The notes beneath the pieces were generated by a model that searched no databases, was not told the origin of the DNA, and was given only the letters and a program-made list of their open reading frames with translations. The position numbers and the translations under genes are program-made. 64,000 nt of DNA from Acuticoccus sp. MNP-M23. Its GTDB lineage: Bacteria > Pseudomonadota > Alphaproteobacteria > Rhizobiales > Amorphaceae. Position 1 is the first letter of the stretch; each line of letters opens with the position of its first letter. Positions 1 to 64,000 of the stretch are shown piece by piece. The stretch spans positions 3,340,501 to 3,404,500 of the forward strand of contig NZ_CP133480.1 in NCBI RefSeq assembly GCF_031195445.1, in the 5' to 3' direction.

Positions 1-540
1 AACACCCAGCGAAAGCGCCAGATCGCCCGTGCCGATGAACACCATGTCGACGCCGGATGCTGCAATTTCGGCGGCAGCCTCCAGCCCCTTTGCGGTCTCG
101 ATCATCACGCCGGCAACGACGGCATTGTTGGCGGTGGCCGAATAGGTGCCGAAATCGGCCAGCGGACGGACGCCGCCGCCGGAGCGGTGACCGGCGGGCG
201 GATAGCGGCAGGCGGAGACCACGGCTGCCGCCGCCTCCGCGCTCTCCACCAGCGGCACCAGCACACCTTCCGCGCCCGCATCCAGCGCTTCGCCGATGCT
301 GGCGGCGGCATCGTCGCGCGTGCGCACCAGAACCGGGGCAGAACTTGCCGTTATCGCAGCCTCCAGCGACAGCCTGTCGAACAGGCCGTGCTGCATGTCG
401 ATCACCACCGCATCCATGCCGTGGCGCCCGGCCACCTCGATCAGCACCGGGGCGCCCAGCGTGAACCAGGCCACGCCCAGCGGCCCGCCCGCCTTCAGCG
501 CCTTTTTCAGCCGTGCTTTCTTAGGGTCCATAATGCTCAT
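1..540 (-). CDS. HpcH/HpaI family aldolase (3' end outside window)
   Basis: The first 180 codons of a class II, divalent-metal-dependent aldolase of the HpcH/HpaI family, which cleaves or forms 2-keto-3-deoxy-type acids to pyruvate plus an aldehyde. The N-terminal (beta/alpha)8 half is visible: a VVIDMQHG segment near residue 50, an LVRT strand, the GAEGVLVPLVESAEAA segment, and MIETAKGLE with the metal-binding Glu near residue 150. The frame runs through base 1, so the C-terminus lies outside. I take the ATG at 540 because its ATGA overlaps the stop of the upstream monooxygenase gene, implying translational coupling; a second ATG lies at 531. The exact substrate cannot be told, but the neighbours (flavin monooxygenase, aminotransferase, lactonase) suggest breakdown of a nitrogen-containing or aromatic compound. 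Confidence 0.85.
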   Translation of the reverse strand, partial: MSIMDPKKARLKKALKAGGPLGVAWFTLGAPVLIEVAGRHGMDAVVIDMQHGLFDRLSLEAAITASSAPVLVRTRDDAAASIGEALDAGAEGVLVPLVESAEAAAAVVSACRYPPAGHRSGGGVRPLADFGTYSATANNAVVAGVMIETAKGLEAAAEIAASGVDMVFIGTGDLALSLGV

Positions 541-1631
541 CGAAGGCCAGCCTCTTTCAGGAGCGGCAGGACATGCTCGCAAAAATGCGGCAGCTCTGCG
601 GTGTAGTCGAGAAATGAAAGCGCCGTGCCGCGGTACCCTTCTGCCGCAATGCGGGCGATGTCGGCGGCAATCATGTCCGGCGTGCCGACCAGCGGGTAGG
701 TGCCTGCGCCGCCGGCAAACCGCTGGGCGTAGCGGGTGTAGGCATCCTCGTCGTGGCTCTTGGAAAACTGCTTCTTGCCGGCCATGTGGTTGGCGACCGC
801 ATCGTGGTCGGCCTCATGGAGGGCGTAGCGGTCATAGGCTTCGCGCGCCTCGTCGGCACTGTCGCGGCAGACGACGTGGCACACGGTGTGGATGCCGACG
901 TCGCGGCCCGCTGCATCGGCTCTGGCGGAAATGTCGGCCACATGCCTGGCGCCGTCGGCAATGTCGCTGAAGGTGGAGAACAGCATGTCGCAGTGCTGCG
1001 CCGCAAAATCGCGCCCCGGCGGGCCGAATGCCGCGTTCATGGTCATGGGCCGGGGGGTCTGGATGCTGGCGGGGCGGCTCACCACGCCCTTGAGGTTGTA
1101 GTAGGCGCCGTCGAAGTCGAACGGCGCATCCTCGGTGTAGGCGCGCTCGATGATCCGGATCCATTCGGCGGCCCGCTCATAGCCCCTCTCGTCCGGCGTT
1201 GCGCCGAACATCGCAAATTCGGCCGGGTTCCAGCCGCAGACGATGTTGAGCCCCGCGCGCCCGCCCGACACATGGTCCACCGTCGCCAGCGCCTTGGCCG
1301 CATAGACCGGATGCACCAGCGGCACATGGACGGTGGAAAACACCGCAATGCGCTCGGTCAGCGCAGCAAGGGCCGCGGCCCATGTGAAGGTCTCGAACGA
1401 ATGCTCCCGCGCGCGGGTTTCGCCGCCAAAACCCTGCCAGCGCGCAATGGGCAGGAAGAAATCGAGTCCCGCCCGGTCGGCGATCTGTGCCGCCGCCACA
1501 TTGTCGGCCCAGGAGGCGCGCCAGCGCTCCGGCACGGTGGTGATGGCAAGGCCACCGTCGGCGTTGGCGGCAAACACACCGAGCTTGAAGCCTTCGGGAT
1601 TGGCGAGGGGGTTGGTCGTCTGATCTGGCAC
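537..1631 (-). CDS. LLM-class flavin-dependent monooxygenase, RutA/SsuD-like
   Basis: A 364-aa bacterial-luciferase-like TIM-barrel protein using reduced FMN. Family hallmarks are the GFGGE loop after the first strands, SFETFTWAAALAALT, the ATVDHVSGGRAGLNIV segment with the typical SGGR, and GWNPAEF. The closest remembered relatives are pyrimidine monooxygenase RutA and alkanesulfonate monooxygenase SsuD; the substrate is not identifiable. The frame stays open to 2165, but that extension runs backwards through the divergent aminotransferase gene. The GTG at 1631 (GGA about ten bases upstream) gives the normal family length; a TTG lies two codons further out. It overlaps the downstream aldolase by ATGA, so the two form an operon transcribed away from the aminotransferase. 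Confidence 0.8.
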   Translation of the reverse strand: MPDQTTNPLANPEGFKLGVFAANADGGLAITTVPERWRASWADNVAAAQIADRAGLDFFLPIARWQGFGGETRAREHSFETFTWAAALAALTERIAVFSTVHVPLVHPVYAAKALATVDHVSGGRAGLNIVCGWNPAEFAMFGATPDERGYERAAEWIRIIERAYTEDAPFDFDGAYYNLKGVVSRPASIQTPRPMTMNAAFGPPGRDFAAQHCDMLFSTFSDIADGARHVADISARADAAGRDVGIHTVCHVVCRDSADEAREAYDRYALHEADHDAVANHMAGKKQFSKSHDEDAYTRYAQRFAGGAGTYPLVGTPDMIAADIARIAAEGYRGTALSFLDYTAELPHFCEHVLPLLKEAGLR

Positions 1632-1748
1632 GGGCAAGGTTCCGGCTTGTCGGGGGGCTATCGTGGCCCGCCGGACCCTTGTGCGAAAGGGGATAGTTGA
1701 CGGATGGCGCCGCGAGGTGTGGAAACAGTCCACCACAGGATTGCCCCA

Positions 1749-2945
1749 ATGGATCACGCCGCCCTCGACACCCGCGCCCCCGCAGCTGACGGCATGCGCC
1801 AGCTCATTCGCGACCTTGAGACCGACAACATCGCCGACCTCGCCACCAAGGCGAACAAGCTCAACGATGTCATCCGCCTCTGGTACGGCGAAGGCGATGT
1901 GGTGACGCCAGACTTCATCAAGAAGGCTGCCGCCGATGCGCTTACCGCCGGCCGCACCTTCTACGAGCCGGACATGCGCGGCGCGGCCGACCTGCGCGCG
2001 GCGCTCTCGGCCTACCAGACCAAGCTCCACGGCGTGCCGATCCCGGAGGATCGCAGCGCGGTGCAGCCGGGCGGGATGCAGGCCCTCCACCTTGCCATGA
2101 TGCTGGTGTGCGATCCGGGCCAGAGCGTCGTCACCATTGAGCCGCAGTGGCCCAACATCCGCCATGTGGTGACGCTGGCGGGCGGTACGCCACGCCCGGT
2201 GCCGCTGGATCTCGAAGCCGAACGCCCCCGGCTCGACCTCGACCGGCTGTTCGACGCCTGCGACGAGACCACCGCAGCCATCTGCTTCTCCAGCCCCGCC
2301 AACCCCACCGGCTGGACGGCCTCGCGCGATGAATTTGCCGCAATGCTGGAATTTGCGCGCAAGCGCGGCATCTGGATCATCTCGGACGAAGTCTACAACC
2401 GCCTCTGGTTCGGCAACGAGAGGGGCGCGCCGTCGATCCTTCAGGTGGCAGAGCCCGAGGACCGGGTGCTCACCGTCAACTCATTTTCCAAGGCGTGGGC
2501 GATGACGGGGTGGCGCGTCGGCTGGATCGTGCATCCCGAGTCGGTCCGCCCGAAGCTTTCGGCGGTCACGCAATACGTCAATTCCGGCACCGCATCCTTC
2601 ATTCAGGCCGCTGCGGCGGCCGCGATCAATGACGGCGAGCCGCTGGTGGCCGAGATCCAGCGCCGCTGCCGCGACGGGGTGGATGCCGCCTACGCCGCCC
2701 TCAAGGGCCTCGACGCAATCCACCTGCCGGAAAAGCCGCTCGGCGGCATGTACGCCTTCTTCCGCCTCAAGGGGGAGGATGACAGCCGCGCCGCCTGCAC
2801 CCGCATTCTCGAGGCAGCGCAGGTCGGCCTTGCGCCGGGCTTCATGTTCGGCGCGTCCGGCCGCGCGTGGCTGCGCATGTGCGTCTGCCGGGAGACTGCG
2901 GTGGTGGAGGAGGCCGCCGGGCGCATCGCGTCCGCCCTCAAATGA
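1749..2945 (+). CDS. Class I/II pyridoxal-phosphate aminotransferase
   Basis: A 398-aa fold-type I PLP aminotransferase (AspC/AAT-I family). Seen in order: SSPANPTGW around residues 181-190 (Asn and Pro contacts to PLP), SDEVY at 212-216 (Asp bonding the pyridine nitrogen, Tyr), the SFSK Schiff-base lysine at K248, and a C-terminal Arg (about R376) that would hold the substrate carboxylate. The frame could start at 1704, but the ATG at 1749 has AGGA ten bases upstream and gives the usual length. The stop overlaps the GNAT gene start (ATGA). It diverges from the monooxygenase-aldolase pair across about 115 bp that must hold both promoters. The specific amino donor/acceptor is unknown. Confidence 0.88.
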   Translation: MDHAALDTRAPAADGMRQLIRDLETDNIADLATKANKLNDVIRLWYGEGDVVTPDFIKKAAADALTAGRTFYEPDMRGAADLRAALSAYQTKLHGVPIPEDRSAVQPGGMQALHLAMMLVCDPGQSVVTIEPQWPNIRHVVTLAGGTPRPVPLDLEAERPRLDLDRLFDACDETTAAICFSSPANPTGWTASRDEFAAMLEFARKRGIWIISDEVYNRLWFGNERGAPSILQVAEPEDRVLTVNSFSKAWAMTGWRVGWIVHPESVRPKLSAVTQYVNSGTASFIQAAAAAAINDGEPLVAEIQRRCRDGVDAAYAALKGLDAIHLPEKPLGGMYAFFRLKGEDDSRAACTRILEAAQVGLAPGFMFGASGRAWLRMCVCRETAVVEEAAGRIASALK

Positions 2946-3397
2946 CGCTGACCTTCCGCGAAGCCACCGAGGCTGATGTTGCCGCCGTCGTCGCTCTTCT
3001 GGCCGACGACGAATATGGGGCGGCCCGCGAAACGGTGAGCGACCCGCCCGCGCCTGCCTATCTGGCGGCGTTCCGGCGCATTGCGGAAAACCCGCGCGAT
3101 ACGCTGATTGTCGGCGTGAAGGAGGGGGCGGTGGTCGCCTGCGCGCAGCTCACGATCCTGTCCGGTCTCGGCCGCGAGGGGCAGACGCGCGCGCTGGTGG
3201 AAGACGTCCGCGTGGCCTCCGCCTGCCGCGGCCAGCGCATTGGCGAGGCGCTGTTCGACGACCTTGCCGCCCGCGCCCGAAAGGCCGGCTGCGCCGCACT
3301 CCAGCTCACGAGCAATGTGCGCCGCGTGCGCACCCGCCAGTTCTACGAACGCATCGGCTTCGAGGTCAGCCACGCCGGCTTCAAGCGTGCGCTGTAG
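2942..3397 (+). CDS. GNAT-family N-acetyltransferase
   Basis: A 151-aa acetyl-CoA-dependent N-acetyltransferase. It opens with FREATEADV, typical of the first GNAT strand and helix, and has a central VEDVRVASACRGQRIGEAL segment carrying the acetyl-CoA pyrophosphate-binding R/Q-x-x-G-x-G/A loop (RGQRIG), then QFYERIGF near the C-terminus, the usual motif B. The length is typical of single-domain members. Its ATG overlaps the aminotransferase stop by four bases, so it is probably co-translated with it and may acylate the same amine or amino acid, though that is inference. The next gene starts 100 bp downstream. Confidence 0.85.
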   Translation: MTLTFREATEADVAAVVALLADDEYGAARETVSDPPAPAYLAAFRRIAENPRDTLIVGVKEGAVVACAQLTILSGLGREGQTRALVEDVRVASACRGQRIGEALFDDLAARARKAGCAALQLTSNVRRVRTRQFYERIGFEVSHAGFKRAL

Positions 3398-3496
3398 GGC
3401 GTTGATCGCGGCCCATGCCGCACACTAATTTGCAGTCGGCTGTCGATTGCGGCGGCCCAACACCCGTGCATTGCACGTCAGAACAGGGAAACGCCG

Positions 3497-4345
3497 GTGC
3501 CTGACTTTCCGATCCTCGACACGCATCTCCACCTCATCGCACCGGATCGGCTCGACTATCCGTGGCTTTCGGGGGCGCCGAAGATCAACAAGCCCCACAG
3601 CCTTGCTGACTATGACGTGGCCACCGGCGCCGTTGACGTCGACGCCATGGTGTTCCTGGAGGTGGACGTGAACCCTGCCGATGCGCTGGAGGAAGCGCGC
3701 TATGTGACCGAGCAGGCAGAACGCGACCCGCGCATTCGGGCGATGGTGCCGTTTGCGCCGCTGGAAACCGGCGCTGCCGTCGCCGACCATCTGGCCGCGC
3801 TTGCCGAGTTTCCGCTGACGCGGGGTGTGCGCCGGCTCCTGCAAGGCGAGGCCGACCCCGAATTCTGCCTGCTGCCCGATTTTCTGGCCGGGGTGAAGGC
3901 GCTGGAAGCGCACGATTTCTCGTTCGACATCTGCGTCACCTACCGCCAGATGGCGAGCACGGTGGCGCTGGCCAGAGCCTGCCCCGGTGTGAAGATGGTG
4001 CTGGACCACATCGGCAAGCCCGCCATTGCAGACGGCACCATGGAGCCCTGGGCCAGCCAGATCCGCGCGCTGGCCGCCGAGCCCAACACCTGGCTGAAGC
4101 TCTCCGGCGTTGCCACCGAGGCGGACCATGACCGCTGGACCCGCGAGGAGCTGAAGCCCTTCATCGTGACTGCGGTGGAAGCGTTCGGCATCGAGCGCAC
4201 GATGTTCGGCGGCGACTGGCCGGTCTCCACCCACGCGATCACCTATCCCGAATGGGTGGACGTGGTGGAGTGGGCGCTGGCGCTGACGCCGGATGAAAGC
4301 CGCCAGCTCTTCCGCGGCACCGGCGAGGCGTTCTACCGCCTCTGA
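3497..4345 (+). CDS. Amidohydrolase-family lactonase (COG3618-like)
   Basis: A 282-aa TIM-barrel metal-dependent hydrolase of the amidohydrolase superfamily, in the group containing L-fuconolactonase, L-rhamnonolactonase and 2-pyrone-4,6-dicarboxylate lactonase. The HxH metal motif (DTHLHL) is at residues 8-13, a strand-end His occurs in VLDHIGKPA near 173, and FGGDWP near the C-terminus supplies the conserved Asp. It starts with GTG at 3497; AGGGAA about seven bases upstream supports that choice. It runs in the same direction as the aminotransferase and GNAT genes and converges on the ABC permease 19 bp away. Hydrolysis of a lactone intermediate is likely, but the substrate is unknown. Confidence 0.82.
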   Translation: MPDFPILDTHLHLIAPDRLDYPWLSGAPKINKPHSLADYDVATGAVDVDAMVFLEVDVNPADALEEARYVTEQAERDPRIRAMVPFAPLETGAAVADHLAALAEFPLTRGVRRLLQGEADPEFCLLPDFLAGVKALEAHDFSFDICVTYRQMASTVALARACPGVKMVLDHIGKPAIADGTMEPWASQIRALAAEPNTWLKLSGVATEADHDRWTREELKPFIVTAVEAFGIERTMFGGDWPVSTHAITYPEWVDVVEWALALTPDESRQLFRGTGEAFYRL

Positions 4346-4363
4346 AGCGGTGGACCGCGCACC

Positions 4364-6067
4364 CTAGCGCCAGGGCACCGTGCCGGCGGGCAGGCGGCGG
4401 CCGAAACGGTCCAGCAGCACCATCAGGCACACCGTCGCGATGACCGTGACGGCGGACATGGCGGCGGCGAGCGTGGTGTAGCCGCCATCTTCGTAGTTGA
4501 AGATGGTGGTGCCGATGGTCTCGTTGCCCGGCGACCATAACAGCGCCGACACGGTGATCTCGTTGTAGGCGGTCAGGAAGACGAGGATGGCGCCGGATGC
4601 TGCGGCCGGTGCCACCAGTGGCGCGAAGATGCGCCAGAGGCGCCTGAGGTAGCCGGCGCCGGCCACCCGCGCCGCATCGTCCAGCACCGGATCGAGCTGC
4701 GCGAAGGCCGCGGAAACCGGTTTCAGGGCGATGGACAGGAACGCCGTCACATAGGCGATGCCGATGATGAACAGCGTGTTGTAGATCGACACGCCGAGCC
4801 CCGGTATCGGCCGGATGAACGCCAGAATGAAGGCGATCGACAGGACGATGCCGGGCGTTGCGTAGGTGATGTCGCCCAGCGTTTCCATCAGCCGGCCGGT
4901 GAAGCGCCCGGCGCGCTGGCCGCGCGTTGCGGCATGGCCGACGGCAACCGCAATGGCCGCCAGCGCCAGCGCCGCCAGCCCCGCAGCCAGCGACGAGTTG
5001 AGGAAGGCCCGCACCGTCACCTCCTGGCGCACCAGCACTTCGGCAAAATTGTCGAGCGTGAGGGTCTCCAGATTGAGGGGGAGGCCGTAGGTGCGCACCA
5101 GCGCGGTGGAGAAGAGCGCGGCCAGCGGCAACACCACAACGGCGCCGATGAACCCCCACAGCGCCGCCTCCACCCAGATCCGTGCCTTGCCAAGGCGGAT
5201 CGCAAGCGGCGGGCGCGGCGGGCCGATCAGCGCCGTGCGGCCGAACCGCTGGAGCGCATAGACGATGCCCACGGCCACTACCGCCAGCGCCGCCATCAGC
5301 ATCGCAATCACCGCAACATTGGTCAGCATCCCGGTGCCGAAGCTCGCCATCCGCTGCCAGATGAGCACCGGCAGCGTGGTGTACCGCGCCGGAATGCCAA
5401 GGAGCGCCGGAATGCCGAAATTGCCCAGCGCAGACACGAACGCCAGCGCCAGACCTGCCAGAAGCGCGGGCGTGAGCAGCGGCAGCACCACGCGGGCCAG
5501 AACGCGCAGGGGCGAGGCACCGGCAACGCGCGCCGCATCCACCAGCTCGCGCGGCTGCGCCCGCAGCGCCGCACGCACGATGAGAAACACCAGCGGACTG
5601 TGCTGGATCGTCAGAAGCAGGATCACCCCGCCGCGCGAGTAGAGCGGGTTGGTGGAGCCAAGCTCGGGCGCAAGCCCGAGGGTGCGCAGGAGGGGGCTGG
5701 ACGGTCCCATCGCCTGGATCCAGGAGATGGCGGTCACATGGGGCGGGATCATCATGGGCAGGAGGATGAGGAAGATCAGCGGACCCTTTGCGCGCACGTC
5801 GGTGAGGCCGACCACGAGGGCGAGCACCGTGCCGGTGATGGTCGCAAGAAGGGCAGAGGAGATCCCGCTGTCGAGGCTGTTGGCCAGCGCCCGGCGCACG
5901 GCGCGGCTGTCCAGCGCCTCGGCAAGGGGGCCGAAGTCCACAATGCCGCCCGGCGCAAGGCCGACCGCGAACAGCCGCCCCAGCGGCAGCACGAACAGAA
6001 GGGCGGCCAGAACGAGAAGGGCGGCGAGGACAATGGCCCCGCCGCCCGGTTTTTTGAAACTGGAAAT
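4364..6067 (-). CDS. Fe3+-type ABC transporter permease (FbpB-like, fused double permease)
   Basis: An inner-membrane permease of about 567 aa with two tandem binding-protein-dependent transport domains, as in FbpB/AfuB. The EAA loops are visible: ELVDAARVAGASPLRVLARV in the first half and LDDAARVAGAGYLRRLWRIF in the second. The first clear start codon, GTG at 5992, would cut away most of the first membrane segment. The frame stays open upstream to an ATT at 6065-6067, directly after the binding-protein stop, giving a short basic N-terminus (ISSFKKPGGG) and a complete helix. I therefore prefer a rare ATT start, though a CTG or a sequencing error is possible. Downstream of the binding protein; no ATPase gene is present here. 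Confidence 0.8.
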   Translation of the reverse strand: MSSFKKPGGGAIVLAALLVLAALLFVLPLGRLFAVGLAPGGIVDFGPLAEALDSRAVRRALANSLDSGISSALLATITGTVLALVVGLTDVRAKGPLIFLILLPMMIPPHVTAISWIQAMGPSSPLLRTLGLAPELGSTNPLYSRGGVILLLTIQHSPLVFLIVRAALRAQPRELVDAARVAGASPLRVLARVVLPLLTPALLAGLALAFVSALGNFGIPALLGIPARYTTLPVLIWQRMASFGTGMLTNVAVIAMLMAALAVVAVGIVYALQRFGRTALIGPPRPPLAIRLGKARIWVEAALWGFIGAVVVLPLAALFSTALVRTYGLPLNLETLTLDNFAEVLVRQEVTVRAFLNSSLAAGLAALALAAIAVAVGHAATRGQRAGRFTGRLMETLGDITYATPGIVLSIAFILAFIRPIPGLGVSIYNTLFIIGIAYVTAFLSIALKPVSAAFAQLDPVLDDAARVAGAGYLRRLWRIFAPLVAPAAASGAILVFLTAYNEITVSALLWSPGNETIGTTIFNYEDGGYTTLAAAMSAVTVIATVCLMVLLDRFGRRLPAGTVPWR

Positions 6068-6068
6068 G

Positions 6069-7043
6069 TCAGCCGCCGAAAAGGTCCTGGAACTTCAACT
6101 TGTTCGCCTGGTCGTCGGCAAGGGCCTTGGCCGGATCGAACGCCATCAGCTTGATTTCGGAGCGGGCCGGGAAGCCTGCGGGCGGCGCCACGTCCGGGTG
6201 GGCCGGCAGGTAGCCCTGGCTGGAGGCCAGTTCCTGCCCTTCGGGCGACAGCAGGAAATCGACGAAGGCCTTGGCGGCTTCGGGGTTCTTGGCGGTGGAG
6301 AGGATCGCCACTGGCTCGGTCACGAACGAGACGCCTTCGGTGGGGAAGACGAAGTCCACCGGCGCGCCGTCGGCCTTGTTGCGGATGGCGAGAAAGTCGA
6401 CGACGAAGCCGTACAGCTTCTCGCCGCCGGCGACCGCCTTGTAGACGCCACCATTGCCGCCCTGGGCAAGCGTGTCCTGGTCGGCAAGGCCCTCATAATA
6501 GTCCCAGCCGAGGGCGGGGTCGCCGGTCAGCGTTGCCATGGTGATGGTTGCGGCACCGGAGGTGAGCGGCGAGGGGATTGCGATCTTGCCGTCGGCTTCG
6601 GGCTTCAGAAGGTCCTTGTAGGACACCGGCTTCATGTCCGCGCCGGTGTTGTAGACAATGCCGGTGGTGATGAGCTTTGTGGAGAAATAATGGTGCTCCG
6701 GGTCCATCAGCTGCGCGTCGTAGGCGGCAATGTCAGCGTCGGGATGGGCCATGAGCCGGCCTTCGGCTTCAAGGCCTTCCATGGTGACGGTGTCGGCAAT
6801 CAGCAGAAGGTCGGGCTGTGGGGTGCCTGCCGTGAATTCGGATTCCAGCTTCGCCATCACCTTGGTGGTGCCGTCGCGGAAGAATTCAACGTTGACGCCG
6901 GGGTATGCCTTTTCGAAGGCGTCGACGGTGGCCTGGGCGTCCGCGTTCGGCTGGCTGGTATAGAGCAGCAGCGAGCCGGAGGGTTCGGCGAGGGCGGCAC
7001 TCGCGGCGAGGCTCGCGGCGGCAGCAAATAGGATGCGCTTCAC
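6069..7043 (-). CDS. ABC transporter periplasmic substrate-binding protein (Fe3+/phosphonate class)
   Basis: A 324-aa periplasmic binding protein of the class that includes FbpA/AfuA and 2-aminoethylphosphonate-binding proteins. A clean Sec signal peptide (KR, hydrophobic core, Ala-rich cleavage site after about residue 19) precedes LLLYTSQPNADAQATVDAFE, the usual opening of this family, and the middle has ITTGIVYNT. The GTG start at 7043 is fixed by AAGGAG six bases upstream and by the signal peptide; the longer frame to 7163 is not needed. The gene is followed immediately by the permease, so uptake of iron or an organic solute is likely. A clear Tyr-Tyr iron-binding pair was not verified. 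Confidence 0.85.
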   Translation of the reverse strand: MKRILFAAAASLAASAALAEPSGSLLLYTSQPNADAQATVDAFEKAYPGVNVEFFRDGTTKVMAKLESEFTAGTPQPDLLLIADTVTMEGLEAEGRLMAHPDADIAAYDAQLMDPEHHYFSTKLITTGIVYNTGADMKPVSYKDLLKPEADGKIAIPSPLTSGAATITMATLTGDPALGWDYYEGLADQDTLAQGGNGGVYKAVAGGEKLYGFVVDFLAIRNKADGAPVDFVFPTEGVSFVTEPVAILSTAKNPEAAKAFVDFLLSPEGQELASSQGYLPAHPDVAPPAGFPARSEIKLMAFDPAKALADDQANKLKFQDLFGG

Positions 7044-7407
7044 AGTCAGCTCCTTAACTTCAGGGTTACCCCGTCCTGCCGCCGTCGTGTGACAGGACGA
7101 TGACGTCGCTGCCCGGCTAAAGGATGCTGGAAGCGCGCACAACGCCGCCGATGCCGGCAGCATGGTTGACGGATCGCCGCCAACCGCTTAAACGCTGCCG
7201 CCAGACGCAACCTTTGCGTCATCACCCGCACCCGCGGGCCGCGCGGACGCTGACCGCGGCGGCCCTGTCAGTGCTCCGGCATCCTCGCCGGCCCGATTGC
7301 GTTCGGGCTGGCACGCCGCGGGCACAAAGGAGGGGCGTCTTTGCCGGATTGTCCGGCACTCTCCGTGCCGTGGGGACAGGCCCCACGCGCGATATAGAAG
7401 ACGTGAC
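7044..7407. promoter_or_regulatory. Divergent intergenic region, binding-protein gene and rpsD
   Basis: A 364-bp stretch without a gene between the leftward binding-protein gene and rightward rpsD. On the + strand TTGACG (7166-7171), a 17-bp spacer and TAAACG (7189-7194) form a plausible sigma-70 promoter for rpsD about 215 bp upstream of its start; the -10 match is weak. The ORFs crossing this region look like frame shadows. Nothing else recognisable is seen. Confidence 0.35.
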
Positions 7408-8025
7408 ATGACCAAGCGCCACAGTCAGAAGTACAAGATCGACCGCCGGATGGGCGAGAACATCTGGGGTCGGCCGAAAAGCCCGATCAACAAGCGCGAA
7501 TACGGCCCCGGCCAGCACGGCCAGCGCCGCAAGGGCAAGATGAGCGACTTCGGCCTGCAGCTTCGCGCCAAGCAGAAGCTGAAGGGCTATTACGGCTCCA
7601 TCTCCGAAAAGCAGTTCCGCGCCGTTTACGACGAAGCCGTTCGCCGCCGGGGTGACACCTCCGAGAACCTCATCGGCCTTCTGGAAAGCCGTCTCGACGC
7701 GGTGGTCTACCGCGCCAAGTTCGTGCCGACCGTGTTTGCCGCCCGCCAGTTCGTCTCCCACGGTCACGTGCTGGTGAACGGCAAGCGCGTGAACATCCCG
7801 AGCTACCGCTGCAAGCCGGGCGATGTGATCGAAATCCGCGAGAAGTCCAAGAACATGCTTGCCGTTCTGGAATCCATCGGTCTCGCCGAGCGCGACACGC
7901 CCGACTACCTCGACATCGACCACACCAAGATGACCGCAGGCTACGTGCGCATGCCGTCGCTGGGTGACGTGCCGTACCCCGGCACGATGGAACCGAACCT
8001 CGTCATCGAGTTCTATTCCCGCTGA
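7408..8025 (+). CDS. rpsD: 30S ribosomal protein S4
   Basis: A 205-aa primary 16S rRNA-binding protein of the small subunit. It reads [20 protein letters not shown] and continues with [17 protein letters not shown], the long helical segment, and the S4 RNA-binding domain ([12 protein letters not shown] through [12 protein letters not shown] and CKPGDVIEI), ending with EFYSR. The length matches alphaproteobacterial S4. As usual in this class it stands alone rather than in the alpha operon. The ATG is 7408, with GAAG ten bases upstream. A strong terminator lies 37 bp past the stop, so it is monocistronic. Confidence 0.98.
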
Positions 8026-8062
8026 TTGCCGCCGGGCAGCGACTGCGCTGCCGAAGACAGAA

Positions 8063-8096
8063 CCCGTCCGCAGCGTAGGCTGCGGGCGGGTTTTTT
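8063..8096 (+). terminator. Rho-independent terminator of rpsD
   Basis: A 12-bp stem (CCCGTCCGCAGC against GCTGCGGGCGGG, one G-U pair) with a GTAG loop, followed directly by six T residues. It lies 37 bp after the rpsD stop in the right orientation. Confidence 0.92.
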
Positions 8097-8645
8097 GTGG
8101 CTGGCACCGGGGTCAGTGGGTTTCGGGCAAATCGTTCGTGCATTGCATGAGGCTGCACCGCTTCGTAGACTTGCCGGGACCGGGCGCCCGGCGTCCGCTT
8201 CATCATGGCAACAGGGTGGATGTGATGATCCCCGAGTGGATTACGGGCGCGGCACTCGCAGCTTCGTTGGCGGGGCTTTACAATCTGGCGCAATATTTTC
8301 AGTTCGCGGTCACACTTTAAAGTTTAATGGCCGAGACATGCACGGCGCGTCCAGCGCTGTCGTGCGGCGTTCGTCAGGCCGTGCCGGAAAGTTTTCCGGC
8401 GCCCGACACTTTCCTGTGGCAGCAATGCAGGTTCGCGGCTTGACCGGGCCGGCCCGCTGGCGCAACCAGCGCTGGCGTAAGCCAGACGGAACTGGAGATC
8501 TGACCCGCTGCAGGCACGTTGCGACTTGTGCCGCGAACGTGAGGTCCCGTCCGTCTGCGGCAAGGGGCTTCAGCAGCGGTGTCCGTGCCGCCGGTTTGCG
8601 TGAGCGGCCCGCAAGTTGGCCGAAGGCTATGTTGGGGAAGAGGTT
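8097..8645 (+). other. Hairpin-rich gene-poor stretch between rpsD and the CDF transporter
   Basis: About 550 bp with no convincing gene beyond one tiny ORF. It contains several short perfect inverted repeats in a row: GCCGGAAA/TTTCCGGC at 8383-8400, a CGGGCC/GGCCCG palindrome at 8445-8456, GCTGG-CGCAA-CCAGC at 8456-8470, and CTGGC-GTAA-GCCAG at 8472-8485. They could be an untranslated leader or a structured RNA; I recognise no Rfam-type consensus. The long open frames on both strands look like high-G+C artefacts. Confidence 0.3.
8225..8320 (+). CDS. Possible 31-aa membrane microprotein
   Basis: A short frame from ATG 8225 to TAA 8320 encodes one hydrophobic helix (about residues 6-25, LAASLAGLYNLAQY) after a short N-terminus. 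A GGGTGGA sequence lies upstream of the ATG. I do not recognise it. It may be a real small membrane protein, the relic of a larger gene, or chance; the supporting evidence is only its composition and the weak ribosome-binding-like sequence. Confidence 0.2.
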   Translation: MIPEWITGAALAASLAGLYNLAQYFQFAVTL

Positions 8646-9599
8646 ATGTCGGCCAAACCGACAATCAGCGCGAGCAACCTTGCCGCCGCGAGCATTGCCG
8701 TGGGCATTGCGGTTCTCGGCATCAAGTTCGCAGCCTGGGGGCTGACGGGCAGCGTTGCCCTGTTGTCCGACGCCCTGGAAAGCGTTGTCAACGTGGGCGC
8801 GGCCATTGCAGCGCTGTTTGCCGTCCGTCTCAGCCAGCTTCCCGCCGACGAGAACCACCCCTACGGGCACCACAAGGTTGAGTATCTCTCCGCCGTTCTG
8901 GAGGGGGCGCTCATCGTGCTGGCCGCTTTCCTCATTTTGCGCGAGGCGATCGGCGGTTTCATGAACCCGCAGCAGATCGAGGCGCCCTGGCTGGGGCTTG
9001 CCATCAACGCCAGCGCGGGGGCCATCAACGCGGCATGGGCCGTGGTGCTGATCCGCTTTGGCAGGCGCCACCGCTCGCCCGCGCTCAGTGCCGACGGACG
9101 CCATCTGGCCGCCGACACCGTCACCACCGTTGGCGTTCTCCTTGGCCTCATCCTCTCGGTCGTCACCGGCTGGGCCATTCTGGATCCACTTCTGGCGGGG
9201 GCGGTGGCGTGCAACGTCATCTGGTCCGGCTGGAGCCTTATCCGCGAGAGCGTCGGCGGGCTGATGGATGCCGCCCCGCCGCCGGATGAGCTGGACCGGA
9301 TCCGCGAGGCCATCGCGAAAAGTGCCGGCGGTGCCATCGAGGCCCACGACCTGCGGGCCCGCCATGCTGGCCGCCGCACGTTCGTGGACTTTCATCTGGT
9401 GGTGCCGGAGGACATGAACGTCACCGACGCGCACGAGATCTGCGACCGGATCGAGCGCGCCGTGCGCAAGACCGTGGGCGAGGCGCTGATCTCGATCCAC
9501 GTGGAGCCGGAGCACAAGTCCAAACACCAGAGCACGCTGGCCGCCGACCCCGCGGCCATCCTCATCGAGGGTCACGAGGCGTTGCGCACCTACCACTGA
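8646..9599 (+). CDS. Cation diffusion facilitator (CDF) metal/proton antiporter
   Basis: A 317-aa inner-membrane divalent-cation exporter (Zn/Fe/Cd/Mn class). Six membrane segments fill residues about 12-215. SDALESVVN in TM2 (41-49), HPYGHHKVEY in the loop after it (71-80), and HLAAD in TM5 (H153, D157) match CDF metal-site and signature positions. The cytoplasmic C-terminal domain includes HVVVPEDMNV-like sequence, DAHEICDRIE and ISIHVEPE, the usual CTD fold. The ATG at 8646 is set by GAGG four bases upstream, rejecting the ORF extension to 8616. The metal cannot be assigned. A convergent MerR gene ends 10 bp beyond. Confidence 0.88.
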   Translation: MSAKPTISASNLAAASIAVGIAVLGIKFAAWGLTGSVALLSDALESVVNVGAAIAALFAVRLSQLPADENHPYGHHKVEYLSAVLEGALIVLAAFLILREAIGGFMNPQQIEAPWLGLAINASAGAINAAWAVVLIRFGRRHRSPALSADGRHLAADTVTTVGVLLGLILSVVTGWAILDPLLAGAVACNVIWSGWSLIRESVGGLMDAAPPPDELDRIREAIAKSAGGAIEAHDLRARHAGRRTFVDFHLVVPEDMNVTDAHEICDRIERAVRKTVGEALISIHVEPEHKSKHQSTLAADPAAILIEGHEALRTYH

Positions 9600-9609
9600 A
9601 GCCTGCGAC

Positions 9610-10026
9610 TCAGCCCCTGGCGTTCGCGGGGCGTGGGCGGCCGGCCGCCATGCGCAACAGGCGGCGAAATTTGGCGCATTCCATGTGACTGGGGGCCGGG
9701 CAGTCGGCCACATGGCGCAGCGCGTCGCGCAAGGTGGTCAGCTCGCTGATCTGCTGGTCCAGCGCATCGGCCCGTTCGTGCAGTTGCGGACGCGAAAGGT
9801 CCGGCCGTCCGTCCTTGCCGAACATTTTGGCTGTGTCGCCCAGCGAGAAGCCGGCCATCTTGCAAAGGTTGATCAGCGCCAGCTGCACGATCACCAGCGG
9901 CTCGAATTGCCGCCGCAACCCGCGCCGCGCCACCGATCCGATCAACCCCAGCTCCTCATAATAACGCAGTGTGGAGGGCGGGATGCCGGTGCGCGCGGCA
10001 ACCGTGCCAATGTCCAGAAATTCCAT
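9610..10026 (-). CDS. MerR-family transcriptional regulator
   Basis: A 138-aa MerR-type activator/repressor. The N-terminal winged HTH reads FLDIGTVAARTGIPPSTLRYYEELGLI (typical LRYYE), then the wing with RRGLRRQ and the QLALINLCKMAGFSL helix, a dimerisation coiled coil (about residues 80-112), and a C-terminal tail with a C-x6-C pair (CPAPSHMEC). SoxR's CxxCx5C cluster motif is absent, so this is not SoxR; the two Cys might bind a metal or sense redox or electrophiles. The ATG at 10026 has GAGG about eight bases upstream. It is divergent from an MFS efflux gene, with its likely operator between them. Confidence 0.88.
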   Translation of the reverse strand: MEFLDIGTVAARTGIPPSTLRYYEELGLIGSVARRGLRRQFEPLVIVQLALINLCKMAGFSLGDTAKMFGKDGRPDLSRPQLHERADALDQQISELTTLRDALRHVADCPAPSHMECAKFRRLLRMAAGRPRPANARG

Positions 10027-10028
10027 GC

Positions 10029-10059
10029 TTGACCTCAAGTGGGCTTGAATTCGTACGCT
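10029..10059 (+). promoter_or_regulatory. MerR-type promoter/operator for the MFS gene
   Basis: On the + strand a -35 TTGACC (10029-10034) and a -10 TACGCT (10054-10059) are separated by 19 bp, the overlong spacing typical of MerR/SoxR-activated promoters. An inverted repeat, TCAAG (10035-10039) and CTTGA (10044-10048), fills the spacer. It sits three bases before the divergent merR start and 35 bp before the MFS ATG, so the regulator should control both genes from here. Confidence 0.72.
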
Positions 10060-10093
10060 GCCGCGAAATTCATCTCCCAACAAGGCTGGCCCC

Positions 10094-11509
10094 ATGACCC
10101 TGCGCGACAATCCTGCCGAAGCGAGCGGCGCTTCCCCCGTTGCCGTTGCGGCGCTCGGCGCTTCGATGCTGCTGGCCTCGCTCGGAATCAGCATCGTCAG
10201 CGTTGCGCTCCCGGCGCTGTCCGGTGCCTTCGGGGTCGGTTTGCCGGCGCTGCAGTGGACTGTGCTCGCCTATCTCCTCGCCGTGACCGTGGCGAGCCCT
10301 GCGGCCGGGGCGCTTGGCGATCGGTTTGGCGGGCGGAGGGTGCTGGCTTCGGCGCTTCTCGCTTTTGCGCTGGCCTCTGCTGTGGCCACTGCCGCACCAG
10401 CGTTCCCGGTGTTGATTGCTGCGCGGACGGGGCAGGGGCTTGCCGCAGCGTTCGTTCTGGCGCTCGCCATTGCCATGGTGCGGGCCAGCGTGCCGGCAGC
10501 ACGCACCGGGCGTGCCATGGGCCTTCTCGGCACCATGTCCGCGGTGGGGACGGCGCTGGGGCCGTCGCTGGGCGGCGTCCTGCTGGCTGCCGGCGGATGG
10601 CGCACGATCTTTGCCGTGCTGGTGCCCCTGGCGCTGGTGGCGGCGCTGATGGTCGCGCGCCACCTCCCGCCGGGAAAATCCTCTGGCAAGGCAGCGGGCC
10701 GGATCGACCTTCCCGCCGCATCAGCGCTGACGTTTGCGCTCGGCCTTTATGCTTCAGCGTTGACGCGGGCGAACCCGGCAGACGTCACCGGCGGGCTTCT
10801 CCTGTGTGCCGCGGCCGGCGCATTCGTCCTCTTCCTGCGCGTCCGGCAGCGCCCTGCGGGTCCCGGCGAGACGGGCGCCCGGCCCGGCCTCGTGGCCAAC
10901 GTGCTGGTGGCAACAACGATCATGGCAACCCTCGTCGTCGGGCCGTTCTACCTCACCGGCGCGCTCCACCTCGGGAGCGCCGCCACCGGCCTCGTCATGA
11001 CCACCGGGCCGGTGGTTTCGGCGCTTTCCGGGCTCCCGGCAGGGCGCCTGACCGACAGGTTCGGTGCAGCGGCGATGGTGCGGGCCGGCCTCGTCCTCAT
11101 GGGGCTTGCGACGGCGGGGCTTGCGGTGCTTCCGGGTCTCGTCGGGGTGCCGGGGTATGTTGCCGCGCTCGTGTGTCTCACCCCCGGCTACCAGCTTTTT
11201 CTGGCCGCCAACAACACGGCCGTCATGGTTGGCGTCGGGGCGGAACGGCGCGGTGCCACGGCCGCCAACCTCAGCCTCTCGCGTAATCTCGGCCTCGTCA
11301 CCGGTGCCTCGCTGATGGGGGCGGTGTTTGCCGCAGCTGCGGGGCCGGCGGGACTTGCGCACGCCACGCCCGGTGCCCTCGATATGGCTCTGCGCGTCAC
11401 ATTCGGGCTTGCAGCGGGGCTGGTTTTCACCGCACTCGCGGTGGTGGTACTGGCACGGCGCGGCGCGGAACCTTCCGACCAGTCTTGCACCGCAACGCAA
11501 CGTCGCTGA
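10094..11509 (+). CDS. MFS multidrug efflux transporter
   Basis: A 471-aa major facilitator with about 12-14 membrane helices and the drug:H+ antiporter look. Motif A-like [11 protein letters not shown] follows TM2, the [10 protein letters not shown] stretch in TM5 matches motif C of DHA exporters, and a second GRLTDRFG loop opens the C-terminal half. AAGG lies about eight bases upstream of ATG 10094. It is divergent from a MerR regulator across a 19-bp-spacer promoter, so induction by its own toxic substrate is likely. The substrate is not identifiable. It ends 90 bp before gatB, which has its own ribosome-binding site. Confidence 0.85.
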
Positions 11510-11600
11510 TAAGCCAAGGGTGCGGCCCGGTCGGCCATTGTCCCGCCAGCTGCACCGCGTGGCCGACGGGCCCGCCGCCAGTCAGACGAGGAGTTTTTTG

Positions 11601-13127
11601 ATGAACGAGCATGTGCGCGACGCTGCTGCCGAACCTGCCGCACCCGCCGCCTTCGGCGCCCGTCAGGCCGCGCCCGAGCAGTACATCAAGGGCGCGCTGC
11701 ATGACTGGGAAATCGTCATCGGCATGGAGATCCATGCGCAGGTCCAGTCGAACGCCAAGCTCTTCTCCGGCGCCGCCACCGCATTCGGCGGCGAGCCGAA
11801 CGACCACGTCAGCCTCGTGGATGCCGCGATGCCCGGAATGCTCCCGGTCATCAACGCCAAGTGCGTGGAGCAGGCGGTGCGCACCGGCCTCGGCCTCAAG
11901 GCGCAGATCAACAAGGTCTCCCGCTTCGACCGGAAGAACTATTTCTACCCCGACCTGCCGCAGGGCTACCAGATCTCCCAGTTTGCCGAGCCTATTGTGG
12001 GCGAGGGCGAAGTGATCGTCGACATGCTGTCCGGCGAGCGCATTGTCGTCGGCATCGAGCGGCTGCATCTGGAGCAGGACGCCGGCAAGTCGGTCCACGA
12101 CATGCACCCGGCCAAAAGCTACGTCGACCTCAACCGCTCCGGCGTGGCGCTGATGGAGATTGTCTCCAAGCCCGACATCCGTTCGTCCGAGGAGGCCCGC
12201 GCCTATCTCACCAAGATGCGCACCATCCTGCGCTATCTCGGCACATCCGACGCGGACATGGAAAAGGGCAACCTCAGAGCCGACATCAACGTGTCGGTGC
12301 GCAAGCCGGGCGGCAAGCTCGGCACCCGCTGCGAGATCAAGAACGTCAACTCCATCCGCTTTGCAGGCCAGGCGATCGAGTACGAGGCGCGCCGCCAGAT
12401 CGCGATCCTGGAAGACGGGGGTTCGATCGACCAGGAAACCCGCCTCTACGACGCCAAGACCGGCGAAACCCGCTCCATGCGCTCCAAGGAAGAGGCGCAC
12501 GACTACCGCTATTTTCCCGACCCCGACCTTCTGCCCCTCGTGCTGGACGACGCCGAGATCGAGGCGATCCGCGCCTCGCTTCCCGAGCTGCCGGACGAGA
12601 AGCGCGCCCGCTACGTGGATGCCCTCGGCCTCTCGCCCTACGATGCGTCGGTTCTGGTGGCCGATTCGGATTCGTCCTTCTTCTTCGAGGACGTGGCGAA
12701 GGGACGCGACGCCAAGCTTGCCGCCAACTGGGTGATCAACGAGCTGTTCGGCCGCCTCAACAAGGAAGGTCTCGACATTGATGCAAGCCCGGTGAGCGCC
12801 GCCCAGCTCGGCGGCATCATCGACCTCATTACCGGCGAAGTGATCTCCGGCAAGATCGCCAAGGATGTGTTCGAGATCGTCTGGACCGATGGCGGCGATC
12901 CTGCGGAAATTGTCGACACCCGCGGCATGAAACAGGTCACCGACACCGGCGCCATCGATGCTGCGGTGGAGGCGGTGATCGAAGCCAACCCGGAAAAGGC
13001 CGAGCAGGCCAAGCTGAAGCCGAACCTTGCAGGCTGGTTCGTCGGCCAGGTGATGAAATCCACCGGCGGCAAGGCCAACCCCAAGGCGGTGCAGGAAATC
13101 GTCCGCGCCAAGCTCGGCATCGAGTAG
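11601..13127 (+). CDS. gatB: Asp-tRNA(Asn)/Glu-tRNA(Gln) amidotransferase subunit B
   Basis: A 508-aa tRNA-binding/kinase subunit of the GatCAB complex that converts misacylated Glu-tRNA(Gln) and Asp-tRNA(Asn). Family motifs include [13 protein letters not shown] near residue 35, [56 protein letters not shown] and [10 protein letters not shown]; the C-terminal YqeY-like domain ends with [14 protein letters not shown] and NPKAVQEIV. The ATG at 11601 has GAGGAG seven bases upstream; the longer in-frame extension overlaps the MFS gene and is rejected. gatC and gatA are not in the window, which is common in alphaproteobacteria. Confidence 0.97.
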
Positions 13128-13141
13128 CCAGGCCGGACAGG

Positions 13142-13165
13142 GCAGGGCGCACACCTGCGCCCTGC
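13142..13165 (+). terminator. Perfect hairpin after gatB
   Basis: A 10-bp perfect stem, GCAGGGCGCA (13142-13151) and TGCGCCCTGC (13156-13165), with loop CACC, 15 bp after the gatB stop. There is no T run, so it may be a Rho-dependent or transcript-stabilising 3' end rather than an intrinsic terminator. The remaining sequence to 13464, about 300 bp, shows no gene and presumably carries the chemoreceptor promoter. Confidence 0.45.
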
Positions 13166-13464
13166 GGCATCGCCAGCGCTCCCGAATGGCTTTGCCGTGA
13201 GGCCTGCCGCACGCCGCGAACAGGTCGCCAGCCTCGATCGCTCGGCGCACTGGGGGAAAAGGTCCGCACCAGCAAGATCGCACACAAATTGGCTTGTCAG
13301 TGTTGCGCGTTGGAAAGCGCGCACGAGCGAAGCTGCAGTCGACGGACCGGACCACGACGGACTCAGGCCTTAATGCCGGCAGAAGGCATGGCCATTCGTC
13401 TGCCATCGCCCGTGCGTCGACTGTTGCGTCGTCCGACCAACGTGCGCCAGGGGAGAGCCGACAG

Positions 13465-15153
13465 ATGCTGAGCTACCGTAAAGCCGATCCGAGCATAGAG
13501 GCGCTGAACAAGAGCTACGCGGTCATCAGCTTCAAGCCATCGGGTGAAATCCTGGTGGCGAACGACAATTTTCTGAATTTGCTGGGCTATTCGGCTGATG
13601 AGCTGAAAGGCCAGCACCACCGCATTTTCGTCAGTCCGGATGAGGTGGCCAGTGCCCGCTACACCGAATTCTGGCGCCGTCTTGCCAAGGGGCATCCCTT
13701 CGTCGACCGTTTTCGCCGCATCTGCAAGGATGGCCGCGAAGTGTGGATCGAGGCCTCCTACAACCCCATCCTCGGCCGGGGTGGTGAAGTCGAACGTGTG
13801 GTTAAGTTCGCAACCGACGTCACGGCCCGCCACAACCAGGAGCGGGAGTCCAATGCCCATCTCAAGGCTATCGACCGGTCCATGGCCGTCATCGAGTTTG
13901 CGATGGACGGGACGATCGCCGCCGCCAACGAGAATTTCCTCAAGACGCTCGGCTACACCCTTAATGAAGTGAAGGGAAAGCATCACAGCATCTTCGTGAC
14001 GCCCGAGTACGCCAAGAGCATCGAATATCGCAAATTCTGGGAGAAACTCGGCACTGGAAAGTTCGTATCCGGAAAGTTCATGCGCGTCTGCAAGGACGGC
14101 AAGGAGGTCTGGATCGAGGCGTCGTACAACCCGATCATGGATGAGAACGGCAAGCCCATCAGGGTGGTGAAGTTCGCGACCGACATCACCGCCAGCAAGC
14201 GGATGACCGACGAAGCCGCCGCCAAGCTCGACGCAATCAGCCGTGTGCAGGCCGTCATCGAGTTCGACATGAGCGGTAAGATCCTGACCGCCAACGAGAA
14301 TTTTCTCAGAACCCTCGGCTACCGGCTGGAAGAGGTGACGGGAAAGCACCACTCCATTTTCGTCGAAGCTGCCGAAAAAGACCACGCGGACTATGCCACG
14401 TTCTGGAAGCAGCTGCGGGAAGGCAAATACCAGACCCGCGTCTACAAGCGGATCCGCAAGGACGGCAACCCGGTCTATATTCAGGCGTCCTACAACCCGA
14501 TCTTCGATTCCCACGGCAAGCCGTACAAGGTGGTGAAGTTCGCCACCGACATGACGCGCCTGATGGAAACCGTCGGCCTGGCCGACGAGACCAGCGCCAG
14601 GGTGGAGAGTGTCGCCGCTGCGGTGGAGCAGCTTTCCGCCTCCGTGCTCGAGATCAGCGGCAACATGGCCCAGACCACCGACGCCGCGCAGGGAATCATG
14701 ACGCTGACGCGGACCTCCAACGAAAACGCGCAGCGGCTTCTGGAATCCATGGCTTCCATGCAAGGCATCGTCGACATCATCGACGATATTGCCAAGCAGG
14801 TCAGCCTCCTGTCGCTCAACGCCACCATCGAGGCTGCCCGCGCCGGTGAAAGCGGCAAGGGGTTTGCCGTGGTCGCCTCCGAGGTAAAGGGGCTCGCCTC
14901 GCAGACGACGGCCGCGACCAGCCGCATTTTCAGCGAAATAAACAACGTGCAGTCCGTCGCGCAGTCGGTGGCCGACGGCGTGAAGCGGGTCATGTCTTCG
15001 GCCGACTCGGTCGAAAATCTGGTGACCGCGACGGCGGGTGCCATCGAAGAGCAGAGCGCAGTGACCAAGGATATTTCCGATAATACGGCGCGCTCTTCCA
15101 GCTCTGTCCGCGAAATTGCCGACCGAATCCGCGGCCTCTCCGATGCTGCCTAG
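13465..15153 (+). CDS. Soluble methyl-accepting chemotaxis protein with three PAS domains
   Basis: A 562-aa cytoplasmic chemoreceptor. Three PAS modules of about 122 aa follow one another (about residues 17-138, 139-260, 261-383), each with an N-terminal VI-F--G-I--AN-NFL-LGY pattern and each ending in the same phrase (EASYNPI...VVKFATD); the third has QASYNPI. The MCP signalling domain (about 395-562) holds the tip sequence [20 protein letters not shown] and [12 protein letters not shown]. No membrane segment is visible. The ATG 13465 has GGGGAGA just upstream. No classic C-terminal CheR pentapeptide is seen. PAS domains of this type often bind heme or flavin, so redox or gas sensing is possible. 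The IS element starts 25 bp after its stop. Confidence 0.9.
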
Positions 15154-15178
15154 CGGCAGGGGCCCGCGCGTTCGCCTG

Positions 15179-15219
15179 TGACGTTGCCCCTTGGAATGTC
15201 CTCGGTCTGAACTGGACTC
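15179..15219 (+). repeat. Left terminal inverted repeat of the IS
   Basis: Starts TGACGTTGCCCC and, after a diverged middle that still shares TGTCC, ends with CTGGACTC. Its first 12 and last 8 bases are identical to the reverse complement of the right end. Confidence 0.88.
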
Positions 15220-15237
15220 CGTCAGAAGGAGACGGAG

Positions 15238-15504
15238 ATGAAGAAGAGCCGCTTCAGCGAAGAGCAGATCATCGCGGTCCTGAAGGAGCATGCCGCGGGG
15301 ATCGGTGTGTCGGAGCTGTGCCGCAAGCACGGGATCAGCGACGCGACGTTCTACACGTGGCGCAAGCGCTACGGCGGAATGGAAGTGTCTGAAGCCAGGC
15401 GGCTGAAGGCGCTGGAAGATGAGAACGGCCGCCTGAAGAAGCTTCTCGCCGAACAGATGCTCGATGTGGCGACGCTGCGGGACGCTCTGGGAAAAAACTT
15501 CTGA
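15238..15504 (+). CDS. IS3-family transposase OrfA
   Basis: An 88-aa helix-turn-helix protein that binds the IS ends and forms the N-terminal part of the OrfAB transposase. It reads [17 protein letters not shown], then the HTH ([25 protein letters not shown]) and a leucine-zipper-like helix ([18 protein letters not shown]). The ATG follows an AAGGAGACGG ribosome-binding site. The A AAA AAC heptamer lies three codons before the stop. This is the intact form found in active IS407-type elements. Confidence 0.93.
15492..15498 (+). other. Programmed -1 ribosomal frameshift site
   Basis: A AAA AAC in the orfA zero frame (codons GGA AAA AAC TTC TGA) is a classic X XXY YYZ heptamer. A -1 slip leads into AAA CTT CTG ACG and on into orfB without a stop, giving the fused OrfAB transposase, as known for IS3 elements. 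The stop codon follows within two codons. A downstream stimulatory structure was not identified. Confidence 0.8.
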
Positions 15505-15527
15505 CGCCCAGCGCACGGAGAGGCTTC

Positions 15528-16349
15528 GTGAGTTGGGCGATTGAAAAGAAGGGGTATTCCCAGCGGCGCGCCTGTGCCCTGATCGGGATGCATCCAAGGA
15601 CTTACCGCTACCGGTCGCAGCGGCCGGACGATGCGACGGTGCGCCAACGCCTGAAAACGCTGGCGAACGAACGGCGCCGGTTCGGCTATCGGCGGCTGCA
15701 TATCCTTTTGCGGCGCGAGGGTATCGAGGTGAACCACAAGAAGCTGTTCCGCCTATACCGCGAGGAGAGGCTGAGTGTACGACGGCGCGGCGGCCGAAAA
15801 CGTGCCATCGGAACGCGGGCGCCAATGACCTTGCCGCGAGGACCAAACCAGCGCTGGAGCCTCGACTTTGTCTCCGACCAGCTCAGCGACGGGCGCCGCT
15901 TCCGTGTGCTGGTGGTGCTCGACGACTTCACCCGCCAGTGCCTGACGCTCGTTGTCGACACATCACTGTCGGGGGCTCGCGTGGCACGGGAACTCGACCG
16001 CCTGATCGTCAGTCGCGGCAAGCCGCTCACGATCGTCAGCGACAACGGCACCGAGCTGACCTCCCATGCCATCCTCGAATGGCAGGAGGACCGCCGCGTC
16101 AATTGGCACTACATCGCGCCCGGCAAGCCGATGCAGAACGGCTTCGTAGAGAGCCTGAACGGTCGCTTCCGCGATGAGTGCCTCAACGAGCATCTCTTCC
16201 GCAGCCTTCCGGGCGCTCGCCGCATCATTGAGGAATGGCGCACCGACTACAACCACGACAGGCCGCACACCAGCCTGGGCGGCCTCACCCCGAACGAGTT
16301 TGCAACCCGGTCCCGATGGGACCACAACACGAACAGAGTCCAGCTATGA
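15528..16349 (+). CDS. IS3-family transposase OrfB (rve integrase catalytic domain)
   Basis: A 273-aa DDE recombinase part of the transposase; it is probably made mainly as an OrfAB fusion, since its frame is open upstream to the slippery site at 15492. An HTH_21-like N-terminus ([20 protein letters not shown]) is followed by the RNase H-like catalytic core. The triad is D113 (SLDFVSD), D172 (SDNGTE) and E208 (FVESLNG), with the expected 35-residue D-E spacing, and [12 protein letters not shown] follows. All residues needed for activity appear present. The GTG at 15528 is only a possible independent start. Confidence 0.93.
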
Positions 16350-16375
16350 GCGGGGACACTTCTGGGGCAACGTCA
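16336..16375 (-). repeat. Right terminal inverted repeat of the IS
   Basis: Read on the minus strand, it starts TGACGTTGCCCC and ends CTGGACTC, matching the left end. Base 16375 is the last base of the element; the host sequence starting at 16376 is in frame with the fsr remnant. Confidence 0.88.
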
Positions 16376-17287
16376 ATCGGCCTTGTGGTGCTTGCCCAGG
16401 CCGGAAGCCTGGCGCTGCTGGTGGTCGCGGCCATGTGCGTCGGCCTCGGGTCGGCGATCTTCCACCCTGATTCCTCGCGCATTGCACGGGCAGCATCGGG
16501 AGGACGCTACGGTTTCAGCCAGTCGGTCTTTCAGGTGGGGGGCAATGCGGGCACCGCCATCGGGCCGCTGCTGGCCGCGTTCGTTGTGCTGCCATTCGGG
16601 CAGGGGAGCGTGGTGTGGTTCGGCGCGCTGGCGCTTTGCGCCATGCTTGTGCTGTGGCAGGTCGGCAGCTGGGCAAAGGCGCGGCATCTGGCGGCCGGGC
16701 GGCCGGCGCGTCTGGTCCCGCCGCCGATCAGCCGCTCCGCCGTGTTCGTCCTGATGATCCTCGGGATGCTGACCTTCTCCAAGTTTATCTACATCACCAG
16801 CCTGACGAGCTTTTACACCTTCTACCTGATCGAGGCATTCGGCGTGTCCGTGCAGAGCTCGCAGCTGCTCCTGTTTGTCTTCCTGGGCGCGGCCGCAATC
16901 GGCACCTTTGCCGGTGGCCCTCTTGGCGACCGCTACGGGCGGCGCACCATCATCATCGTTTCAATTCTGGGTGTCCTGCCGTTCACTCTGGCGTTGCCGC
17001 ACATGAACCTGTTCTGGACCGCAGCGCTCAGCTTTCTCATCGGGCTGATCAACGCGTCGGCGTTCTCGGCCATTCTGGTCTATGCGCAAAGTGTCCTGCC
17101 CGGACGGGTGGGGATGGTCTCGGGGCTGTTCTTCGGCTTTGCGTTCGGCATTGCGGGCCTCGGCGCCGCAGCCCTCGGCGTCCTTGCCGACGCGATGGGC
17201 ATCGGCTTCGTGTTCGACGTGTGCGCGGTGCTCCCCGTTATCGGCGTTCTGGCATTCTTTCTGCCGCCGGAGCGCACCGAGGCCTGA
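16376..17287 (+). pseudogene. fsr: 5'-truncated fosmidomycin-resistance-type MFS transporter
   Basis: A reading frame that begins exactly at the IS right end and matches Fsr (about 400 aa in E. coli) from roughly residue 105 onward. Seen are VVAAMCVGLGSAIFHPDSSR, ASGGRYGFSQSVFQVGGN, SFYTFYLIEAFGVS, GGPLGDRYGRRT and LPGRVGMVSGLFFGFAFG, all close to E. coli Fsr. The first three membrane helices and the start codon are missing, and no copy of the missing part is present on the other side of the IS, so the loss was a deletion and not a simple insertion. The remainder (about 300 aa) has no frameshift, which suggests a recent event. A short product from an internal GTG is possible but unlikely to transport. 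Confidence 0.88.
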
Positions 17288-17295
17288 TCCGGCGC

Positions 17296-19059
17296 TCAGG
17301 CGTTCTCGGACCCGCGCGGGCCGGCGACCGAAGCTGCCAGCGTGCGTCCGGCAACGCCGGGCTCCCGCGAGCCGGTGTTTGCCAGCGCCGCCCGCAAGGC
17401 GGCTGCATTTTTCACCGGGTGCACGTCGAGGCTCGATGTGCGGCCGCGCACGGTGATCTGCGCCACGTCGAAGGCGCTTGCATCGACACCGGCAAACGCC
17501 ATCGTCGCGCCGGAGGCCACCATGGGCACGCCATAATCCTTGGTGGCGCTTTCCAGCCGGCTGGCGATGTTGACCGTGTCGCCGAGGGCCGTCAGTCCCT
17601 CGCCGGCACGTCCGGTGCCCACACGCCCCAGAATGGCGGGGCCGGCGTGGATGCCGATGCCGATGCGAAGCGTCTCGCCAAGCTGCGCCTGAAGCTGGGC
17701 GTTCAACGTCTCGATCTCGTCGATCATCTCAGCCGCGCTCGTCAGCGCCTGACGCGCGCCGACTTCGGCCGATGTGGTGACCCCGTAAAGGGCCATCACC
17801 GCATCGCCGATGAACTTGTCGACGATCCCGCCGTTGCGGAAGACAATCCGGCTCATCAGTTGCAGATATTCGTTGAGGATGAACATCACGTCGAAGGCAA
17901 GGCGCCGTTCCGACAGGGCGGTAAAGCCGCGCAAATCCACGAAAAGCACGGCGACGGGCTGTTCCACGCCCCAGCGGTAGCTGTCGGTGTTGACGTTTGC
18001 GACACCGCTGACGTCCCGCGCGGGAAACATCGGGTGCACCGTGAGGTTGGTGCGGGGGCGCAGCTGGCAGGCAAGCCGCACGTCGGGCGTTGCGCGGATC
18101 CGTTCGAGCACGGCGCGCTCGGCGGCATCGGGCGGGGGAAGCGTGTCGAGCCCTTCCTCGATCCTGGTGCGGCAGGTGGAGCAGCGCGCCCGCCCCCCGC
18201 AGACCGACGTGTGGGGAATGCCGTGCTGACGGCTGATTTCCAGTAGCGTCAATCCGGGCTTGGCCAGAACCGTCCGCTGGCCGGGATAGGTCACCGAAAC
18301 GCGCCCGCGCGAAAACAGGCCCAGCGTGCCCGCCAGTGCGACCAGCAAGGTGGCGGCAATGGTGGCCAGAATGATCTGGCGGCCGGTGTGGATGATGGGC
18401 GTGGACCATGCGACGGCCTCGCGGGTGAGGTCGGCCGTGCCGGCGCCGGTGAGCGCGATCCGGCGCGCCCCCTCGATCCAGCCGAGGCTGGCCAGCACCG
18501 GCACCAAAACGGCAAGCGTGAGGAGGAGGGGCATCGCCCGCTTGTACCAGGACTTCAGCCGCAGCCAGTAGCGCAGGCCGATGACGGCATGAACCCACAC
18601 CACAAACAGGAGAACGGTCTGCCAGGTGAGGAGCCCCGGCCAGAAGAGCTCCAGCACCGCAAAATAGGAATTTGAGATGTCGAACCAGTCGTGGAGGCCG
18701 CGGGTGCCGACCACATGGTCGATGAGCATCACCGGGATGATGAGCCCGAGGACAAGCTGCAACGCTTCGGGGATGGGGATGCGCCAGGTGCGCCGCCGCG
18801 CTGTCTTGTAAAGGGCGAGCGCGGCATGGACCGCCAGCGCCCCGTAGAGAAGCACTGTGCCGACATCGGTGTGCCAGATCGCCCGGCGGACCGCCCCCAC
18901 AGCTTCCATGACCTCCACGCTGTAAAGCCCCAGCGCATGGTTGAGGTAGTGGGTGAGCACGAAGGCAAACAGCACCAGCCCGGAGGCCAGGCGAAGGCGC
19001 TGGACCCAGGACCCTTTTGCCGCGTTCCGGTCCGGTGCCAATACTGAAGTTTCTGTCAA
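17296..19059 (-). CDS. cyaC: Membrane redox-type adenylate cyclase with 2Fe-2S domain (CyaC-like)
   Basis: A 587-aa class III adenylate cyclase making cAMP. A six-helix N-terminal anchor (about residues 20-250) has many helix histidines (H37, H41, H63, H78, H115, H157), resembling the diheme cytochrome b anchor of succinate dehydrogenase. A plant-type ferredoxin domain (about 253-340) follows, with C287-x5-C293-x2-C296 and C331, then the cyclase domain (about 365-540) with metal Asp D375 and D419, and N497/R501. This is the architecture of Sinorhizobium meliloti CyaC, a quinone/redox-responsive cyclase. The TTG at 19059 is chosen because GGAG lies six bases upstream; a GTG lies at 19074. The long frame to 19140 is not needed. 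Monocistronic; converges on the fsr remnant. Confidence 0.87.
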   Translation of the reverse strand: MTETSVLAPDRNAAKGSWVQRLRLASGLVLFAFVLTHYLNHALGLYSVEVMEAVGAVRRAIWHTDVGTVLLYGALAVHAALALYKTARRRTWRIPIPEALQLVLGLIIPVMLIDHVVGTRGLHDWFDISNSYFAVLELFWPGLLTWQTVLLFVVWVHAVIGLRYWLRLKSWYKRAMPLLLTLAVLVPVLASLGWIEGARRIALTGAGTADLTREAVAWSTPIIHTGRQIILATIAATLLVALAGTLGLFSRGRVSVTYPGQRTVLAKPGLTLLEISRQHGIPHTSVCGGRARCSTCRTRIEEGLDTLPPPDAAERAVLERIRATPDVRLACQLRPRTNLTVHPMFPARDVSGVANVNTDSYRWGVEQPVAVLFVDLRGFTALSERRLAFDVMFILNEYLQLMSRIVFRNGGIVDKFIGDAVMALYGVTTSAEVGARQALTSAAEMIDEIETLNAQLQAQLGETLRIGIGIHAGPAILGRVGTGRAGEGLTALGDTVNIASRLESATKDYGVPMVASGATMAFAGVDASAFDVAQITVRGRTSSLDVHPVKNAAALRAALANTGSREPGVAGRTLAASVAGPRGSENA

Positions 19060-19318
19060 TTCGATCTCCAACACCCTATCGCGGTCAACGATAGCGGCGC
19101 CCCGGCCAGCCATCGGACAGGGCAACCGGCCCCGACGCACGGCGCGCCGTACCGATCACCGAACGCCCGATCAAACACAATCGCACGGCCGGCACGAGAT
19201 GCGCGCCGGAATGGCAGCCCTGTCCGTTCCGGCGCGGCGGGCGCACGAGCGACCGGCAATCGCTCGCCGGTGCCTCGGGGCATTGTCGTGATGCTTGTTT
19301 GTCCGCCGCAAGCGCGAC

Positions 19319-20086
19319 CTAGTCGTGGTTTGCCACGTTGAGCCGGTGGGAGGCGAGGAGCTTGGTGTCCGTCACCTTCCAGGGGCCGACCTTCACTTTG
19401 TAGGGGGCCGCGAGACCTGCCTTTTCGATCCGCTGAGCGTTCTTGTGGTAGACGCGGATCATCCGCTGGCCGGGTGCGATCGCGTCGGCGCTCTTGCTGC
19501 CATAGTCCGGGTTGGGCATCGTCAGGTGTTCGCCGTAGTCGAAGTCATAAACGTCCAGCGCGACGGCATTCCAGCTCACGAACTCGGCGATGGTGCCGAA
19601 GCCGATCTTCCGGCCTTTCATCTCGACGTCGCTGTGGAGCTGGAAGCCTCGCAGGGAGGTGAAAAGGTCCCGCTCCTCGTCCGTGCCGGACATCTGGATG
19701 CGGACGATCTCCACGCCCGATCCGATTTCGCAGAGCGACTCGTAGCTCATCGCAATCTTCGAGATGCCGTCCCATCTCTTGTCGTCCAGCCGCGGGACGA
19801 GCCCGGCCCATTTCGTGGCCTTGCCGATGCGGGCTTTCTTCTCACTGAGGAAGACATCCCGGTGATATTGGAGCGTCGCCGTTACCTTGAAATAATCTTG
19901 CAGATAATTGGGGGCGGTAAAGGTGACGGTCGCGCCTTTGATTTTATTCGTCAGATAAGTTTTCAAGAGTTGGGCTGAAAGCGGGGTCTTTCCCTTGACC
20001 GTTTTCTTGGCCACTGCCGCGGCGAGGCGCAAATACCAAGCATGAACCTTTTTGACGTCATAATTCGCCAACACATCGTCTGACAT
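19319..20086 (-). CDS. Unknown 255-aa protein, second gene of a two-gene unit
   Basis: I do not recognise this protein. It has no signal peptide or membrane segment, is rich in Lys, Asp and aromatic residues, and looks like a folded alpha/beta protein (FKVTATLQYHRDVFLSEKK, VEIVRIQMSGTDEERDLF, VALDVYDFDYGEHLTMPN). The ATG at 20086 has GAAGG about nine bases upstream. It begins 27 bp after the stop of an exported 144-aa protein on the same strand, so the two are probably co-transcribed. The upstream 5' part is more A+T-rich than the surroundings, possibly a sign of transfer. Function not inferred. Confidence 0.6.
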   Translation of the reverse strand: MSDDVLANYDVKKVHAWYLRLAAAVAKKTVKGKTPLSAQLLKTYLTNKIKGATVTFTAPNYLQDYFKVTATLQYHRDVFLSEKKARIGKATKWAGLVPRLDDKRWDGISKIAMSYESLCEIGSGVEIVRIQMSGTDEERDLFTSLRGFQLHSDVEMKGRKIGFGTIAEFVSWNAVALDVYDFDYGEHLTMPNPDYGSKSADAIAPGQRMIRVYHKNAQRIEKAGLAAPYKVKVGPWKVTDTKLLASHRLNVANHD

Positions 20087-20113
20087 GAAAAATCACCTTC
20101 TTGAAATAAATGG

Positions 20114-20548
20114 TCACTTCGATTGAAGCCTTTCGGTCAGCTCGCTGGCCACGGGCACGGTGGCGCAGTCGTGGCCTGACCCCTCGAAAACCGTGATGGT
20201 GACGGCGGTCAGAGGCTCAGCAAAAAGCGCCGTCGCCTCGGTGATCGCGCCGGTCGGCGAAAACAGGACGCTGGATTCAGCGTCCGCCGCCTCCGCCGAA
20301 CCTGCCGGGACCGCCTTCAGCACGATCGCGAGTGCCTCCGGGCTGGGGGCGCAGGCCGGCTGTGCGTGGACCAGAACGTCATCGCCGGTGGATTGGGTGG
20401 TGAAGGCCAGCGGCTTGAGTTGCGCATCCAGCGCCGCGTCGAGGCGCGATGCCCAGAGCGCCGCCGCGGTCTCACCGCTCCATGCTGGCACAGATGAAAG
20501 AGCGCAGGGCAGGGCGAAAGCGATGGTGAAAAACAACGAGAAATTCAT
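20114..20548 (-). CDS. Unknown exported 144-aa protein
   Basis: A small secreted or periplasmic protein that I do not recognise. A Sec signal (FSLFFTIAFALPCALSSVPAWS, hydrophobic residues about 3-20) is followed by a mature Ala-rich domain with two Cys (in PACAPSPEA and HDCATVPV) that could form a disulfide in the periplasm. ATG 20548 is the natural start given the signal peptide. It is first in a presumed two-gene operon with the 255-aa gene. The 5' flank is A+T-rich with possible promoter sequence, but none is clear. It ends with LTERLQSK. Confidence 0.6.
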   Translation of the reverse strand: MNFSLFFTIAFALPCALSSVPAWSGETAAALWASRLDAALDAQLKPLAFTTQSTGDDVLVHAQPACAPSPEALAIVLKAVPAGSAEAADAESSVLFSPTGAITEATALFAEPLTAVTITVFEGSGHDCATVPVASELTERLQSK

Positions 20549-20621
20549 TTTGAAAGCTCGCTTAAAGTATAAATACTAAGACCATCAATTCAAGTTGGTG
20601 GTGGGGCGGAGGATTGTCAAA

Positions 20622-20650
20622 TAAAAAGGGCGGCCCTGAGGCCGCCCTTT
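20622..20650 (-). terminator. Rho-independent terminator of clpB
   Basis: On the minus strand an 11-bp perfect stem (AAAGGGCGGCC with GGCCGCCCTTT) and a four-base loop are followed by TTATTTG. It lies 25 bp after the clpB stop. Confidence 0.9.
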
Positions 20651-20675
20651 GTTGGGAGAAACTTGACCGCCGGCC

Positions 20676-23279
<2,604 letters not shown>

Positions 23280-23683
23280 GTGAACCTCCACGTGCCCGGC
23301 GCCCCATGTGTGGCAGCGTCGGATTGTGACAGGACACGGTGCTTGTTAAGGCCACCGCGGGCACCGCCATGCGGCCGGCGCCTTTTGTTAGATAATGTGC
23401 GGTGCGCCGGGTTGAAGGGCTTTTCGCGCGCGGCCGGACGATTCAGGCGCTTTGGCTTGCCCAATGCGACCGCTGGATTAAAGTAGCCGGCTTATACGTT
23501 TTCAGCACGCAAGCGGGGTTCGCGCCTGACCAATCGAAGGGTATACCTGACTTACAGGCGCCGTTCGCTCGACGGTGAACTCTCCCGGACAGTTGCCACT
23601 GGCCGAGAGTGGTTTGTCGCCCATGGAAATTGCCATCCGGTTCGGCCTGTTTTCTCCACCTGCAAAAAAGTGTCCGCTGTCGA
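23280..23683. promoter_or_regulatory. Divergent intergenic region, clpB and pcs
   Basis: About 400 bp without a supported gene between clpB (leftward) and pcs (rightward). It must contain both promoters. I looked for a CTTG/CCCCAT-type heat-shock promoter on the clpB side and did not find a convincing one; TTCAAC and TATCTA on the minus strand around 23394-23421 are a weak housekeeping candidate. A GTG at 23609 would extend pcs by 25 residues. Confidence 0.3.
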
Positions 23684-24385
23684 ATGCGCCTAAAAGCCTA
23701 CTCCGTGCATATATTCACCGCTACCGGCGCATCGCTTGCCATGCTCGCATTGCTGGAAGCCGCGCAGCAGGATTGGGCCATGATGGCGATCTGGCTGGCC
23801 GTCGCCTTCGTCGTAGACGGGATCGATGGCCCTCTCGCCCGCCGCTACGACGTTCACACCCATGCAGAAGTGATCGACGGCACTCTGCTGGACCTCATCA
23901 TCGATTTTCTGACCTATGTGATGATCCCCGCCTACGCCCTTTATGGGTCGGGCTTGCTTCCGGGGTGGACCGGCTGGTTTGTGGTTCTTCTCATCCCTTT
24001 TGTCTCATCGCTGTATTTCGCTGATACAAGGATGAAGACGGAGGATGCTTCGTTTCGAGGCTTTCCGGGATGCTGGAACATGGTGGTTCTGGCATTGCTG
24101 GTGATCCAGCCCGAGTGGGAAGTGATCTTCGGCCTTGTGCTGCTCTTGTCCGCTGCTCAGTTCTTGAAGCTGCGGTTTATTCATCCGGTGCGCACGTCAC
24201 GCTGGCGGATCGTGTCATTGCCGGTGGCACTGATCTGGACAGGCTGCATCGCTTATTCGGCGTGGTTCGATTTCGCCTCGATGTCGGTGCTGACCGGGAT
24301 CGTGGGGGTGACGTCGGCCTATTTGCTGCTTGCGGGGATCGCACAGCAGCTCATTTACGGGTCGCGGCGCGGCGCGCTGATGTAG
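23684..24385 (+). CDS. pcs: Phosphatidylcholine synthase
   Basis: A 233-aa inner-membrane CDP-alcohol phosphatidyltransferase that condenses CDP-diacylglycerol with choline to make phosphatidylcholine, the pathway typical of rhizobia. The family motif D-G-x2-A-R-x(n)-G-x3-D-x3-D is present as DGIDGPLARR and DGTLLDLIID. Other Pcs-like segments are AYSVHIFTATGASLAMLALLE, FVSSLYFADTRMKTED, GFPGCWNMVVLALLVIQ and HPVRTSRWR. Seven or eight membrane helices are visible. The start is uncertain: ATG 23684 gives the family N-terminus (RLKAYSVHIF), while GTG 23609 adds a tail with no family resemblance. It is not linked to other choline genes here. Confidence 0.88.
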   Translation: MRLKAYSVHIFTATGASLAMLALLEAAQQDWAMMAIWLAVAFVVDGIDGPLARRYDVHTHAEVIDGTLLDLIIDFLTYVMIPAYALYGSGLLPGWTGWFVVLLIPFVSSLYFADTRMKTEDASFRGFPGCWNMVVLALLVIQPEWEVIFGLVLLLSAAQFLKLRFIHPVRTSRWRIVSLPVALIWTGCIAYSAWFDFASMSVLTGIVGVTSAYLLLAGIAQQLIYGSRRGALM

Positions 24386-24484
24386 GGCGGCAACGGGCCG
24401 GAGGTCAGCGTCGGCGCGTTTGTCCGGTCCGCAGTGTCCGCCTGGCGCACGAAAGCCACCGGCGATCGGTGCGCCGGTTGAAAA

Positions 24485-24510
24485 CGCCCCCGCAGTCTCC
24501 CGCGGGGGCG
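24485..24510 (-). terminator. Rho-independent terminator of ohr
   Basis: A 9-bp G/C-only stem (CGCCCCCGC, 24485-24493, with GCGGGGGCG, 24502-24510) and an eight-base loop. On the minus strand it is followed by TTTTC, so it fits the leftward ohr gene ending eight bases away. Confidence 0.82.
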
Positions 24511-24517
24511 CAAAAGC

Positions 24518-24946
24518 TCAAACCACAGTCAGCCGCACGTCCACATTCCCGCGCGTCGCGTTGGAATAGGGGCAGACCTGATGGGCGGCTTCGACCAGCT
24601 TTTCCGCGTCTGCCTTGTCGACGCCGGGCAGGCTGATTTCCAGCGCGACATCAATGCCGAAACCGCCTTCGGAGCGGGGGCCGATGCCGACGTCACCCTT
24701 CACGGACGCATCGTCGGGCACCTTCACGTAATCGCCGCTGGCGGAAACCGCCTTCATGGCGCCGAGGAAGCAGGCCGAGTAGCCGGCCGCAAACAGCGCT
24801 TCGGGGTTGGTGCCGGAGCCACCGGACCCGCCCAGCTCCGTGGGGGTGGACAGCTTGACGTCGACAACGCCGTCGGCGCTTTTCGCGTGGCCTTCGCGCC
24901 CGCCGGTGGCGGTTGCGGTGGTGCGGTATTTCACATCAGTCGGCAT
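24518..24946 (-). CDS. ohr: Organic hydroperoxide resistance protein
   Basis: A 142-aa OsmC/Ohr-family peroxidase that reduces organic (fatty acid) hydroperoxides using a Cys pair and lipoyl partners. The reactive and resolving cysteines are C59 (YSACFLGAM) and C125 ([10 protein letters not shown]), with R17 and E49 in the expected places, matching Xanthomonas Ohr numbering within one or two residues. The ATG 24946 is set by AAGGAGG four bases upstream; the upstream extension is rejected. Ohr is normally controlled by OhrR, but no MarR regulator lies here. A terminator directly follows. Confidence 0.94.
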
Positions 24947-25173
24947 GGAGCCTCCTTCTTTCGCAAGGTGCGCCGCGGCGGCCTTCATGGCATGCCGCAG
25001 CAGGATTGCCCCTCGCGGGGACAACCCGGTCGAAACCCGCATATAGGCGTGCGCATCGCAATTGCCGCTCCTTCGGTGCAATCCGGCACCATTTGGGCGA
25101 AAATGTTTTCGGGAACGGCGTGGTCGCTCGGCGGTTAAGGGTAGGGCTAATCATTTAACAGGCAAGTTTTTCA

Positions 25174-25883
25174 ATGGTCCCCGACTGGCTTCACGTCCTT
25201 TCGATCATCTCGCTGATCGCAGGCTTCGCCTCGGCGCTGGTGAGCGTCATCGACGAGATCCGCGATCCGCAGCACATGTGGATCATGAACATCGTCTGGC
25301 CGGCTGTGGCGCTGTTCGCCAGCATTCTCGCGCTCGCCTTCTACTTCCGCTACGCCAAGCGCGCGGCGAAAAGCCGGATGGGGCGAGACGACGACGAGGA
25401 AACCCCCTTCGCCATCAAAGTCGCGACCGCGCAAGCCACTGCGGCAGCGGCTGCACGCTGGGCGACATCGTTGCCGAATGGCTGGCCTTCTTCGTGCCGG
25501 CCGTCGCGGTCTGGTTCGGCTGGCAAAGCGTGTTCGCGGACAAGATCTTCGCCGTCTGGGGGCTCGATTTCGTCATCGCGTTCGTCTTCGGCATTGCCTT
25601 CCAGTATTTTGCCATCAAGCCGATGAGCGACCTTTCGGTGGGGGCGGTCCTCGTCAAGGCGCTGAAGGCGGACGCGCTTTCGCTTCTCTCGTGGCAGGTG
25701 GGCATGTACGCCTTCATGGCGCTCGCCCACTTTGTGCTGTTTGAAGGGGTGCTCGGCGTGTCCCTTGCGGTAAACAGCGCCGAGTTCTGGTTCATGATGC
25801 AGATCGCGATGCTGTGCGGCTTCGTCACCGCCTACCCGGTGAACTGGTGGCTGATCCGCGCCGGCATCAAGGAAGCGATGTAG
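25174..25883 (+). pseudogene. DUF4396 membrane protein, frameshifted
   Basis: Two consecutive frames together make one DUF4396-like membrane protein of about 236 aa. Frame one (ATG 25174) has two hydrophobic helices and a charged loop to FAIKVATAQ; the other frame resumes with SHCGSGCTLGDIVAEW, the family's Cys/His hallmark, and then four helices to GIKEAM. Reading across needs one extra base near 25428-25434 (a single missing base). Frame one after that point turns into a Ser/Arg-rich shadow. It is either a recent pseudogene or an assembly/sequencing error, since both halves are otherwise well preserved. Its function is unknown. The convergent pdxH ends 4 bp downstream. Confidence 0.75.
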
Positions 25884-25886
25884 TCC

Positions 25887-26507
25887 TCAGGGGAAGAGCC
25901 GTTGCACACGCCACTCGCCAGCCGCGCCGTCGCGCGCAAAGGCGAAGCGATCGTGCAGCCGGTAGGCCCCGTCCTTCCAGAACTCGATGGCAGACGGGAC
26001 GACGCGGAAGCCCGACCAGTGCGGCGGGCGCGGCACGTCATCGCCATAAGCGGCATCGCGCTCGGTCACGCGGCGCTCCAGCTCTGCCCGGTCAGGCGCC
26101 GGGCGGGACTGGTCGGATGCCCAGGCGCCAATCCGGCTGCCGCGCGGGCGGGACGCGAAATAGGCGTCGGCCTCCTCGGCGCTCACGGGCGACACCTCGC
26201 CGCGCACGCGCACCTGGCGGCGCAGGCTTTTCCAGTGAAACAGCAGCGCTGCCTGTGGATTGACCGCAAGCTCGACCCCTTTTGCGCTCTCAAGATTGGT
26301 ATAGAACACGAAGCCGGAGGCGTCGTGACCCTTCAGGAGAACCATGCGCACATCAGGCAAGCCGCTTGCATCAGCGGTTGCCAGAGCCATGGCATTTGCG
26401 TCATTGGGCTCTGTGGCGGCGGCTTCCTCGAGCCACGCCGTGAACAGGGCGAACGGGTCCGGGGCTTGCCCGGATTTCAAAGTGGTGTCGTCTAGGGTCG
26501 CGTTCAT
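25887..26507 (-). CDS. pdxH: Pyridoxamine/pyridoxine 5'-phosphate oxidase
   Basis: A 206-aa FMN enzyme that makes the active cofactor pyridoxal phosphate (salvage and DXP-dependent synthesis). Family segments are [51 protein letters not shown] (FMN-binding Lys/Arg), ASDQSRP, and the C-terminal [17 protein letters not shown] followed by RLHDR and RLFP. The length agrees with the family (about 200-220). ATG 26507 is the only reasonable start. It is transcribed away from the dnaJ-like gene, starting 100 bp from it. Confidence 0.95.
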
Positions 26508-26610
26508 GGTCGGCTCACACTACATAGTGGTGTTGTTGCTTGGAATGGATTGAATGCCGCACGGGTGCGCTGGAGAAACGGCGGACCGGCGAGCACAAGA
26601 ATGGAACCGG

Positions 26611-27606
26611 ATGGCGCGAGATCCTTACACCGTACTGGGCATTTCGAAATCAGCCTCCGAGGCTGAGATCAAGTCTGCATATCGCCGGCTGGCCAAGCGG
26701 TACCACCCGGACACAAATCCAGATCCCAAAGCGCAGGAACGCTTCTCCGAAGTCAATGCCGCACACGAGATCCTGGAAGACAAGGACAAGCGCCGGCAGT
26801 ACGACCGCGGCGAGATCGACGCTGCCGGCCAGCAGAAATACCAGAGCGCAGGCTTTGGCGGCGGTGCGGGCGGCGGGGCGCCGGGCGGCGATCCGTTTGC
26901 AGGCTTCGGCGGCTTCGGCCGTGGCGGGGCCGGCGGCGGGCGCTCCTACCGCTTTTCCACCGATGGCGGCGGTCCGAGCGGTGTCGACGAAATTCTGCGG
27001 GAATTCATGGGCGGCGGGGCAAGGCGCGAGGCGCCGGGCTTTGGCCAGGCCGGGGCTGGCGGCGGGGCTGGGGCGCCGCGCGGCGAGGACCTTGAGGTCA
27101 TCGTCACCGTCACGCTGGAGGATCTTGCCAGCCAGGACAAGCTGCGCGTTTCGCTGCCCACGGGCCGCACCGTGGACGTGCGTCTGCCCGCCGGGGCAGA
27201 GCCGGACCAGCAGATCCGCCTGCGCGGCCTTGGCAACGAGAGCGCTGTGGGCGGTCAGGCCGGCGATGCCATCCTGACCCTGCGCATCGCCTCGCACCCC
27301 ATGTTCACGCGCGACGGTGCGAACCTGAAGCTCGAGCTGCCCATCACCCTTTACGACGCGGTCCTCGGCGCCAAGGTGCGTGCGCCGACGCTGGGCGGAT
27401 CGGTCAACGTCACCGTGCCCAAGGGGTCATCGGGCGGCAAGACGCTGCGGCTGCGCGGGCTCGGCCTGCCGTCGAAGACGGGCGCCAAGGGGGACCTCCT
27501 CGTCACCCTCCAGATCGACCTGCCGCACGAGCTGCCCAAGGATTTCGTGGAGCTGATGGAGCGTTGGCGCGAAGACGAGCCCTACCAGCCCCGCAGCGCC
27601 GGCTAG
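26611..27606 (+). CDS. DnaJ C-terminal-domain (CbpA-like) co-chaperone
   Basis: A 331-aa J-domain protein that stimulates DnaK ATPase. The J domain (residues 4-68) has the HPD motif at H32-D34 (RYHPDTN). A Gly/Phe-rich linker (about 78-165) follows, then the two beta-barrel peptide-binding domains (from LEVIVTVTLEDL) with RIRLRGLG-like QQIRLRGLG and KTLRLRGLGLP. The Cys-rich zinc domain of true DnaJ is absent, so CbpA/DjlB type is most likely. ATG 26611 is preceded by GGA; ATG 26601 is out of frame. It converges with the lysE gene, their stops sharing the tetranucleotide CTAG. Confidence 0.92.
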   Translation: MARDPYTVLGISKSASEAEIKSAYRRLAKRYHPDTNPDPKAQERFSEVNAAHEILEDKDKRRQYDRGEIDAAGQQKYQSAGFGGGAGGGAPGGDPFAGFGGFGRGGAGGGRSYRFSTDGGGPSGVDEILREFMGGGARREAPGFGQAGAGGGAGAPRGEDLEVIVTVTLEDLASQDKLRVSLPTGRTVDVRLPAGAEPDQQIRLRGLGNESAVGGQAGDAILTLRIASHPMFTRDGANLKLELPITLYDAVLGAKVRAPTLGGSVNVTVPKGSSGGKTLRLRGLGLPSKTGAKGDLLVTLQIDLPHELPKDFVELMERWREDEPYQPRSAG

Positions 27607-28211
27607 AGCATCAGCGCCGGGTAGAGCGAAGCCACCAGCAGCGCCGCCATGGTGAAGTTGAAGATCCTCAGGCGGCGCTGGTTGGAGAGCCAGCGCCGCA
27701 GGATGGTGCCCATCAGCGTCCACAAGACGTTGGCCGGCAAGCCGAACACGCAAAACAGCAGCGCCACCCGCAGCACCGACACGAGCGTGTGCTCGGGCGC
27801 ATAAAGTGTCATCGCCGTCATGCCGAAGGCCCAGCCCTTGGGGTTCACCCACTGGAACGCGGCAGCCTGCAAAAAGGTGATGGGCTTGGCTTCCGCCTCG
27901 GTGCCGGCGTCAGGCGGTGCGGCGCGGGCAATCTTCAGTGCCAGGTACAGAAGGTAGGTGACCGAGACTACCTTCAACACGGTGAAGAGCACCGGAACCG
28001 CGTCGAACACCACCATCAGGCCGACACCCGCCAGCGTCGCCATCACCGCAAACCCTGTTGCGATGCCGAAGATGTGGGGCAGCGTGCGCCGCAAGCCGAA
28101 ATTTGCGCCCGACGCCATCACCATGATGTTGTTGGGGCCGGGGCTGAGCGTGCCGACCAGCGCAAACCCGGCAAACGCCAGAAAGACTGAAGTCTCCACC
28201 ATTGTCTCCAT
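27603..28211 (-). CDS. LysE/RhtB-family amino-acid exporter
   Basis: A 202-aa, six-helix inner-membrane exporter of the LysE superfamily (RhtB/LeuE type). Landmarks are the N-terminal FALVGTLSPGPNNIMVMASG with the conserved SPGPN, GIATGF in TM2, KVVSVTYLLYLALKI, and FQWVNPKGWAFGMTA. The start could be ATG 28211 or ATG 28202 (GGAG close to the latter); the two differ by three residues. The longer frame to 28244 is not supported. Substrates are probably amino acids (homoserine, threonine, leucine-like), but this cannot be read off. Its stop shares four bases with the convergent co-chaperone gene. Confidence 0.87.
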   Translation of the reverse strand: METMVETSVFLAFAGFALVGTLSPGPNNIMVMASGANFGLRRTLPHIFGIATGFAVMATLAGVGLMVVFDAVPVLFTVLKVVSVTYLLYLALKIARAAPPDAGTEAEAKPITFLQAAAFQWVNPKGWAFGMTAMTLYAPEHTLVSVLRVALLFCVFGLPANVLWTLMGTILRRWLSNQRRLRIFNFTMAALLVASLYPALML

Positions 28212-28398
28212 CGAAGGGGTGGGACTGCCGCAAGCCGGCCGCACGAAACAACAACGGCCGCCCTGGAGGCAGCCGGATTGTCGTGAACACGCACCGAGGC
28301 CGCCAGCTCAGTAAGCCAGCCACCAAATCAGCGCGGGAGCGGATCTTGTTTCCATGCCCACCTTGTACGCCGCGTTGGTGAAGGCCTGCAAGCCGGTA

Positions 28399-28959
28399 TC
28401 AGCGGCCAAGCAGTGTTCCGATCAGCCAGAGCGCATGGGCTTCAAGCCGGGCTGCCGAGATATTGCTGCGCCCGACAGGCTGCGGAATGTGCACGAACAG
28501 GGCGTTGGCGTTGCCGGAGAGTGCCGCCGCATAGGACGCGTTGCAGATGTAGCCCCCCGGCGCGTGGCTGAGCACCACCGGAAAGCCCGCCCGCTGCGCC
28601 ATTGCAACCAGCGCCGCAACCGGCAGCGCCGAGCGGCGCGACATTGGCGGGGCACTGTCCGGCAATCGGCCGGCAGCATCCGGCCGGGGCGAGGCCACCG
28701 GGTGCGCCATGCGCTCATACCGGATCCGGTGGGTGCCGCCTGCAACGCCGAACATCAGAACGGTTTTGGCGCGCACGGCCTTGTCGCGGAATGCGGCGCA
28801 GGCGGCCCATTCGGTGTCGATCAGCCGGGCGGTGACGCCCGAAAGAGCCTTTGCTTCAAGGCTGCGCACAAGGGTGGCTGCGGGGTTGTCGGGCATGCCC
28901 GGAAAGGGGCCGAAGCCGGTGACCAGCAGCCGGGGACGCGATGCGGGCAGCACTGTCAT
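28399..28959 (-). CDS. Pyroglutamyl-peptidase I-like protein (peptidase C15 family)
   Basis: A 186-aa cytosolic cysteine peptidase relative that would remove N-terminal pyroglutamate. The family opening VTGFGPFPGMPDNPA is clear (residues 13-27). Catalytic candidates are E82 (YERMAHP), C139 (GGYICNASY) and H157 (LFVHIP). It is shorter than classic Pcp (about 215 aa), with the central region compressed, so the substrate may differ. The ATG overlaps the meaB stop (ATGA), making it the last gene of the leftward methylmalonyl-CoA locus. I am fairly sure of the family, less of the activity. Confidence 0.78.
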   Translation of the reverse strand: MTVLPASRPRLLVTGFGPFPGMPDNPAATLVRSLEAKALSGVTARLIDTEWAACAAFRDKAVRAKTVLMFGVAGGTHRIRYERMAHPVASPRPDAAGRLPDSAPPMSRRSALPVAALVAMAQRAGFPVVLSHAPGGYICNASYAAALSGNANALFVHIPQPVGRSNISAARLEAHALWLIGTLLGR

Positions 28960-29918
28960 GGCAAGGTCTCCAGAATGCTGGCGGCGGCTGCGCTGGGCGC
29001 CAGTGTGCCATCCGCAACGGCCGCTTCCATGGCTTTCACCGCATCGCCCGCGTGCTGCGCCAGATAGTGCCGCAGACCGTCGGCCACCATATCGCGCATC
29101 CAGATCACGCCTTGCGCCCGGCGGCGCGCCGCAAGAGCCCCGCTCGCCTCAAGCCCGTTGCGGTGCGTGTCGATGGTCCGCCACAAAAGGTCGAGCCCGT
29201 CGCCGGTGGCGGCGGACATTGTCAGCACTTCGGGCGGGGGGTCCGACGCGAGGATTTTCACCGCGCTCAAAAGCTCGGCTGCGGCCTGCCGGGCAGCGTC
29301 GCGGGCGGAACCGTCCGCCTTGTTGACGGCAATGATGTCCGCCCGTTCGATGAGACCTTTCTTGATCCCCTGCAGCTCGTCGCCGGCTCCGGGCAGCATC
29401 AACGCCACAAAGGTGTCGACCATTTCCGCCACCGCCACCTCGGACTGGCCGACGCCGACGGTTTCCACGATGACGACGGAGTAGCCGGCGGCTTCCACCA
29501 GAAGCAGCGCCTCGCGCGTGCGCGCGGTCACGCCGCCCAGAGAACCGGCCGAGGGGGAGGGGCGGATGAAGGCGTCCGGGCTGTTGGCGAGCCGGGCCAT
29601 CCGCGTCTTGTCGCCGAGGATGGCGCCGCCGGTGCGGGTGGAGGACGGGTCGATTGCGAGCACCGCCACGCGGTGGCCGGCTTCGATCAGCATCATCCCC
29701 AGCGCATCGATGAGGGTGGATTTACCGACACCGGGGACGCCGGTGATGCCGATGCGGATCGCGCCGCCAGTGCGCGGCATCAACTCCTGAACGAGGGCGC
29801 TGGCCTTGGCGCGGTGTTCGGCCCTTGCCGATTCCACAAGCGTGATCGCGCGGGCAAGGCCCGCGCGCTGGCCGCTGGTCACGGCCTCGCCAAGTGGGCT
29901 CAGCTCCTGGCGCGCCAC
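28956..29918 (-). CDS. meaB: Methylmalonyl-CoA mutase-associated GTPase MeaB
   Basis: A 320-aa SIMIBI GTPase that protects and reloads adenosylcobalamin-dependent methylmalonyl-CoA mutase. Walker A is GVPGVGKST, with DPSSTRTGGAILGDKTRM, the VIVETVGVGQSE switch and VNKAD (guanine recognition). The N-terminal ITLVESARAEHR helix is family-typical. The start is uncertain: GTG 29918 is chosen (SD weak), which overlaps the lipoprotein stop by 19 bp; a second GTG lies at 29882. The frame to 30077 overlaps the lipoprotein and is rejected. Genes for both mutase subunits lie upstream on the same strand. Confidence 0.93.
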   Translation of the reverse strand: MARQELSPLGEAVTSGQRAGLARAITLVESARAEHRAKASALVQELMPRTGGAIRIGITGVPGVGKSTLIDALGMMLIEAGHRVAVLAIDPSSTRTGGAILGDKTRMARLANSPDAFIRPSPSAGSLGGVTARTREALLLVEAAGYSVVIVETVGVGQSEVAVAEMVDTFVALMLPGAGDELQGIKKGLIERADIIAVNKADGSARDAARQAAAELLSAVKILASDPPPEVLTMSAATGDGLDLLWRTIDTHRNGLEASGALAARRRAQGVIWMRDMVADGLRHYLAQHAGDAVKAMEAAVADGTLAPSAAAASILETLP

Positions 29919-30466
29919 ACGATGCGCTGAAGTTCGGCCCGCTGCAGATCTTCGGAGGAGGCGAGACGGTCGAACGGTCCGCCATATTGCGGAATGGAGA
30001 AGACGAGGGTCACGTGGTCGGCGCCGCGTGCCTTGCACACCGCCATCCCGCGCCACAAATTGTTGCCGTTGCGGCAATCCCTGCGGCGGACACCGGCCTG
30101 CGCCATCGACATGCCGATGCGCTCGCCGTTCGGCCCCTTGAGGTGCTGCGATACGCCGTGGATCTCCGAAACCGTGCCGCCGCTCTTGAAGAACTGCACA
30201 GCCTGGGTCTCGTTGATGAAGGCGGCATGGGTCCAGGCGGTGGTGTCTTCCTTGGCCGTCTGGATGGACCTGATGTCGACGCCGGGGGCGACGCCCGCGA
30301 GCGCTTCTTCGTTGTAGGGCGTTCCGGAGCGAACCGTTCCGGCGCCGTCGTCAGTGATCACGAGCCATGTGTCGGACGAGACACGCGCCGCCGAAAGCGG
30401 TTCGGCGGGCGGGCCGGCGACACAGCCGGATGCGAGAAGGGTGAGGCAGAGAAAAATGCGCTTCAT
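29900..30466 (-). CDS. Unknown lipoprotein
   Basis: A 188-aa predicted lipoprotein with a lipobox LASGC (residues 11-15) after a short hydrophobic signal (KRIFLCLTLLASG). No function is recognised. The mature part holds two further Cys (RDCRNG, VCKARG) and segments SGTPYNEEALAGV and DHVTLVFSIPQYGG. It sits between the small unknown gene and meaB on the minus strand with its end overlapping meaB, so it may be co-expressed with the mutase locus, but the association may be accidental. ATG 30466 fits the signal sequence. Confidence 0.65.
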   Translation of the reverse strand: MKRIFLCLTLLASGCVAGPPAEPLSAARVSSDTWLVITDDGAGTVRSGTPYNEEALAGVAPGVDIRSIQTAKEDTTAWTHAAFINETQAVQFFKSGGTVSEIHGVSQHLKGPNGERIGMSMAQAGVRRRDCRNGNNLWRGMAVCKARGADHVTLVFSIPQYGGPFDRLASSEDLQRAELQRIVWRARS

Positions 30467-30598
30467 GGCGCATCCTGCCTACCAGTGGCCGCTTGCGCTG
30501 TCATTGCACGCTTTCAGTGACGGCGAACGCGCCCTCAATTCGACCGATAAAATTGCGTGCGATGCCCCATGAGGGCCGTCCAGGAACGGAGACTTTCG

Positions 30599-30907
30599 TT
30601 ATTTTACCGGGTCGTCATGTCCCCAGGCCGGTGAGCGGGGTCCGCTATAGGGTTGCAGGTCGACGCAGAACCGATAGGTCATCACGCCGTCCCGTTCGAA
30701 GACGACATGCTTGGTTGCATACACAAGGTAGCGGATCGGCTTGTCCTCGGTGCCGATCCTGCCAATGCCATCAAGGCGATCCCAGCCATGATCGTCAAAG
30801 CGCTCTCCGACGTGGAGCGGCATGAAAGGATTTTCCGATTGAAATACGGCAACAGGCTTGTGTTCGCCGGAAATGTCGCAAATCACGAGTTCGTACAGAT
30901 CAGGCAT
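30599..30907 (-). CDS. Unknown 102-aa protein downstream of cdd
   Basis: A small cytosolic protein I do not recognise. It starts [21 protein letters not shown] and has HVGERFDDHGWDRLDGIGRI and VYATKHVVFERDGVMTYRFCVDLQ, consistent with a compact beta-barrel. ATG 30907 overlaps the end of cdd by eight bases, so the two probably share a transcript. The extension to 30940 is out of step with the overlap pattern. No nearby gene hints at its role. Confidence 0.55.
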   Translation of the reverse strand: MPDLYELVICDISGEHKPVAVFQSENPFMPLHVGERFDDHGWDRLDGIGRIGTEDKPIRYLVYATKHVVFERDGVMTYRFCVDLQPYSGPRSPAWGHDDPVK

Positions 30908-31332
30908 CCGGCTTGTGAAACTCCGCCGGGCCAAAGGCATGGGGGAGCAGCGCGCTCAGCGTCGTGACGATCGCTGGCGCAGCGGGGTCGCGCCGCTCGA
31001 TCCGGACCGCACAGTCCGGCCCGGCAAACTCGCTGAGGATCTGCCGGCAGCGGCCGCACGGAGCGGCCAGCGCACCACCGTTCATATCGGTTGCACTCCA
31101 GCCTACCACCGCCACGGCGCGAAAACCGTGCTTGCCGGCGAGCGCCGCGGCCATCGCCGCGTTCGTCTCGGCGCACAGGCTGAGGCCGTAGGAGGCATTC
31201 TCCACGTTGGCGGCGGTGAACACCGTGCCGTCCGCCGTCTCGATTGCCGCGCCGACGTGAAAGCGCGAGTAGGGCACATAGGCCGCTTCTGCCGCCTCGC
31301 GCGCCCGCTGCGCCAGCGCGATCATCGCGGCT

Positions 31333-31349
<17 letters not shown>
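30900..31349 (-). CDS. cdd: Cytidine deaminase
   Basis: A 149-aa zinc enzyme that deaminates cytidine and deoxycytidine in pyrimidine salvage. The zinc site is C59-A-E61 with C98-x2-C101 (PCGRC), and the YSRFHVGAA opening carries the substrate-binding Phe and Asn. The length is that of small tetrameric CDAs (about 130-150). GTG 31349 is chosen over ATG 31367 because AAGGAG lies six bases upstream of it; that ribosome-binding site is inside the end of mutB, which overlaps by 17 bp. The gene is thus coupled to the mutase operon although the functions look unrelated. Confidence 0.94.
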
Positions 31350-33474
<2,125 letters not shown>

Positions 33475-33476
33475 TT

Positions 33477-34895
33477 TCAGGGTTCCGTCCTGGCATCGGG
33501 CTCGAAGGCGGCGGCGGCGCGCACCGGGGTGACCGCGCCAGCACCCGGCACCGGCGCCGATAGCGAGAGCGCCGTGCCCGCCGCAGCCAGCGCCTGAAGG
33601 TCGGCAAGCGTTGCGCCGGCGGTGGGCTCGCCATCCGGTGGTGTTGGCGTGGCGGGCCGGTCGACCTCAGCAGGTTCGGGCGGCTGGTGCCGGGTTACGC
33701 CGATGATGGTGCGCTCCCGCGCTGCGGCGGTGGCGGCCATCTGCGCAAAGGTGCCGTCGGACAGCCAGGCCGGGTCGCCCGCGCCATTTTCTTGAAACAG
33801 GCGCCATGCCGCCTCCGCGATGGTGTCGGTCAGCATCTCGATGGTGCCCGAGCCGGCGCCGGGGTCGGACAGGCGGGCGATGTGCGCCTCCTCCAGCATC
33901 AGCGTCTGGATGTTGCGGGCCATGCGGGCGGCAAAGGGCGCGCCAATCCCGTCGAACGGCAGCACCTCGATGGCGTCCGCCCCGCCAAGCGCCGAGCCCA
34001 TTGCCGCGATGGTGAGGCGCAAGAGGTTTGTGTGCGGGTCGGTGAACGACAGCATCCGCGCCGTGGTGGTTGCGGTGATGTGGAGGCTGGTCGTCACGCC
34101 GCAGGCATCGGCGATCATCGCGTGCAGCCGGCGCATCGCCCGCAGCTTGGCCATCGTCGCGAACTGGTCGGCGTCGGCGCCGAGCGCCACGGAAATCTGC
34201 GGCAGCGCCCGCTCCGGGCCAATGCCGGCCTTGTCGAGTTCGGCCAGCATCGCAGCCATTGCGGTGAGCGCGAAGGCGATCTCGTGCGCCGGCGTTGCCC
34301 CGGCTTCCGCCGCAACCCGCCCGTCGGCGCAGAGCGCGGCCCCGGCAAGCTCGCGGTCTTCGTAAAGCGTTACGGCCTCGGCAAGCGGCATCGCCACCGG
34401 TGCGCCCGCAAATGCTGCGGCGCCATGCGGGTCCAGCCCTGCGTGGAGGGCCAGGGGGACGGTGCCCCGCTCGGCGCACAATGCCAGAACCAGAGCCAGC
34501 GCGGCCGCCCCGTTCGTGCCCGCCTCGATGGTGAGGGGGATCAGCTCCAGGCGGACGCCCTTCAGCGCGGCATCCAGCGCCGCAACGCTGTTTGCGGTGA
34601 GGCCGCGGCCATGGGCCCCCGGCGCACCGGCAAACACCAGACTGAGGCCGCTTGCGCCATTTTCAAGCGCAGCAACGGCGTCGCAGCCATCGTGGTCCAC
34701 CCGCTGCAGCGCCGTCCATGGCCCGGCGGTCGCGCGCCCGGCGTAGACGGGCTCGGCCGGCATCGACAGCGGGTCGATCAGGCCCTCGGCGCCGGTCAAC
34801 CCGATCTCTGGGGTGAGGAGGCTTTCGAACGGGGCGCCCTTCAGCGCCTTTTCCGCAATTGCGCGCCAGTTGTCATAGGCGCCAGTGTCAGCCAT
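33477..34895 (-). CDS. mutA: Methylmalonyl-CoA mutase small subunit
   Basis: A 472-aa partner of MutB, forming the alpha-beta heterodimer; it resembles the barrel half but lacks the B12-binding histidine domain. It opens [22 protein letters not shown], a family phrase. The C-terminal part from about residue 400 is Ala/Pro/Thr-rich, with no recognisable DxHxxG. This is shorter than the typical small subunit (about 620 aa), because the degenerate B12 domain is largely missing, a noteworthy difference. ATG 34895 has GGGAGG upstream. It is the promoter-proximal gene of the leftward locus and diverges from the M20 peptidase. Confidence 0.9.
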
Positions 34896-34960
34896 AGCCG
34901 ATCCTCCCGGCCGAAATTTACCGGCATTGGCGGGCGGAACGCAACTGGAGGAGCTTCAAG

Positions 34961-36337
34961 ATGAACGTCGACAGCATTCTGGCACACGTGGATGCCAACC
35001 TCGACGAAAGCCTCGAGCGTCTCTTCGCGCTCCTGCGCATTCCGTCGATCTCCACCGATCCGGCCTACACTGCCGATTGCCGCCGCGCAGCCGACTGGCT
35101 GGTGGATGACCTCGCCACCCTTGGCTTTGCGGCAGAAACCCGCGACACCGAGGGCCACCCCGTCGTCCTCGCCAAGGCGGACGGTCCTGCTGGCAAACCC
35201 CGGATCCTCCTCTACGGCCACTACGACGTCCAGCCTGTCGATCCGCTCGACCTGTGGCAGGAAGACCCGTTCGCCCCGCGTATCGTCACCCGGCCGGACG
35301 GCGGCAAGATGATCGTCGCCAGAGGCGCCTGTGACGACAAGGGCCAGCTCATGTCGATGGTGGAGGCCCTGCGCGCGATCAAGGCCGTCGAGGGCGAACT
35401 GCCGGTCCCCGTCACCGTCCTCTTCGAGGGCGAGGAAGAGTCCGGCTCCCCCTCATTGCCGGCATTTTTCGCCAAGTCGTCGGCGGAGTTGCGGGCCGAC
35501 GCCGCCTTCGTCTGCGACACCGGCATGTGGGACCCGACAACCCCCGCCATCGCCATGAGCCTGCGCGGTCTCGTCGCCCACGACATCATCGTGCGCGCCG
35601 CGAACCGTGACCTGCATTCCGGCCAGTTTGGCGGCCCGGCCCGCAACCCCAACCACGTGCTCGCAAAGATCCTCGCCGACCTTCACGACGAGGACGGCAG
35701 CGTCACCATCCCCGGTTTTTACGAGGGCGTCACCGAGCCCAGCAACGCCCAGAAGGCCAACTGGGACAGCCTCGGCCTGACGGCGGCGGATTTCCTCGGT
35801 CCCATCGGCCTCTCCGAACCAGCCGGCGAGACGGGCCGCACTATTCTGGAGCAGGTCTGGTCCCGCCCCACCTGCGAGGTCAACGGCATGTCCGGCGGCT
35901 ACACCGGCGCCGGCTTCAAGACGGTTATTCCAGGTGAAGCGCGTGCAAAAGTCTCGTTCCGCCTCGTTGGCGACCAGGACGCGATGAAGCTGCGCGCCGC
36001 CTTCAAGGAGTTCGTCGAGGCGCGCATCCCGTCCGACTGCTCGGTCGAGTTCATCGACCATGGCGCGGGCCCCGCATTTCGCGTCTCCGAAACCTGGTCG
36101 ATGCTGCAGAAGGGCGCGGCTGCGCTGGAAGAGGAATGGGGCAAACCGACGGCGATGGTGGGCATGGGCGGTTCGATCCCCATCGTCCACTCCTTCAAGC
36201 ACGAGCTTGGCATGGACACGCTGATGATCGGCTTCGCGCTGGAGGACGACAACGTCCATTCTCCCAACGAGAAGTACGATCTCACCTCGTTCCACAAAGG
36301 CATTCGCTCGTGGGTGAGGGTGTTCGCTTCGCTTTAA
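34961..36337 (+). CDS. M20-family dipeptidase
   Basis: A 458-aa two-zinc peptidase of the M20 family (dipeptidase/succinyl-diaminopimelate desuccinylase fold), hydrolysing dipeptides in the cytosol. Metal-site motifs are GHYDVQPVD (H and catalytic Asp), ACDDKGQ (bridging Asp), EGEEESGSP (catalytic Glu and Zn ligand), a later CDTG and a C-terminal ALEDDNVHSPNE with a Zn-ligand His. ATG 34961 has GGAGGAG seven bases upstream. It is divergent from mutA across 65 bp and ends 110 bp before the GSCFA gene. The substrate is not known. Confidence 0.93.
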   Translation: MNVDSILAHVDANLDESLERLFALLRIPSISTDPAYTADCRRAADWLVDDLATLGFAAETRDTEGHPVVLAKADGPAGKPRILLYGHYDVQPVDPLDLWQEDPFAPRIVTRPDGGKMIVARGACDDKGQLMSMVEALRAIKAVEGELPVPVTVLFEGEEESGSPSLPAFFAKSSAELRADAAFVCDTGMWDPTTPAIAMSLRGLVAHDIIVRAANRDLHSGQFGGPARNPNHVLAKILADLHDEDGSVTIPGFYEGVTEPSNAQKANWDSLGLTAADFLGPIGLSEPAGETGRTILEQVWSRPTCEVNGMSGGYTGAGFKTVIPGEARAKVSFRLVGDQDAMKLRAAFKEFVEARIPSDCSVEFIDHGAGPAFRVSETWSMLQKGAAALEEEWGKPTAMVGMGGSIPIVHSFKHELGMDTLMIGFALEDDNVHSPNEKYDLTSFHKGIRSWVRVFASL

Positions 36338-36447
36338 AAAAACAATTTATGGAACGGTCATGTTCTGTTCAGGCGGGTATCCGGAAGGATGCGTCCCTGC
36401 AGCGATAATCCTGCTGCTTTTGTGCAACGCGTGGCAGGTAAGGGTCC

Positions 36448-37566
36448 TTGACCGAACAGACGACGTCCTCCGCGCCACTCGACATGCTGGATATCGTGGC
36501 TGGCGGCGAAGGCTCCATGTCTGCCGGTGAGGCATACCGGCAGGCCCGCGACAACACCGCCCGCAAATATCCGGATGGCGCCGACAGGCGCCTCCGCAGC
36601 GGGATGCTTGCCCCCACGTTGCGGCCCTCATTCCAGCTGGCGCCGGGCTCCACCGTCCTCACCATCGGCTCGTGTTTCGTGCGCAACGCGGAGGCGCCGC
36701 TGCTTGCCGCCGGGTTCGACGTGCCCGCAAGCCGGATCGACGCCAGCCGCGACGGCTTCACCGGCCGTGCCAACCGCATTCTCAATCAGTACAACCCCGG
36801 CACCATGATGCAGGCCATCGCGGATGCCCTCAATTCGGAGGCGATGACCGGCGGGATCTATCCCTCGGGAGACGATGGCAAGGTTGCCGACCTCGCCATT
36901 GCCAGCGGCCACGTCCCGGTCACGCCGGAGCGGGCGGTGGAGCGGCGACAGGAGATCCACACCTTCTACCGGGATGCTTTTGCCAAGGCCGAGACTGTCT
37001 TCATCACCCTCGGTCTCATCGAGCTGTGGGTGGACCTCGAAACCGGCATCTACCTCAACGACGCGCCGCGGCCCAAGGTCTTGAAGCGGATGGGCAAGGA
37101 CCGCTTCCGCTTCCTCGCGCTCACGCCCGAGCAGTGCCACAGGCTTCTGACCCGGATGCTGGATGACATCGCCAGCGTCGGTCCGCCCAAACGCGTGCTC
37201 CTTACGGTCTCGCCGGTCCCGTTCGGCGCCACCTTCTCGCAGCGTGATGCGATCGTGGCCAATGAGCACGGCAAGGCGACACTCGTCCTTGCGGCGCACA
37301 GGCTGGCGCACGAGCGGGCCGAAGTGGACTATTTCCCGAGCTACGAAATGGTTCGCTCCCTTGGCACCAGCGCCTTCGAGCGGGATAATCTGCATGTCCG
37401 CGACAAGGTCGTGAACGACGTCATCGCCGAAATGCTGGCAGCCTATGTGCCGGCAGCAAAGCCGCTGCCCGCATCAGGATCGCGTGGCATCCCGTCGCTC
37501 CGGGGATACGCTAAGCGCATTCGCGGAATAGGCGCGCTCCGCACGAAGGTGCCTTCAGGGCGCTGA
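36448..37566 (+). CDS. GSCFA-domain protein
   Basis: A 372-aa protein carrying a GSCFA domain (SGNH-hydrolase-like, exact activity not established). The naming motif is IGSCFVRN at about residues 73-80; further family segments are NQYNPGTMMQAI, FITLGLIELWVD, LLTVSPVPFG and YFPSYEMV (with a likely catalytic His nearby in DNLHVRD). It starts at TTG 36448, supported by AAGGG three bases upstream. Homologs often lie in polysaccharide loci and may act as acyl transferases/esterases on glycans; here it stands alone. No membrane segment is visible. Confidence 0.82.
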   Translation: MTEQTTSSAPLDMLDIVAGGEGSMSAGEAYRQARDNTARKYPDGADRRLRSGMLAPTLRPSFQLAPGSTVLTIGSCFVRNAEAPLLAAGFDVPASRIDASRDGFTGRANRILNQYNPGTMMQAIADALNSEAMTGGIYPSGDDGKVADLAIASGHVPVTPERAVERRQEIHTFYRDAFAKAETVFITLGLIELWVDLETGIYLNDAPRPKVLKRMGKDRFRFLALTPEQCHRLLTRMLDDIASVGPPKRVLLTVSPVPFGATFSQRDAIVANEHGKATLVLAAHRLAHERAEVDYFPSYEMVRSLGTSAFERDNLHVRDKVVNDVIAEMLAAYVPAAKPLPASGSRGIPSLRGYAKRIRGIGALRTKVPSGR

Positions 37567-37834
37567 TGCCGTCGATTGCCCTTTCGGGCCACCGTCAGAA
37601 CTACGCGTTCTGCACCTGTGGCAAACCGGCACGGGCATTTCGCGCGGAGAGTGCCAGCTGTTTCCGAAGGGTGGGTCTCAACACCGCCGCGCGCACCCGC
37701 CGCAGCGGAACGGAACGGGATTTGCAGGCGCGTTGACGGCTTCAGTCGATGCCGCCATAGGCATCGTCGATCACTGACGCAGCGGTGCCAGCCGTTCGGC
37801 CGGCGCCCACTCCCGAACGATCAAGGAGAGCAAA

Positions 37835-38791
37835 TTGCTGAACAGGACACTCATCGCGGCGGCTCTCGCCGCGGCAACGGCGCTCGGCGCCGGCACAGCC
37901 GCCACCGCACAGGACAACTATCCCGACCGGGCGGTGGAATTCATCGTGCCCTGGTCGCCCGGCGGCGGCAGCGACACGCTGATGCGCATCATCTCCAACA
38001 ACGTCGAGCCGTTCCTCGGCGAGCCGATGCCCATCATCAACATGCCCGGCGTGTCCGGCACGGTCGGCCTCAAGGCCGCCTCCGAGCGTGACGCCGACGG
38101 GTACACGATCGCCCAGATCCACGAAGGCCTGCTGGTTGCCAACGCCACCGGCATGACGCCCCTCAACTGGGACAGTTTCGAGCCCGTGGCGCTGATGACC
38201 TCGTCGCCGCAGTACCTCGTCGTCAACGGCAACAGCGACTGGACAACCTTCGAGGAGTTCGCTGCCTACGCCAAGGAAAACCCCGGCGCGATCAAGATGG
38301 GCGTCACCCTCGGCGGCGTGCCGCACCTTCATGCGGCCATGATCGAAGACGCCATCGGCGCACAATTCTCCTATGTCGGCTATGAAGGCACCGGCGAGCG
38401 CATCCGCGCCCTCGTGGGCGGCAACCTCGACGCCGCCATCGGCGACATCGCGTCCTCCAAGCAGTTCGTCGACAATGGCGACCTGCGCTTCCTGGCGGTC
38501 GGCTCCGGTGCCCCCACCTCGGCTGCGCCTGACGTGCCGACCCTCCAGTCCCTCGGTCTCGACCTGGAGCTGGCCGTGACTCGCGGCATCGTCCTGCCCA
38601 AGGGCACGCCGGAAGAGACCCGCGCCGTCCTCGAAGAAGCACTTGAAGAGCTGTCGGCGGACAAGGCCTTCGTCGAGCAGCTCGGCAATGCCGGCGCCGA
38701 AGCGGACTATCGCGGCCATGAGGCTTACGCCAAGTACCTCACGACCCTCGACACGGCCATCGAGCGCCTGTCCGACAAACTGGGCGGCTGA
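37835..38791 (+). CDS. tctC: Tripartite tricarboxylate transporter substrate-binding protein
   Basis: A 318-aa periplasmic binding protein (Bug/TctC family) that captures a carboxylate or related solute for the TctAB membrane complex. A signal peptide (hydrophobic core residues about 6-20, Ala-x-Ala site near 25) is followed by the family opening NYPDRAVEFIVPWSPGGGSD, then GTVGLKAAS, and later LPKGTPEETR. The length is typical. The start is TTG 37835 because GGAG lies six bases upstream. Its TGA overlaps the tctB ATG by one base, and tctA follows, so all three form one operon. The substrate is unknown. Confidence 0.92.
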   Translation: MLNRTLIAAALAAATALGAGTAATAQDNYPDRAVEFIVPWSPGGGSDTLMRIISNNVEPFLGEPMPIINMPGVSGTVGLKAASERDADGYTIAQIHEGLLVANATGMTPLNWDSFEPVALMTSSPQYLVVNGNSDWTTFEEFAAYAKENPGAIKMGVTLGGVPHLHAAMIEDAIGAQFSYVGYEGTGERIRALVGGNLDAAIGDIASSKQFVDNGDLRFLAVGSGAPTSAAPDVPTLQSLGLDLELAVTRGIVLPKGTPEETRAVLEEALEELSADKAFVEQLGNAGAEADYRGHEAYAKYLTTLDTAIERLSDKLGG

Positions 38792-39384
38792 TGAGCGGCT
38801 CCACTGTGACCGAGCCGCCGGCTCCGAACGGGATGGAGGGCGCTTCGGCGTCCTCCGCACCTGACGGGGAGACGGCCAACGAGGCGCGCGCTGCGGAGCT
38901 GGCCAAGCTCGCGTCGTACGTCTTTTTTCTTCTGGGTGCGGGCGTCTTCTTCACCGTGTCGCTGGGACTGCCGGATTCCAGGTGGGAACCGCTGGGCGCC
39001 GGTTCCTTCCCGCGCATCGTGATGGGGTTTCTCGCTCTTCTTTGCGTCCTGGCCATCGCAGGGTCTGCGCGCAGGCTTGCCCGCATCGGCCTGCCCGACG
39101 GGCTTGCAAGGCTTTCCGGCGCGGCGTTCGTCGAGCATCGGCTCGTCATCAGCGTCTTTGTTGCCTTTGCGGTCTATCTCGCGCTCATGCGCCCGCTCGG
39201 CTTTGCGATCTCCACATTCCTGTTTCTGATTGTCGCCCAGCTCATCGTCGCCCGGCGCACGCTGAAAAGCGCCTTGATCGCGCTGGTGGTGGCGGTGGTC
39301 TTCTCCTTCGGGCTCAACCTTCTGTTTGCGAAGGTTTTCCTGGTCTTCCTGCCCCGCGGCATTCTTGGCGGGCTTCTGGGATGA
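38791..39384 (+). CDS. tctB: Tripartite tricarboxylate transporter small membrane subunit
   Basis: A 197-aa integral membrane protein with four helices, the small subunit of the TctABC transporter. After a Pro/Ala-rich cytosolic N-terminus (residues 1-45), helices occur at about 46-66, 77-95, 125-140 and 150-190. The GLPDSRWEPLGAGSFPRIVMG segment matches the TctB family. The ATG shares a base with the tctC stop. It ends 14 bp before the tctA start. Confidence 0.88.
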   Translation: MSGSTVTEPPAPNGMEGASASSAPDGETANEARAAELAKLASYVFFLLGAGVFFTVSLGLPDSRWEPLGAGSFPRIVMGFLALLCVLAIAGSARRLARIGLPDGLARLSGAAFVEHRLVISVFVAFAVYLALMRPLGFAISTFLFLIVAQLIVARRTLKSALIALVVAVVFSFGLNLLFAKVFLVFLPRGILGGLLG

Positions 39385-39397
39385 GGCGCACCCTTCC

Positions 39398-40900
39398 ATG
39401 ATGGACTCATTCCTCCTCGGCCTGTCGCAGATCCTGGCATTCGACACGCTGCTCTACATGGCGCTGGGTTCAGTGGCAGGCATCGTCGCCGCGGCCATTC
39501 CGGGCTTCACCGTCACCATGGCGATCGTGCTGACGCTGCCGCTCACCTTTGCCATGCCGCCGCTGCAGGGCATTGCGGTGATGCTTTCTGTCTATGTCGG
39601 TGGCTACACGGGCGGGCTCATCTCGGCAGCGCTCCTTGGCATTCCGGGCACGCCGTCCTCCGTCGCGACCACGTTCGATGCGTTCCCCATGGCACGCAAC
39701 GGGCAGCCGGGGCGGGCGCTTTCGCTGGGGGTGTGGGCGTCGTTCTTCGGCACCGTCATTTCCACCATCGTGCTTGTGGTGGCAGCGCCGCCGCTGGCGG
39801 CCGTCGCGGTCAAGCTCGGCCCCTGGGAGTATTTCTCCCTCATCGTCTTCGCGCTCACCATTGTGGCGAGCCTCGTTGGCGCCTCGCTCCTGCGCGGGCT
39901 CATTGCGGGCGCCGTCGGCCTTGCCATCGCCACCATCGGGCCGGACCCGATGATGGGCCGGCCCCGCTTCACCTTCGGCGTGGAGATGCTGGCGCCGGGG
40001 CTTCCGTTCCTGGTCGTCCTCATCGGCATCTTCGCCATCAGCCAGTTGATGAGCGAACTGGAAAAGCCCGATGCGGTGCGGGCGGAAGGGTCGCTGATCC
40101 CGAAAACCATCGAGTTCCACACCTTCGCCGTCATGCGCGAAGTGTTGTCACGGCCCATCAACCTCCTCCGCTCATCGCTCCTCGGCGTTTTCGTCGGCGC
40201 GGTGCCGGGGGCAGGGGGGTCGATCGCCAACCTCCTCACCTACGATCAGGCCAAGCGCGCCTCCAAGACGCCGGAGAAGTTCGGCACCGGCATCGCCGAC
40301 GGGGTGGTCGCCTCCGAGGCCGGCAACTCGGCCACCTCCGGCGGGGGCCTCATTCCGCTGATTGCGCTCGGCATTCCGGGCTCTGCGGTGGATGCGATCC
40401 TGATGGCCTCGCTGATGGTGCACGGCATCTCCGTCGGCCCGCGCCTGTTCCTGGAAAACGCGGACCTCGTCTACGGCATGTTCATCGCCATGGCGGTGTC
40501 CAGCGTTCTGATGCTGCTCATCTGCACCCTCTCCATGCGCTATTTCCTGCGCGTCACCGAGATCCCGAAATATGTGATCGTGCCGGTGGTGACGGTGTGC
40601 TGTGCGGTGGGCGCCTTCGCGCTCAACAACCGGATCACCGACGTGTACCTCCTCGGCTTCGTCGGCCTTCTCGGCTACATCATGAAGCGGCTGGATTATC
40701 CGCTGGCACCGCTGGTGCTGGGTGTCATTCTGGGCCCGATCGCCGAAACCAACCTCCGCCGCGCGCTGATGAGCGATGCCGACTGGTCGACATTCCTCAC
40801 ACGGCCCATCTCGGCGGCCCTCCTGGCCGCTGCCGTTCTGTCGGTGGCGTGGAGCGTGCGCAGCCACATGAAGCGCCGCCGCGCCGCGCCTGCCGCCTGA
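39398..40900 (+). CDS. tctA: Tripartite tricarboxylate transporter large membrane subunit
   Basis: A 500-aa permease with about twelve helices, the large subunit of the sodium-dependent TctABC carrier. Family sequences are GSVAGIVAAAIPGFTVTMAI, SVYVGGYTGGLISAALLGIPGTPSSVATTFD, the second conserved GLIPLIALGIPGSAVDAILMASL, and ILGPIAETNLRRAL at the C-terminus. ATG 39398 is chosen; the longer extension starts inside tctB. GAGG is about eleven bases upstream. A 15-bp inverted repeat follows the stop. With tctC and tctB it forms a complete transporter. Confidence 0.93.
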   Translation: MMDSFLLGLSQILAFDTLLYMALGSVAGIVAAAIPGFTVTMAIVLTLPLTFAMPPLQGIAVMLSVYVGGYTGGLISAALLGIPGTPSSVATTFDAFPMARNGQPGRALSLGVWASFFGTVISTIVLVVAAPPLAAVAVKLGPWEYFSLIVFALTIVASLVGASLLRGLIAGAVGLAIATIGPDPMMGRPRFTFGVEMLAPGLPFLVVLIGIFAISQLMSELEKPDAVRAEGSLIPKTIEFHTFAVMREVLSRPINLLRSSLLGVFVGAVPGAGGSIANLLTYDQAKRASKTPEKFGTGIADGVVASEAGNSATSGGGLIPLIALGIPGSAVDAILMASLMVHGISVGPRLFLENADLVYGMFIAMAVSSVLMLLICTLSMRYFLRVTEIPKYVIVPVVTVCCAVGAFALNNRITDVYLLGFVGLLGYIMKRLDYPLAPLVLGVILGPIAETNLRRALMSDADWSTFLTRPISAALLAAAVLSVAWSVRSHMKRRRAAPAA

Positions 40901-40909
40901 CACGCCGCG

Positions 40910-40950
40910 CCATGACATTGCCGGCGCCTCGCGCCCCGGCAATGTCATGG
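40910..40950 (+). terminator. 15-bp inverted repeat ending the tct operon
   Basis: CCATGACATTGCCGG (40910-40924) pairs perfectly with 40936-40950 around an 11-base loop, ten bases after the tctA stop. Only TTTG follows, so it may be an intrinsic terminator of moderate strength or a transcript-end stabiliser. Confidence 0.6.
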
Positions 40951-41025
40951 TTTGAAAACAACCGCGCGACCGGGTAGGCTGAACGCTGTAGAAACTGGCC
41001 AACGCCAGAGCAACGGTTGTTCAAA

Positions 41026-41298
41026 ATGCGGTTGATACTTGCGCTTTTTCTCGCCGTCCTCTCCACACAGGCCCTGGCCGACCCCACCTGTACGGTGACG
41101 GACCGCGCCGGTTACACCATCCTGGCGAGAACGGAGCCGGCGAGCGCCGTGCGCACAAGCCTTGCCGCCGGCACCGAGGTCGAACTCTTCACCATGGCAA
41201 ACGACGCGCGGGGCTGGCCCTGGGCGCTCCTGCGCGACCCGGCGGACGATGCCAATTTCTACGGCTGGGTCGAACGCTTCGTGGTCGACTGCCGCTGA
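41026..41298 (+). CDS. Exported SH3-like (SH3b) small protein
   Basis: A 90-aa secreted or periplasmic protein. The N-terminal signal (LILALFLAVLSTQALA) ends near residue 19, and the mature part DPTCTVTDRAGYTILARTEPAS through YGWVERFVVDCR resembles a small bacterial SH3 barrel (cell-wall or glycan-binding). Two Cys flank the domain and could form a disulfide. ATG 41026 is preferred; a TTG lies three codons further up. It sits alone between the tct operon and rpsO. The function is unknown. Confidence 0.65.
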   Translation: MRLILALFLAVLSTQALADPTCTVTDRAGYTILARTEPASAVRTSLAAGTEVELFTMANDARGWPWALLRDPADDANFYGWVERFVVDCR

Positions 41299-41486
41299 GG
41301 CCTTTTCCGCCAGCACCGCGCAAAGGCCGGCCAGCGCAGATTTTCGCCCCTTTCGGGCCAAAGGACGCACATTGGAGCGCCGCCAAGGCTCGACGGACGC
41401 GTCAAGACACATTACACACCACCGATCCGCGTGGGCTGGACGACATCCCGGCTCATCGCGCTTCTCTCGCATTCAAGGAGTAACCG

Positions 41487-41756
41487 ATGTCGATTACGTC
41501 AGAGCGTACGCTCGAGCTGATCAAGGAATACGGCAGCAAGGAGGGCGACACCGGCTCTCCCGAAGTCCAGATTGCCCTCCTCACCGAGCGCATCATCAAC
41601 CTCACCGAACACTTCAAGACCCACGCGAAGGACAACCACTCCCGCCGCGGTCTCCTGAAGCTGGTCTCCCAGCGCCGTCACCTTCTCGACTACGTGAAGG
41701 CCAAGGACGAAAGCCGCTACCAGACCCTCATCAAGCGCCTCGGTCTCCGGCGCTAG
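41487..41756 (+). CDS. rpsO: 30S ribosomal protein S15
   Basis: An 89-aa small-subunit protein that binds 16S rRNA in the central domain and makes bridge contacts to 23S. It reads [39 protein letters not shown], with [23 protein letters not shown] and the end LIKRLGLRR. The length is exact for the family. A ribosome-binding AAGGAG lies seven bases before ATG 41487. It is followed by a perfect palindrome and then pnp, the classic rpsO-pnp arrangement. Confidence 0.98.
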
Positions 41757-41764
41757 ACTTATCG

Positions 41765-41790
41765 CGAGGCCGCCGGATCCGGCGGCCTCG
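41765..41790 (+). terminator. Perfect palindrome between rpsO and pnp
   Basis: Arms of 11 bp (CGAGGCCGCCG, 41765-41775, with its exact complement at 41780-41790) flank a GATC loop, eight bases after the rpsO stop. TTCGTT follows. It could terminate some rpsO transcripts or act as the RNase processing site known between these genes in enterics. Confidence 0.7.
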
Positions 41791-41984
41791 TTCGTTAACG
41801 GGACGGTGCGCCGAAGCACCGCAACCCGCCCAACATGGAAGGCTGAGGCCTTCAACCCGGCCGTAACGACGGCCTGCGGCCCCCGAGGAGGGGCAGGATT
41901 GCCAGCCGCTGCCAGCCAACCGGCCAGCCGCTCGTTGTCTTGCCCGCCCGTGCGCCGCACCACGTATGCACGAAAGGCAGACAA

Positions 41985-44105
41985 ATGTTCGACTATCAGA
42001 CCGAATCCATCGAATGGGGTGGCCGCACCCTCACGTTCGAAACCGGCAAGGTGGCCCGCCAGGCCGACGGCGCCGTGATGGTGACCTACGGCGAGAGCAC
42101 CGTGCTTTGCACGGTCGTCTCCGAAAAGCAGCCGAAACCGGGGTTCGACTTCTTCCCCCTCACGGTCAACTACCAGGAAAAGGCGTTCGCCGCCGGCAAG
42201 ATCCCGGGTGGCTTCTTCAAGCGTGAAGGCCGCCCGTCCGAGCACGAGACCCTCACCTCGCGCCTGATCGACCGCCCGATCCGCCCGCTCTTCGCCGACG
42301 GCTACAAGAACGACACGCAGATCGTCATCACGACGCTCGCGCACGACCTTGAAAACCAGCCCGACATCGTGGCGCTGGTCGCAGCCTCCGCAGCGCTCAC
42401 CCTCTCCGGCGTCCCCTTCATGGGCCCCATCGGCGGCGCCCGCGTCGGCTACATCGACGGTGAGTACGTCCTCAACCCGACGCTCGACCAGATGGAAGAC
42501 ACCGCGCTCGACCTCATCGTCGCCGGCACGGGCGACGCGGTCCTGATGGTGGAATCGGAAGCCAAGGAGCTTTCCGAGGACGTCATGCTCGGCGCCGTCA
42601 TGTTCGGCCACAAGGAATTCCAGCCGGTCATCGACGCGATCATCCGCCTTGCCGAGAAGGCCGCAAAAGAGCCGCGCGAGCACAACGCGCCGGACAACAG
42701 CGCCCTTGCCGCCGTCATGAAGAAGATGGCCGCCAAGGACCTTGCCAAGGCCTACGGCATCCGCGCCAAGACCGAGCGCAAGAACGCCATCGACGCCGTG
42801 AAGGCCCGTGTCATGGACGCGATGCTGCCCGACGAAGGCGAGGAGGGCCCCACCAAGCAGACCCTCAACGACCTCTTCAAGAAGACCGAAGCCGCCATCG
42901 TCCGCGGCCAGATCATCAACGACAAGACCCGCATCGACGGCCGCGACCTTGAAACCGTCCGCCAGATCGAGTGCGAAGTCGGCATCCTGCCGCGCGCCCA
43001 CGGCTCCGCGCTCTTCACCCGCGGCGAGACGCAGGCCCTGGTGGTCGCCACCCTCGGCACCGGCGACGACGAGCAGTTCATGGACCTTCTGGAAGGCACC
43101 GTGAAGCAGCAGTTCATGCTGCACTACAACTTCCCGCCCTACTCGGTAGGCGAGACCGGCCGCATGGGCTCCCCCGGCCGCCGCGAGATCGGCCACGGCA
43201 AGCTCGCCTGGCGCGCCATCCACCCGATGCTGCCCGCCCACCACGACTTTCCGTACACCACCCGCGTGGTCTCCGAGATCACCGAGTCCAACGGTTCGTC
43301 CTCCATGGCGTCCGTCTGCGGCGGTTCGCTGGCGCTGATGGATGCCGGCGTGCCCCTCAAGGCACCTGTCGCGGGCATTGCCATGGGTCTCATCAAGGAA
43401 GGCGAAAAGTTCGCGGTCCTCTCCGACATTCTGGGCGATGAAGACCACCTCGGCGACATGGACTTCAAGGTTGCCGGGTCCGCCAACGGCGTGACGTCCC
43501 TCCAGATGGACATCAAGATCGACGGCATCACCGAGGAGATCATGAAGGTCGCGCTCGACCAGGCCAAGGGCGGCCGCCTCCACATCCTCGGCGAGATGTC
43601 CAAGGCGATCGACTCGGCCCGCACCGAGCTTGGCGAATACGCCCCTCGCATCGAAGTGATCAAGATCCCGGTCGACAAGATCCGCGAAGTGATCGGTTCG
43701 GGCGGCAAGGTGATCCGCGAGATCGTCGAGAAGACCGGCGCCAAGGTCAACATCGAGGACGACGGCACGGTCAAGATCGCGTCCTCCGAGGGCAAGGCGA
43801 TCACGGCTGCGCTCAACTGGATCAAGGGCATCACGGCCGAGCCGGAAGTGGGCCAGATCTACGAGGGCACGGTGGTGAAGGTTGTCGACTTCGGCGCCTT
43901 CGTGAACTTCTTCGGCCCCCGCGACGGCCTCGTCCACATCTCGCAGATGACTCAAGGGCGCCCCGAAAAGGCCGCCGACGTGGTCAAGGACGGCCAGAAG
44001 GTCTGGGTCAAGCTGATGGGCTTTGACGAGCGCGGCAAGGTGCGCCTCTCGATGAAGGTCGTCGACCAGGCCACGGGCGAGGAGATCAAGGCCGACGCGG
44101 CCTGA
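41985..44105 (+). CDS. pnp: Polyribonucleotide nucleotidyltransferase (PNPase)
   Basis: A 706-aa trimeric 3'-5' phosphorolytic exoribonuclease, core of the RNA degradosome. Two RNase PH domains (about residues 5-220 and 310-545; [33 protein letters not shown] and the second with [22 protein letters not shown]) flank the alpha-helical linker. A KH domain follows ([15 protein letters not shown] with GxxG) and then a C-terminal S1 domain ([19 protein letters not shown]). ATG 41985 with AAGG about nine bases upstream gives the correct length. The frame from 41940 is a spurious extension. Terminator-like hairpins follow. Confidence 0.97.
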
Positions 44106-44132
44106 TCTTTTCCGGTTTGGCTATTGGGTTGG

Positions 44133-44160
44133 AAGGCCGGGCGCTTTGCGTCCGGCTTTC
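44133..44160 (+). terminator. Terminator of pnp
   Basis: GCCGGGCGC (44136-44144) pairs with GCGTCCGGC (44148-44156, one G-U) around a TTT loop; AAG before and TTTC after extend the stem and give a short T run. It lies about 28 bp past the pnp stop. Confidence 0.75.
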
Positions 44161-44163
44161 TAA

Positions 44164-44208
44164 CATCCAGCGTAGGCGCAACTTGGAATGTTTCGCCTAC
44201 GCTGGATG
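44164..44208. repeat. 15-bp perfect inverted repeat at the edge of an A+T-rich island
   Basis: CATCCAGCGTAGGCG (44164-44178) and its exact complement (44194-44208) are separated by 15 bases. It lies just after the pnp terminator and at the start of a clearly lower-G+C stretch. It may be a second hairpin of the pnp transcript or the end of the acquired segment; the sequence itself cannot distinguish these. The following bases to 44394 hold no gene. Confidence 0.5.
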
Positions 44209-44394
44209 CCAGCGATTGCGTACTCACCGCGCTTGACGAATTTGTCGAGTGCATTCAGTTTTCATTATGAAATTCGAAAATTGTTTTCCGCAGAATCGGC
44301 TCTTCTGTTTTTGAATCATGGAGCTTCGTCGGAAAGATGCATGTGTGTGCCGAAAAGCGGTTTTAGTGCTCACTGATCATTAGGCTTGGTGCTC

Positions 44395-44784
44395 ATGACG
44401 ATTGAAATTAGTGTCGATAATTCACGTCTTGAGGGGTTTAGTACGCCTGCGCGTGATGGTTTGAAAAAGGCAGCTGAGTCCTATATCGATGAAATTATCG
44501 CTGAAGCCAGTCGATTGGAGGCAGGACGAAATCCTTCGGATGGCCCATCCGAAATAACGAAATCCATGGTCGATGACGCCGTAATTGTGCAGCGAAGGGG
44601 GTTGAGTATTCCGCCGCGTGATTATTTTAAAGTTTTACTTAAGATTTCTTCTTCCGTACTAGCGTTATTAGTTGGACTTACATACGGTGAGGATAAACTT
44701 AACGATTCAGGTGGAGTTATATTATTTGCTGTATTATTGGCAGCGGCAATCGTAGCGACGACGCTCTCTGCCCTGAAGGAGTGA
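44395..44784 (+). CDS. Unknown small membrane protein, partner of an RNxxxH membrane protein
   Basis: A 129-aa protein with a soluble N-terminal half (charged helices; EISVDNSRLEGFSTPARDGL and a helix with EIIAEASRLEAG) and two C-terminal membrane helices (about residues 79-97 and 107-125) separated by the short loop TYGEDKLNDSG. I do not recognise it. ATG 44395 is preferred (AGG eleven bases upstream); TTG and GTG codons precede it in frame. Codon use is markedly A+T-rich compared with pnp or the antiporter. The TGA is two bases before the next gene's ATG, so the two are translationally coupled. Not obviously similar to any named family. Confidence 0.6.
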   Translation: MTIEISVDNSRLEGFSTPARDGLKKAAESYIDEIIAEASRLEAGRNPSDGPSEITKSMVDDAVIVQRRGLSIPPRDYFKVLLKISSSVLALLVGLTYGEDKLNDSGGVILFAVLLAAAIVATTLSALKE

Positions 44785-44786
44785 TG

Positions 44787-45386
44787 ATGTTGCAGGATGA
44801 GCGATACGAACGTAGTGCAGTCTCAGCGGATTTACTGCGTGCAATCGAATATAGATCGAGGAGGTCAGCCTCAATCGCAAATATAATGAGGATATATTTG
44901 CTCCTCGGTCTACTATTGTCTATGTTGTCGGCCCTTTACTTGGTTGTTGTAACGTTTGAGATCTCTTTTTCGAGCGATGAATTGATAGCTGTTACGATGG
45001 GTGTTGTGGGTTTAACAACATCAATACTCTCAGTGTTTGTATTGTCTTGGAGAAAACAACAAGACACGGAAACGATTAATAGGATGCGGAAATACGCGGC
45101 AGTGGAGGCGCTGCAAGAGGCTTGGATACGGTTCGAGGGTGTTTATAGCAGCTTCGGACTGCCTGATCGGCAAAATGACACACGGTTGAGTTTCCATGCC
45201 ATGCTGGCTCAGCTTAAGAGTAAGAATATTATCTCTTCCAAGGACATTGAAGTTTTGCGCGAGGCTTTGATTTTGCGAAACGCTTCAGTACACGGAAGTG
45301 AAGCCGTTTCAACCGACGATCTTATTCGAGTAAATTTCGAACTCGAAACGATCACGGATCGCCTGCTGATGGAGAGGTTAAATTAA
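44787..45386 (+). CDS. Membrane-anchored protein with HEPN-type RNxxxH motif
   Basis: A 199-aa protein. An N-terminal cytosolic stretch is followed by two membrane helices (about residues 34-56 and 64-88) and a helical cytosolic domain. In it, the segment LRNASVHG gives R164-N165-x3-H169, the RNxxxH form of the R-x4-6-H signature of HEPN ribonucleases. HEPN domains are helical, and this C-terminal region looks helical. ATG 44787 is set by AGGAG five bases upstream. The coding sequence is A+T-rich and resembles its small partner's. Annotation as HEPN is inference from one motif plus context; not confirmed by structure. Confidence 0.62.
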   Translation: MLQDERYERSAVSADLLRAIEYRSRRSASIANIMRIYLLLGLLLSMLSALYLVVVTFEISFSSDELIAVTMGVVGLTTSILSVFVLSWRKQQDTETINRMRKYAAVEALQEAWIRFEGVYSSFGLPDRQNDTRLSFHAMLAQLKSKNIISSKDIEVLREALILRNASVHGSEAVSTDDLIRVNFELETITDRLLMERLN

Positions 45387-45469
45387 GCGCAAAACGTCCC
45401 CGTAAGCGTTGCTGTCTTGCACTAGAAATTCAGATATTGAAGAGACGCATAGGCTTATTAGATTAAAGG

Positions 45470-45760
45470 TCAGACCAACTCCACCCGCAACCGCCGCCCC
45501 AAAACCTTAGCCGCCCGCCCCAAAACCCCCAACGAAACACTCTCGTTCGCCGGATCAAGCAGCCGGTCCAGCTGCGACCGGCTCGTCTCCAGCCGCCGCG
45601 CCATCTCCGCCTTGGTGATGCCCTCGTCCTTCATCGCGGCGGCCAGCTGAAACGCCAGCACGCGCTTGACCGCCTGCTCGGTGGTTGCGGCATACGTCCC
45701 CTCGTCGCGGAGAAAATCCTCGAACAGGGGGCCGGCGGTGCCGGCTTCGATCTCGCTCAT
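45470..45760 (-). CDS. HTH antitoxin of a RelE/HigB-type toxin-antitoxin pair
   Basis: A 96-aa protein whose C-terminal half is a XRE-like helix-turn-helix (ITKAEMARRLETSRSQLDRLLDPANESVS), the usual HigA/Xre antitoxin DNA-binding fold. The N-terminal part (FEDFLRDEGTYAATTEQAVKRVLAFQL) probably holds the toxin-binding helix. It is second in the operon; its ATG overlaps the toxin stop (ATGA), the common higBA order. It should neutralise the toxin and repress the operon at the palindrome near 46117-46132. Confidence 0.82.
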   Translation of the reverse strand: MSEIEAGTAGPLFEDFLRDEGTYAATTEQAVKRVLAFQLAAAMKDEGITKAEMARRLETSRSQLDRLLDPANESVSLGVLGRAAKVLGRRLRVELV

Positions 45761-46107
45761 CGCAAACCCTTCATACGCTGTACTGCAGTCGCAATTTCCT
45801 TCGGCGGCGTCTTCTGCGTCGTCTTGATGAAGCCGTGGAGGAGAACCATGCTCCCGTCGTGGCTGCAGAAGAACACGCGCCCGATCCGCCCGCCCGGAAG
45901 ATCCGTGCGGACCTCCCACAATCCCTTCACGCCGCGGATCGCTCGGCAGAGCGGCATCCCCAGCGGCCAGCCGAATTCGGCCGTGCGAATGTCGTCGCCA
46001 ATCGCCTTGCGGTCCGCCGGCGTCAGCGCAAGCAGCCAGTCGCGAACCGGAATGCGCCCCGCGTCCGACTGAAAGAACCGGGCCGGCAGCCGCTTGCCGT
46101 CATCCAT
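45757..46107 (-). CDS. RelE/HigB-type toxin (phage-derived Gp49-like)
   Basis: A 116-aa predicted mRNA interferase toxin. Motifs include ARFFQSDAGRIPVRDWLLALTPADRKAIG, GWPLGMPLCRAIRGVKGLWEVRTDLPGGRIGRVFFC and the C-terminal LLHGFIKTTQKTPPKEIATAV, typical of the Gp49/HigB toxin family. The toxin precedes its antitoxin gene, as in higBA. ATG 46107 lies 9 bp inside the palindromic promoter. The pair stands next to the A+T-rich membrane module. Confidence 0.85.
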   Translation of the reverse strand: MDDGKRLPARFFQSDAGRIPVRDWLLALTPADRKAIGDDIRTAEFGWPLGMPLCRAIRGVKGLWEVRTDLPGGRIGRVFFCSHDGSMVLLHGFIKTTQKTPPKEIATAVQRMKGLR

Positions 46108-46112
46108 CGGGG

Positions 46113-46140
46113 ATATGTACCAGAAAAGGTACTATTCAAG
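46113..46140 (-). promoter_or_regulatory. Promoter/operator of the toxin-antitoxin operon
   Basis: On the minus strand TTGAAT (about 46139-46134) precedes TACATA/CATATC with 14-16 bp between; the spacer contains the inverted repeat GTACC (46117-46121) and GGTAC (46128-46132) separated by six bases. An antitoxin bound here would block its own promoter, as in other higBA systems. Confidence 0.55.
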
Positions 46141-46166
46141 CAAGATGCGCCATGGGGCCGCGCAGA

Positions 46167-47420
46167 TCACCTCTCATCCCCATCCGGCCCGATCCGCTCC
46201 ATCGCCATCCCCGCCGTCAGGCCGTGCACCATCGTCGAGAGCAGGATGACGAACGCCACCAGCGCCCACAGCTGAGGCTCGTTCACGAACTCGATGTGGC
46301 TCTGCGCGTAGGCGAGGTAGTAGACCGAGCCCACACCGCGCACGCCGTAGATCGCGATCACCGCGCGGTTGCGCCCGCCAACGTTCGTGCCGGCGAGCGA
46401 AAGCCAGCCCGCCGCCGGCCGCACCACGAAGATCAGCAGCACCGCAATCACCACGTGAACCAGCGTCAGGTCCTGGAACAGGATCGGAATGGCCGCCCCC
46501 AGCCCCACGAGGATGATCGCGGTGATGGCGTGCTCGATCGCTTCGGTGAAGTCGTGCAGGCGGCGGTGGAAGTCGTGCCCGCGTTCGATCCGGCGCAAGG
46601 TCAGCCCCATCACGAACACGGCGATGAAGCCGTAACCCTCGGCAAGCTCCGTCCCGCCGTAGCAGAGGAGGACGCCGGCGAGCGCGACAATACCGGACAC
46701 CGTGTCGGCCAGCGGCGCCTTCCTCGGCACGATGAAGAGAACCTGCCCGAGCAGCCACCCGAACCCCGCGCCAAGCAGCGAGCCGACGCCGATCCGGTAG
46801 ATGACGTCACGCCCCAGCCACTCGAGGCCCCATGCGCTGGGGTCGAACCCCTGCGCGGCGACAATGAGGCCGAGATAGACGAACGGGAAGGCGAGCCCGT
46901 CGTTGAGCCCCGCCTCGGCGGTCAGCGTGAAGCGGACCCTGTGCTCGCCGCCGGCAAGGGGCGGGCCGACCTGCACGTCGCCGGCCAGCACCGGGTCGGT
47001 CGGCGAAAGCACGGCACCCAGCAGGATGGCGCCGGCGATGGTGAGCCCCGCCATGTAGTGGCCGAGGAGGGCGACTGCGAGAATGGTGAGCGGCATCGCG
47101 ACGGCGAGGAGCATGATCGTCGGCCGCCAGCGGGACAGGCTGCGGATGTTGTCGATCTTGATCCCGGTGCCGAAGAGCGCCGCAATCACCGCGATCTCGC
47201 TGGCAAGCTCCCACACCTTCGGGCTCTCGCGCGGGTCGAGCGCAGCCGGCATCCCGGGCAGGAGCGAAAACACCAGCGCCGCCATCACGATGAGAAGGCC
47301 CGATGCTGCAGGTTCGCGCGAGGAGGCGAAGCGGGGCAGCCAGTAGGCGAGGATGACGACGCCGCCAACGGCCGCAATCAGCACGTGGTAGGGGTCGAGG
47401 CCGAAAAAGCTGTCACTCAC
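46167..47420 (-). CDS. CPA1-family Na+(K+)/H+ antiporter
   Basis: A 417-aa, roughly 12-helix inner-membrane cation:proton antiporter. SPTDPVLAGDV (ion-site Asp in TM5) and AEAGLNDGLAFPF (NhaP-type TM6) are the diagnostic motifs, with VYGVRGVGSVYY near the C-terminus. GTG 47420 is chosen: it gives a family-like N-terminus, and the frame further upstream (to 47651) is low-complexity noncoding sequence. The start's ribosome-binding site is weak (GGA about eleven bases upstream). It is followed by the toxin operon on the same strand. Confidence 0.86.
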   Translation of the reverse strand: MSDSFFGLDPYHVLIAAVGGVVILAYWLPRFASSREPAASGLLIVMAALVFSLLPGMPAALDPRESPKVWELASEIAVIAALFGTGIKIDNIRSLSRWRPTIMLLAVAMPLTILAVALLGHYMAGLTIAGAILLGAVLSPTDPVLAGDVQVGPPLAGGEHRVRFTLTAEAGLNDGLAFPFVYLGLIVAAQGFDPSAWGLEWLGRDVIYRIGVGSLLGAGFGWLLGQVLFIVPRKAPLADTVSGIVALAGVLLCYGGTELAEGYGFIAVFVMGLTLRRIERGHDFHRRLHDFTEAIEHAITAIILVGLGAAIPILFQDLTLVHVVIAVLLIFVVRPAAGWLSLAGTNVGGRNRAVIAIYGVRGVGSVYYLAYAQSHIEFVNEPQLWALVAFVILLSTMVHGLTAGMAMERIGPDGDER

Positions 47421-48118
47421 GAGGCGTTGTCCACGGTGCTCTCCAGTCGGTCGGTGTTCCTGCGCTGCGGTCGCATCCATATTGATGGCAGAGCCAGCCC
47501 CACTTGGCATTAACCCCGGCTGAAACCGGCCCGCCGGGGCAAAACTTATCCCCGCCCCAAAGCCCCCATGCCACTCTCCCCATGCCGCTTGGCTCAACGG
47601 GAGGCGTGCCGGACCGTCCGCTACGAGAGCCAGGGGCTTCGGTTGCCGCAAGGGGCGGGGGGTAACGGACCCCGGCCTTGCGGTGGACCGGGTGTGCGGC
47701 CCGTGTTCCGTGTCAGTGGCACGGGCACCCGAGGGGCCCAGGCGCGTCCATCATCCGCCGGAGCGGGCGGAGGGCGAAAGCAAGGCGAGCAACAAGACGC
47801 TCAGCCGAGGCCTGGGGTGCCGCAGCCGGGAAACCGGCCGTGCCGGACAGGCGCAACACCCGTAAAAAGCCGAAAGGATGGGACGCGGAAGCGGTTCATT
47901 CTATTTCATACAGCGAGCCGCAACCGCGTCCCGCCTTTCCCAGCACCACCGGGCCGCCTCAGCGGCGCCGGGCCACGCCCCGTTGCCACCCGGCAACCCC
48001 CCAAACGGCAGATCCGAACGCCGCGCCGGATCAGCCACCGGCACCCCGGTTCCAAGCCGCTCCAAAATCGGCCACCCTCCCAACCGCAGGACGATTTTCC
48101 CCCAAAAGGAGCCCCGCC
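47421..48118. other. ~700-bp noncoding, hairpin-rich divergent region
   Basis: No supported gene between the antiporter (leftward) and the cupin gene (rightward). The 47.6-47.9 kb part is packed with short inverted repeats, e.g. GCCGG-GAAA-CCGGC (47825-47838, a GNRA loop), CCGCC/GGCGG near 47756-47771 and CCGTG/CACGG near 47707-47723. Long open frames here are low-complexity shadows. I compared with RNase P, tmRNA, SRP RNA and cobalamin riboswitch signatures and could not match any. A structured RNA or leader is possible but unproved. Confidence 0.35.
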
Positions 48119-48685
48119 GTGCCGCCGGATCGAGATCTGCCCCACCATGCCGGCGATGCCCCGGCCGCTAACGTCGAGAGCCTGCGCTTCGCGCCCGGCC
48201 ATCACATCCCCAACAACAACCTCCTGCCTGCGCTCCTGATGCGCGGTGCTGCCGGCGAGACGGGCGCCAAAGCCATCATCGCCCTGTTTGCCCGCAATGG
48301 CTGGGGCGGCGCATGGCAATATACGGTGTTCCCGTTTCACCACTATCACCCCAATGCGCACGAGGTGCTGGCGGTGGTCTCCGGCCGGGCCGACATTGAA
48401 CTTGGCGGGCCGGAGGGGAGCGTGGTCAGCGTGGCAGCGGGCGATGTGATGGTGCTTCCCGCCGGCACAGGCCATTGCCGCGTTGCCGCCAGCGACGACT
48501 TTTCCGTCTGCGGCGCGTACCCCGCCGGCCAGGAGAATTACGAGACGCTCCGCGGCGAAGCCCCCGTCACCGCAGCGGCAAGAGCGCAGATTGCGGCAGT
48601 CCCGCTTCCCGCGGCGGACCCGGTCTTCGGCAAGGCCGGCCCGCTCGTTTCGCTCTGGCGGGACGCCGCGGCAAAGGCACGGTGA
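48119..48685 (+). CDS. Cupin-domain protein (YjlB-like)
   Basis: A 188-aa single cupin. YTVFPFHHYHPNAHEVLAVVSGRA gives the metal-binding H-x-H-x-x-x-x-x-E pattern of motif 1, and GDVMVLPAGTGHCRV gives motif 2 with its His. It most resembles the uncharacterised YjlB-type cupins. GTG 48119 is strongly supported by AAGGAG seven bases upstream; everything upstream in the open frame is discarded. It converges on the secretion genes, whose last stop lies 3 bp beyond. The substrate is unknown. Confidence 0.85.
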   Translation: MPPDRDLPHHAGDAPAANVESLRFAPGHHIPNNNLLPALLMRGAAGETGAKAIIALFARNGWGGAWQYTVFPFHHYHPNAHEVLAVVSGRADIELGGPEGSVVSVAAGDVMVLPAGTGHCRVAASDDFSVCGAYPAGQENYETLRGEAPVTAAARAQIAAVPLPAADPVFGKAGPLVSLWRDAAAKAR

Positions 48686-48688
48686 CCC

Positions 48689-50023
48689 TCAGCCCTCGCG
48701 GAAGGTGACGTTGGCGGCTTCCAGCAGCGGCTCGATCAGGAAGTCCAGCACGCTGCGGTCGCGGGTGCGGATGAAGACTTCGGCCGGCATTCCCGGCGTC
48801 AGGGTCACATCGCCGCCAAGGCGTTCGATCTCTTCTTCGGTGAGGGAGATGCGCACGGTGAAGAAGTCCATTCGCGTCTGCTCGTCGCGGGTGGAGTCGG
48901 CCGAAATGGTCTGCACCACGGCGTTGAGGCGCGGCGTCTCGCGGCTGGAGAGGCCGGAGAACATCACGTGCGCGTCCTGCCCCATCGAAATTTCGTCGAC
49001 GTTGATGGGGGAGACCTGCGCCTCCACAATCAGCTCGTCCGAGTCCGGCACGATCTTCAGGATGGTTGCGCCGGGTGCAATGACGCCGCCCACGGTGGAG
49101 ACGGCCATTTCGTGCACCAGCCCTGCCACCGGGGCGACCACCTCGACCCGCGACAGCTCGTCGTCGGCGGCCACGGTGCGCTCTGTCAGCGTCGCAATTT
49201 CGGTCTGCAGCCGCTCGATATCGTCGAGCACGGTCTGCTGGAATTCCTTTTCCACCTGCAACTTCTGGACCCGGATTTCTGCCATCCGTCCCCGTGCGGT
49301 CGCAATGCGGGAGGTGAGGTCGCCTTCCTCGCCCTCCAGCCGCACCGCCTCCCGCTCGCGCCCGACAACGCGGGAACGGGGGACAAGGTCACGTTCCAGA
49401 AGCTGGCGCAGATCGGCAAGCTCGTCGTTGACCAGCACGATCTCGCGCTGCTTGGCGCCGCGCTGGGCGTCGAGGCCCTTGATCTGCTCGTCCAGCTGGG
49501 AAAGCTGCTCGTCGAGCTGGGTGGTCTGTCCGGCCTGCGTCGCCCGGCGCGCAGCGAAGATCCCCCGCTGGCTGGACAAGATCTCGGCAATCACCGGATC
49601 GTTGGCCGCGCGCTTTTCGAGGGTGTCGCGGAAGGTGACACCATCCAAATGGTCGCGCTCGGCGGCGAGGCGATCCATTCGGGCGCGATAGGCGATCAGC
49701 TGGCCGCTCACAACGTCGCGTGCGGCACGGCTTTGCGTATCGTCGAGGAGGATGAGGAGCTGGCCGGCCTTCACCCGGTCGCCGTCCTCCACCAGAATCT
49801 CGCGGACGATCCCGCCCTCCCGGTGCTGGATTTCCTTGACGCGGGAGCCGACGGCCACCTTGCCGGGCGCAACCACCGCGCCGGAGATGTTGGCCATGGC
49901 CGCCCAGCCGCCAAAGCCCACCACCAGAACGAGGATCGCGATGAGCCCCATCCCGATGTATCGCTCCATGGACTTGGCGAAGATCGGGCGGTCCGGGTCG
50001 AGTTTCTTGTCTGAGGCGCTCAT
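48689..50023 (-). CDS. Type I secretion membrane-fusion protein (PrsE/HlyD family)
   Basis: A 444-aa periplasmic adaptor anchored in the inner membrane by one helix (about residues 24-43), linking the ABC exporter to an outer-membrane TolC-like channel. Landmarks: GAVVAPGKVAV, IQHREGGIVREILVEDGDRVKAGQLLILLDDT (lipoyl half), a long coiled-coil hairpin (about 115-275), VVAPVAGLVHEMAVSTVGGVI (second lipoyl half) and LTPGMPAEVFI at the end. It overlaps the ABC gene by ATGA, so it is the second gene of the pair. No TolC or RTX substrate is in the window. Confidence 0.92.
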   Translation of the reverse strand: MSASDKKLDPDRPIFAKSMERYIGMGLIAILVLVVGFGGWAAMANISGAVVAPGKVAVGSRVKEIQHREGGIVREILVEDGDRVKAGQLLILLDDTQSRAARDVVSGQLIAYRARMDRLAAERDHLDGVTFRDTLEKRAANDPVIAEILSSQRGIFAARRATQAGQTTQLDEQLSQLDEQIKGLDAQRGAKQREIVLVNDELADLRQLLERDLVPRSRVVGREREAVRLEGEEGDLTSRIATARGRMAEIRVQKLQVEKEFQQTVLDDIERLQTEIATLTERTVAADDELSRVEVVAPVAGLVHEMAVSTVGGVIAPGATILKIVPDSDELIVEAQVSPINVDEISMGQDAHVMFSGLSSRETPRLNAVVQTISADSTRDEQTRMDFFTVRISLTEEEIERLGGDVTLTPGMPAEVFIRTRDRSVLDFLIEPLLEAANVTFREG

Positions 50024-51744
50024 TCGGCAGCTTCCGGTTTGCCGACGACGCGCATGTCGTTACGGGGGCGGGTGACCCGCGCCATGATTTCCTCGCGCGG
50101 ACCGAAGTCGCGGACGCGGCCGCCATCCATCATCAAGATGAGGTCGACATTGGCGACGGCGGAGGGGCGGTGCGCGACGATGACAGCCACGCCGCCGCGT
50201 CCGCGCACGGCTGCGATGGCGCTGGCCAGAGCCTTGTCACCCTCGGCGTCGAGGTTGGAGTTCGGTTCGTCCAGCACCACAAGGAAGGGCTTGCCGTAAA
50301 GTGCGCGCGCCAGGGCGACGCGCTGGCGCTGGCCGCCGGAGAGCGCGGCCCCGCCTTCGCCGATCGGGGTGTTGTAACCGTCCGCAAGGTCGAGGATCAG
50401 CTCGTGGACACCGGCAGCCTTCGCAGCTTCCACCACGGATTCGGGCGTGAAGTCGGGATCGAAGCGGGCGATGTTGTCGGCCACTGTGCCCTGGAAAAGC
50501 TCGACGTCCTGCGGCAGGTAGCCGATGTGGCGGCCGAGCTCTTCGGGCCGGAACTGGTCGATCGGGGCGCCGTCCAGCATGACTGCGCCGCGGGCGATCG
50601 GCCACACGCCGACTAGCGCGCGGGCCAGGGTCGACTTGCCGGAACCGGACCGTCCGATGATGCCGACGGCCTGACCGGCCGGCACCTTGAACGACACGTC
50701 CACGATGATGGGTGTGCGCCCGCCCGGGGCAACGACAGTGACCGTCTGCGATGCGAGACCCTGCCGGGGCACCGGGAGGGACATCTTGTCGGCTTCGTCG
50801 GTTGCGGTCAGCGTGGCGTTCAGCCGGCGGTAGGCCTGTTTGGAGGACAGGAACTGGCGCCAGTTGGACACGGCCGCCTCGATGGGCTGCAGCGCGCGGC
50901 TCATGATGATGGAGGACGCAATCATCGCCCCCGGCGAGATGATCTGCTCCACCGCAAGGTAGGCGCCAAGGCCGAGCACTGCGGACTGCAGGAACAGGCG
51001 GAACACCTTGGTTGCCACCGAAGAGGTGGAGATGATTTCGGCAGCGCGGGCGTTGGAGCGCAGGAAGTTGCGGTTGAGGCCCTGCCAGACCGAGCCGATC
51101 CCGGTCAGCATCCCCATGCCGCGCACGACCTCGGCATTGCGCCGGGAGGATTCGGCGAACATCGAACGCTTGGTGGAAAGTTCGCCGGATTCTGCGACCG
51201 CCTTGCGGGCCGCACGGTCGGTGATGATGGCAATGGCGACGAGGATGATGGCGCCGACCGTGGCAAGCATCCCGAGATAGGGGTGGATCATGTAGACCAC
51301 CGCCAGATAAAGCGGCATCCACGGCATGTCGAACAGGGCAGTGATGCCCGGCGAGGCGAAGAACTGGCGCAGCTGGTCCACATCGCGGATCGGCTGGAGC
51401 TGTGCACCCTGGGGGCCAAGCTTCATGGGGGCGTCGACGTAGGCGGAGAAGGCGGTGGAGCCCATCCCGTCGTCAAATTTATGGCCGATCCGGATGAGGA
51501 TGCGCTGGCGGATGAGGTCCAGCACCGCCATGAAACCGTAGAGCGCCATCACGATGACGGACAGTGCGATCAACGTCGGAATGCTGCCTGAGGACAGGAC
51601 CCGATCATAAATCTGCAGCATGTAGATGGGGCCGGTCAGCATCAGCACATTGATAACGAACGAAAACACCCCGATCGCGATAAGTGCACCGCGGGCGTTT
51701 CGCATGATCTTTTGCGTAATGGGAGCGTTCGCCACGTCGCGCAT
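50020..51744 (-). CDS. Type I secretion ABC transporter (PrsD family)
   Basis: A 574-aa ABC exporter: six helices (about residues 20-300) then the ATPase domain (about 330-560). Seen are Walker A GRSGSGKST, Q-loop GYLPQDVELF, signature LSGGQRQR, Walker B FLVVLDEP and the H-loop His in VIVAHRPSAV. There is no N-terminal C39 peptidase, so it belongs to the PrsD/AprD class that exports unprocessed proteins such as glycanases or RTX proteins. Its stop overlaps the fusion-protein start by ATGA. It follows the KpsS-like gene on the same strand. Confidence 0.93.
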   Translation of the reverse strand: MRDVANAPITQKIMRNARGALIAIGVFSFVINVLMLTGPIYMLQIYDRVLSSGSIPTLIALSVIVMALYGFMAVLDLIRQRILIRIGHKFDDGMGSTAFSAYVDAPMKLGPQGAQLQPIRDVDQLRQFFASPGITALFDMPWMPLYLAVVYMIHPYLGMLATVGAIILVAIAIITDRAARKAVAESGELSTKRSMFAESSRRNAEVVRGMGMLTGIGSVWQGLNRNFLRSNARAAEIISTSSVATKVFRLFLQSAVLGLGAYLAVEQIISPGAMIASSIIMSRALQPIEAAVSNWRQFLSSKQAYRRLNATLTATDEADKMSLPVPRQGLASQTVTVVAPGGRTPIIVDVSFKVPAGQAVGIIGRSGSGKSTLARALVGVWPIARGAVMLDGAPIDQFRPEELGRHIGYLPQDVELFQGTVADNIARFDPDFTPESVVEAAKAAGVHELILDLADGYNTPIGEGGAALSGGQRQRVALARALYGKPFLVVLDEPNSNLDAEGDKALASAIAAVRGRGGVAVIVAHRPSAVANVDLILMMDGGRVRDFGPREEIMARVTRPRNDMRVVGKPEAAE

Positions 51745-51812
51745 ACTCGATTTATGGTTTAGCGGAAATTATATAGGACCCCTCGTACCATTTTACGAGC
51801 CACGCGCCAATC

Positions 51813-53129
51813 TTACACCTCAAGCATGATCCGCGCTCGCCCGACCGGCGGATCGAGGGGAACACCCATGGCAGCGGCCTTCTCAAGCCGTGGCGGCGGC
51901 GAGACGAACCAGCTGGACGAGCCGATGCCTGTTGCCACGCGTCGGACGATTTCGTCCGCACCGGCATTGATCCCGGCCGGATCGTAGAAGCTGCCCTTCA
52001 GCTGGGTGGCTGCGGCCAGCGCCCGCACGAAGGTTTCAACATATGCCATGTCGGGCGCGGCGGGTTTCTGCCAGAATTCGTCCAGCGACTGCTGGGAGGT
52101 GAGGCCCGGCAGGTCGTAGACGGCAGCGCCCATCGCCTTGGTCGGCTTGCCGGCGCGCAGTGCGGTAAGACCCACCGTGGAGTTGACGAGGACGACGCCT
52201 TCACAGGCCGCCAGCATCTCCGGCAGCGAGCCAGCGGCGAGGAGACGGATGCGTCCGGTCAGCCCGTACTTGCGCTTCGCATCCTTCATGATCTGCCGCC
52301 AGTTCTGGAGGCCGTTGTCCAGCGGGTGGATCTTGATCAGGAGGAGGGCCTCTTCCGGCGCGGTGCGCGCAAAGGAAGAGAACACGTCGTCCACCAGCGT
52401 GGCGAGCCCGGTATAACGGGAGTTGTGGCGGATCTGATAATCTTCCTGCAGCTGCATGGGAAACAGGAAGAAAGGCCGGTTTTCCGCCAGAACGCGGGCG
52501 AGCTGACGGGGCGCACGCTTTCGCGCAACATTGCGGCGCACCAGCTGCGGAAGCCACGAGAAATATTCTTTCAGCGGATGATTGTCCCGGTCGCGCTCAT
52601 AATGCGGATAGCGCAGCGCGGCGGCGAGGCCGAAAAGGGTGTAGCTGACGTCGTAGTAGGCTTCGGTCGTGAATGAGTGGCTGTAGAGCACGCTGTCGTC
52701 GACCGGGGGCGCACCGTCGGCAATGGCTTCGATGTGGTTGCGGTCGGTGGGAAAGCGCGAGAAGGCGCCCATGCCGCCTGGCTCCAGCGTCAACCAGTCG
52801 GGCCGGATGTAGCCGTTTTCAACGGCGTAGGGCGTTGCGCCCATCTCGCCCGCAACCTTTTCAGCAACGCGGTGGTAGGGCAGCCTGTCGGCAAAATACA
52901 GAACATCGGTGATGGCGTGGCGGCGCATCACCCGGCGCAGAAACGGGGCGAACTCGTTGATCTTGCCGGTGAAGCCGATGCCCTCGCCAGCCCGTAAACC
53001 GTCGCCGGCGTGGAGCTTGATCTTCGTGACCGGGATGCCTGCGCTTTTGAACTGGCGTGCCAGAACGCCGAAAAACGGCGAGGGTGGCCCTTGCAGCAGG
53101 AGCACGCGACGCGCATCAGGCGCTTTCAT
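51813..53129 (-). CDS. Capsular polysaccharide export/biosynthesis protein, KpsS-like
   Basis: A 438-aa protein resembling KpsS/LipB, the Kdo-transferase-family protein that builds the phospholipid-linked Kdo primer for group 2 capsules. The N-terminal VLLLQGPPSPFFGVLARQFKSAG and LHAGD, the ENGYIRPDWLTLEP box, KIHPLD (with PLDN) and the LVNSTVGLTALRAGKPTKAMG nucleotide-sugar-binding region are family features. ATG 53129 is preferred to 53159 because GAGAG lies seven to eleven bases upstream. A linked role with the glycan genes to its right is likely. The hairpin CTCGTA/TACGAG near its end could stop transcription. Confidence 0.82.
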   Translation of the reverse strand: MKAPDARRVLLLQGPPSPFFGVLARQFKSAGIPVTKIKLHAGDGLRAGEGIGFTGKINEFAPFLRRVMRRHAITDVLYFADRLPYHRVAEKVAGEMGATPYAVENGYIRPDWLTLEPGGMGAFSRFPTDRNHIEAIADGAPPVDDSVLYSHSFTTEAYYDVSYTLFGLAAALRYPHYERDRDNHPLKEYFSWLPQLVRRNVARKRAPRQLARVLAENRPFFLFPMQLQEDYQIRHNSRYTGLATLVDDVFSSFARTAPEEALLLIKIHPLDNGLQNWRQIMKDAKRKYGLTGRIRLLAAGSLPEMLAACEGVVLVNSTVGLTALRAGKPTKAMGAAVYDLPGLTSQQSLDEFWQKPAAPDMAYVETFVRALAAATQLKGSFYDPAGINAGADEIVRRVATGIGSSSWFVSPPPRLEKAAAMGVPLDPPVGRARIMLEV

Positions 53130-53553
53130 TGCGCACTCTCTCGACCTTGATGCTGACATTCCTACGCATGTTCAACGCCTCTCAGACATACTTTGCAAGC
53201 CCGGCGCAACTTCCGCCCGCTTCAACGGCGCTGGCCGACATGAATATGGATATTCTCTTCAGCCCACTTTTCCAATGGATTAAGTTACCAACAGGTTCGT
53301 CCGGGCCAAAGGAGGCTGTGGACGTTGTCGCCGTCCGGCCTCCAAGTCATGCTGATGGTCTGAGTGACGGCTGGACGAATACAGTAAGGATGATGTGTCC
53401 GGTGCATTCTGGCGTTGTTCACAAGGTGAACGCTGCCCGCCCGCGCCCGGACGCTAATTGAATGTCTGAGGTGAGCTGATATTTGGTCCGGTATGATGCA
53501 TGGCAAGTCTGTGTGCGGGCAGGCTGCCGCGGCCCGGCATCGGCAGCACCCGC
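53130..53553. other. Intergenic region between KpsS-like and glycosyltransferase genes
   Basis: About 420 bp with no supported gene; both neighbours run leftwards, so this should hold the promoter of the KpsS-prsDE part. It is somewhat A+T-richer than its surroundings around 53200-53290. I saw no clear sigma-70 pair, operator or terminator, and the ORFs here look like shadows. Confidence 0.35.
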
Positions 53554-54435
53554 TCAGATGGCCTTTTTCCGGATCTCTCTCACAAGCCCGGCCCAACCCT
53601 TGAAGCGCGACAGGATCGGCGCCAGAGCGGGGTAAAGTGCCATCAGTTGCGCAACGCGGAAGCGCAGTTTCGGCTGCGCAGCCAGTGTTTTGGCGTAGTG
53701 ATAGTGGGCAAAGTAAGGTGCCATGTCGCCAACATCGGCAAGGTGGCACGGGAAATTGAAGGCATCGCCCAGAACGTCCACGTCCCATCCGAGCTCGGCA
53801 AACGTCACCGGCAGGGCAATCTGGTCCAGCCAGGGCCGCTTGTTGCCGATGCTCTCGTCAGCATCGATCTTTCTGGCAACCTCGAGCCATGTGTTGGTGA
53901 AGGCATCGCCGTCCTGCACCGAGATGAAACCCGCATTATAGTAAGGCCGCATCGGCGTGCCGGAGATCGTCGCGGTCAGCGTCCGTGGCGGCACGTCGCG
54001 GTCGAACGCGCGCCAGACCCGCGCCCAGCTTCCGCCGCCATTGGAGAACGTGTCGATGTCGGCAGGTTTCAGCGCCGCTGCGCCCGTCAGGTTGTGATGC
54101 CACGACAGCGGCGTCATCAGCATGATGTCGGTGTCCAGAAACAGGGCACGGCCGTTGATCCCGCCAAGCGCGCCGATCTTGTTGCCGTGCTTGTATTCGT
54201 CATCGACCCCGTTGCGGCAGGGGATGATTTCGACGCCGAGGCTGTCGAGAAACGCCGTCAGGTCATCGCCCAGCGCGGTCCACTGTTCCACCGGCTCCAT
54301 CACGCGGCAGACGATCTTGCGCGGCAGATAGGCGTCGTGAAGGCTGGCGGCGAGGAGCGCTGCCTGCGGTTCGAGCGGTCCGCCATGGGCCACGAACACG
54401 ATGGTGGGGCATTCGGCGGCAATCTTAGCGAACAT
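53554..54435 (-). CDS. Glycosyltransferase with DxD motif (GT-A type)
   Basis: A 293-aa predicted nucleotide-sugar-dependent glycosyltransferase. FLDTDIMLMTPL holds the DxD metal/sugar-nucleotide site (about residues 98-109); GVDDEYKHGNKIGAL and YYNAGFISVQDG resemble GT-A fold enzymes such as GT8. The C-terminal basic, hydrophobic tail (FRVAQLMALYPALAPILSRFKGWAGLVREIRKK) suggests membrane association. It starts 11 bp inside the end of the next glycosyltransferase gene, so the two are coupled. The acceptor is unknown. Confidence 0.78.
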   Translation of the reverse strand: MFAKIAAECPTIVFVAHGGPLEPQAALLAASLHDAYLPRKIVCRVMEPVEQWTALGDDLTAFLDSLGVEIIPCRNGVDDEYKHGNKIGALGGINGRALFLDTDIMLMTPLSWHHNLTGAAALKPADIDTFSNGGGSWARVWRAFDRDVPPRTLTATISGTPMRPYYNAGFISVQDGDAFTNTWLEVARKIDADESIGNKRPWLDQIALPVTFAELGWDVDVLGDAFNFPCHLADVGDMAPYFAHYHYAKTLAAQPKLRFRVAQLMALYPALAPILSRFKGWAGLVREIRKKAI

Positions 54436-55558
54436 TGCTTGCGCCCTCTTTCAGCATCTCGACCAGCGGCATGATCTGCTTGGCGGGGTCGATATAGGCC
54501 TCCCAGAAGCGCCGCGTGTTCTGCCGTGCCTGCGCAATTTCGTCCGGGTTGTCCTTCAGGCGCTTGAGGAGGGCGGAGAGCGCATCCAGCGAGAACGTGT
54601 CCAACGTCCAGCCTGCGCCGGTTTCGGCTACCATTCTCCCGATCTCGGTGAACGACATGGTAATGAGCGGGCAACCGCAGGCGATGGAGGACACTGCGCG
54701 GGTGGAGTAGGACATCCGCCGCTCGTCATTGGGTTCGAAGATGTCCAGCGAGACGTGGCACCCGCCGTTCAGCGACTGGTAGCTTTCGAACGAGGCCACG
54801 GTGTGCGGGATGAGGCGCTGCGTGCGCGGCCGGATCCGCCCGGAGCGCGACAGGCTGCGGAAGTGCAGATGCTGCCCGATGCCGATGGTGTGGATCTCAA
54901 GGTCGATCTCGTCGGCAAGGGTCTCAAGTTCGGTAAGGCCGATGCCGGTGGTCCACGTCTGGTGAAAGCCGCCGAAGAACACGCGGAGCGGCCCGTCCGC
55001 CGGTTGATTGCCCGACCAGGGGATCGCCAGCCGCACTGCCGGGATCGGGCCTGTGACCTCACGTCCCGCCTCATCGGGCAGAAAGTTTGCCGCATAGTCC
55101 GCCTGCACCTGGCCGTTGGCGATCACCATGTCCACATCGCGCAGGAGGCGCAGCTTGTCAGCCTTTTTGGCGACGATTTCCGCCGGCGAGAAGATCAGCG
55201 CGTGTTCCACCATAGTGGCGCTGAAGAAATCGTAGACGACGTTGACCTTGCTGGTCTTTCTGAAGTCCCGCGCGGTGTTCCAGTTCGGGAAGATGACCGT
55301 GCGATAGTCTGCGTTGAGGCGCGCCGAATAGGCATTGTCCGGCAAGATCCGCCAGTGGCCGGGGATGCTGACCCGGCGCGTACCCCACCGGTCCAGCTGC
55401 TGGATGATCGGCTGCGTGGTGGCAACAATGTCGGCGTCAAAGCCGGCCGCCGTGAGGCCGACGTACAGCCCGTTGGCCCGCAGGGCGTGGGCGCTGCTGG
55501 GCGCGCGGGAGCCCGGCACCATGGCGTTGGAGCAGATCGCGATCCGGTTCTGGCTCAT
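54425..55558 (-). CDS. Glycosyltransferase (GT-B-like)
   Basis: A 377-aa enzyme with a GT-B layout: an N-terminal acceptor half (AICSNAMVPGSRAPSSAHALRANGLYVGLTAAGFD) and a C-terminal donor half with PLRVFFGGFHQTW, the FEPNDERRMSYSTRAVSSIACGCPLI loop with its donor-binding Glu/Asp, and FWEAYIDP. Probably a retaining glycosyltransferase, but the family number cannot be assigned. ATG 55558 overlaps the upstream stop (ATGA), which supports it over the longer frame to 55645. It is part of the leftward glycan cluster. Confidence 0.78.
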   Translation of the reverse strand: MSQNRIAICSNAMVPGSRAPSSAHALRANGLYVGLTAAGFDADIVATTQPIIQQLDRWGTRRVSIPGHWRILPDNAYSARLNADYRTVIFPNWNTARDFRKTSKVNVVYDFFSATMVEHALIFSPAEIVAKKADKLRLLRDVDMVIANGQVQADYAANFLPDEAGREVTGPIPAVRLAIPWSGNQPADGPLRVFFGGFHQTWTTGIGLTELETLADEIDLEIHTIGIGQHLHFRSLSRSGRIRPRTQRLIPHTVASFESYQSLNGGCHVSLDIFEPNDERRMSYSTRAVSSIACGCPLITMSFTEIGRMVAETGAGWTLDTFSLDALSALLKRLKDNPDEIAQARQNTRRFWEAYIDPAKQIMPLVEMLKEGASNVR

Positions 55559-56604
55559 GCCGTTCCCTCGATTTCCAGAAGGATCCGCTGGGGCACGGCG
55601 TCGAACGGCTTGTGGCCGAGGGTGGCAAAACTGCGGACCTCGCAATCCCTGCTGAAAGCGTGGCTCAGAAGCCGCGCCATGCGGCCGAAGGCGGCACCAT
55701 CTCGCCGTGTCCGCAGGAAGGTTGCGAGGTCTGGCATTTCGGTGATCGCCATGATGGTGCAGCGCTGCGCTGCAAGCGCACCCAGCGGCGAAAGTGCTTC
55801 GATGAAGCGCTCGCGCGGGCTGTCGACAGACACGTCGGTGAGGATGATGACGTCCGCCTCCTGCCGCCGGTCCGCGCCGGTGAGATCAGCGAGGCAGCGG
55901 TATTCCCGCGCCGGAAAGTGAACCGGGGCCGGGCTGTCGGCAGGTGCCGCATCGTCAAGGCCGAGATAGCGGTGGGACCGGTCCACAGCGACGGAGAGGG
56001 ACGCGTCGCCGCAGCGATAATGCGCCACCCGAAGCCCCTGACCGGTGGTCCCGCGAGACCCCGCAATGCGGCTGAGGCGGCCCGAAATCTCGGCCTTCAG
56101 CGGGATGAAGCGCCACTTGTTGTAAAGGCTCTGGGCAATCTGGAGCGGTTCGGCGGACTCATCGGGCTGCCAGACGGTGACCGGGGCGAAAGCATCTCCC
56201 GACACTGCCTCGAATGCCGTGGCCCGTATCGCTTCGGCGGACATGTCCGGACAGATGAGATCGACGGCGCTGGCGCCTTGTGCGGGCGCCTCGCGCCGCA
56301 CCAGCCGGTCGGACGGGGTGAGCGCACGAAGGGCAACCGAACGCGCGCTCGGGTCGAACGTGTCCAGTGCAGCAAAGAACGGCAGCTCGTTCAGCGCCTC
56401 GACCGCGAGATTCTCCGCGCCCTTCATCTGCTTGCGCATGGGGCCAAGGTTGAGGAGCACGGCTGCAACGGCTGTCCCGATCTCGGCCCGGTCCGCCTTC
56501 GGGTCGACCGGGCGCACGTCGTCCGGCCCGTGGGCCAGCGACACTGTTGGGCCGTCGATCACGAGCAGGGGGCGGGCAGTGCCTTCCATGGGTTCAGAAC
56601 TCAC
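55555..56604 (-). CDS. Unknown protein of the glycan cluster
   Basis: A 349-aa protein I do not recognise. It has no signal or membrane segment. The middle contains LKAEISGRLSRIAGSRGTTGQGLRVAHYR and LADLTGADRRQEADVIILTDVS, and the last third (FIEALSPLGALAAQRCTIMAITEMPDLATF) looks alpha/beta. It sits between the coiled-coil protein and a glycosyltransferase, with its TGA overlapping the next ATG, so it is probably part of the same pathway. GTG 56604 is selected (GGAG about nine bases upstream); an internal ATG lies five codons on. Confidence 0.55.
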   Translation of the reverse strand: MSSEPMEGTARPLLVIDGPTVSLAHGPDDVRPVDPKADRAEIGTAVAAVLLNLGPMRKQMKGAENLAVEALNELPFFAALDTFDPSARSVALRALTPSDRLVRREAPAQGASAVDLICPDMSAEAIRATAFEAVSGDAFAPVTVWQPDESAEPLQIAQSLYNKWRFIPLKAEISGRLSRIAGSRGTTGQGLRVAHYRCGDASLSVAVDRSHRYLGLDDAAPADSPAPVHFPAREYRCLADLTGADRRQEADVIILTDVSVDSPRERFIEALSPLGALAAQRCTIMAITEMPDLATFLRTRRDGAAFGRMARLLSHAFSRDCEVRSFATLGHKPFDAVPQRILLEIEGTA

Positions 56605-56619
56605 GCGAACGCGCTCCGC

Positions 56620-56850
56620 TCAACGGGCATCGCGGCGCAGCGTACGCAATTCGGCACCGAAATCGTCGATGACCAGCTGCTGCGTACCGAGCTTTTCCTC
56701 CATGGCGTCCACTTGCGCCTTGAGCCGTTCGACCTCGCTTTCGAGCGATGAGATCTCTGCGCGTTGCGACGCGTTTTCATAGCGCAGGACCTGATAAAGG
56801 CCCGGCAACTGGTCGTCCGTGGGAATGGTTTCGAAGATCTGCTTGCGCAT
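56620..56850 (-). CDS. Small coiled-coil protein
   Basis: A 76-aa protein dominated by a heptad-patterned helix (residues about 28-72, SSLESEVERLKAQVDAMEEK) with no membrane segment. It starts RKQIFETIPTDDQLPGLYQVL. It may be a scaffold or dimerisation partner for the neighbouring glycan proteins; a similar short protein is not recalled. ATG 56850 lies 15 codons from any other start. The next gene begins 15 bp after its stop. Confidence 0.55.
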   Translation of the reverse strand: MRKQIFETIPTDDQLPGLYQVLRYENASQRAEISSLESEVERLKAQVDAMEEKLGTQQLVIDDFGAELRTLRRDAR

Positions 56851-56901
56851 CCAGTGCCTTCGTTCAGTGTCTTGCAGGGGCCGTCAGCCACGACCGTCGG
56901 T

Positions 56902-58629
56902 CTAGTTCAATTTCTCTTCGAAAGCGCGGTCCACGGCGTGAATTTCCTCCAGCAGGGAGGGATCGTGGATGATCTCGTTGGGACCGCTCTGGCTCAGACT
57001 GCGCCCGTCGTAAACGTCGAATGGCATCACGTCGGCCAGAGTATAACCCCAGTCACGCCTGATCTCGCCAACCAGATCACGGTTTTCCATAAGGTCCTGG
57101 AGGGCGATGACCTTCACCCGGCCATCGAACCCGTCGAGGAAGCGCAGAACTCGCTGCGCATAGGCCAGATACATGCTCACGGCAACGTCTGAGTTGGTGA
57201 AGAAGATGCCGTTGGCCTTGGGCGCGATATTCTTCGTGAGGTCAGCTGCGGCTCGCTTTTTGAGCGAGTGTACGCACTCGATGCATGGGCGGTAGATGTA
57301 AAGGAGCGAAAGGTCCGGAAACACGGAGTGCCATTCCGGCAGGAACAGGCAGACCCGCGGATCCTTGAAGCCCCAGGCCCCATGCACCGATTTACGGGCC
57401 CCGTACTGCATCATGAACCGCCAGTCCCGCGGGGTCAGGATCGGCGGAAAATCGGCGGCGGCCTGCCAGCTCTGGCCACTCTGGCCCAGCAGCGTGTCGT
57501 GGAAGGCAATGATGTCCACGTCTTCGTAGTGGCCGTAGGGGTTGGACTTCTTGGCGCCAAGCAGCTTGTCGCCCACATGCAGCCCGGCATCGGCCAGAAT
57601 GTTGGTGGTCATCGAGGTGCCGCTGCGGTGGAACCCGCCGACGATCAGCGGGGCGCTGTATTGCGGCCGGCCGCGGTCGCCGAGAATGCGGCGGTTGCGC
57701 GGCGGCACATGCGGCACGGCGGGTTTGGCGTGAACCGATTCTGCTCGCGTCTGGTGGCCGATCCGCCCCTCGGCATACCCGGACCGCACGAAATGGCCGA
57801 CGCGCTCCCGGCGCGTCAGATCCGCCATCTCGGGATAAAGGTTGGCGTAATAGTCGGCGTCGAACGTCGGCGGATCCTGCGTACGCAGGTAGTCCGGTGT
57901 CATGACGTACGCTTCCAGCGGGGTCTGCCGGTCCCGGATCGGGGCACGCTTGTCGCCCCAGATTGCCTCAAGGGCAGCGTTGGGGTGCCGGCCCTCCGCG
58001 GCGCCGTGCTTGAGATATTGCGTGAGCGGTTCCTGCCTGCGGTCCCGGAGCGCCCCGTAGCGCTGGAGATACCAGGTGGGATCGAAGGCGGGGATCGCCT
58101 TCTTGCCGGTCCGCCATCCGGTGGTGAGGTAGTGGGTGAGTGGATCCACCTCCAACGCCACAACGTCCGGATTCTGGCACAGATACCAGACCGGCTTGAA
58201 CAGGAGGTGCGGCTCCATTCCCTCCTGCCAGCCGATGTCGAGATAGTGCAGGAGCGGGTTGTGGCCGGACGACGGACCGATGCCGTAGAGCGTTTCGTAG
58301 CGGCGGCTGTCGAACAGCGGGTGCGGGCTCCGATGCTCCCGCCATCCGTCCGTCAGATAATGGGTGAGGGGGTCCACTTTGGCGTCTGCCACATCCTGGT
58401 TGTTGGTCAGATACCAGGACGAATCGAACAGCGGATGCGGCTGGCGCCGTTCCTTCCAGCCATCACGCACATAATGCAGACGCGGATCGGCGCCGGCGGA
58501 CGCCACGTCGGTGTGATTTTCGAGATAGAAGGCGTTGTCGAAGAGCGGCGCGAACAGCGCAATGCGCTCGTCCTCTCCAGGAAAGACGTGAGGTTTTTTC
58601 GGTTTTCTGAAGAGCCGTGTCAGAGCCAC
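56902..58629 (-). CDS. Sulfotransferase with N-terminal FD-x2-WYL/DPL-HYL repeats
   Basis: A 575-aa protein in two parts. Residues about 27-215 hold five or six degenerate repeats of 35-37 aa, with an F-D-x2-W-Y-L phase, N-x-D-V, D-P-L-x-H-Y-L and G-W-R-E-x-R-x-P-H-P elements; such repeats occur beside glycosyltransferases in rhizobia and related bacteria. The C-terminal part (about 325-560) is a P-loop sulfotransferase: VGGFHRSGTSM (the 5'-phosphosulfate loop, about 330-342) and YIYRPCIECVHSLKKRA (3'-phosphate region). It would add sulfate to a surface sugar. ATG 58629 is the natural start. Confidence 0.8.
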   Translation of the reverse strand: MALTRLFRKPKKPHVFPGEDERIALFAPLFDNAFYLENHTDVASAGADPRLHYVRDGWKERRQPHPLFDSSWYLTNNQDVADAKVDPLTHYLTDGWREHRSPHPLFDSRRYETLYGIGPSSGHNPLLHYLDIGWQEGMEPHLLFKPVWYLCQNPDVVALEVDPLTHYLTTGWRTGKKAIPAFDPTWYLQRYGALRDRRQEPLTQYLKHGAAEGRHPNAALEAIWGDKRAPIRDRQTPLEAYVMTPDYLRTQDPPTFDADYYANLYPEMADLTRRERVGHFVRSGYAEGRIGHQTRAESVHAKPAVPHVPPRNRRILGDRGRPQYSAPLIVGGFHRSGTSMTTNILADAGLHVGDKLLGAKKSNPYGHYEDVDIIAFHDTLLGQSGQSWQAAADFPPILTPRDWRFMMQYGARKSVHGAWGFKDPRVCLFLPEWHSVFPDLSLLYIYRPCIECVHSLKKRAAADLTKNIAPKANGIFFTNSDVAVSMYLAYAQRVLRFLDGFDGRVKVIALQDLMENRDLVGEIRRDWGYTLADVMPFDVYDGRSLSQSGPNEIIHDPSLLEEIHAVDRAFEEKLN

Positions 58630-58711
58630 ACCTTCGGACTTTCCTGTCGATTGCCTGCCTCGTTAGTTCGTGCGTCTGATTGTTGCAACCGCACGGGGGA
58701 TTCCGACTCCG

Positions 58712-59530
58712 TCAGGCAACACCTGACGGTCGGTCACAAAATACCATCTTGTTGTTGAATGAAGCTGTCAGAGAGGCGCCGCCAAGTTCATTCAGCGAAA
58801 GCGTCTCGTCCCGGTGCTCACCCACCCGCAGTGTGTAACCGTGGTCCGACAGCAACTCGAAGACCGCCTTGGGCGTTGCGCCGAATTCCACCATCCGTTT
58901 GTGCAGTTCGATGGCGAGGGAGGGGCCGGTCTTCAGGATCTCTTCCATTCCCTTCAGCACATTGAGCTCGAACCCCTCCACATCGATCTTGATCACGGTG
59001 GGGGCGAGAGCCTTGAAATAGTCGTCGATGCGGATGACGGGAACGGTCAGGCCCTCGTCGTGATCGCCAATCCCTGTGGACGGCCGTCCCGCCACCGGCA
59101 TCGTGACCAGCGCCGGCGAATCACCGGCTGCCGCGCAGAGGGCGGTCACGTTGGTGTACTCGTTCAGTTCAGCATTGGCGCGGATGACGCCGACCATGAA
59201 CTCCTGCGCTTCCACCGCATAGACCTTGTGCGCAACCCCGGCGGCCACCATGGAAAAATATCCAAGGTTTGCGCCGATATCGAGGAACACGCTGTCCGGT
59301 TTGAGGGCGTTGAGAAAGAACTTCGTCGCGCCCGCTTCGTGGATCCTGCCGTCTTCATAACGGGGGATGAAAAAGCGCCGCGTTCCGGCCGTCGGCATTC
59401 CGAAGCGAATCGCCCGGCCGTCCACCGTCATGGTAAAGACAGGCGTTTCGTTAGAGCCGCGCCGCCTTGACCGCGCCCTGCCTTCGGAAGCCTGCTGGGA
59501 CGATGGCTTGAGAAATTTGAGGAGGTTCAT
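58712..59530 (-). CDS. FkbM-family SAM-dependent methyltransferase
   Basis: A 272-aa FkbM-type O-methyltransferase acting probably on a sugar in the surface glycan. The SAM motif I is DIGANLGYFSMVAAG; later elements are VYAVEAQEF (motif II acidic residue) and IKIDVEGFELNVLKGM, typical for FkbM. An R/K-rich N-terminus of about 35 residues precedes the domain. ATG 59530 is chosen; the frame stays open far upstream into the dehydratase gene (to 61498), but that is a shadow. It is divergent from the sugar-acid operon across about 180 bp. Confidence 0.85.
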   Translation of the reverse strand: MNLLKFLKPSSQQASEGRARSRRRGSNETPVFTMTVDGRAIRFGMPTAGTRRFFIPRYEDGRIHEAGATKFFLNALKPDSVFLDIGANLGYFSMVAAGVAHKVYAVEAQEFMVGVIRANAELNEYTNVTALCAAAGDSPALVTMPVAGRPSTGIGDHDEGLTVPVIRIDDYFKALAPTVIKIDVEGFELNVLKGMEEILKTGPSLAIELHKRMVEFGATPKAVFELLSDHGYTLRVGEHRDETLSLNELGGASLTASFNNKMVFCDRPSGVA

Positions 59531-59713
59531 GCGCACTCGACTTCTGTCTGCGGTCCTGGGGTCTGGAAACCCGGAACTCTTGCCGGGGTCACTCTTTGCC
59601 GGGAATATGTCCCTGAAACCGGCCGTGAAGGCCAGTGCGATTTTCGCAACCCGCATGAACCGCCTTGAAGCGGAACCGGCAAGGCAGTAACGGATCGGGG
59701 TGGAGGTGCCTCG

Positions 59714-61501
59714 ATGTTCGAAAAAGAAAAACTCAGAAGCCGTCAATGGTTTGACGACCAGTCCGATCCGTCGGCGACTGCGCTCTATCTGGAGCGGTAC
59801 CTCAATTACGGGATCACCCGCGAGGAGCTTCAGTCCGGCAAGCCGATCATCGGCATCGCGCAGACCGGGTCCGACCTGTCGCCCTGCAACCGGCCCCACG
59901 TCGAGCTTGCCAAGCGTGTGCGCGAAGGCATCCGTGAAGCCGGCGGCATCGCCATCGAATTTCCGACGCACCCCATCCAGGAAACCGGCAAGCGCCCCAC
60001 CGCCGCGCTCGACCGCAACCTTGCCTACCTCTCGCTGGTGGAAGTCCTGCAGGGCTATCCGCTCGACGGTGTCGTCCTCACCATCGGTTGCGACAAGACC
60101 ATGCCGGCCTGCCTGATGGCCGCCGCAACCGTCGACATTCCGGCAATTGCCTTCTCCGGCGGGCCGATGCTGAACGGCTGGTACAAGGGCAAGCGCACAG
60201 GCGCCGGCACCATCGTGTGGGAAGCGCGCCGCCTTCTCGCCGGCGGCGAGATCGACTACGACGGCTTCCTCGACCTCGTCGCCTCCGGCTCCCCGTCGCC
60301 CGGCTACTGCAACACCATGGGCACGGCGACCACCATGAACTCGCTCGCCGAAGCGCTCGGCATGAGCCTGCCGGGTTCGGCCGCGATCCCCGCGCCCCAC
60401 AAGGAGCGCGCGGCCTGCGCCTACCGCACCGGCCTTCGCATCGTCGACATGGTGAAGGAGGACGTGAAGCCGTCCGACATTCTCACCCGTGAGGCGTTCG
60501 AGAACGCGATCATCATCAACTCGGCCATCGGTGGTTCCACCAACGCGCCGATCCACATCAACGCCATCGCGTCCCTCGTCGGCGTCGACCTCTCCATCGA
60601 CGACTGGGAGACGCACGGCCTCGAAATCCCGCTTCTGGTGAACCTCCAGCCGGCCGGCGCTTATCTGGGCGAAGACTATCACCACGCCGGCGGCGTCCCC
60701 GCAGTGGTTGCCGAGCTGATGAAGCACGGCAAGGTCCACGAAGGCGCGATGACGGTGAACGGCAAGACGATGGGCGACAACTGCCGGGATACCGAGATCC
60801 TCGATGCCGACGTCATCCGCACGTTTGAGACCGCGCTGAAGAAGACCGCCGGCTTCAAGGTGATGCGCGGCAACCTGTTCGATTCCTCGGTGATGAAGCT
60901 GTCCGTCATCAGCCCGCAGTTCCGCGAGCGCTACCTTTCCAACGAAGGCGATCTGGACGCCTTCGAAGGCCGTGCCATCGTGTTCGACGGGCCGGAGGAC
61001 TACCACCACCGGATCGACGATCCCTCGCTCGACATCGACGACAGCTGCATTCTCTTCATGCGCGGCACCGGGCCGATCGGCTACCCCGGCGGCGCCGAAG
61101 TCGTGAACATGCGCGCGCCCGACTACCTCATCAAGAAGGGCGTGATGGAGCTGCCGTGCGTGGGTGACGGGCGCCAGTCCGGTACGTCGGGCACCCCGGC
61201 CATCCTCAACGCGTCGCCGGAAGCGGCGGCCGGCGGCAACCTTGCTCTCCTGAAAACCGGCGACCGGGTCCGCATGGACATCGGCAAGGGCCGCGCCGAC
61301 ATCCTCATCTCCGACGAGGAGATGGCGGAGCGGCGCAAGGCGCTGGAAGCGGACGGCGGCTACAAGTACCCCGAGAGCCAGACGCCCTGGCAGGAGATCC
61401 AGCGCGGCTGCGTCGACCAGTTTGACAAGGGCATGGTCCTGAAGCCGTCGGTCAAATACAAGAAGACCGCGCGCTCCTTCGTGCCGCGCCACAGCCACTG
61501 A
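59714..61501 (+). CDS. IlvD/Edd-family sugar-acid dehydratase (arabinonate/galactonate type)
   Basis: A 595-aa [Fe-S] dehydratase of the IlvD/Edd superfamily that turns an aldonate into its 2-keto-3-deoxy acid. Cluster cysteines are in [19 protein letters not shown] and [14 protein letters not shown] and the C-terminal [21 protein letters not shown] are active-site regions. The pattern is closest to sugar-acid dehydratases (L-arabinonate, D-fuconate or D-galactonate type) rather than the branched-chain enzyme, and the downstream kinase and aldolase support a DeLey-Doudoroff route. GGAGG lies seven bases before ATG 59714. The stop overlaps dgoK by one base. Confidence 0.9.
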
Positions 61502-62406
61502 TGCTGATCGGCGTCGATTGGGGCACCTCCCGGCTGCGCGCGTATCTGATCGACGGCGACGGCAAGGCGGTGGATTCCATCACCGCCGACAAGGGCCTGA
61601 TGCGCGTTCCGGCCGGCGGTTTCGAGGCGGTGCTGGCTGAAACCATCGCGCCCTGGCGCGATGCAGCGCCGGATGCACCGATCCTGATGGCGGGCATGGT
61701 CGGCAGCCGTCAGGGCTGGGAAGAGGTGCCTTACGTGGGGCTGCCGGCAACGGTGGACGACCTTGCCGCCGGCACCCTCGCGCTCGACGCGCCCACGCTC
61801 GGAAATGATGTTGCCATCGTTCCGGGGGTGGCAGCGGCGAAGGCGTCCGACTGGGCCGACGTCATGCGCGGGGAGGAGACCGAGATTTTCGGCGTTCTCG
61901 CCGCGCGCGGCGAGCGGTCCGCCACGTTCGTCCTGCCGGGCAGCCATTCAAAGTGGGTGACGGTGGAAAATGGCGCCATCACCGATTTCCGCACCTACAT
62001 GACCGGCGAGCTGTTCGAGGCTTTGTCCAGGCACACGATCCTTGCGAAAATGATGGAGAAGGACGGCGGCGATCCGCGCGCGTTTCGCCGCGGCCTCGAA
62101 GCGGCAAGCGAGCTTGGTGCGCCCGGCGAACTGATGCAGCGCTTCTTCAACATCCGCGCCGAAACGCTGTTTGGCCGCCTTGCGCCAGAAGACGGCGCGG
62201 CATTCCTGTCCGGTCTGCTGATCGGCGCCGAAGTGGCAACGGCAGCGCACGGGCTGACGCGGGTCGTCGTGGTTGGTGCGGCGGACCTTGCGGCGCGCTA
62301 TGCGGACGCGCTGGGTGCCTTCGGCATCGAGGCGGAGCGCGCCGAAGCCAGCGCCGCCGCGCTCGGTCTGTCCACCATCGCCCGGCGCAGGGTGCGCGTG
62401 CATTGA
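61501..62406 (+). CDS. dgoK: 2-dehydro-3-deoxygalactonokinase
   Basis: A 301-aa sugar kinase phosphorylating 2-keto-3-deoxygalactonate at O-6 in the DeLey-Doudoroff pathway. The opening LIGVDWGTSRLRAYL is diagnostic of DgoK; GMVGSRQGWEEVPYV, GEETEIFGVLA and LPGSHSKWVTVENG complete the family picture. The length is correct (about 290-310). The ATG shares a base with the dehydratase TGA. It is followed by an aldolase and a PfkB-type kinase, so the operon holds two kinases that could act on related substrates. Confidence 0.92.
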   Translation: MLIGVDWGTSRLRAYLIDGDGKAVDSITADKGLMRVPAGGFEAVLAETIAPWRDAAPDAPILMAGMVGSRQGWEEVPYVGLPATVDDLAAGTLALDAPTLGNDVAIVPGVAAAKASDWADVMRGEETEIFGVLAARGERSATFVLPGSHSKWVTVENGAITDFRTYMTGELFEALSRHTILAKMMEKDGGDPRAFRRGLEAASELGAPGELMQRFFNIRAETLFGRLAPEDGAAFLSGLLIGAEVATAAHGLTRVVVVGAADLAARYADALGAFGIEAERAEASAAALGLSTIARRRVRVH

Positions 62407-62493
62407 TGCGCGCCTGCTGCCCGGCGGCATCGCCGCGTTGACGGCGCTGCCGCTTTGGGCGAGACCGCCCATGTTACCCAAGGAGAGCCCACG

Positions 62494-63129
62494 ATGACGC
62501 TTGATGATGCCATTGCCAAACTGCCGCTGATTGCGGTGCTGCGCGGCATCTCCCCGGAAGAGGCCGAGCCGGTGGGCGAGGTGCTTCTTGGCGCGGGGTT
62601 CCCCGTGATGGAAGTGCCGCTGAATTCGCCGAAGCCCTACCGCTCCATCCGCATTCAGGCGGAGAAATTCGGCGCCGACGCCATTGTGGGCGCGGGCACC
62701 GTCCTTCAGGCGGAGCAGGTGTCAAGGGTGGCCGACTGCGGCGGCAGGATCATCGTTTCGCCGAACCTCAACGAAGAGGTTGTGCGCGCCACCAAGCGCT
62801 GCGGGCTGATTTCGGTGCCGGGCGTGTTCACCCCGTCAGAAGCCTTCCGCGCGCTTGATGCCGGCGCCGACGGGCTGAAGCTTTTCCCCGGTGACGGCAT
62901 GTCGCCCGCCGTGGTGAAGGCGATGCGCGCAGTGCTGCCCAAGGGCACGCGCCTGTTCGTGACCGGCGGCGTCAGCCTCGGCAACATTGCCGACTGGATG
63001 AAGGGCGGCGTGGACGGTCTCGGCATCGGCTCGGCGCTCTACAAGCCCGGCAAATCGGTTGACGCCATTGCCGCCGACGCGAACGCCTTCTGCGAGGCGA
63101 CCGTCAGCGCCCGCGCCACAGCCAAGTGA
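62494..63129 (+). CDS. dgoA: 2-dehydro-3-deoxy-6-phosphogalactonate aldolase
   Basis: A 211-aa class I aldolase of the KDPG/KHG family, splitting KDPGal to pyruvate and glyceraldehyde 3-phosphate. The N-terminal LPLIAVLRGISPEEAEPVGE contains the conserved Arg and Glu; GADAIVGAGTV, the FTPSEAFRALDAGADGLKLFPG segment with the Schiff-base Lys (KLFPG), and VTGGVSLGN are catalytic regions. ATG 62494 has GGAG eight bases before it, so the frame to 62455 is rejected. It follows dgoK by 87 bp. Confidence 0.92.
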   Translation: MTLDDAIAKLPLIAVLRGISPEEAEPVGEVLLGAGFPVMEVPLNSPKPYRSIRIQAEKFGADAIVGAGTVLQAEQVSRVADCGGRIIVSPNLNEEVVRATKRCGLISVPGVFTPSEAFRALDAGADGLKLFPGDGMSPAVVKAMRAVLPKGTRLFVTGGVSLGNIADWMKGGVDGLGIGSALYKPGKSVDAIAADANAFCEATVSARATAK

Positions 63130-63140
63130 ACCAGCGGCCG

Positions 63141-64000
63141 ATGGATATTGTTGCCCTTGGGGAACCGCTGATCGAGTTCAACCACATCGAGGGGAGCAAC
63201 TGGCTCCAGGGCCATGGCGGCGATACCTCGAACGTGGCCATTGCCGCAGCCCGGCAGGGGGCGCGCACGGCAATGATTGCGGCCATCGGCGCCGACGAGT
63301 TCGGGGACAGCCTGATGGGCCTGTGGGCCACCGAGGGCGTCTCGTCTGCGCATGTGACGCGGGACCCCGTGGCGCCCACCGGCCTTTATTTCGTCCACCA
63401 CGACGAGAAGGGCCACCGCTTTACCTACTTGCGCAAGGGTTCGGCCGCCAGCCGGATGCGGCCGGCGGATCTGCCGCTGGAGGCCATCCGGTCGGCCAGC
63501 ATCCTGCACCTGTCCGGCATCAGCATGGCGATTTCCGAATCGGCTTGCGACGCGTGTTTCGCCGCCATGAAAGTGGCGCGCGAGGCGGGGGTGACGGTCT
63601 CCATCGACACCAACCTGCGCACGCTGCTGTGGCCGGTGGACCGCGCCCGCGCCGTCATCCACGAGGCAATGCGGATGGCTGACATTGCGCTTCCCGGCAT
63701 GGACGATGCACGGCTCCTGTGCGGTCTTGAAGAGCCGCGCGAAATAATCGACTTTTACGCAAGCCTCGGGCCGCGCATCGTTGCGCTGACCCTCGGCGAA
63801 GCCGGCGCGCTGATTGGCGAGAGCGGCGCCTTGCACCAGATCGCATCACGCCCGGCAAAGCTGGTGGATGCCAGCGGAGCGGGGGACTGTTTCGACGGCG
63901 CGTTCCTTGCCAGACTGTCCGCTGGAGACAGTGTGACGGACGCGGCAACCTACGCCACGGCCGCCGCATCGCTCTCGGTGGAAGGGTATGGGGCGATTGC
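63141..64000 (+). CDS. PfkB-family sugar kinase, KdgK-like (3' end outside window)
   Basis: The first 286 codons of a ribokinase-type carbohydrate kinase. VALGEPLIEF opens the fold, GGDTSNVAIAAARQG is the PfkB signature 1, YFVHHDEKGHRFTYLRKGSA is like KDG kinases, and DASGAGDCFDGAFLA is signature 2 with the catalytic Asp. It likely phosphorylates 2-keto-3-deoxygluconate or a near analogue. ATG 63141 is chosen; a GTG at 63126 overlaps the aldolase stop (GTGA). The frame is still open at the window edge. Having dgoK and a KdgK-like kinase together suggests two converging sugar acids or a division of labour. Confidence 0.86.
   Translation, partial: MDIVALGEPLIEFNHIEGSNWLQGHGGDTSNVAIAAARQGARTAMIAAIGADEFGDSLMGLWATEGVSSAHVTRDPVAPTGLYFVHHDEKGHRFTYLRKGSAASRMRPADLPLEAIRSASILHLSGISMAISESACDACFAAMKVAREAGVTVSIDTNLRTLLWPVDRARAVIHEAMRMADIALPGMDDARLLCGLEEPREIIDFYASLGPRIVALTLGEAGALIGESGALHQIASRPAKLVDASGAGDCFDGAFLARLSAGDSVTDAATYATAAASLSVEGYGAI

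Follow-up and report, generated by a model that had tools for sequence, protein, structure and literature searches.

An A+T-rich stretch between pnp and a HigBA-like pair encodes two small membrane proteins, here called P1 and P2, to which no model in Pfam, NCBIfam or PADLOC gives a name, and the question is what such a gene pair is and what it does for the cell. The window that we analysed is the whole 64-kb stretch of Acuticoccus sp. MNP-M23 DNA in which the pair lies. Both open reading frames are intact and share a strand, P1 running from ATG 44395 to TGA 44784 (+ strand, 129 aa) and P2 ending at TAA 45386. The preliminary description had the genes overlapping-style and 2 bases apart, the latter of which agrees with a P2 start at ATG 44787 (199 aa; 2 bases past the P1 stop), and a second, in-frame candidate, ATG 44784, overlaps the P1 stop itself (TGATG; junction sequence AAGGAGTGATGATG). 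A ribosome-binding-like sequence, the P1 stop and the P2 start thus fall together in 44776..44789, an arrangement in the sequence that we read as translational coupling. The features are as follows.

44164..44208, + strand: 19-nt imperfect inverted repeat between pnp and P1, outside the cassette
44395..44784, + strand: P1, 129 aa (open reading frame, hydropathy, AF2 helices, homologues in 6 other loci)
44776..44789, + strand: P1/P2 junction, AAGGAG-TGATGATG (sequence)
44784..45386, + strand: P2, 199-200 aa, N-terminal membrane hairpin and predicted C-terminal HEPN domain (open reading frame, AF2, Foldseek HepT, family alignment)
44898..45041, + strand: P2 membrane hairpin, residues 38-56 and 67-85 (Kyte-Doolittle scan; model helices 3-56 and 63-91)
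45066..45380, + strand: predicted P2 HEPN domain, residues 94-198, four helices (AF2 model, PDB Foldseek, hhalign to DUF4145-type HEPN)
45276..45293, + strand: predicted P2 active site, R164-N165-x3-H169 (CGA AAC GCT TCA GTA CAC), invariant in 7/7 homologues

By hydropathy, P1 and P2 have two membrane segments apiece, as had been predicted, with the order of the parts reversed between them. In P1 the segments (78-96 and 108-126) are C-terminal and follow a cytosolic helical domain of approximately residues 9-68, the AF2 helices being 9-12, 17-45, 53-68, 77-96 and 105-128, and in P2 the two segments are N-terminal and precede the cytosolic helical domain.

The motif LRNASVHG (P2 163-170, with R164, N165 and H169) had been singled out as an RNxxxH match to the HEPN signature, and several lines of prediction now place P2 in the HEPN superfamily. 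The AF2 model of P2, built from the single sequence, has a pLDDT of 73 overall and ∼80-91 over most of the C-terminal domain, where helices 94-121, 136-145, 151-168 and 176-198 form the predicted four-helix bundle that the preliminary description had proposed to look for. R164 and N165 lie at the end of model helix 3 with H169 directly after it, the same place as that given for the HEPN Rx4-6H motif (PMC3710099). A Foldseek search of the PDB with this model placed HepT toxins in the first seven ranks and YutE at rank 15, with E-values of 0.15 and above that make these matches support rather than proof. In profile comparisons, the P2 family matched the Pfam families HEPN_RiboL-PSP (best E = 9.6e-6, 3/7 members) and HepT-like (E = 4.9e-4) and the NCBIfam HepT model (E = 8.5e-5), with HepT_toxin matching two members; the window P2 alone scored 20.2 bits against DUF4145, under the curated cutoff of 23.1. 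An hhalign comparison with a DUF4145-type membrane HEPN protein gave a probability of 87.5 (E = 3.6e-6, 97 columns), with W-x3-E and RNxxxHG in register.

Conservation points the same way. The homologues are only 19-25% identical to the window P2, yet each carries the Rx4-6H pattern with a polar residue after the arginine, as R164-N165-x3-H169, and the only invariant columns among the seven are G41, W113, E117, L161, R164, N165 and H169. By itself, an RNxxxH string might be fortuitous. Given that RNxxxH is invariant across seven divergent homologues and sits at the predicted end of helix 3, it is more than a chance match, and an invariant R/N/H amid such low identity is the pattern expected of an enzyme active site held amid drift.

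P1 is harder to place. Its family has no MNT nucleotidyltransferase match in Pfam or NCBIfam. The N-domain has short, long and medium helices in succession, and the spacing S-x2-A-x3-L...EA resembles helix 2 of archaeal histones. A ‘transmembrane histone’ is a minor category in Schwab et al. 2024 (PMC11390915), and in P1, too, TM helices follow the helix pattern that recalls histones. We compared P1 by hhalign with three annotated archaeal plasmid histones and HMfB. The score of 20.9 against a maximum of 19.2 in 200 column shuffles (probability 17.6, one helix aligned), together with a global mode in which 1/300 shuffles equalled the score, is a similarity barely above shuffled controls, and P1 has no histone match in Pfam or in the Foldseek list. 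The histone-like fold of P1 is a hint only. We consider it unlikely that the pair represents an undescribed anti-phage class in which P1, as a membrane histone-fold-like sensor, would detect DNA injection or a phage protein directly at the inner membrane and, through its control of the membrane HEPN RNase P2, set off local RNA cleavage. We rejected a copy of the P1 N-domain as the origin of the N-terminal extension that P2 has in Rhodococcus and Lactococcus, as the scores lay within those of shuffled controls.

Searches with a P1 profile, peptide patterns and tblastn found the pair at seven loci, the window included, in four phyla. Besides the window copy, it is present in an integrated capsid-encoding element of Hansschlegelia plantiphila, on plasmids of Sinorhizobium terangae, Rhodococcus oxybenzonivorans and a Lactococcus, on an IMG/VR viral contig, and on the Mucilaginibacter roseus chromosome between purN and purH. 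A P2 homologue adjoins P1 in 7/7 loci, with a spacing that ranges from an 8-nt overlap to a 3-nt gap, and the P1 proteins of the six other loci are 27-40% identical to that of the window. That the pair is kept together at such low identity is expected of two proteins working together. The P1 and P2 identity matrices are correlated (r = 0.58, permutation p = 0.04, seven members), which lends weak support to co-inheritance. The conserved pairing anticipated in the preliminary description is therefore borne out, and with the partner always adjacent and several of the loci being defence cargo sites (see below), the homologues are not confined to housekeeping contexts without the partner, although the window and Mucilaginibacter copies are themselves flanked by housekeeping genes. 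With only seven members, the association with defence is numerically anecdotal.

P1-P2 is a rare cassette, detected in 1/101 relatives and 2/347 genomes of the order (window genome counted); the collection scans used short peptide patterns and give lower bounds. Single-protein pattern scans of viral and genome contigs returned no P2 homologues, tblastn of P2 against plasmids and phages gave chance matches or none, and P1 had only chance matches in phages, to transglycosylase genes with E of 3 or more. A Haloferax match of P1 (E 0.2) was inspected and rejected, as was a Pseudomonadota profile match with an in-frame stop, and at L003, L004, L006 and L032-L036 there were weak hydrophobic-segment matches to larger open frames.

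The base composition and flanks of the window copy bear on how it arrived. The pair has a GC content of 44.8% versus 65.3% for the window, confirming the A+T-rich island described before, and the lowest-GC 990-base segment of the 64 kb overlaps it, ∼5 standard deviations under the mean; the sole other low-GC stretch of the 64 kb is 19601-20300 (57%). The location is also as described, with pnp upstream and, downstream on the opposite strand, a HigBA-like pair, whose antitoxin is an HTH protein (HTH_26, above cutoff) and whose toxin matches Gp49/PF05973 (E = 2e-19). A functional link between P1-P2 and HigBA, by contrast, finds no backing, since HigBA accompanies the window copy only and was not found at the other six loci; with an adjacency that is not conserved, it is an incidental neighbour. 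The same-genus and same-family genomes retain pnp, and the content 3′ of it varies among those examined. P1-P2 was not found in those genomes that were searched or at their examined pnp-downstream sites, nor was HigBA found at these sites. As pnp is kept and the downstream content differs, the P1-P2 stretch looks recently acquired. The inverted repeat at 44164-44208 (95% complementary, 7-nt loop) is possibly the pnp terminator or a border of the acquired A+T-rich stretch. The HigB-like toxin (window 45470-46107) has three further copies on other contigs of the same assembly (G000 C7 8926-9270, C5 16868-17188 and C5 21776-22096; identity 80% for one and 59% for two), possibly plasmid-borne, and none were found in 12 relatives.

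Two of the other copies of P1-P2 occupy the same site in virus-like elements. The Hansschlegelia element has an integrase gene beside tRNA-Met and further encodes a primase, both terminase subunits, a portal and a capsid protein fused to a protease, and with no tail gene recognised among its examined proteins it resembles a capsid-forming satellite, which we infer it to be. P1-P2 lies inverted in its terminase-portal gap, and in the IMG/VR contig the pair lies in the same gap in the opposite orientation. The terminase of the IMG/VR contig used as a query led to 80 loci. Across 53 related loci, on contigs mostly of ∼10-14 kb, the terminase-portal gap measures 0.7-2.8 kb and holds mostly singleton cargo; most of the ∼10-14 kb contigs have ∼1.5-2.8 kb there, whereas the gap is 275-505 bases in those related phages of 35-45 kb for which it could be measured cleanly. 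The median GC of the gap content is 0.55 versus 0.63, and barring short leader-like open reading frames and a recurrent protein before the portal, nearly all cargo genes are singletons.

The cargo of this slot includes Pycsar (PycC at 5e-89; PycTM above cutoff), a fused PARIS AriAB (4.9e-144), the PADLOC candidates PDC-S33 and PDC-S34, and DUF4062, PIN and HEPN proteins. One of the latter, in L079, is a member of the RiboL-PSP-HEPN Pfam family (PF18735, E = 3e-14); a profile comparison of the P2 family with this L079 protein was not significant. Several neighbours in the slot are not known defence genes; given the known systems among its cargo, we regard it as a defence cargo site, of which we found no description in the literature searched. 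On the Sinorhizobium plasmid, PDC-M01A/B (AAA ATPase with HNH, Septu-like; 6e-146 and 9e-80) lie near P1-P2, and this neighbourhood (L037 7451-8725 and 10493-14388) looks like a defence island. It also encodes an unmatched 424-aa protein, an M12 metallopeptidase and a protein of 901 aa that matches caspase weakly. Absence from the relatives searched, A+T-richness relative to the host, plasmid copies in three genera and element carriage together argue that P1-P2 is mobile.

Is the design new? A class of membrane HEPN proteins was already predicted in 2013 (Anantharaman et al., PMC3710099), so in that respect the ‘undescribed design’ of the preliminary description does not stand. Three membrane HEPN groups are listed there, the first being DUF4145-like with one WP-signature TM helix. 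In P2 as in this group, a cytosolic HEPN domain with W-x3-E and RNxxxHG comes after a membrane anchor, but P2 has two hydrophobic segments and no WP where the group has a single WP-signature TM, and, unlike it, is obligately paired with P1. The hairpin anchor and the obligate partner lie outside all three groups, and to this extent the earlier claim holds. The protein of the hhalign comparison above, which comes from another genome of the class (L002 1246-1815), combines a DUF4145-like HEPN domain (RNAAAHG) with a single TM and a VWP motif, and apparently belongs to the first group. The RiboL-PSP-HEPN family (PF18735), although the best Pfam match of the P2 family, has no membrane partner. Pycsar (PycC-PycTM), like other pairs of a sensor with a 2TM effector, is a compact two-gene cassette with a membrane hairpin protein and uses the same slot in relatives, but it has a cyclase/nucleotide-signal protein that the P1-P2 pair does not. 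Against PADLOC 2.0.0 (2023), which covers systems published up to that year, the window P1 and P2 had no match at E up to 10, and the P2 family matched only weakly (CARF_HEPN 9e-4, RTasHEPN 0.006). We place P1-P2 within the HEPN-based, membrane-anchored defence modules, and found no description of an anti-phage system of two-membrane-protein HEPN design in the libraries and literature searched.

Judged from sequence and genomic context, a defence role for P1-P2 is likely. The reading that we favour, and hold to be somewhat better than an even bet in its full form, is that of a horizontally transferred cassette acting against phages or mobile elements, with P2 as a membrane HEPN RNase effector and P1 as its partner or sensor. 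P2 would sit in the inner membrane, with its C-terminal HEPN domain in the cytosol acting as a metal-independent endoribonuclease, probably as a dimer, and P1 would be its co-translated membrane partner, the P1 hairpin pairing with that of P2. The cytosolic helical domain of P1 would silence P2 or sense the trigger. During infection, P1 may respond to a phage component or a membrane disturbance by freeing or clustering P2, the HEPN domains of which would then cleave host RNA, for instance tRNA or mRNA, close to the membrane and so halt the cell before phage maturation. Should the defence role be true, the pair would place sensing at the inner membrane, the site of phage DNA entry, and couple it to RNA cleavage, in a module of ∼1 kb that spans four phyla, carries an invariant predicted catalytic motif and has a slot in common with Pycsar and PARIS.

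An addiction module is a rival reading, in which P1 would serve as the antitoxin, keeping the HEPN toxin P2 at the membrane, and the pair would persist on plasmids and satellites by addiction, not defence. The order of a small gene followed by a HEPN gene, the apparent translational coupling and the plasmid carriage all suit a toxin-antitoxin system, as do the HepT toxins that are the closest solved folds and the HepT_toxin matches of two members. HepT of MntA-HepT (type VII toxin-antitoxin; PDB 7bxo, 6m6u, 5yep) has the HEPN fold, Rx4H and a two-gene operon in common with P2, but it is soluble and has an MNT nucleotidyltransferase partner, a domain that P1 lacks, whereas P1 and P2 are both membrane proteins. 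Single chromosomal copies amid housekeeping genes and a slot common to P1-P2 and direct defence systems also tell against addiction, which we consider improbable, though worth keeping in view. Csx28 of type VI-B CRISPR has a TM-HEPN architecture and is, like P2, a small protein; it serves anti-phage defence and, unlike P2, acts with Cas13b. After activation by Cas13b, Csx28 forms an octameric pore (PMC12669027), and by analogy the P1 and P2 hairpins could form a channel with HEPN as gate or RNA sensor, so that depolarisation rather than bulk RNA decay would be the outcome. The hairpin-bearing 2TM effectors (PycTM) in the same slot would fit such a pore, but the complete invariance of RNxxxH suits catalysis better than gating, no cas13, CRISPR or other cas genes were found among the annotated or translated neighbours of the seven pairs, and the 50 Foldseek matches listed do not include Csx28, leaving the pore a distinctly poor prospect.

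A regulator of membrane stress or RNA turnover with no defence role would be in keeping with the proposal that DUF4145 membrane HEPN proteins sense surface stimuli and couple them to RNA decay (PMC3710099), and the HEPN domain of P2 does align with the DUF4145-type protein of L002, which has a single TM. The patchy distribution among relatives and in the order, the plasmid and satellite carriage and the foreign base composition are, however, unlike a core regulator, and we give this reading very little credence.

In a same-genus genome (L028, G003 C37), a gene of 44% GC (7702-9075) lies downstream of pnp in the position equivalent to P1-P2, with a borderline PIN_4 match just below cutoff, and in this genus the 3′ flank of pnp is possibly a hotspot for insertions. 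The elements L040, L041 and L049-L127 make up a family, mostly of 10-14 kb and capsid-encoding, with a variable slot between terminase large subunit and portal, and this slot is a source of further candidate defence genes, many of them unmatched singletons.
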